Positions 1 to 27,443 of a stretch of DNA of 27,443 nt are shown piece after piece. Origin of the DNA: a virus; IMG/VR virus record IMGVR_UViG_3300031966_000109, positions 1 through 27,443 of that record, one strand, 5' to 3'. The translations under genes and the position numbers were made by a program. Position 1 is the stretch's first letter. Each line of letters begins with the position of its first letter. The notes below the pieces were generated by a model, which saw only the letters and a program-made list of their open reading frames with translations, searched no databases and was not told where the DNA came from.

Positions 1-2
1 CA

Positions 3-113
3 TGCTTCACTAACCGCAAGAGCGTCGACAGGATGCTGTATGCAATTCTTACATACCAAAACCGAAAGTGGGATGACGCCTACCGACCAAAGCAATTTAC
101 ACACAATCCTTGA
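3..113 (+). CDS. C-terminal end of an unidentified gene (partial)
   Basis: An open frame enters from the left edge and runs 36 codons to a TGA at 111-113. The residues are strongly charged and aromatic (NRKSVDR, YQNRKWDDAY), which looks like a real protein end rather than chance, and the frame is uninterrupted. The tail could belong to a transposase or similar DNA-handling protein, but that is a guess from composition only. It lies on the same strand as the recombinase that follows, with about 130 bases between them. Confidence 0.35.
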   Translation, partial: CFTNRKSVDRMLYAILTYQNRKWDDAYRPKQFTHNP

Positions 114-137
114 CGTTACCCTTTTCCCACCCCAGAC

Positions 138-166
138 TTGACTTGGTTCTGATGTCGCTTTATTCT
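138..166 (+). promoter_or_regulatory. Candidate sigma-70 promoter for the recombinase
   Basis: TTGACT at 138-143 and TATTCT at 161-166 are separated by exactly 17 bases. The start codon at 245 lies about 70 bases past the predicted transcription start. No operator-like repeat was noticed. Prediction is from the hexamers and spacing only. Confidence 0.45.
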
Positions 167-244
167 TCATAGTCACGGCGGCTCCTTTGAACGGGTTTTT
201 GTTCCGAGGATATAGCAGGAGAACGCCGGTGTTCGAGGTGATAC

Positions 245-856
245 TTGCAAAAGCCCGGCTGTCATGCTAGACTACAGTCCAGAAACAACGTCTTCCAGGA
301 AGCCACTCAGGGAGCGTCTCCTGAGCTTCTTGAGATCCTCACAAACGCCCAGGAGTTCCTCTCAACAACCGTCGCCGAGAGCACCAAGGAAGTCTACTCG
401 CGCGACTGGCGAGCATTCAGTCGGTGGTGCGGTGAACACTCTCTTACCGACCTGCCTGCCGCGCCGGAAGTGGTCGCCTGGTATCTCACTTCCCTTGCGA
501 TGAAAGGCTTTCGTGTGCCTACCATTCGCAGACATTCGGCAGTGATAGCCGCTGCGCATAGGTCATCCGGCTATCCCACACCAACGAGCCACCCAGCTAT
601 TAAAGAGCTACTCAGGGGAATGACACGAAAGATCGGAACTCCACCGAAACCGGTGGACGCGCTGCTGTCTGAAGATATAAAGAGGATCGCCCGGGCGCTG
701 CCGGATACCCTTATCGGCACACGGGACAAAGCACTTGTCCTCCTGGGTTTTGCCGGAGCGTTTCGCCGCTCGGAGATCGTAGGGCTGGATGTAGATGATG
801 TCAGCTACCGTGACGAGGGACTGGTGATCCTGCTCAGGCACAGCAAGACGGATCAG
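245..856 (+). CDS. Tyrosine recombinase/integrase, 5' exon (residues 1-204)
   Basis: This is the N-terminal 204 residues of a phage-integrase-family site-specific recombinase. Such enzymes cut and rejoin DNA through a tyrosine-phosphate intermediate. The start is TTG at 245, with GAGGTGAT just upstream. Residues about 34-125 form the helical, SAM-like core-binding domain. The catalytic domain begins near 140. R174 in the AFRRSE motif matches the box I arginine and K201 in HSKTDQ matches the catalytic beta-hairpin lysine. The exon stops after Q204, and the frame then runs into intron RNA and gives an unrelated tail ending near 916. With the 3' exon at 3173-3565 it forms a 334-residue protein, normal for the family. 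Whether it moves an element in this window is unknown, as no attachment sites were seen. Confidence 0.88.
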
Positions 857-1453
857 GGGCGCCCGTTCGGGCGTCGTATGCTTGTGGGGCCGCTTGTGCG
901 GTCAGGACCACCGTGACGAAGCAGCGTCACGTCCCTACCTCCGGCGTCTCGGCGGGCGACACACTGCCGGGATGGTAAGCTCTCGGAGGGACAAGGGGGA
1001 GGACGGGGTTGCCTGTGAACCCTATGTGGCCTCCTCTGGGAAGATGGATATGGCTAAGACTGGATTGTCTGATTCTCAACGTCTGGCCTTGAAGCTTGAG
1101 GGATGCCTCTACCAGGAAATCGGGGCATAGGAGTCGCGATCCGATAATTGGTCGTCGGGTCGCCGGGATGATGACCACGGTCATCGGGAGGTTAGTGGGC
1201 TGCTGAACCCGTCTGCCTGACTCCTCCGGGCATGCGTCGCATGCAATGGCGTGTATGAGGAGCCTAAGTCCATCGGATAAAGTGCATATGATCGCTACCG
1301 GGGAAGCTCGGAGGATGATACCAGGTGTGCGCTGGAATGCCTCCGGGCGGCAGGGGCCACATAGTAGCTGTGAAGCGGGGTAATGCCCGTGGAGCCAAGG
1401 TGAGCCAGTAGTATCAGTGATTTCGAGTACGAACGAGAGGACAAGACCTCACA

Positions 1454-3052
1454 ATGATCGTCGAACATCGACTTCACAGACTCGCAAGACTCGCGAGCAC
1501 CGACACGAACAAGCGATTCGACCGGCTATACCGGGAGATCGCGCGGAAGGACTTTCTGCTCTATGCCTACGAGCAGATCAAGGACAACGACGGATCATCC
1601 ACGCCCGGTATCGACGGCAAGAGCCGAGCGAACTGGACCCTCAAGGACCTTGAGGCAACGGTCGCCGCGCTCCAAGACGGCACATACCGTCCGCAGCCGG
1701 TCCGGCGCGTGTATATCCCGAAGAAGTCCGGCAAACTCCGGCCGCTCGGCATACCCACCTTCACGGATCGCGTGGTGCAAAGCGCCGTGACACTGATTCT
1801 GGAAGCCCTCTACGAGCCGATCTTTCTGAACTGCTCGCACGGCTTCCGGCCGAACCGCAGCTGTCACACAGCGTTTCACACCATTCGCGACACCCCGCAG
1901 GTGCGAATGGACTGGGTGGTGGAAGGTGATATCCAGGGATGCTTCGATAACATCTCCCACCAGATCCTGCTGCGCCTCTTACAGAAGCGCATCAGGGATG
2001 ATCGGTTTCTCAGACTGATCGCGCAGTTCCTCAAAGCAGGATACTTCGAGCGCGAGATGTGGAACCCGACGAAAGCCGGAACGCCGCAGGGCGGCATTGT
2101 CTCCCCGATTCTTGCCAATATCTACCTCCACGAGATGGACGTGTATATTGAGCAGACCTACGGAGCCAATCAAGCCCTGCCTGAGACCGCCAAGGAGCGC
2201 AGAGCGCGTTTCAATAAGGAACACGCTTGCGTTGCGACGAAGATCCACTACCGTCGAAAGCTGCTTGCCGCCGGCAAAGGCAAGCCGAGTTTCCGCGAGG
2301 AAGTCCGGCAGCTCATAAAACGGCGCAAGCAACTGCCTTGCACGGAAGCGCCGATCAAGCCCAGGATCACCTATGTCCGCTATGCCGATGACTTCGTGAT
2401 AGTGCTGCGCAGTCTGCCCAAGGCGCGTGCGCAGGCCATCAAGGAAGACCTGACACGCATGGTCGCGGAGAACCTCCGCCTGGTCCTGCACCCAGAGAAG
2501 ACGGCGATAACCCACATAACCGATGGGTTCACCTTCCTCTCGTACAAGTTCCTCTCCAGGAAGAAGAGGAACGGTAAGGGACAGCCCCGCGTGAAGATGG
2601 TCATTCCCTACAAAGCCATACGCTCGGTCGTCGAGGGCATCCGCGATATATGCAGACACCGCCATCATGGAGAACGCGAAGTGCTGACCCAACTGAACGG
2701 CAAGATACGCGGGTGGATGAACTACTACACCTGCGTGGATGCGCCGGGAGAGGTCTTCTCCCGGGTTCGGTCACGAGCATGGTGGGCCTACGCCCACTAT
2801 GTGGCGGGAAAGCACCGCACGACAATCGCGCAGGCGGCGGACAGATGGATACGGCGCAGCCCACCCACCTCCAAGGACCCCAAATGGGGACCGAAGACGT
2901 GGTGTCATAGTACCACGGCCAAGGGTGGGAAGCGGCTGACGTTCTATCTTATCAACCGCAACCTGAAACGCAAGAACCTCCATGATGCAGCCCTGGCGAC
3001 AGAACGCTGGGGCTGGGGCGTGCTAATGCAGATACCGGCGGTAACGGGTTGA
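1454..3052 (+). CDS. ltrA: Group II intron-encoded reverse transcriptase/maturase (intron 1)
   Basis: A 532-residue intron-encoded protein of the LtrA type. It binds its own intron RNA, helps it splice, and copies it into DNA during retrohoming. The start is ATG at 1454, followed by MIVEHRLHRLARL. The reverse transcriptase fingers and palm are complete: PGIDG near residue 51, RPLGIPTF, the HGFRP motif, the GTPQGG motif, and RYADDFVIV holding the catalytic aspartates. The maturase (X) domain follows, with RGWMNYYTC. No HNH endonuclease with paired CxxC motifs is seen at the C-terminus, so mobility may depend on nicked or replicating target DNA. The reading frame shows no break. It is clearly homologous to the enzyme at 6228-7826 but well diverged from it, so this is not a recent duplication. 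Confidence 0.95.
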   Translation: MIVEHRLHRLARLASTDTNKRFDRLYREIARKDFLLYAYEQIKDNDGSSTPGIDGKSRANWTLKDLEATVAALQDGTYRPQPVRRVYIPKKSGKLRPLGIPTFTDRVVQSAVTLILEALYEPIFLNCSHGFRPNRSCHTAFHTIRDTPQVRMDWVVEGDIQGCFDNISHQILLRLLQKRIRDDRFLRLIAQFLKAGYFEREMWNPTKAGTPQGGIVSPILANIYLHEMDVYIEQTYGANQALPETAKERRARFNKEHACVATKIHYRRKLLAAGKGKPSFREEVRQLIKRRKQLPCTEAPIKPRITYVRYADDFVIVLRSLPKARAQAIKEDLTRMVAENLRLVLHPEKTAITHITDGFTFLSYKFLSRKKRNGKGQPRVKMVIPYKAIRSVVEGIRDICRHRHHGEREVLTQLNGKIRGWMNYYTCVDAPGEVFSRVRSRAWWAYAHYVAGKHRTTIAQAADRWIRRSPPTSKDPKWGPKTWCHSTTAKGGKRLTFYLINRNLKRKNLHDAALATERWGWGVLMQIPAVTG

Positions 3053-3061
3053 TATTACGGA

Positions 3062-3095
3062 GAGCCGTGTGCGGGGAAACTCGCTCGCACGGTTC
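3062..3095 (+). ncRNA. Group II intron domain V (intron 1)
   Basis: This 34-base hairpin begins GAGCCGTGTGCGGGG and ends CGCTCGCACGGTTC, with a loop containing GAAA. It carries the AGC catalytic triad and bulged stem of group II domain V, the ribozyme active site. The reverse transcriptase stop is 10 bases upstream. Domain VI (about 3096-3172), which supplies the branch-point adenosine, follows directly. Its counterpart in intron 2 (6177-6210, - strand) is almost identical. Confidence 0.92.
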
Positions 3096-3172
3096 GAGGA
3101 GCGCTTGGGGGAAACGTACCCGGCTGGTTCTACACGAGCCGACCGGGTGGCGCGCCCCCACTCGACTCCTGT

Positions 3173-3565
3173 CGGGGCGAGGGCAGGTGGGTCGGTATTC
3201 CTAATGGCAAGAATCCTGATACCTGTCCCGTGACTGCTCTCAAGATATGGCTGGAGAAATCCGGCATTTCGGAGGGCGCTATCTTCAGAGGTCTCGACAG
3301 GCATGGCAACATCGTATCAGGACGACTGTCCAGAAGGTCTGTCGGGGAGATCATCAAGCGGACTGCACGGTCAGCAGGGCTGGATGCATCGAAATACAGC
3401 GGGCATTCTCTCAGAAGCGGCCACTGCACTGAGGCATCTCGGTCCGGCGTCGCCGAACACATCATCCGTCAGCACACAGGCCATTGTTCTGCTGCCTCAC
3501 TCCAGCCTTATGTGAGGCTGGGGAGACTCTTCGAAGAGAACAGCGCGGACGCGCTCGGTCTGTAA
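3173..3565 (+). CDS. Tyrosine recombinase/integrase, 3' exon (residues 205-334)
   Basis: This exon supplies the C-terminal 130 residues of the recombinase begun at 245. The frame from 3173 reads RGEGRWVGIPNGKNPDTCPV, the usual strand and proline turn after the catalytic lysine hairpin. It then carries box II HSLRSG (H282, R285), TGH (H308) and the nucleophile Y317 in QPYVR. All six catalytic positions of the family are therefore present once the intron is removed. The stop is TAA at 3563-3565. Without splicing only an N-terminal fragment lacking the nucleophile would be made, so recombinase activity should depend on intron splicing. The gene converges on the HD-domain gene, whose stop lies 70 bases further on. 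Confidence 0.88.
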   Translation, partial: RGEGRWVGIPNGKNPDTCPVTALKIWLEKSGISEGAIFRGLDRHGNIVSGRLSRRSVGEIIKRTARSAGLDASKYSGHSLRSGHCTEASRSGVAEHIIRQHTGHCSAASLQPYVRLGRLFEENSADALGL

Positions 3566-3634
3566 TCGACCCGATAGAATGGCATGCCGCAGCTTACGGT
3601 TCGGAGATCATCAGATCCGCCTCGGCTGCAGCGA

Positions 3635-4336
3635 TCAGCGGACCGGGCGTGAACGTGTTGTGGGTGTCCGCAGCGATGTGGCGAGCAGCGCCTTCACAAC
3701 GGCAGGATGGAAATGCGTCCCGGTTCGCCGTCTGATGTCTTCTATGGCGTTGTCGAGTCCTGTTGTCTCCGCGTCATCGTGCGTGATTGACTCATTGAAG
3801 TGCTCGGCTACTGCGAGGATCGCCGCCTCGATGGGAACCTTCTTATGACCGAGTGAGGCAAGGCAGCTAACGCCGTTGTGCCACGTATGATGGTGCCTGA
3901 TCCAGTCAGCCGTCTCGCAAAGGACCGGCAGGCGGCTCACGAGATCAGCGCCTTTCGCCACGTGCCAACAATCGCTCGTGTATTCGTTCTCGATGTATCT
4001 GCCGATGTCGTGCAGGTATCCGGCTGCGCGGATCAGGGCGGCATTCCTTCGCGGCAGTCCCATCTGCTGGGCGAGCCGCCCGGCGAGTTCCGCCACGCGC
4101 TCGGCGTGGCTCGTGTTCGCCGGGGAGTACGCGCTGAGGGCGAGCTTCGTAATCGCGTCAATGCAGGCTGAGCTTCTTCGAGCGCACCGGTGCGACCACA
4201 TTCGCGATGCGGCAAGGGTACCTGTGGCCAACCCTATAACCATCAGGCTGACGAATCCCGTCCACACATGCATTCCCAACGCTGCCAAGATCGCAAGTGG
4301 CACGACATATCCCAGGAGTCTGCTTCTGTTTGTCAT
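3635..4336 (-). CDS. Membrane-anchored HD-domain phosphohydrolase-like protein
   Basis: A 233-residue protein with two hydrophobic helices at the N-terminus (about 9-27 and 28-43) and a cytoplasmic HD domain. Visible metal ligands are H77 (SHAERV), the H109-D110 pair (YLHDIGRY), H125 and the H148-H150 cluster. The place where HD-GYP proteins have HHExxDGxGYP reads HHHTWHNG, and the late aspartate position is E178 (AVAEHF). It therefore resembles HD-GYP or HDIG proteins but lacks the GYP signature. Cyclic-di-nucleotide or other phosphoester hydrolysis is possible but unproven. It is the last gene of the minus-strand run, 126 bases after the cyclotransferase-like gene, with a purine-rich GGAAAGGCGAAG before its ATG. 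It may belong to that operon or have its own promoter. Confidence 0.75.
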   Translation of the reverse strand: MTNRSRLLGYVVPLAILAALGMHVWTGFVSLMVIGLATGTLAASRMWSHRCARRSSACIDAITKLALSAYSPANTSHAERVAELAGRLAQQMGLPRRNAALIRAAGYLHDIGRYIENEYTSDCWHVAKGADLVSRLPVLCETADWIRHHHTWHNGVSCLASLGHKKVPIEAAILAVAEHFNESITHDDAETTGLDNAIEDIRRRTGTHFHPAVVKALLATSLRTPTTRSRPVR

Positions 4337-4462
4337 CTGTCTTCGCCTTTCCGGCCGTCTCAGCTGCGGCCCTCTGTCATGGTTGCTGTGTGATTCATGC
4401 CTCCAATGCGCTGGTCATACGACGCTACAACTACCAGTATTTCAACGGGTTGTCGCACTCTG

Positions 4463-4951
4463 TTACGGCCATTGTGTCTTGTTCGTCGGCCGCGCATTTC
4501 GGATCAGGCTGCCGCAACCAACATAGCACCAGACCGACAGGACATTGCCGCCGGTCGCAGCGGGCACCAGCACTCGGCGGTATGTGCTGTGCATACCACG
4601 GAAGCCCTCCAGTTGGTCAATCGGGGGCAGGGACATCTGAGGATCGCGAAGAGTAATGATCTCTCCTCTTATCATATGCCAGTCGGTCTCATCACGGACC
4701 GCGTCAACTATCAGGTCCGCCGGGGTGCGTTCCTGTGTTGCGACATCCGCCAGCGGGTCCAATGTCCCGACCGCGAGGATGTCGCTATCCGGCACTCTCA
4801 GCACAGGTATCCCCGACGGGAGTTCGTAGAGCCTACCTCGCACTGTGACCTCCTCAACGAAGACCGCAGACCGGCAGTAAACCTCGTGATTCCAGTAGCC
4901 GCGCTTGAGCGTGCCGTAGACGAATAATCGGAATAGGTGGTTGTGGCTCAT
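4463..4951 (-). CDS. Gamma-glutamylcyclotransferase-like (AIG2/GGCT fold) protein
   Basis: A 162-residue protein of the GGCT/AIG2-like fold. Members remove gamma-glutamyl groups from amines or peptides as cyclic 5-oxoproline. The substrate-binding loop YGTLKRG (residues 12-18) follows the first strand, and E115 in DQLEGF is the likely acid/base residue. YRRVLV near 124 is another usual element. An open frame extends 44 codons upstream, but the chosen ATG at 4951 has AAGAGGCG before it and overlaps the stop of the amidotransferase gene as ATGA, which suggests coupled translation. Residues about 55-105 are longer than in minimal family members. Linkage to an amidoligase and a class II amidotransferase suggests it trims or recycles a gamma-linked product rather than acting on glutathione. 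Confidence 0.85.
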   Translation of the reverse strand: MSHNHLFRLFVYGTLKRGYWNHEVYCRSAVFVEEVTVRGRLYELPSGIPVLRVPDSDILAVGTLDPLADVATQERTPADLIVDAVRDETDWHMIRGEIITLRDPQMSLPPIDQLEGFRGMHSTYRRVLVPAATGGNVLSVWCYVGCGSLIRNARPTNKTQWP

Positions 4952-5745
4952 ATCGATACGCCTCTTTTGGCTGTCGCCGCTCCGGCTTGAGCCACGAAGT
5001 CGAATGGTATCCGGCGAGATCTGGCAAGACCATAGCAGCTCAGCACACAGATCGTCATTGGTTTGAGCGTCAGGCGTTCCCAAACGGCAACATCCGCCAA
5101 CGCCGCCTGCAGATACTTCCCGGACGACGCATAGAAAACAGCGTCCAGCTTGGGGTGGTATATCAGTTCCAACGGCTTGTTACCCTTGATGATGACCACG
5201 TTGCCGGGATCGCTCTTCGCCACAATGACCGCGCTCATCTGGCCGCGACACAGGGCGAGACGCTCGCGGAGGGCATTCACGTCTATGCAGCCGTCGGCAA
5301 TGCAGGCGTCCGCAATCCGCCCAATGATCTCGCTGTCTACCTCGGCATGCCTGCTGAAGCGGAACCGATGGAATAGGTAGTCGGCGTTGAGAATCGTGCC
5401 ATTGTGAGTCACCAGGCAGTTGCCGGTCCGCAGTGGATGGTTGTTCTCGTTGACCGCAGCGTTGCCCCGGGTCACGAAGCGGGTGTGGCCCATCAGCACG
5501 GTGACTCTGTTATCCACGTCGCCCAGCACCTGCCCGAAAGCCTTGTCACGCACAAACTGGCTGGCCGGAAGCGGCCTCTTGAACAACCTGTGCTCGCCGT
5601 CTCGGTTCACCCAGGCAATACCGGTCGCGTGCGGTCCGCGCTCCTTGCTGAGTTCCAGAAGCCTGGTGAACACCCAGGTCAGGTAGTCAATCTCCTCTTG
5701 CGTGCGTCGCTTGGCTCCGAATATCACTCCTGCTTGTCCGCACAT
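4948..5745 (-). CDS. Class II glutamine amidotransferase (Ntn-type)
   Basis: A 265-residue stand-alone glutaminase domain of the PurF/GlmS type, which releases ammonia from glutamine through an N-terminal cysteine. Cys2 directly follows the initiator Met and would be exposed after Met removal. Other active-site positions are R89 (MGHTRF), N115-G116 (THNG) and D137 (EVDSE). The RGPHATG stretch near 36-42 is typical of the family. No synthase or sugar-isomerase domain is attached, so the ammonia acceptor enzyme must be a partner, most simply the neighbouring amidoligase. The gene starts 14 bases after the DUF5049-like gene, with AAGGGGGTGAG before the ATG, and its stop overlaps the next start. 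Confidence 0.9.
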   Translation of the reverse strand: MCGQAGVIFGAKRRTQEEIDYLTWVFTRLLELSKERGPHATGIAWVNRDGEHRLFKRPLPASQFVRDKAFGQVLGDVDNRVTVLMGHTRFVTRGNAAVNENNHPLRTGNCLVTHNGTILNADYLFHRFRFSRHAEVDSEIIGRIADACIADGCIDVNALRERLALCRGQMSAVIVAKSDPGNVVIIKGNKPLELIYHPKLDAVFYASSGKYLQAALADVAVWERLTLKPMTICVLSCYGLARSRRIPFDFVAQAGAATAKRGVSI

Positions 5746-5759
5746 CCGGACTCACCCCC

Positions 5760-5963
5760 TTACGTTGCCTCGAAGCCTCTGAAGATGCCCTCGGCATACT
5801 GCTTCCTGTTCTCGTGCACCCAGAGCGCCGTGGCGTAATGCTCCATCTCATATGCAAGCTCGACTACCATGGGCACGTCAAGCATGTTGGTCTTGCCGGA
5901 GAGCCTGACTGCTTTCAGACCCTCCAGCACATCAGCCGGGATCGGCACCTTAGTTCGCTCCAT
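5760..5963 (-). CDS. Small DUF5049-like protein
   Basis: A 67-residue protein beginning MERTKVPIPADVLEGL and ending YAEGIFRGFEAT. The pattern (IPADVLEGL, then TNMLD, then YAEGIFRGF) resembles small proteins called DUF5049, recalled from similar amidoligase neighbourhoods. No enzyme motif is visible and the function is unknown. The start is ATG at 5963, with GGAGGTGGGCA immediately before it. A longer upstream frame is unlikely because it lies wholly within the amidoligase end. The first 14 bases overlap the end of the amidoligase gene, so translation is probably coupled and the protein may work with that enzyme. Confidence 0.7.
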   Translation of the reverse strand: MERTKVPIPADVLEGLKAVRLSGKTNMLDVPMVVELAYEMEHYATALWVHENRKQYAEGIFRGFEAT

Positions 5964-6113
5964 TGCCCACCTCCGATGTCTCGACGGCAGGCTTCGGGTT
6001 CGTCGGCTTCGGCCTGCCGTTTTTCCAGGCGGCGTCACCCGGCATCGCATTCAGGAGATGCTTTCTGGCGGTCTTGAACTCGTCGCCGATCAGTCCAAGG
6101 TGAAGGAGGAACA
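5950..6113 (-). CDS. Amidoligase, 3' exon (C-terminal residues)
   Basis: This is the last 54 codons of the amidoligase begun at 9185, separated from the rest by intron 2. After joining, the frame reads YDFR then VFLLHLGLIGDEF and KTARKHLL, with an arginine/valine junction codon split by the intron (g|tg). The end is hydrophilic (NGRPKPTNPKP). The joined reading frame is 939 bases, exactly 313 codons including the stop at 5950-5952. The exon overlaps the start of the DUF5049-like gene by 14 bases. In the unspliced frame these codons have no proper start. Confidence 0.83.
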
Positions 6114-6176
6114 ATAGGGTCGAAGGAGGGCGCGTTACCGGTCCGAAGACCGGCACGTTTCCCTCCAGCGCCCTCC

Positions 6177-6210
6177 GAACCGTGCGAGCGGCTTTCACCG
6201 CACACGGCTC
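6177..6210 (-). ncRNA. Group II intron domain V (intron 2)
   Basis: On the minus strand this 34-base hairpin reads from GAGCCGTGTGCGGTG to CCGCTCGCACGGTTC, with a GAAA-type loop. It is the ribozyme catalytic hairpin and carries the AGC triad. It differs from the intron 1 copy only in and beside the loop. Domain VI (about 6114-6176) follows and includes a CCGGTCTTCGGACCGG stem-loop. Confidence 0.92.
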
Positions 6211-6227
6211 TCCAGAAACCACTGGTA

Positions 6228-7826
6228 TCACCAGTAGAGACCTCTATAGCGAAGTCGGCCTTTGTCGGTGATATCCCGTGCCAGCTTATGCAGCGATTTG
6301 CGCGGAACGGATGCGCAGACCAGAAAGACTGTGCGCTCGACGCCACTCTGCAGGGTCGTTGTCGCACACCAGGTTTTCTGCCCGCCCCGAGGGTTACTCG
6401 GTTGCGGCGGACATCTGCGTATCCAACGCTGCGCTGCTTGGCTCAGGTACATCTTGTGCTTGCGGCCCAGGTAGCAACCGTATGCCCAGAATGTATGGTG
6501 TAGCACCTTCTGGAACACGTGGGCTGGGGCTGAAGCACAGGCGTAGTAGTTCATCCAGCCGGTCAGCTTTGCGTTGATTCGGCGGATGATATCTACCTCG
6601 TCGTCCTGAACCCGTTGGCACAGGTCCCTGACTTGCTGTATTGTCTCCCGGGCGGAGTCATAGGGGATGACCAACTTGACCCGTGGCGTTTGAGTCGGGA
6701 TTCTCTGCCTGGCCACCATCTTGTAGCCAAGGAAGATGAATCCGTCGGTGATGTGGGTGATTGTTGTCTTCTCCGGGCTTAGGACCAGCCGGAGATTCTC
6801 CCACAGCCATCGAGTCAGGTCTTCTTTCATCTCCTCCGCTCTTGCCTTGGAGAGGTTTCGCAGTACGATCACCCAGTCGTCGGCGTACCGCACATAGGTG
6901 AGCTTGGGCTTTATCGGTTCCTTCAGATACGGGGTCTGTTTGCGCTGCGCTATAAGATGCCACAGCCGCGCACGCAGTTCTTCATCGGTGCCATCCGGTT
7001 TCTGTTTGCCGGCAAGCATCTCGCGGATACGCTGGATCTGCCCCCCGATACGGTTGTAGTCGGGGTTGGTCCTGGCGTATTTCTCCTGGGGTGTCTGCGG
7101 CTGTTGCCGGTTGGCTCCATAGGTTTCCTCGATATACCTGTCCATTTCGTGCAGGTATATGTTGGCAAGAACCGGTGATACGATCCCGCCCTGTGGCGTA
7201 CCGACCTTGGTCGGGTTCCACATGTCCATCTCGAAGTATCCTGCCTTCAGGAACTTCGCTATGAGCTTCAGGAACCGGTCATCACTGATGCGCTTCTCAA
7301 GCAGGCGCAGCAGGATGCTGTGGCTGACATTATCAAAGAACCCTTCGATGTCGCCCTCAATAACCCAATCCATCCTTGCCTTCGGATAGTTGTAGACGGC
7401 GTGGAGCGCCGTGTGGCAACTGCGCCCTGGTCTGAAGCCGTGTGAGCAGTCCAGAAAGACCGGCTCATATATGGCCTCAAGAACCAGCTTTATGGCGCTT
7501 TGCACCACCCTGTCCGAAAACGTGGGTATTCCAAGCGGTCGGAGCTTCCCCGACTTCTTGGGGATGTAGACGCGCCTTACCGGGTACGGCGTATAGGTGC
7601 CGTCTTTGAGCATTGCTGCCACCCTTTCGGCTTCGGCGGGGTTCCAGTGTTGCTTGGTCTTACCGTCTACGCCGGGCGTGTATGCCCCCTTGTTGTCTTC
7701 TATCTGTTCGTAAGCGAACATAAGGAAGTCCACCTGTGTGATCTCCCGGAACAGTCGGTCAAACCGCTTGTCCGGGTTCTGCTTGGCAAGTCTTGCCAGT
7801 CTGTGAATACGATGAGCTACGATCAT
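6228..7826 (-). CDS. ltrA: Group II intron-encoded reverse transcriptase/maturase (intron 2)
   Basis: A 532-residue homolog of the intron 1 enzyme, the same length but with many substitutions. It has the same N-terminal pattern (MIVAHRIHRLARL), PGVDG, RPLGIPTF, HGFRP, GTPQGG and the catalytic RYADDWVIV motif, followed by the maturase domain (TGWMNYYAC). No HNH endonuclease zinc cysteines are seen. The start is ATG at 7826, just after the GACAAGACCTCA element shared with intron 1. The frame is intact, so the protein should be able to help its own intron splice. The stop is 18 bases before domain V. Confidence 0.95.
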   Translation of the reverse strand: MIVAHRIHRLARLAKQNPDKRFDRLFREITQVDFLMFAYEQIEDNKGAYTPGVDGKTKQHWNPAEAERVAAMLKDGTYTPYPVRRVYIPKKSGKLRPLGIPTFSDRVVQSAIKLVLEAIYEPVFLDCSHGFRPGRSCHTALHAVYNYPKARMDWVIEGDIEGFFDNVSHSILLRLLEKRISDDRFLKLIAKFLKAGYFEMDMWNPTKVGTPQGGIVSPVLANIYLHEMDRYIEETYGANRQQPQTPQEKYARTNPDYNRIGGQIQRIREMLAGKQKPDGTDEELRARLWHLIAQRKQTPYLKEPIKPKLTYVRYADDWVIVLRNLSKARAEEMKEDLTRWLWENLRLVLSPEKTTITHITDGFIFLGYKMVARQRIPTQTPRVKLVIPYDSARETIQQVRDLCQRVQDDEVDIIRRINAKLTGWMNYYACASAPAHVFQKVLHHTFWAYGCYLGRKHKMYLSQAAQRWIRRCPPQPSNPRGGQKTWCATTTLQSGVERTVFLVCASVPRKSLHKLARDITDKGRLRYRGLYW

Positions 7827-8410
7827 TTGAGGTCTTGTCCTCTCGTTAGTTTAGGTATTCACTGGTCTCCTGGCCCCCTTCGCTCCGTGAGCATTACCTC
7901 ACATCACAGCTACTATGGGGCCTCTGCCGTCTGATGGGCATTCCCTCGCTAACAGGGTCAACCATCCCACCAGACTTCTCCGGTAGCTAAGTGCGCATTT
8001 GTTCGATGAACTTAGGCTTCTCATTTACGCCGTTGGCATGCGATGCATACCTGTTGGAGCCGGGCGTTGGGGTTGGACAGCCCATTGCCCTCGGTTCAGA
8101 GTGTCCCTTTCATGTGTCTTCGCGTAAAGCACATTTAGACTCCAGCACCCCGTCGGCTTGGTGAGGTGCCCGTACGATTCACGGACAGACGTTGAGATTC
8201 AGCCAGTCTAGGCTTAGCCATATTCATCTGCCTTGAGGAACCTCTACAGCGGCCAAAGCCCGCCTGTGTTCCCCGTTGTCCCGCGAGAGCTTGCCGCCCC
8301 GGACCGGTTATGCGGTCCGACACGTCGCGGTAGGTCGTGCCTCTGTCCAGGCACGATGGTTTAGGCTGCTAATGCAGCCCCACTTACGCACTTAACCCGA
8401 ACGGACGCCC

Positions 8411-9185
8411 CCCGGAAGTCATACTTGGCGCTGGCGGGATTGAACTCCCGCTTGCGGCTTGATGCTCCTCTGCTGTTCAGAGCCTTCGCAGCGATGGCAA
8501 GCACGAACTGAATGGCGGCTTTCACCTTGCCAGCGTGCAGAGTAGCCTGGAACCATCGGAACTCGACGGTGCCTCGGTACCAAACGTTGTGCAGATTCAC
8601 ACCGTGGTACCTCGTCTGATCGTAGTGCTGCGGGTGGTGATTGTGGTAGCCGTACCAGATGCGGTTCATCTGCTCGCGGGTCTTTGGACGGCTGCGCTCT
8701 ATCTTGGCGATGAGTTCCGAACTGACCGGCTTCGTGTAGTTCCTGAGCCTCGATTCCTCGACACCGAGCGCTGTCAATATCAGCGGCTCCTGCTTGTGCA
8801 CGATCTTGGCAAGGTTGCCGAGGGTCTTACCATCAAAGGCGGTCGCGTCAACGTGAATGTGGATGCCGCACTTCTGGTCGACGGTAGCTCCGCATCCGCG
8901 GATCGCGCGCACCACCTCTTGCAGCGTTTGAATATCTTCGTAGTTGAGGACCGGCGAGACCACCTCGGACCTGAGATTGGCCGGCACGCTTGTTAGTGAG
9001 GAGTCGGCAACGACCATCCACGTTCGGCCTCGCTCATCGACTACGTGCCAGGGATCGTAGCAGCTTGGGATTCCGACGTGCTCGACGCTTCCTCCCACCA
9101 CGGACTGGATCGCGCGAGCCACGTCCCCACGGCTCCGCTTGATAGTTTCGATCTCGACCCCGAACCTGAGTTCCTGGAGTTTCAC
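8411..9185 (-). CDS. Amidoligase (glutamine-synthetase-like fold), 5' exon
   Basis: The first 258 residues of a 312-residue Amidoligase_2-type enzyme. These ATP-dependent ligases use a glutamine-synthetase-like fold to join a carboxylate to an amine or ammonia. Expected motifs are present: FGVEIET (E11, E13) on the first strand, SEVVSP (E74), CGIHIHVD (H109, H111) and TVEFRWF (E208, R210), which supply metal- and nucleotide-binding side chains. The start is GTG at 9185, with GGAGGT seven bases upstream. The exon ends in YDFR plus one base. Reading on into the intron gives a false tail ending at 8361. It is the first gene of the run to the DUF5049-like, amidotransferase and cyclotransferase genes. 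The substrate is unknown; a peptide or amino-acid metabolite is likely from the family. Confidence 0.85.
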
Positions 9186-9348
9186 TTCTCGACCTCCGAG
9201 TTTGAGAACTGGCAGAAAACATGTTTGGTGTTCCTGCTGTTTAATGAATGCCTCAAACCCCAGGAAACATCAAGTCTAACGAGCCGGATTTCCGAGGAAT
9301 CTGGTGTTCTTTTTCAGGCGTGGAATGATTGGTGCAGGGGGTAACGGA
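9186..9348 (-). other. Gap between tail cluster and amidoligase operon
   Basis: This 163-base gap is the only sizeable break in the minus-strand gene run between 9185 and 24567. It probably holds the amidoligase promoter. On the minus strand TTGATG is followed 17-18 bases later by CATTCAT, but the second hexamer is poor, so no promoter is called. No convincing terminator hairpin with a T-run was seen. The amidoligase genes may therefore be partly transcribed from the tail cluster. Confidence 0.4.
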
Positions 9349-9621
9349 TCACCCTGGGATGGCCTCGCCGTGGTCAATACCGGCATCGAGCAGGGCTTCG
9401 TTTAGCCACTGGACGTGCGCTTCTTCGCGGGTGATCCTGGCCATCACCGCCGTGAAGTCGTCGGATAGGTCCATCGGCAAACCGACTGCCTCCTCTATTC
9501 GCCGAATTCTGGCATCGAGGTTGGCGAGCAGGTCGAGCACGTGGTTTCGGATAACGCCATCTCGCTTTTCGGAGGGCGATGGGATGAACTCGGTCATCCC
9601 GCCGCGTCGTTTGACCAGCAT
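9349..9621 (-). CDS. Unrecognised small helical protein at end of tail cluster
   Basis: A 90-residue protein from MLVKRRGGMTEF to the TGA at 9349. The middle and end are predicted helical by eye (NHVLDLLANLDARIRRIEEAV, with heptad-like spacing of hydrophobic residues), so it may form a coiled coil. A longer frame upstream overlaps the fibre gene and is rejected: the ATG at 9621 has GAGGAGAG before it and follows the fibre stop by 11 bases. The position after the fibre gene would fit a fibre-assembly chaperone or small tail component, but no family was recognised. Confidence 0.7.
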   Translation of the reverse strand: MLVKRRGGMTEFIPSPSEKRDGVIRNHVLDLLANLDARIRRIEEAVGLPMDLSDDFTAVMARITREEAHVQWLNEALLDAGIDHGEAIPG

Positions 9622-9632
9622 TATGCTCTCCT

Positions 9633-12600
9633 CTAGCTCAAGGTCGCGCCCAGGGAGTGGATGCGCGGGTAGATCAGGTTGTTGCCGGTCATCACGGCCT
9701 TGTACCTCACGCGGTTGCCGGTGGGGTTGGTGAACGCCCGCAGGAACACATACTCCGTCCAGGTCTGGTCCACTTCGCGGGTAGTATCCAGAGTCATCGG
9801 CTCCCAAGTCTCGCCGCCGTCGTTGGAGGCGAACCAGTTTATCGTGCAGCCACTGGGGATACTCATCTCGGCGTAGACCTTGGTGGATTCAACGCCCTGG
9901 GTAAGCTCGTTCTCGCGGGAGATGTAGGTCCCCTCGACGCCGTTCAAGTAGCCGATGAGGTTCACATCCTTGTAGTTCAAGGCTGGGGTATCGTTCGGGG
10001 CGTTGCTCGTGAGCCTGGCTCGAACAAGAACCCGAGTGGCGATGTTGGGAAGCCGCTCTTCCTCGGCGGGGACTATCGCGTCCCAGGTGACACCACCATC
10101 GGTCGAGTACTCCCAGGTCATTCCCGTCCCTTGTGGAATCGCGGAGTACTCGTCCAGGTTCAGATCGCTGAACTGCACGCCGGTTACTTGCTGAAATCGG
10201 ATTTCCCCGGAAGCCGCGAAGTCATATCCGTAGATGCGCATGTTGAGGTCCGAGCCGTTCAACGGAGTCCAGGTCTCGGCGTTGGAGCTTTCAAGCAGCA
10301 CGCCCTCCGCGTATGTCTGGCGAGTGATGACGCCATTTCTGCCCATCTGACCGAGGCTGGCGATGCGGACTCGGTAGTTCGTGGAGTTGGTGAGCAGCAC
10401 CACGGCGACGCTCTGGTTGGCCTGGACATAGAACGGATCGTTGAAGACGACCTTGGTTTCCGCGTTGAGGGCTATCTCCGACGGTGCGACGACCTTCTCG
10501 GCAAGAACCGTCTCGTTGGGGAGGCCGGTGGTGACGCCGCGAATCTGGACTGTCACTGGAATGGATGCGTCCTTTCTCGTGAAGTACAGCCCTATAGCGG
10601 AGAGCATGCGGTTCTGGGTGAAGCTGAATGTCTGCGCGAGCGGGTCACGCCGGGTGCGGGCAGGCACAGTGCGCCAGACGATTCGCTCGACCGGCACGCG
10701 GATGATCCGAGGTTCGACTTCACGGATGATCGTCTGTTGCTGGACGATTGTCTGTTGCTGGATGATGGTGTTCGTGACCTCGACACGCTCGATTCGGGTG
10801 ACAACCAGCGGATCGTTAACCTGCAGCATCGCCTGGGCGGAATACGTGCCGTCGGTCATCTCGACGATCCGGTTGCCGTTGCGTGCCGTTTCGGGGATGG
10901 TGAATGAACACGTCACGCGCCCGGCTTGGTCGGAATGGACGTCACTTGCCACGACCTGGCCGTCGCATCGAACGGTGATATTGGTAACACTGGGCGTGAA
11001 GTTCGAGCCTGTGACGGCGATTCCTGTCTGCCCACTGCGGCCAATGTTTGGCGTAACCTCTATCATCGCCGGCGGCTTTTCGAAGACGGCATAGGGGTTG
11101 ATATTCTTCTCCTCTGACCAATCGAGCTGCTCGACGAGCACGCGCTCCGTTGCCGGAAGCAAGGCCAGACTTCCCCTGAATAGAGCGTTGCTGTGCGCCT
11201 GGTCGACCTCGAGCACCCGGGGAGTGGCGGTGCGGCCTGGGGCGACGAACTTGCGAACGCCATCGATCCGTGCGCTCCACTCGGAATGGAACACATCCGA
11301 CTGGGCTTCGTTCGAGAAGTCGTCGGAGTAGATTCCTTTCTTGGTCTGGGCGTCCCGGTTCTGGAGATTGTTGTTCATCTGGTACTGGGCGTCGTTGTAT
11401 TTGAGATCCTCCACATCCTGCATTACCTGGTGGATCTGGGCCATGGTGATCCGGTTCAGGCCGAAGTTTCGGACGGTCATTTCCACTGAGTTCGGCGGGC
11501 AATCCACGCTGGCGAGCGCAAGAGTGCCCTCCGGCACTATCGGGAGCTTCGGAAAGTCCGAGGGTGCACCGTCGATGTGCAGGATTTCCCTGGCAGTCGC
11601 ATAGATGATGTCTTTGCGGCCGAGGTAGTAGTCGTAGTCCACGCTGCAATTCGACCCGCTGACCGGATCACTTCCCACACCCGTCCTGCCGAAGTTGATG
11701 ACGCTTGTGTTCCCCAATGCTATCTCAGGCACGGGCTGCGAAAGCCCGCTGGAGTTGGATGAGGGCGGGCTACTTGTCGTCGTCTCGTCCACTCCATCGT
11801 CTGCGTAGGAAGTCACTCCCGGGCCGAGTTCTTTGAGCCGCTTGAAGCTGGTTCGGCCCGTATTGGGCGACGCACGGTATATGCGATAGCCTGTCGCGCC
11901 GTTGATCGGTCTCCACGTAATAAGGTTGACATCTCCCGCGGCGGTCTGGCGCGAGACGACTCGGCCGCCGATGTATTCCGTCTCGCCGGATGCCGAGAGC
12001 GCCGTGACTACATAGTGGTACTGGGCGGCCGCCGGATACCCCGACTGTCCGAACCACCCGCCGTCGACGTAGTCCGTGCCCTTGACCATCTGCTTCACGT
12101 AGGTCCAGCGAACCGTATATGTCGTGCCTATGGCTGGTTCATTGCCGGAGCCGAGCCAATCCACGTTGTTGCCGGACTGCTGCCAGTCGGTTCCTTCCGT
12201 GAATATGGTAGCCCCCTGGCTGACCTCCAGAATGTCGACAACCGGATTGGGTCTGAGCAGGTCTTCTCCGCCTCCGACCGATCCGCGAGTGACGTTGGCG
12301 GTTATCTCGACGATTGCCTCGACCTGGGTAGTCTCCTCGAGAGGAGAGCAGTTCAGAGCATAACGACGCTGATTGACGTTATACGTCTTCTGCTCGCCGC
12401 GCACGGACTTCGTGGCGACCGATTTGGGCACGGTGGTGGTTGTAGGCAGGTCTTTCTGCAGACGGAACCCCTGGATATAGGCGCGGCCCGCGTTGGTGAC
12501 GACCTGGACGCTTGAGCCATCGTTGCCGCCGATGAAGCTGTCAAACCCACGCACCAGGTAGCTCCCAGCCTGGTCATAGGTGCGTTCCGCGAGGTTCTGC

Positions 12601-13244
12601 AAGAGCGAGTTCAAGCCTTCGGCCGCCGCGAAGTTGAGCTGGTCCTCGGTGATGGACGACACCGTGATCCTGCTGCCGGGGAGCGTGCCGAGTAGGTCGC
12701 GCAGATACATGTTCGACTTCTCTTGGATCGTAGCAGTAACTTCGCCGGTCTCGCGGTCGAACTTGTAGATCGGGACGACCTTGCGCTGTGTGACGTTGTT
12801 GGGAAGCGCATCGCCTGAAGTATCCCGCTCGCGAAGCACGAGCACCCACTTCTCACGCTCGGCGGTCGGCTCCCCGGTCGCAGGATTGATGAGCATGGCG
12901 TCCTGGTTATGGGTGTAGTTGTACTTCAAAAGCTCGACGTAGACGTAGTCGACGCCGCTAGTCTTGGCGGGATCGTAGGTGAGGGTCGCGCCCGGCACCT
13001 GCTCTATATGGCCGTCGATGTAGACCACGCCGACTGAGAGCATGACAACGTTTCCTGCCACCTGGGGCACGAGGCCGCCGATGATCGCGCCTTCCTTGAA
13101 TAGTAGATCGGCCAGCTTCTTGCGCTCGCGGATCGCGATATCCTGCTGTTCGTTCAGTTCCGAATCCAGCAGGTCGCGGTCCTGGTGGTAGCGAACCCGC
13201 TTGTAGTTCTTGGCCGGGTCGAATGTGTCTCTGGATATGGACAT
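9633..13244 (-). CDS. Large tail-fibre-like protein (DUF4815 type)
   Basis: A 1203-residue structural protein, the longest gene in the window. The N-terminal 250-300 residues (from DTFDPAKNYKRVRYHQDRDL) match the DUF4815 phage-tail pattern. Residues about 405-490 look like a fibronectin type III domain (YHYVVTALSASGE, ATGYRIYRAS). Residues 727-812 resemble an IPT/TIG Ig fold (VTPNIGRSGQTGIAVTGSNF). A short repeat of IIQQQTI/IVQQQTI at 826-839 leads into a charged REVEPRI stretch. DPLAQTFSF at 867-875 is common in phage fibre proteins, and the rest is beta-rich. It probably forms a baseplate-attached fibre or host-recognition arm. The start is ATG at 13244, with AGGAGG before it, 10 bases after the preceding stop. 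Confidence 0.8.
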   Translation of the reverse strand: MSISRDTFDPAKNYKRVRYHQDRDLLDSELNEQQDIAIRERKKLADLLFKEGAIIGGLVPQVAGNVVMLSVGVVYIDGHIEQVPGATLTYDPAKTSGVDYVYVELLKYNYTHNQDAMLINPATGEPTAEREKWVLVLRERDTSGDALPNNVTQRKVVPIYKFDRETGEVTATIQEKSNMYLRDLLGTLPGSRITVSSITEDQLNFAAAEGLNSLLQNLAERTYDQAGSYLVRGFDSFIGGNDGSSVQVVTNAGRAYIQGFRLQKDLPTTTTVPKSVATKSVRGEQKTYNVNQRRYALNCSPLEETTQVEAIVEITANVTRGSVGGGEDLLRPNPVVDILEVSQGATIFTEGTDWQQSGNNVDWLGSGNEPAIGTTYTVRWTYVKQMVKGTDYVDGGWFGQSGYPAAAQYHYVVTALSASGETEYIGGRVVSRQTAAGDVNLITWRPINGATGYRIYRASPNTGRTSFKRLKELGPGVTSYADDGVDETTTSSPPSSNSSGLSQPVPEIALGNTSVINFGRTGVGSDPVSGSNCSVDYDYYLGRKDIIYATAREILHIDGAPSDFPKLPIVPEGTLALASVDCPPNSVEMTVRNFGLNRITMAQIHQVMQDVEDLKYNDAQYQMNNNLQNRDAQTKKGIYSDDFSNEAQSDVFHSEWSARIDGVRKFVAPGRTATPRVLEVDQAHSNALFRGSLALLPATERVLVEQLDWSEEKNINPYAVFEKPPAMIEVTPNIGRSGQTGIAVTGSNFTPSVTNITVRCDGQVVASDVHSDQAGRVTCSFTIPETARNGNRIVEMTDGTYSAQAMLQVNDPLVVTRIERVEVTNTIIQQQTIVQQQTIIREVEPRIIRVPVERIVWRTVPARTRRDPLAQTFSFTQNRMLSAIGLYFTRKDASIPVTVQIRGVTTGLPNETVLAEKVVAPSEIALNAETKVVFNDPFYVQANQSVAVVLLTNSTNYRVRIASLGQMGRNGVITRQTYAEGVLLESSNAETWTPLNGSDLNMRIYGYDFAASGEIRFQQVTGVQFSDLNLDEYSAIPQGTGMTWEYSTDGGVTWDAIVPAEEERLPNIATRVLVRARLTSNAPNDTPALNYKDVNLIGYLNGVEGTYISRENELTQGVESTKVYAEMSIPSGCTINWFASNDGGETWEPMTLDTTREVDQTWTEYVFLRAFTNPTGNRVRYKAVMTGNNLIYPRIHSLGATLS

Positions 13245-13253
13245 GATCGCCTC

Positions 13254-13787
13254 CTAGATCTTGATAACCCCGACGAGCTCCACCCGCGTATCGGATGTCT
13301 TGTTGAAATCGGGGATATTCTTCACCTCGTAGAGGTGGCCGGGTCTTTTCACTTGCCCGGACGGATTTGTCGCCGGGTCATACACGCCGCCCTCGGCGTA
13401 GTCGGACTGGTGACCGTCGACATACTCGACGTTGCCGCCGAAGAAACCGTATTCGCGGATCGTGACGCCGTTTGCCTCGGCCTCATCGAACCGGAAGAAG
13501 ACGCCGATGATCTGGGTTTCCAGCCCGGTCTCGGAGTAGCGGACGCCGTTGACTTCCAGGACTCCCTGCGGGTCTTCGGCGAGAAACGCAATCTTGTAGC
13601 ATCGCTTCCTTGCGCGCTCGTGTTTGAGCGCCGTTTGGTCCACGCTCACGTCCGGCGGGTTCATTGGATCAGTGAACGTCTCGTCGCCGTCACCTATGGC
13701 GCAGTGTGTTATCCCGTCGATGGGATCGCCTTTGAGCAACCGGGCCGTGAGAACGCGGCCGCTTCGTGTTATGAGTCCAAGTGACAT
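13254..13787 (-). CDS. Tail-associated protein, probable fibre or baseplate connector
   Basis: A 177-residue protein starting MSLGLITRSGRVLTARLLKGD. The segment GITHCAIGDGDETF, followed later by TIREYGFFGG, resembles the N-terminal region of tail-collar or fibre-attachment proteins seen in phage tail clusters, but this match is from memory of patterns and not certain. No catalytic motif or membrane segment is visible. AAAGGACAA precedes the ATG. It sits between a repeat-rich shaft-like gene and the large fibre gene, and its stop is 10 bases from the fibre start, so all three are probably co-translated from one message. Confidence 0.65.
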   Translation of the reverse strand: MSLGLITRSGRVLTARLLKGDPIDGITHCAIGDGDETFTDPMNPPDVSVDQTALKHERARKRCYKIAFLAEDPQGVLEVNGVRYSETGLETQIIGVFFRFDEAEANGVTIREYGFFGGNVEYVDGHQSDYAEGGVYDPATNPSGQVKRPGHLYEVKNIPDFNKTSDTRVELVGVIKI

Positions 13788-13799
13788 CGTGTTGTCCTT

Positions 13800-14699
13800 T
13801 CACACTTCTATGATGTGGCTTTCGCGGAGGATCACCCCAAAGACGGTCTGACGCATGTCGGCGTCCGGCGCAAGTCTCGTTGTCGTCCGTATTTCCAGGT
13901 CGGACGCGAGCGCCATCAGGCAAACGATCACGGCGGCGACGCCACAGTTTGCGATACGGGTATTGCCTATGCGCCAACCCTGATCCGCCTGCAGATAGGC
14001 GCTCCTGCCCACGATAGGAAGAATATCCGACCATTGCTCGATTCCGCCCCATGCGCTCTGCAGGCAGTCGACCAGCCGCTCGATGGAGTTGGAGACGGCG
14101 ATCCGCTGGTCACCGCCTACCGACAGCCTTCCGCTGACGGCGACAGAAATGTCGGAGGCAAGCAGCGTGGGATTCGGCACCGAGATCAGAAGATCTCCGT
14201 AGACCGTCCGAAGCGCGCGGGACCGCAGCGAGAGATCGAACTGCTTCGCCACCGGACGCGCTATCTCGGCACGAACGTCAAGGCTTTTGAGCAGGGCATT
14301 CGATACAGCAACGCGCTCGTCGGCGAGCACATTCCTTGCATTCAGTGCGATGGCCTGCAGATCGCAGCTCTTGGCGAAGGCCGCCACCTCATATATGGCC
14401 AGACGTTCGTCGTAGAGGACTGCGATGGCTCCCGTGGTCACGATGCCTATATCCGCGGTGACGACGTATGCGCCGTTCACGGCAAGAGCGGAATCCACCA
14501 GGATAGACGCTTCCGCTGTCACCCCGACCGCGCAGTCGATATCACAAGCAATGGGTATCCCGGTCGGCTCGTCAGTGCCGGCGTCGTCTCCCCAGTCCCA
14601 CACCGAGGCGAGACCGGCGTTGCGAAACTGGACTAAGCGCGGCGACGCCGCTCCCGCTCTGGGCGTTACGGTAGTTGCTTTGCCGTTACGAGTCGCCAC
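13800..14699 (-). CDS. Repeat-rich tail shaft-like protein
   Basis: A 299-residue protein rich in short aliphatic beta strands. From about residue 50 to 215 an irregular 15-30 residue pattern recurs: an Asp-Leu/Ile strand, an alternating valine/alanine strand, then DERVAVSN, DERLAIYEV or DQRIAVSN. This resembles phage shaft or fibre repeats in which each unit adds a strand to a beta helix. The end contains a WGGIEQW segment and an alanine-rich stretch. No enzyme signature is seen. The start is probably GTG at 14699, inside the end of the preceding 44-residue gene (14-base overlap). The ribosome-binding site is weak, so translation may depend on that overlap. Confidence 0.65.
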   Translation of the reverse strand: MATRNGKATTVTPRAGAASPRLVQFRNAGLASVWDWGDDAGTDEPTGIPIACDIDCAVGVTAEASILVDSALAVNGAYVVTADIGIVTTGAIAVLYDERLAIYEVAAFAKSCDLQAIALNARNVLADERVAVSNALLKSLDVRAEIARPVAKQFDLSLRSRALRTVYGDLLISVPNPTLLASDISVAVSGRLSVGGDQRIAVSNSIERLVDCLQSAWGGIEQWSDILPIVGRSAYLQADQGWRIGNTRIANCGVAAVIVCLMALASDLEIRTTTRLAPDADMRQTVFGVILRESHIIEV

Positions 14700-14820
14700 G
14701 CCTGGTCAGCTTTCCTGCAATGCTCTTCGCCTGGCCGCACATGCGGACGATCTTCGTACTCGGGACAAACACACAGGCTTTGCTCTCGACCGGGTTTTGC
14801 TTGCCTACTCTCGTTGCCAT
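14686..14820 (-). CDS. Very small tail-cluster protein (44 residues)
   Basis: A 44-codon frame fills the only hole between two structural genes. It begins MATRVGKQNPVESK and contains IVRMCGQAKS and a basic end (KLTRRGDS). GGGAGTAGGT lies directly before the ATG at 14820, three bases after the upstream stop, and its end overlaps the next gene by 14 bases. That packing matches the rest of the cluster and supports it as a real gene. The composition is basic with two cysteines. No function can be assigned. Confidence 0.6.
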   Translation of the reverse strand: MATRVGKQNPVESKACVFVPSTKIVRMCGQAKSIAGKLTRRGDS

Positions 14821-14822
14821 AC

Positions 14823-15812
14823 CTACTCCCTGATAGCGAATCCTCTCGTCCCGATGTAGAAGAACTTGTAGGTTATGCCGTTCCCGGCGTCTATCACGTC
14901 CTCCGAGACACCCCAGGAGGTCGATGTCTCATACACCTCGATTAGCTGTCCCCGTATCTCCGACTGGCCTGTAGTAGTGCAGTAGGCCCAATATGGGAAG
15001 ATGCCTATCAGGTTGTAGCGGCAGTCGTTTGCCGCGCTGCCATAAGCCCCTCCGGCCGAACCCGCCACTTGGACATCGATCAGCGAGGTGTTCCATCCGG
15101 TGTAACGCGAGGCGGTATGAAGCTGAGTGAGCGCGGTGTCGCTGCGAGACATCATCACCGGAGCCACGTCCTCTCCGACTCGCGTGCCCGCGAGATAGCT
15201 GTTCGCAAGAGTCGCAATGGTAATGGTCTGAGGAGTGGACACCGTGTCGACGGCGGTGACCTGCATCCGCTCGAACTTGTCGCGGTTGATGATCTGGTAG
15301 TACAGCCCAGCCTTGAAGTAGGAAGCGTTGTCAACAGGCACGACGACACCCGAGCCCGCGCTCACGTCGGCCTGGGTTATCGCCATATTGGCCGACCAGT
15401 AGCGTTTGACTATGCCGAAGTGGAACGCCTGGTAACTCGTTCCTATCCGCACCACCACGACTATGTGATCCAGGTCGGCGTAGATCCAGTAAGGGAACGT
15501 GGTTGCGTCCTTCGTCGCTACGTAGTTGTAGCTCGTGGAACCGGCAGGCAGGACTGCCGCCTGAGTGCCCGGGTTCCACCAGAGCGCGTTCCGCACACAT
15601 ACCTTGTCCGCCGTAGCCGCATACTTGTCGAAGAGCAGGTAGATCGTCTCTTTTCCTGACTCACCCGACGAGCCTATGTAGAGGAACGGGTTCGCCGCTC
15701 CAAGGTCTTCGGCGAGAACGGTCCACCCGACCGTGCTTACAATGAAGCTCCTGAACTTCGAGAAGAAGTCGGCCGTGTTGCTGGCTATTCCGCTTGTGCT
15801 TCTATATGCCAT
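14823..15812 (-). CDS. Unrecognised tail structural protein
   Basis: A 329-residue beta-rich protein starting MAYRSTSGIASNTADFF. It has many aromatic and Gly/Ser/Thr residues (FLYIGSSGESGK, YWIYADLDHIVVVV, FFYIGTRGF), which suits a virion surface domain rather than an enzyme. No transmembrane segment, signal peptide or catalytic pattern is seen. Genes with a similar opening (a domain of about 30 residues followed by GWTVL) occur in phage tail clusters as fibre or decoration proteins. This is a remembered pattern, not a firm family call. GAGGTAGG precedes the ATG, and the preceding stop is 8 bases away. Confidence 0.65.
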   Translation of the reverse strand: MAYRSTSGIASNTADFFSKFRSFIVSTVGWTVLAEDLGAANPFLYIGSSGESGKETIYLLFDKYAATADKVCVRNALWWNPGTQAAVLPAGSTSYNYVATKDATTFPYWIYADLDHIVVVVRIGTSYQAFHFGIVKRYWSANMAITQADVSAGSGVVVPVDNASYFKAGLYYQIINRDKFERMQVTAVDTVSTPQTITIATLANSYLAGTRVGEDVAPVMMSRSDTALTQLHTASRYTGWNTSLIDVQVAGSAGGAYGSAANDCRYNLIGIFPYWAYCTTTGQSEIRGQLIEVYETSTSWGVSEDVIDAGNGITYKFFYIGTRGFAIRE

Positions 15813-15820
15813 CTCCTACC

Positions 15821-16414
15821 TCAGATGATCGGGGACTCGGTGCCGGTGAGCCGCAGCTTGATGTCGGTCTTGTTCTGCACTGGCGTGGCCGCAGGCACGG
15901 TGATCCGCCGCCAGAAAGAGAGCGTCGTGTTGTGGGCCTTGTTGTTGAGAGCAAGTGACGCGCCCGCGACGGCAGCGTCGAGTTCCGGCTGGTCAGCGGC
16001 GAGCTTGACCCAGGACGCTTCGCTCGAACCTACCTCGTCGACGGGCTGTACGGTGAGATCGCTGTATTTGTAGCCGGAGTAAACTTTCGTGCCGGACGAA
16101 TGGTTGCCCGCGGTAGTGCCACCATATCCTCGTTCGACGGTAAGCTCCGCCGTTCCGCCGCCGCTTGTGATGAGCATCTGCTCGCTGCCAACTATGATGA
16201 TCTGGCCGTCCGCGAAGCGCGCCTCGGCAAGCTGAATTGTGGTAGTGGCTCCGTCGATAGCGGACGAGAGAGTGGTCTGCTCGTTCGCAAGGTAAAGCTG
16301 CCGATCCTTGGATTCCCCGTCAGTCCCGTTGAATACATCCGAGTCGGGGTTCGTGAGGGTGCCCTCGGATATCTGCTGAGTAAGCTCAGCGTCTTTGTAA
16401 AGATGGATTGCCAT
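15821..16414 (-). CDS. Unrecognised tail/baseplate structural protein
   Basis: A 197-residue, beta-rich, acidic-to-neutral protein starting MAIHLYKDAELTQQISEGT. The central part (LAEARFADGQIIIVGSEQMLITSG, then LTVERGYGGTTAGNH) has the turn-rich pattern typical of phage tail proteins, in which a value-and-unit loop is followed by RGxxGT. The C-terminus ends in a strand-rich region, VPAATPVQNKTDIKLRL. There is no membrane segment or catalytic motif. A strong TAGGAGGAG site lies just before the ATG and overlaps the preceding stop. Position suggests a fibre or baseplate accessory part. Confidence 0.65.
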   Translation of the reverse strand: MAIHLYKDAELTQQISEGTLTNPDSDVFNGTDGESKDRQLYLANEQTTLSSAIDGATTTIQLAEARFADGQIIIVGSEQMLITSGGGTAELTVERGYGGTTAGNHSSGTKVYSGYKYSDLTVQPVDEVGSSEASWVKLAADQPELDAAVAGASLALNNKAHNTTLSFWRRITVPAATPVQNKTDIKLRLTGTESPII

Positions 16415-16423
16415 GTTCTCCTC

Positions 16424-16738
16424 CTAGGCTTCCGGCCACTTGGTGACCGTGTAAAGATTCGCCGCAGCCGTGAAGCCGGCCGCCGCCGATTCCGCAAGGT
16501 CCCTCTGCCGGAACGTGAATCTGCAAGAGCGGGTCGAATGGGCGAGCTTCGAGCGGTTCAGAGGCTCCCGCACGAGCCGGAAGACAATGGGTTTTGCGTC
16601 CGGCTCTTCGGTCGCTATCTCGCAGATGAACGCAAGCCTCCTCTCCGAAAGCTCGACACCGAGCAGCCGTTCCGTATTCAAGATGAAACCGTTCAGCTTG
16701 TGGCCCGATGTGCGCCCGTGCCAGCGGTTAAAGATCAC
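16424..16738 (-). CDS. Unrecognised small tail protein
   Basis: A protein of at least 104 residues containing FNRWHGRTSGHKLNGFILNTERLL and a long charged stretch (ELSERRLAFICEIATEE). The frame stays open upstream to the stop of the gpI-like gene at 16787, and the extra 15 codons read IAHQSTLAQGFERAG, which look like real protein. The only usual start codon is GTG at 16738, with no good ribosome-binding site. ATC at 16783-16781 sits where an ATG would be expected, so the true start may be non-standard or mutated. No family was recognised. It occupies the place after gpI where phages often carry a fibre-related gene. Confidence 0.55.
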   Translation of the reverse strand: MIFNRWHGRTSGHKLNGFILNTERLLGVELSERRLAFICEIATEEPDAKPIVFRLVREPLNRSKLAHSTRSCRFTFRQRDLAESAAAGFTAAANLYTVTKWPEA

Positions 16739-16786
16739 TCCAGCCCGCTCGAAGCCCTGGGCAAGCGTGCTCTGGTGAGCGATCTG

Positions 16787-17473
16787 TCAGTACGACCACG
16801 TGGTCTGTCTCTTTGTCAGCCTATGCTCCGAGTTCAGCAACCTGCGGCCAATGACGAACACATCGTGGATGCGGCCTGTCGAGTGCAAGGCAACTGTTCT
16901 CCGCAAGGCCGCAAGGAAGTCGTTTTCCATCGATTCCTGCGACAGCAGCCACTGCAGGAAAAACACCCGCGTTCCCGCCGGATGCTGCGGGGCAAGCGTT
17001 TCCCGTATCAATGGCACGATGTTTCTGCTCTCGATCCGGTAGACCCCGAGGCTGTAAAGCTCGCCCGGGAGCTTCGCGCGGGTGACCGCAGAACGCCGGT
17101 TCAGGCGCAGCGCGCTTCGGAATGTCTCCTCTATCTCCCCTTGCCAACCGACATTGACAAGCGCGCGCCGGATTGCCGGAATAGACCCTTTGCGTCGATA
17201 CTGCTCGACGATCTCGGCGATCTCCCGACGCTGGAGGTCCGGGTCGCGCATAGGGTCGAAGCGATAACCGACCAAGGCCGCCAAGAGCGGAAGGAACCGG
17301 GGATCACAGGCGTCCACATTCCAGAAATCCGGGAGCCGGTCGATGAGGCTTCTGATCTCATCGAGAGTTGCGGCAGGAATGGAAAGGAAAGCACGCAAGT
17401 CACCAGTCATATCCCGCTCGCGATAGATCGGCGGCAGCAGGTCGACGAGCTTTTTATCGAAGTAGCCGCTCAT
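16787..17473 (-). CDS. Phage tail protein I-like baseplate component
   Basis: A 228-residue protein matching the tail-protein-I (P2 gpI/TIGR02242) pattern. It starts MSGYFDKKLVDLLPPIYRERD, continues with a helical stretch (LDEIRSLIDRLPDFWN), then CDPRFLPLLAALVGYRFDP and RREIAEIVEQYRRKGS, the family's best-known signature. In contractile tails gpI works with gpJ to build the baseplate wedge. The C-terminus (FVIGRRLLNSEHRL) is less conserved. Its ATG overlaps the gpJ stop by four bases (ATGA), so the two are translationally coupled as in P2-like phages and injection systems. Confidence 0.88.
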   Translation of the reverse strand: MSGYFDKKLVDLLPPIYRERDMTGDLRAFLSIPAATLDEIRSLIDRLPDFWNVDACDPRFLPLLAALVGYRFDPMRDPDLQRREIAEIVEQYRRKGSIPAIRRALVNVGWQGEIEETFRSALRLNRRSAVTRAKLPGELYSLGVYRIESRNIVPLIRETLAPQHPAGTRVFFLQWLLSQESMENDFLAALRRTVALHSTGRIHDVFVIGRRLLNSEHRLTKRQTTWSY

Positions 17474-18882
17474 AGCGCCGCCGTCCTCACGTCCAAATGA
17501 ACCTCACCCAGCGTCGCGATCTGCCCCGGTCGTATCTCGATATCCGTTTGCGGAGAGTTGAGCGTGACGTGACTCACGCCACGGGTCCCATCGAGAAGCG
17601 AGACGAGATCCGAGAAGTAAACAGGCTGGCCGAATGACATCTTCTCAAAGGCAAAGAACTCACGAAGCGCCGACTCCACCCGCATGCGGACGGCGTCAGG
17701 CCGCTCGGTAGGATAGACATAGACCTCGGCGTCGATATTCACGGGGCGGTAGCTCGGATCGAACAGGTTTACCTCGATGGTGATGACCTTGCGGGACTCG
17801 ATGAACTCCGCAAGCTCGCTCTTGAGTGTAGGCGAGGGCAGCCCGCCGCCGTCCGGCGCTACGGCCATGTTCACCTGGTAGTAGCGGATGTTGGAGCAGT
17901 CGTTGGCGTCGAGCACCTGAGCTTTGGCCACACCCGGAAAGCCCTCCGCGAGCGCCTTGTAGTCGTCCTTGGTGACGGCTTTCCATAGAGAGCGCAGTTC
18001 CGCCGGAGCCTGCAGCTTGGCGTGATCCAGAGTTTCGCGGTCGGAGCCACCTGTGGAGGCGATGGGGTTTGTGACCCAAAGATCGATCCGTGCTCCGCTG
18101 TGGTAGATCGGGCTGACGATCTCCGTCACCAGCTCCCGACCTATGTTGCCCTCCGAACCCAGGGTTTCGAGATACTCGACAGTGACAATCTCACCGGCAG
18201 GCGGAATCGCTCCGCGGACTCCGTCGCCGAAGATGATCCTGGTGACGTCCAGCCCGTCGGTTTCGACTTGGAAGTGCTTCGAGTCCGGCGCGCTGTCGAT
18301 GAATGACCGCGCTTCTTTCCAATCATCGTCGCCGACGCGGATCTGCATACTGCCTTGGGCGATGACAGTCGAAGAGAGCGCAAACCGCTGGCTGCGCTCG
18401 CCGGTCGAGATGAACTCCTCGCTCTTTCGCACACCCTGGCGTGCGCCGACATCTACGGAAAGCTGGCCACGCGGGATTGTCGCGCTTTCGATGGTCTCGA
18501 ACTCCACGTTCCCGTCGTCTAGCTTGGCTGTGCAGATAGTTCGGGCTGGAATAATGATGTCTTCAGTCATCACGGACGGCAGTTTGAACCGCAGCGTTGT
18601 AGTGGCGGCAACCGGCGAATCCAGCAGATAGCCGATGAGCTTGCAGAGGTTGATCACATTCTGCCGCTGCCGGGCCGTTGGGAGGAATGCTTCCGCCGCC
18701 TGCGCGTCCAGGTAGTATGCGAGCATATCCCCGACGCCGCAGAACAACTCCAGCAGGACGACACCCAGATCGGACTCGTTGAAGTCGGTCCAGCGGTCGG
18801 TAAGCTGGGGAACGCGCGAAAGCAGTTCCTTGCGAAGGGATTCGTAATCCTTATTACTATACGAGATGCTCGCTCTACCCAA
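17470..18882 (-). CDS. Baseplate J-like wedge protein
   Basis: A baseplate wedge protein of the gpJ/gp6 type, which forms the ring that holds the tail before contraction. The N-terminal DFNESDLGVVLLELFCGVGDMLAYYLD is the hallmark. SVDVGARQGVRKSE and YLETLGSEGNIG lie in the middle, and GGSDRETLDHAKLQAP plus KALAEGFPGV belong to the Baseplate_J core. The preferred start is TTG at 18882, giving 470 residues (LGRASISYSNKDYESL), with AGGAGAG upstream. A longer frame from 18957 runs backwards through the preceding gene and is unlikely. It overlaps the gp25 gene by eight bases and gpI by four. Confidence 0.92.
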   Translation of the reverse strand: MGRASISYSNKDYESLRKELLSRVPQLTDRWTDFNESDLGVVLLELFCGVGDMLAYYLDAQAAEAFLPTARQRQNVINLCKLIGYLLDSPVAATTTLRFKLPSVMTEDIIIPARTICTAKLDDGNVEFETIESATIPRGQLSVDVGARQGVRKSEEFISTGERSQRFALSSTVIAQGSMQIRVGDDDWKEARSFIDSAPDSKHFQVETDGLDVTRIIFGDGVRGAIPPAGEIVTVEYLETLGSEGNIGRELVTEIVSPIYHSGARIDLWVTNPIASTGGSDRETLDHAKLQAPAELRSLWKAVTKDDYKALAEGFPGVAKAQVLDANDCSNIRYYQVNMAVAPDGGGLPSPTLKSELAEFIESRKVITIEVNLFDPSYRPVNIDAEVYVYPTERPDAVRMRVESALREFFAFEKMSFGQPVYFSDLVSLLDGTRGVSHVTLNSPQTDIEIRPGQIATLGEVHLDVRTAAL

Positions 18883-19327
18883 TTGGAACTCTCCTGATGT
18901 CTTCCAATGAGTCCGCAAGGATGTCCCGGCAGAAGGGGTAGACCAGATTGCCCTCAACCTGCGTATCTATCACCCGGTAAGAAATGCGTATATATAATGT
19001 ATTGCTATCGGTTGCTTCCGGCGACTCGTCAAAGGACACATCCGTCACGTAGACTCGCTTCTCCCATCGCTCGATTGCGTCGATGATGTAGTGCCGGATA
19101 AGTCCCTTCAAAACGGAATCGTTCGTTTCGAAGACGAGGTCATTCAGACGTGAGCCGAACTCCAAGTTCATGAACCGCTCCCCCGGGCGCGTCCCCAGAA
19201 TCTGCAGGATGCTTTCGTGGATGTGCGCGTGGTCCACCGAGGTGACGGTCGAGACCTGCGCGCCGCCGGATCGCTTCGCAAACGCGAACGGAAATCGCAG
19301 CCCCTTGCCGAGGAAGTCCGTGCTCAC
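18875..19327 (-). CDS. GPW/gp25-like baseplate wedge protein
   Basis: A 150-residue gp25-family protein with lysozyme-like fold history, which joins the baseplate wedge to the sheath start. Key segments are FLGKGLRFPF at the start, HIHESILQILGTRPGERFMNLEFGSRL with the conserved GTRxGERxMxxxFGS motif, and IIDAIERWEKRV near the C-terminus. Its GTG at 19327 shares a base with the preceding stop, and its own stop overlaps the gpJ start. The order gp25, gpJ, gpI is the standard baseplate module of contractile tails and injection systems. Confidence 0.93.
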   Translation of the reverse strand: MSTDFLGKGLRFPFAFAKRSGGAQVSTVTSVDHAHIHESILQILGTRPGERFMNLEFGSRLNDLVFETNDSVLKGLIRHYIIDAIERWEKRVYVTDVSFDESPEATDSNTLYIRISYRVIDTQVEGNLVYPFCRDILADSLEDIRRVPIG

Positions 19328-20202
19328 TATTCGTGCTCCTGGCAGTCGAAGCAGACCGCGCCCGTATCGGTGTCGCTGCCATCGCCGGAATCCTGCGGGA
19401 ATCGGATAACCAAATCTAGGCCGCTTACGAGGGACAAGTGAATCGTCCCGTCGGCTTCTATCATCCCGGCGTGCCCGCTTTCCATTGCACGGAAGCTCTT
19501 CGACCCTCCTGAGATGCTTCTTGGTTGAATCTCTTCGCCGACGCCATCGATGCGGCCGATGCCTATGACATTCAGCGTGCCTATCGGATTGGCTATTGTG
19601 ACAAGCCGTTCGCGCCGCAATACATCCAGCCGAACTCCATCGGCCAGCGTGACCGTGTATCTCCCGTCAGCGGCGAGAGTCGGCTCCACGTCGTGGGGCA
19701 GCCCCTCGATACCGCAAGCATCGTGCGTAACAGTTATGGCATCGTTCACCAGACTAAGCTCCGTGCCGCCCGGCAGAGAGACCTTTCCCGCGCGCGACGG
19801 GGCGACCGGCTTTGATACGCCGTCTTCGCCGACGGAGACCATTCCTCCGTCCGGCAGGACTCTGAGAAACGACCCGTCCGAAAACGAGAACAACCTGCCG
19901 CCGTCGGGAAGATCCCGAATGGTTGTGCCAGTGGGAACCGACCGGAAGGGATGCGCATCCGCATCGTCGTCGAGTCTGCGCAGATACTGGGCGGCGCTTT
20001 GTTCGTGCAGGGCAAGAACCCGCTGCGCCTCCTTGCGCATCATTTCGGAGGTGGCAAAGCTCTGCTCCAGAAGCACGCGTATCGCGTGCACCTCATCCCT
20101 GACCTCAGCAACAACTCCGGCCAGGGCCATAAGCTCGTAGTGGTTCTCGGACGAGCTTGTCTGTTCGATTATGAGTTGCGGATCGCCGCCTACACCTGCC
20201 AT
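19327..20202 (-). CDS. Coiled-coil plus beta-repeat tail protein
   Basis: A 291-residue protein whose N-terminal third is helical (VVAEVRDEVHAIRVLLEQSF, then EAQRVLALHEQSAAQYLRRL). It is followed by short beta units around a DGG/DGS turn (LPDGGRLFSF, SDGSFLRVLPDGGM, GVRLDVL). This looks like a trimeric stalk and beta spike, possibly a needle, fibre or baseplate spacer. The start is taken as ATG at 20202, one base after the preceding TGA (TGAGATG), rather than the upstream in-frame ATG at 20226. The two cysteines in the C-terminal CFDC are not obviously metal ligands in context. Family unrecognised. Confidence 0.68.
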   Translation of the reverse strand: MAGVGGDPQLIIEQTSSSENHYELMALAGVVAEVRDEVHAIRVLLEQSFATSEMMRKEAQRVLALHEQSAAQYLRRLDDDADAHPFRSVPTGTTIRDLPDGGRLFSFSDGSFLRVLPDGGMVSVGEDGVSKPVAPSRAGKVSLPGGTELSLVNDAITVTHDACGIEGLPHDVEPTLAADGRYTVTLADGVRLDVLRRERLVTIANPIGTLNVIGIGRIDGVGEEIQPRSISGGSKSFRAMESGHAGMIEADGTIHLSLVSGLDLVIRFPQDSGDGSDTDTGAVCFDCQEHE

Positions 20203-20203
20203 C

Positions 20204-20935
20204 TCAGTACCACCACTTTGGAACAAGTCTTATATTGCCGACATACCAGCCGTCGAACATCTGATATAGCGCGTCTTTAGTATCCCAAACAAACCGCACC
20301 GTGACGCTTCGTCCTATGAACTCCCACAGGTCGATCCGCTCGGTTCGCCTGGGGATTACGCAGGGCTGGTTCCAGGCCGGGTAGATCACTGGCGGCGGAT
20401 TGAAGTTGCGTTTCCAGCGGTTGTCGAAATAGATGTCCAGGCAGTCGTGATTGTGAGCGCCGAAGCTCTCAATCGCGCCCCAGACGTCGAAGTACATCCA
20501 GTAGTGCCTGTCGAGATCGAGCGTAAGCGCGAGTTCCCCTTGGACACGGATGTTGCATCCCCACCGGTCGAACCAGTCGGTGAAGTACTTGAAGTGCCAG
20601 ACTCCACCGCCAAGCTTCTCTACATAGCCGGTCTCGGTGATATCTCTCACGACTGACGGCCCCTGCTCACGGTAGACATCGACCTGCAGATAGCGCCGAG
20701 AAACTACAGAGCCATCCCGGATTGCCTCCGCGACTATGACCGCCGCGCCAGACAGCGATCCATACGTAAGCACGCCGTTGGAGACAGCGGCGATGTTGGT
20801 ATCAGACGAATAGAGCGATACTTCACCCTCCGGGCTTCCAACCACATCCAGTTGCACGGACTTTGCCTGCTGGTCATAGGGATGGATGATTGCCTGCGGG
20901 CGAATGTCCCAGTAGACGACTCTTGATTCACTCAT
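20204..20935 (-). CDS. Ig-like (BIG2-type) tail protein with C-terminal beta domain
   Basis: A 243-residue protein from ATG at 20935, starting MSESRVVYWDIRPQ. Residues about 10-95 resemble a bacterial Ig-like (BIG2) fold: VSLYSSDTNIAAVSNGVLTYGSLSGAAVIVAEA. The rest is a tryptophan/tyrosine-rich beta domain (WHFKYFTDWFDRWG, DIYFDNRWKRNFNPP, VRFVWDTKDALYQMFDGWYVG) that could be a lectin-like or adhesive fold. The N-terminal part aligns with the neighbouring small protein at 20937-21227 (shared YWD, and the Ig strand pattern), so they are probable paralogs. Its start lies one base after that gene's TAA. Confidence 0.7.
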   Translation of the reverse strand: MSESRVVYWDIRPQAIIHPYDQQAKSVQLDVVGSPEGEVSLYSSDTNIAAVSNGVLTYGSLSGAAVIVAEAIRDGSVVSRRYLQVDVYREQGPSVVRDITETGYVEKLGGGVWHFKYFTDWFDRWGCNIRVQGELALTLDLDRHYWMYFDVWGAIESFGAHNHDCLDIYFDNRWKRNFNPPPVIYPAWNQPCVIPRRTERIDLWEFIGRSVTVRFVWDTKDALYQMFDGWYVGNIRLVPKWWY

Positions 20936-20936
20936 A

Positions 20937-21227
20937 TTAGGAGACCGCAATCTCGCTTGCGGCCGCGACCACCTCCGCGATGACATAACGCGCGCTCGTT
21001 CTGTCTTCCGAATCGTAAGCCACAATGACCGTCGAGCCGACATTCAGCCCGAGAGTGACAAGGCCGTTCACATCGACGGTGGCCACTATCTCGTCAGCAG
21101 ATTGGAACTGGACAGTTCCCCTTGGAAGGCCACGAACCGACAGTGGAACCACCGTCCCCAGCGGACTCTTTGAGACCTTGATTGTCTTCGGGAACACATC
21201 CCAATACTGAACCTGATCCACGCTCAC
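20937..21227 (-). CDS. Small Ig-like (BIG2-type) tail protein
   Basis: A protein of about 96 residues, starting from GTG at 21227 (SVDQVQYWDVFPKTI), with GGAGACAACTGAG upstream and one base after the PAAR gene stop. An ATG six codons further upstream lies inside the PAAR gene and is less likely. The sequence VTLGLNVGSTVIVAYDSED and FQSADEIVATVDVNG follow the BIG2 bacterial Ig pattern. It is essentially one such domain and matches the N-terminal half of the next gene. It may decorate the spike or fibre, or act as a domain that binds the neighbour. Function is unknown beyond that. Confidence 0.65.
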   Translation of the reverse strand: MSVDQVQYWDVFPKTIKVSKSPLGTVVPLSVRGLPRGTVQFQSADEIVATVDVNGLVTLGLNVGSTVIVAYDSEDRTSARYVIAEVVAAASEIAVS

Positions 21228-21228
21228 C

Positions 21229-21492
21229 TCAGTTGTCTCCCACATTCAGGCTGCCGCTCAATATCACCGCGCCGCATCCCGCGATGTCACCCAGCCTTGC
21301 GTTCGGCCTGCCGTCCGTCGCCGTATCCAGGCTTCCGGTAACGATGGGGGTGACGCCGTGCCCCGGTATCGGGCAGACGTGCACGTCGCACATGCGAGCG
21401 ACCGGCCTGCCGTTCACGAACGCAGTTATCGATCCAGTGATGATCGTTCCGCCGTGGCTGGAGACGTCGCCCAGTCTTGCCTGTGGTCGCAT
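21229..21492 (-). CDS. PAAR-repeat spike-tip protein
   Basis: An 87-residue PAAR-domain protein that caps the spike of contractile injection machines and phage tails with a sharp metal-stabilised cone. The start MRPQARLGDVSSHGGTI and the repeated GxRPxARxGD elements (NGRPVARMCDVHVCP, DGRPNARLGDIAGCG) are typical. Candidate metal ligands are H13, the CDVHVC cluster, the later HG and the GCG cysteine. No effector extension is fused to it. It is followed by the Ig-like genes and preceded by a membrane coiled-coil gene, with the gpV spike just upstream. Confidence 0.9.
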   Translation of the reverse strand: MRPQARLGDVSSHGGTIITGSITAFVNGRPVARMCDVHVCPIPGHGVTPIVTGSLDTATDGRPNARLGDIAGCGAVILSGSLNVGDN

Positions 21493-21495
21493 TCT

Positions 21496-21894
21496 TCAGC
21501 GCCTTCCGAAGTAGTTGATGACCGCGCTTATGATGCCGCTCACTATCCCGCCGATGGTCACAACCAACCCTGCGATCTTCCACATCGTATCGACGCCAAC
21601 CTTGCCGCCAAGCCCAGTGTTGAGTTCCCTGATCTGTTCCGCGTGCCGGGAAAGCTCATCGTTTATGCCCCGGACGATCAGCTCGACGTTCTCCTTATCG
21701 GACTTCTTCTCGATCTCTCGCTCGATGTGTTCCAGACGGTTTTGTATATCCCGCCTATGGTCTTCGAGTATCGAGCGGAACTCGGCCCGCCATGCGTCGA
21801 AGGTCTTCGCGAGAAGCCTTTCGCTTTCCACCCAGCCGCACTTCGTCGGGCCCTGGCGCTGGCTATCATTCACGGATTCCTCTCCTTGAGTCAT
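21496..21894 (-). CDS. Coiled-coil protein with C-terminal membrane helix
   Basis: A 132-residue protein with a long helical region (FRSILEDHRRDIQNRLEHIEREIEKKSDKENV, with further hydrophobic heptads). One strongly hydrophobic helix lies near the end (residues about 105-128, MWKIAGLVVTIGGIVSGI) and is followed by a basic RR tail. It is probably anchored in the inner membrane with the coil in the cytoplasm, a layout seen in some phage lysis or tail-associated proteins. Holin or spanin-like roles are possible but not shown. Its ATG overlaps the gpV stop as ATGA, so it is made together with the spike. Confidence 0.65.
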   Translation of the reverse strand: MTQGEESVNDSQRQGPTKCGWVESERLLAKTFDAWRAEFRSILEDHRRDIQNRLEHIEREIEKKSDKENVELIVRGINDELSRHAEQIRELNTGLGGKVGVDTMWKIAGLVVTIGGIVSGIISAVINYFGRR

Positions 21895-22916
21895 GGGTTG
21901 ATGAGCACCTTTCCGGTCGAGCGCACGACGATATGTCCGGTCGCTCCGTCCATGATCACCTTGCTTCCCGTCCTGTCTTTGAGCCTGATCTGTTCACCAC
22001 CCGCTGAGGAGATGACTCGCACCTCCTGCGTGCCACCTAGCCCCCAAATGCCGATGCTCTCTCGGCCCTTGGTCGTGTCGATCAGTATCTTCTGCCAGCG
22101 CGATCGGGTCTTGTCGCAGGAGACGATATGAATCTTCTCCCTATCCTGCCACGCCTCAAGTCGAAGGAACTGGCGGCAGGCGTCCGTCACTTGAACAAAC
22201 GCTTTGCCGCCTTTGATATCCCGCGCGATATCGATCTGTTGACCGCCCGAACCAGCACCCGCTTGGCCGTCGCCCTCGCTTGACGCAAAATCGTGCGCCC
22301 CGCGCCGCCTAGAATTCGCAACCTGGACCTCCCTCTTGACCGGGCAGTGCATGTGCAGGATCTGGCCTGCCCTGTCTATGATCTTCAGAAACTCCTCTTC
22401 GTCCCGGTCGTCCATCACTATGGTGTGGCCGGTCTCCGTCTTGACGAGCACCTTCCTGCGTGGGCAGTAGAATGGCGGATGAGCGTGGAACTTGCCGTGC
22501 TCCTTGTTGTCGGCCGAATCCGAGGCATGCTCGTTCTTGTCTTCGCAGTCAAGGCAGGTCGCACTTGAGCAGAGCCGTTTTGACTCCTCGGGCTGTTCGC
22601 CTGGGTTGGACTTCGCGAGCCACACGCCTGTCCAGATAGGATACTGGAGATCACCGCCCTCGAACTCCGCCCAGACGCTAGCTCCCTCTTCGGGCACGAG
22701 GAACGTGCCGACATCGTCGTTGCCTCCGTATGGAAAGCAAGGCCACGCCCAGTCCGACCAGTTCTCCTCGCCAAAACCAAGCACAGCGGGAATCTCAAGT
22801 TTGAGCCTGCCGAGCCGCTCGGGATCGTTGTTGTCCCGAACGAAGGCGCGATACTTGCCGTACCACTTGTCCTTGTAGCGTTCCTCGTGCTGTTCGTCCT
22901 GGAAGGGAAGCGCCAC
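21891..22916 (-). CDS. Spike protein, gpV/gp5-like with OB-fold and beta-helix end
   Basis: A 341-residue baseplate-V/gp5-type spike. Residues about 18-100 form the N-terminal OB fold (KYRAFVRDNNDPERLGRLKL, WAWPCFPYGG, GTFLVPEEGASVWAEFEGGD, YPIWTGVWL). Residues about 112-150 hold a Cys/His-rich segment (CSSATCLDC, HAHPPFYC) that may bind metal. GHTIVMDD repeats and a triple beta-helix-like end (GSKVIMDGATGHIVVRSTGKVLINP) follow. No lysozyme or effector domain is visible. The start is GTG at 22916, immediately after the preceding TAA. With the PAAR tip and the gpD-like hub it makes up the central spike. Confidence 0.88.
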   Translation of the reverse strand: MALPFQDEQHEERYKDKWYGKYRAFVRDNNDPERLGRLKLEIPAVLGFGEENWSDWAWPCFPYGGNDDVGTFLVPEEGASVWAEFEGGDLQYPIWTGVWLAKSNPGEQPEESKRLCSSATCLDCEDKNEHASDSADNKEHGKFHAHPPFYCPRRKVLVKTETGHTIVMDDRDEEEFLKIIDRAGQILHMHCPVKREVQVANSRRRGAHDFASSEGDGQAGAGSGGQQIDIARDIKGGKAFVQVTDACRQFLRLEAWQDREKIHIVSCDKTRSRWQKILIDTTKGRESIGIWGLGGTQEVRVISSAGGEQIRLKDRTGSKVIMDGATGHIVVRSTGKVLINP

Positions 22917-23228
22917 TTAGATGCCCCTGAATATCTCTCGAACGATCTTCCAGCCGCTCTTTGGAGGGGACTTCTTCGGGTCGGCCTTAGCCACGGAATC
23001 CCTAAGAGCGTCCTTGGCTGCTGCGGTAAGACCAAGCTCTGTCCTGGCGACACCGGACTTCACCTCGTGAGCGCCAATACGCTCGATGACGCCGACAACC
23101 GCGTCGAGCGCGGCTGCCTGCGCCTTGCCCCATGCCGTCAGCTTGACGACCGCGATGAGCGCGACGAGAAAGGCCACAAGAACCTCACGGTTCTCCAGCA
23201 CGAACCTGACTACCTGATCTATCTGCAT
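22917..23228 (-). CDS. Small single-span membrane protein
   Basis: A 103-residue protein with one membrane helix near the N-terminus (VLVAFLVALIAVVKLTAW, residues about 16-33). An alanine-rich helix and a basic C-terminal tail (KKSPPKSGWKIVREIF) follow. GGAGGTCAGG precedes the ATG at 23228. Phages often carry small holins or tape-measure-related membrane proteins, but here it lies between the hub and spike genes. A holin or an anchor for the baseplate is possible. There is no family match by eye. It is the second membrane protein of the cluster after the one at 21496-21894. Confidence 0.65.
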   Translation of the reverse strand: MQIDQVVRFVLENREVLVAFLVALIAVVKLTAWGKAQAAALDAVVGVIERIGAHEVKSGVARTELGLTAAAKDALRDSVAKADPKKSPPKSGWKIVREIFRGI

Positions 23229-23244
23229 TTACCTGACCTCCTGA

Positions 23245-24567
23245 TTAGTTGCTGAGTACCTTGCCTGTGTTGGCGTCGATTCGGACCATCTTCGGCTTCG
23301 GTTTCACCGGCTTTGCGGTTTGGGATTGCCTGACCTGAGTCGCAGACCCTGCTCGGATCACAGCGCGTTTCTTTGGCTGTCGAGGAGCTTCGTATTCGTT
23401 CTTTTTGACCTTGACCTCAGCCGCCTTGGCTCCAGCGCCTTTGCCGAGTGCGTTGCGCTTGAGCTTTAACTCGCAGGAATAGCCGTCACCGAAGATGTGC
23501 CGGACGGAAGTGCAGTAGTAAGCGCCGGAGAACTTCCGTCCCACTCCGCGAATCTCGATGTTCTGCTTTGCGTGAAGAGTCGGAATGCCGATGGTGACAG
23601 CGGTCGCTTCCACCTGCCGAAGCTCGGCTTCTTTGAAGTGCCCCTCGGCTTTATCCTGAGCCGGTTCCTGACGAGGCTCCTCGTAAAAGCCCTCTGACCG
23701 CTCGAAGCTCTGAGCAATCTTGCCGGATTCCTGCTTGCGGAACTTGCCTTCGCCGGTATTGCCGTCGGCAAGATATGTCTTCTTTCCTAGCGACGTCCGG
23801 CCGGAAGTGGTCGCGTTGTTGGCCGCATGTTCGACGTGTGCTTTCTTGCGTGGATCGACGCCGACTGCCCTCGTCTCCGTCCCTGCGCCTTTCACACCCT
23901 GCGATTGGGTGGAGGGAGTGAACGACCGCAGCACGCCCTCGCGGTCGGTGAAGTACTCCAACGCCATCGCCGCGCGCGATTCGAGCTTCCTTGGATGGAA
24001 GTGCAGCTCGTCATCTTGGACATAGAACACATAGCCCGTGACTCCCTTGCCGTCACTGTCACGGCTCTTGGCCGCCATGGTTTTCAGAAACTGGGCGTCG
24101 GAAAGATTGCCCTGCGCCACACGCAAGTGTCTGCCGACGGTCTTTGTCACCACAGGAGTCAACCCATGCTCTGCCGCGATCTCCGAGTACAGAATCCCGG
24201 GAGCGGGCTTCTGCCAGATTCGCTGAATCTGCTTGCCCGCGAGCTTGTGCCCCTTGTCGAAAGCCTTGATCTTGATCGTCGGCTCGCCGGTCTCCGGGAA
24301 ATCGTAGTCTATCTCCTTGATGACGGCGATCTTCCTTGGCGATAGGTCATCGACATAGCCGAACCGGGCGGCAATCTCGTTACCTTCCTGAAACAGCGGA
24401 TCGTCCACGAACTGGAGATACCGGTCCGTGATGGTAATCTCCATCACGTCCATCTCCTCTTCGTTATCCTCGAAGACAAACGAGGTTATCTCGTGGGTGA
24501 TGTCCTTGGAGAGCCGCTTGCCCTCGATCTCTATGATGAATGTGGGCTGATAGTCATCCAGTTGCAT
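23245..24567 (-). CDS. Late-control-D-like baseplate hub protein
   Basis: A 440-residue protein of the gpD/VgrG-hub type, which forms the trimeric ring above the spike. The N-terminus (MQLDDYQPTFIIEIEGKRLS, then ITHEITSFVFEDNEEEMDVMEITITD) and the sequence GNEIAARFGYVDDLSP are typical. AFDKGHKLAGKQIQRIWQKPAPGILYSEIAAEHGL is another family segment. The last 60-70 residues are Lys/Pro-rich and probably disordered. It is the first intact gene of the minus-strand tail cluster, and the start ATG has a weak ribosome-binding site. In such clusters the tube and tape-measure genes lie just upstream, but here they are missing from the window. Confidence 0.85.
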   Translation of the reverse strand: MQLDDYQPTFIIEIEGKRLSKDITHEITSFVFEDNEEEMDVMEITITDRYLQFVDDPLFQEGNEIAARFGYVDDLSPRKIAVIKEIDYDFPETGEPTIKIKAFDKGHKLAGKQIQRIWQKPAPGILYSEIAAEHGLTPVVTKTVGRHLRVAQGNLSDAQFLKTMAAKSRDSDGKGVTGYVFYVQDDELHFHPRKLESRAAMALEYFTDREGVLRSFTPSTQSQGVKGAGTETRAVGVDPRKKAHVEHAANNATTSGRTSLGKKTYLADGNTGEGKFRKQESGKIAQSFERSEGFYEEPRQEPAQDKAEGHFKEAELRQVEATAVTIGIPTLHAKQNIEIRGVGRKFSGAYYCTSVRHIFGDGYSCELKLKRNALGKGAGAKAAEVKVKKNEYEAPRQPKKRAVIRAGSATQVRQSQTAKPVKPKPKMVRIDANTGKVLSN

Positions 24568-24573
24568 CGCCGG

Positions 24574-24810
24574 TTATCCAAGTGTCCTCCACTTGATATT
24601 TACTGGCGGGAGAAGCGGCGTGCCGGGATTCTTTGGTGCAATCGCAAGCACCGACTCATCATCTACGGCGGGTAACTTCTGCTTAATGCTGAGCTTGACG
24701 AAGTGATGTTGGAAGCGTAAGATGCCAGTCAGGCGGGCATAAGGCTGATCGGCCTGTAAATAACGCCCGGGGAGGTAACAGTGTAGCCAAACAGAAAGGA
24801 GCAACATCAT
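24574..24810 (-). pseudogene. Possible remnant of a tail gene upstream of the hub
   Basis: An open frame of 78 codons ends 7 bases before the hub gene. The last 50 residues (LSIKQKLPAVDDESVLAIAP and NPGTPLLPPVNIKWRTLG) are protein-like and placed as a tail gene normally is. The first part overlaps the promoter, leader and start of the divergent secreted-protein gene, so the true start is unclear. It could be a gene truncated when the neighbouring DNA was joined, or a chance frame. No family was recognised. Confidence 0.3.
24695..24723 (+). promoter_or_regulatory. Sigma-70-type promoter for the secreted-protein gene
   Basis: TTGACG at 24695-24700 and TAAGAT at 24718-24723 are exactly 17 bases apart, a strong sigma-70 pattern. 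Transcription would begin near 24730, giving a leader of about 80 bases before the ATG at 24809. The leader carries GGGC...GCCC and GGC...GCC pairings that could fold, but no known riboswitch was recognised. AGAAAGGAGC just before the ATG is the ribosome-binding site. Confidence 0.6.
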
Positions 24811-27443
24811 GATTCGTGCAACCAGAACAGTGTCGTTAGGGTTTCTGCTGCTCGTGCTCTTGGGATTCGCGGTTGGTGCTCACGCAGCCCCGGCCCAAGA
24901 CACGACAGAAGGCAGCATTCCGTGGTGCCTGAGCAGCAAGTCTGATGGCGATTCGGTCACTCTGACCTATCAGCAGGTCATGTGGCGCGGCGTAAGTGGC
25001 CGGTCATTTGCCATCAAGGAATGGACGGACAAGTGGCTGAAAAGCCGACCGCAGATACTCGTCGTGAGCACAAGGCCGCTGCCGGTCGAACCTTGGTGGA
25101 CGGTCGAGGTAACGGGAACACTTCAAACGCTGAGAACTGCCAGTGTTGAGCAGCGAGTAATAATAACATCGCCATCGCAGGTCTTCGTATACTGCAACGA
25201 TAAGGGCATTCCTGCACCAGTCATCTTCAGGGGATGGGACTGGCCTGGCATTACGAAGAAAGCATTATCTGAGCTTGTGCCCCAAACGACGGCGGTGACG
25301 ACCCTAGATGAATCACCACTCCCCCCAGCCGACGATCCGCCACCTCCTCCTAATCCTCCCGCTGCCGGTTCCAAGGACTCACTCAAGCACTTGCCCGACG
25401 GTGCTCCGGTCAGTGTGAATGGCGCGATTGTCTCCGCAAGCTTCAGCGACTACGGCTTCTTCTACGTGGAGAAAAGCGACCGTTCGTTTGGCATCTGGAT
25501 AAGCTCGAACACTTACGTCTACGACGGTCAACTCGTAGACATCACGGGCAAGATGGGCACAGGAGGAGGGGAACGTGCCGTAGTCGCCGACCGGAATGGC
25601 GTCACAATTCTTGACTACAACACTCATCCCCGGCCAAGGGAAGTAGGTATGTGTAACCGAGACCTTGGTGGGGGCGCAGTTCTTCCGTTTACCCCACCAG
25701 TCGGAAAGCGGGACGATGTCGATAACGCCGGTCTCAACAACACCGGTCTCTTGGTGCGAGCTTGGGGCAAGGTGACGGCGGTAGACAGCCAGAACAGAAT
25801 CTTCTGGATTGACGACGGTTCGGCAGTCGCCGCCGACGGCGGGCATACGGGTGTCAAGGTATATGACACTACGTATGATTCACTGCCAGCGGTCAATGAC
25901 TATGTAACCCTAAGTGGTGTTTCTGCCGCCGAATGGCCGGAAGGCGCAAGCTCCAGCATCCGGGTCGTATGGAAAGTGCCCCCGGTTCCTGTTTCCACTC
26001 AACCTGGTTCGGGGACGATTTCCGGCACGATAACGGCAACGGGTGCAGATGGCAAAACTGTTAGGGTTTACTGCGCCAGTGCTTCAACTACGGCCACTTT
26101 TTCGGGCAATACCGCTAACTACACCCTAGCCGTTCCCTACGGTGACCATGCTGTTACCGCAAGCATACTCGGCTACAAGACCACTACGCAACTTGCCACC
26201 GTCAACTCGACAACCCCGGTTGACATCGACTTCTCCCTGTCTGCTCTCCAACGAAGGATAGACATAGTTGCCTCTCCCGAGCGTATTCCGCCAGACGGCG
26301 TGAGCCAGATGACAATCACCGCAATCGTCAGAGACGAGGAAGGTAGGCGGTTCGGGAATGAGTCCGTAACCTGGAATGTGGACTTAGGCACGGTCATTAG
26401 CTCGGACTCGACGACAGATGCAGTGGGAGAGGCAAGACTGGTTCTGCAGGCCCCGAGTACTTCAGGAACTGCTAATGTGTCGGTGACTGTCGGTGGTATG
26501 ACTGTTACAGGATACGCTGAGTTTGCCTCACTGACTGCTCCTTCCATACGTATTATCGAACCGATTGAGAATGACACTGTTTCAGGAACGATGACAATCA
26601 AGCTTCAGGCTTGGGATTACTATGGGGCGAAACCGGGCATCACTAACATCGGTGTTAGTGTAGATGACGAACCGCTTGCTTCGGCGGCTCCTACACGGCC
26701 TGAAGTAATCTGGCAAACCTACCGCTATGACAACGGAACACACGTTATTAGAGCGGCAGTCGCCGATGGTGACCAAGAAACGGGACTTTCGCAAGCTGTA
26801 ACAGTGACGACTTCCAACGGCATCTATGGTTTGAATGTGGTCAACGGTCTGTTTGACGCCAATGACACCGACCCTGCAAAGCGTACAACGACAATTACCG
26901 CTTACCAGCAGCAACCTACAGACTGGGAGATAGAGTTCAAGAAGCGGGGAGCGTCCTCTCCGACCAAAGTATTTACGGGCACTGGAACTACGATCAATGC
27001 CACTTGGGATGGTACAGACTCCAACGGTAATCCTGCACCTCCTGGGCAATATGGTGTGACAATTCGCGCAGGCGGGACACAAGGGCTGTTGTCTCAGAGC
27101 TACGAGTTCTCGTTATGGGATTACATTGTATTCCTCAGAACGAACCCTGATGCACCAACAGCATTGCTGGTTGAGGGTTACCATTTCGGGAATAACAACG
27201 AACTATTGGAGATAGTTGAAGATGCCTGCGAGCATCGTGGTTTTCAAGTCATCACTATCCCCGACAGGTACGCAACTTGGGACAGATTCCATTTCTTCAT
27301 GAACGTCTTTGAGCCGACAGTGCTGTACGTGGTCAGCCACGGCGACTATGAGATCAGAAGTGGGCAAAGCTGCTTACCGGCATTGTTACCTCAAGTATCG
27401 AGGTTCATGCTCAAGGATGCTTGGGTGAATGCCTACCGTCCGC
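24809..27443 (+). CDS. Large secreted multidomain protein (partial, runs off the right edge)
   Basis: At least 878 codons are open from the ATG at 24809, with no stop before the window ends. The N-terminus has a clear Sec signal peptide (basic MIRATR, hydrophobic LGFLLLVLLGFAVG, then AHAAPA cleavage region). A PPPPPNPP linker lies near 175-183. Two OB-fold-like domains follow (VNGAIVSASFSDYGFFYVEK and LVRAWGKVTAVDSQNRIFWID). Next come a carboxypeptidase-regulatory-like domain (GTISGTITATGADGKTVRVY), an invasin/BIG1-like Ig domain (VASPERIPPDGVSQMTITAI), another Ig-like domain (IRIIEPIENDTVSG) and a FlgD-like DSNGNPAPPGQYGV domain. The end (LLVEGYHFGNNNELLEIVED, then TVLYVVSHGDYE) may start a caspase-like or other alpha/beta domain with an HG motif. 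The role is unknown; it is probably an extracellular protein. Confidence 0.85.
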   Translation, partial: MIRATRTVSLGFLLLVLLGFAVGAHAAPAQDTTEGSIPWCLSSKSDGDSVTLTYQQVMWRGVSGRSFAIKEWTDKWLKSRPQILVVSTRPLPVEPWWTVEVTGTLQTLRTASVEQRVIITSPSQVFVYCNDKGIPAPVIFRGWDWPGITKKALSELVPQTTAVTTLDESPLPPADDPPPPPNPPAAGSKDSLKHLPDGAPVSVNGAIVSASFSDYGFFYVEKSDRSFGIWISSNTYVYDGQLVDITGKMGTGGGERAVVADRNGVTILDYNTHPRPREVGMCNRDLGGGAVLPFTPPVGKRDDVDNAGLNNTGLLVRAWGKVTAVDSQNRIFWIDDGSAVAADGGHTGVKVYDTTYDSLPAVNDYVTLSGVSAAEWPEGASSSIRVVWKVPPVPVSTQPGSGTISGTITATGADGKTVRVYCASASTTATFSGNTANYTLAVPYGDHAVTASILGYKTTTQLATVNSTTPVDIDFSLSALQRRIDIVASPERIPPDGVSQMTITAIVRDEEGRRFGNESVTWNVDLGTVISSDSTTDAVGEARLVLQAPSTSGTANVSVTVGGMTVTGYAEFASLTAPSIRIIEPIENDTVSGTMTIKLQAWDYYGAKPGITNIGVSVDDEPLASAAPTRPEVIWQTYRYDNGTHVIRAAVADGDQETGLSQAVTVTTSNGIYGLNVVNGLFDANDTDPAKRTTTITAYQQQPTDWEIEFKKRGASSPTKVFTGTGTTINATWDGTDSNGNPAPPGQYGVTIRAGGTQGLLSQSYEFSLWDYIVFLRTNPDAPTALLVEGYHFGNNNELLEIVEDACEHRGFQVITIPDRYATWDRFHFFMNVFEPTVLYVVSHGDYEIRSGQSCLPALLPQVSRFMLKDAWVNAYRP

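Follow-up and report, generated by a model that had tools for sequence, protein, structure and literature searches.

Analysis of a 27,443-nucleotide phage contig (IMG/VR record IMGVR_UViG_3300031966_000109, here called the window) revealed a group II intron, designated intron A, that separates the catalytic Lys from the His-Arg-His-Tyr boxes of a Cre/Xer-like phage integrase gene, together with a sister intron, designated intron B, in the phage's amidoligase gene (Table 1). We consider it highly probable that intron A is a mobile group II intron whose splicing, with the aid of its maturase, restores a 334-residue recombinase, and that intron B does likewise for the amidoligase.

Table 1. Coordinates of the two split genes and their introns in the window
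Feature	Position	Strand	Details and evidence
Exon 1 of tyrosine recombinase	245..856	+	204 codons, start TTG; N-terminal part with R174 and K201
Group II intron A	857..3172	+	2,316 nt; 5′ GGGCG ... 3′ CGACUCCUGU; empty site L010, junction scan, RF00029, aligned 5′ ends
Intron A reverse transcriptase/maturase	1454..3052	+	532 aa; YADD at residue 310; TIGR04416, RVT_1, GIIM
Intron A domains V and VI	3060..3172	+	RF00029 match 3060-3166; fold; bulged A at 3165
Exon 2 of recombinase	3173..3565	+	H282, R285, H308, Y317 and stop codon
Exon 2 of amidoligase gene	5950..6113	-	Empty sites, junction scan
Group II intron B	6114..8410 (8410-6114)	-	2,297 nt; 5′ GGGCG ... 3′ CGACCCUAU; RF00029, junction scan
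Intron B reverse transcriptase/maturase	6228..7826	-	532 aa; TIGR04416 344.3 bits
Exon 1 of amidoligase gene	8411..9185	-	Amidoligase_2 207.8 bits for ORF 8361-9185; empty sites L011, L012

The first-pass annotation had proposed that joining 245-856 to 3173-3565 restores one frame carrying the full set of catalytic residues, and recomputation reproduced these coordinates exactly: the joined exons form a single open frame of 334 residues in which R174, K201, H282, R285, H308 and Y317 are all present. Its further claim that the unspliced gene yields a fragment without the nucleophile also holds, since that frame runs into a stop after 223 codons, before the HRHY half. Against Pfam Phage_integrase (PF00589) the joined protein scores 58.8 bits (cut-off 27.1), compared with 24.5 and 34.6 bits for the two fragments taken separately, and its R-K-H-R-H-Y residues within this domain identify it as a tyrosine recombinase of the phage integrase type. 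PHROGs likewise assigns it as integrase, and its nearest solved relatives are Cre and XerD.

A search for intron-free homologs, which the first-pass annotation had suggested, recovered the same recombinase uninterrupted in another phage record (L010, IMGVR_UViG_3300050581_000179; 74% identity), along with six relatives from Chloroflexota genomes (38-46% identical). All seven align without gaps across 856/3173, the comparison in which that annotation had expected a wrong junction to fail. The residues flanking the junction read D-Q-R-G-V-G-R in L010 and D-Q-R-G-E-G-R in the joined window protein. When 900 junctions lying up to about 15 nt from each end were compared (299 in frame), 856/3173 scored highest against L010; the domain VI fold and the alignment of relatives at their 5′ ends lead to the same intron ends. 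As judged from these comparisons, the insertion is more than chance: L010 encodes the recombinase uninterrupted, and the best junction falls at the expected ribozyme ends. The catalytic column of H308 is His in seven of the eight aligned rows and Trp in L063. Recombinase relatives in Chloroflexota reach only 36-46% identity and so name no host.

Differences between the recombinase exons and L010 fall mostly at third codon positions (36/28/114 at positions 1/2/3 in the 204 codons of exon 1; 35/17/71 in the 130 codons of exon 2). Most of this divergence may, however, be older than the insertion.

Intron A carries the hallmarks of a mobile group II intron, namely a domain V/VI core, a reverse transcriptase with a maturase domain, and a precise insertion with an empty site. 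These results confirm the proposal that a group II intron separates the catalytic boxes. Domains V and VI match RF00029 with 50.4 bits (gathering 40, E 2.7e-7), and domain VI folds with a single bulged A seven bases upstream of the last intron base. The maturase frame is intact and scores 352 bits against TIGR04416 (cut-off 300); profile search found RVT_1 and GIIM and recognised no endonuclease domain. The Rfam D1-D4 models gave no match in intron A, and a scan for EBS1-IBS1 contacts in introns A and B returned no convincing co-located pairing. A search for the 5′ junction of intron A found it in 0 other viral contigs, and the intron is seen in one record only.

Intron B, on the opposite strand, belongs to the same lineage, and the A and B maturases share 60% identity. 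Intron B matches RF00029 with 59.3 bits at 6212-6114 (gathering 40), and its domain VI contains a bulged A close to the 3′ end; its maturase exceeds the TIGR04416 cut-off of 300 and, like that of intron A, has no endonuclease domain recognised. Its score against Rfam D1-D4 (21.6 bits) lies below the gathering value of 35. Two records, L011 and L012, carry the amidoligase gene uninterrupted with the sequence DFRVFLL, which the 8411/6113 junction restores exactly; this junction was the best-scoring against both among 900 choices (297 in frame). Seven records were searched for the maturase, and it is absent from the five phage records G003-G007, both empty-site records included. The sequences compared here show the exact insertions, the empty sites, unbroken exons and maturase frames, and the folds of domains V/VI. 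Intron B also recurs in a further record that matches the window at 99.9% identity over 7.6 kb and lacks the recombinase end. The first-pass annotation of 245-3565 did not mention this second intron at 8410-6114.

That a misassembly joined the intron into the gene is very improbable: although intron A is known from one record, both of its ends match ribozyme ends, a conserved protein is restored to the base, and its sister was independently assembled elsewhere.

Comparative folding of the first 600 nt of introns A and B revealed a shared, covarying structure. The consensus energy was -182.9 kcal/mol, against -106.7 kcal/mol in 60 column shuffles (sd 8.4, lowest -128.1), and compensatory pairs numbered 22, compared with an average of 13.7 in the shuffles (highest 20). 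Between the two maturases, 169/126/282 differences fall at positions 1/2/3 of 527 codons, mainly at the third position, the pattern expected of functional proteins.

In the window, genes for amidoligase, DUF5049, glutamine amidotransferase, gamma-glutamyl cyclotransferase and HD-domain proteins lie in a row on the minus strand (9185-3635), adjoined by baseplate and tail genes. A match to the Rfam family Pseudomonas sRNA P10 at 21394-21315 (minus strand; 40.8 bits, gathering 37) lies within a PAAR-like coding frame and is probably coding sequence that resembles the sRNA. An 878-aa open frame at 24809-27442 (plus strand) runs off the contig and has no PHROG match.

The boundaries of both introns depart from the group II consensus GUGYG...AY (PMC4424553, PMC4028801). 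Each begins with GGGCG; intron A ends in UGU and intron B in UAU, so that the last two bases are GU and AU, respectively. Because three relatives with GTGCGYCCG (L022, L023 and L025) start at the position aligned with GGGCGYCCG of introns A and B, we read GGGCG as the GUGYG position with the second base changed from U to G. A 5′ splice site lying 19 nt further in, at GTATG of intron A and GTGCG of intron B, was also considered; it would leave 19 nt in the mRNA or require a 5′-extended intron, and it was rejected because the GTGCGYCCG relatives start at the GGGCGYCCG position and the frame-restoring junctions agree. Exceptions have been published, including UUGCG...GU (PMC7923331), GGGCG in organellar models (PMC6867995), and GGGCG and NU splice motifs in circularly permuted group II RNAs (PMC8637638). 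The permuted RNAs, as described there, share the GGGCG start with introns A and B but have rearranged domains and no ORF.

Among introns with a fixed 5′ end, which most other maturase loci lack, five GGGCG introns restore their host frame on joining: A, B, L020, L040 and L068. This count leaves out L021, whose 5′ end is ambiguous, and L067, whose end was not located. L020 (Chloroflexota genome, G255:C71) splits an integron integrase at PHTFRHSF|ATHLLQ, right after the HTFRHSF motif, and the joined protein scores 457 bits against TIGR02249 (cut-off 265); Rfam and simple repeat searches gave no clear finding of attC sites or cassettes beside it. L040 (Chloroflexota genome, G435:C40) interrupts a gene that bears a weak likeness to TrbC/VirB2 pilin (Pfam E 0.0011, below cut-off), and L068 splits a lysozyme/C40-peptidase gene on a Priestia megaterium plasmid (NZ_CP023318.1). 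After their 5′ GGGCG, L020 and L040 carry a hairpin like that of introns A and B.

A maturase tree of 44 rows placed A, B, L020, L040 and L068 in one nine-row clade (support 100/100). The clade also holds L037 and L038 and two rows with unresolved ends. GGGCG is not universal within it, since L037 joins cleanly in radC at GTGCG and L038 looks alike by eye. The three further GGGCG introns have the start and the maturase clade in common with introns A and B, whereas their host genes differ; in addition, the L020 maturase is longer (607 aa versus 532 aa), while A and B have no recognised endonuclease domain.

We propose that intron A entered the sense strand of the integrase gene between the catalytic boxes, with reverse splicing and reverse transcription by its own maturase as the most likely route. 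Its RNA would fold with the maturase and splice out, joining base 856 to base 3173 to yield the 334-residue recombinase, and intron B would act alike in the amidoligase gene. Both introns are thus predicted, from their anatomy, to be capable of splicing and mobility. If splicing occurs, full-length recombinase would require intron removal. Such dependence would be a passive cost of intron carriage, and nothing seen here would need an evolved switch. The ‘gating’ of one element by another that the first-pass annotation had raised would in this sense mean just that the intact enzyme needs splicing; a regulatory meaning would be drawn from the likeness to the lactococcal intron Ll.LtrB.

The host gene of Ll.LtrB (L066) encodes the relaxase of a lactococcal conjugative plasmid, and the intron is reported to lower relaxase mRNA and conjugation 3-4-fold (PMC6003770). 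Like intron A, Ll.LtrB is a group II intron that encodes a maturase and interrupts the gene for a DNA-processing enzyme belonging to another mobile element; in both cases the intact enzyme depends on splicing. The two differ in host enzyme (relaxase there, tyrosine recombinase here), the Ll.LtrB maturase is not part of the clade that holds the A and B maturases, and the effect on transfer was measured for Ll.LtrB, whereas intron A is known from its sequence. By this likeness, splicing, or the spliced intron re-attacking the mRNA, could set the level of recombinase and with it phage integration and excision. We regard this as unlikely. It has the Ll.LtrB experiments as precedent (PMC6003770), and a distant intron of the lineage shows like anatomy within an integron integrase (L020); however, nothing in the window indicates regulated splicing, the sister intron sits in a non-mobility gene (amidoligase), and relatives occupy other kinds of gene, among them a lysozyme/peptidase gene and radC.

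It is equally doubtful that intron A no longer splices and that the recombinase is a pseudogene. The deviating GGGCG and GU boundaries, the EBS1-IBS1 pairing that the scan did not find and the missing Rfam D1-D4 match for intron A are consistent with such decay. Against it, both exons are open and retain the full set of six catalytic residues, the maturase has an unbroken frame, the domain V/VI fold is normal, and four further GGGCG introns restore their host frames.

On a broader and distinctly improbable view, the GGGCG lineage may repeatedly settle in the active-site codons of site-specific tyrosine recombinases, as in the phage integrase and in the integron integrase of L020. Splicing or re-attack would then set the amount of recombinase, and the retroelement would restrain the shuffling of cassettes as well as the integration of the phage.

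A 2025 survey of group II introns in phage genes (Merk, Jones & Eddy, PMC12350094) drew on data that included IMG/VR (9,229 of 15,722,824 contigs), with D5/D6 models, stitched exons and intron-free homologs as evidence. The phage introns described there interrupt phage coding genes in sense, as does intron A; that survey placed the 5′ splice site at GWYRG, whereas introns A and B have GGGCG. The words ‘integrase’ and ‘recombinase’ are absent from its main text. Integron-associated group II introns have been described at attC or in cassettes (PMC9229058, PMC8876359), and our searches of the open-access literature turned up no report of a phage integrase or integron-integrase gene interrupted by a group II intron. 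For restraint of one mobile element by another, the Ll.LtrB/relaxase pair serves as precedent, and GGGCG ends have already been published.

Collectively, intron A represents a precise, comparatively documented mobile ribozyme in a phage integrase gene, with empty sites identified for two introns of one phage. The exact GGGCG insertions enlarge a variant that boundary searches based on GUGYG would miss. Intron A also offers a chance to ask whether the interplay between Ll.LtrB and its relaxase extends to site-specific recombinases, and the integron integrase split by L020 provides a second place in which to ask it.
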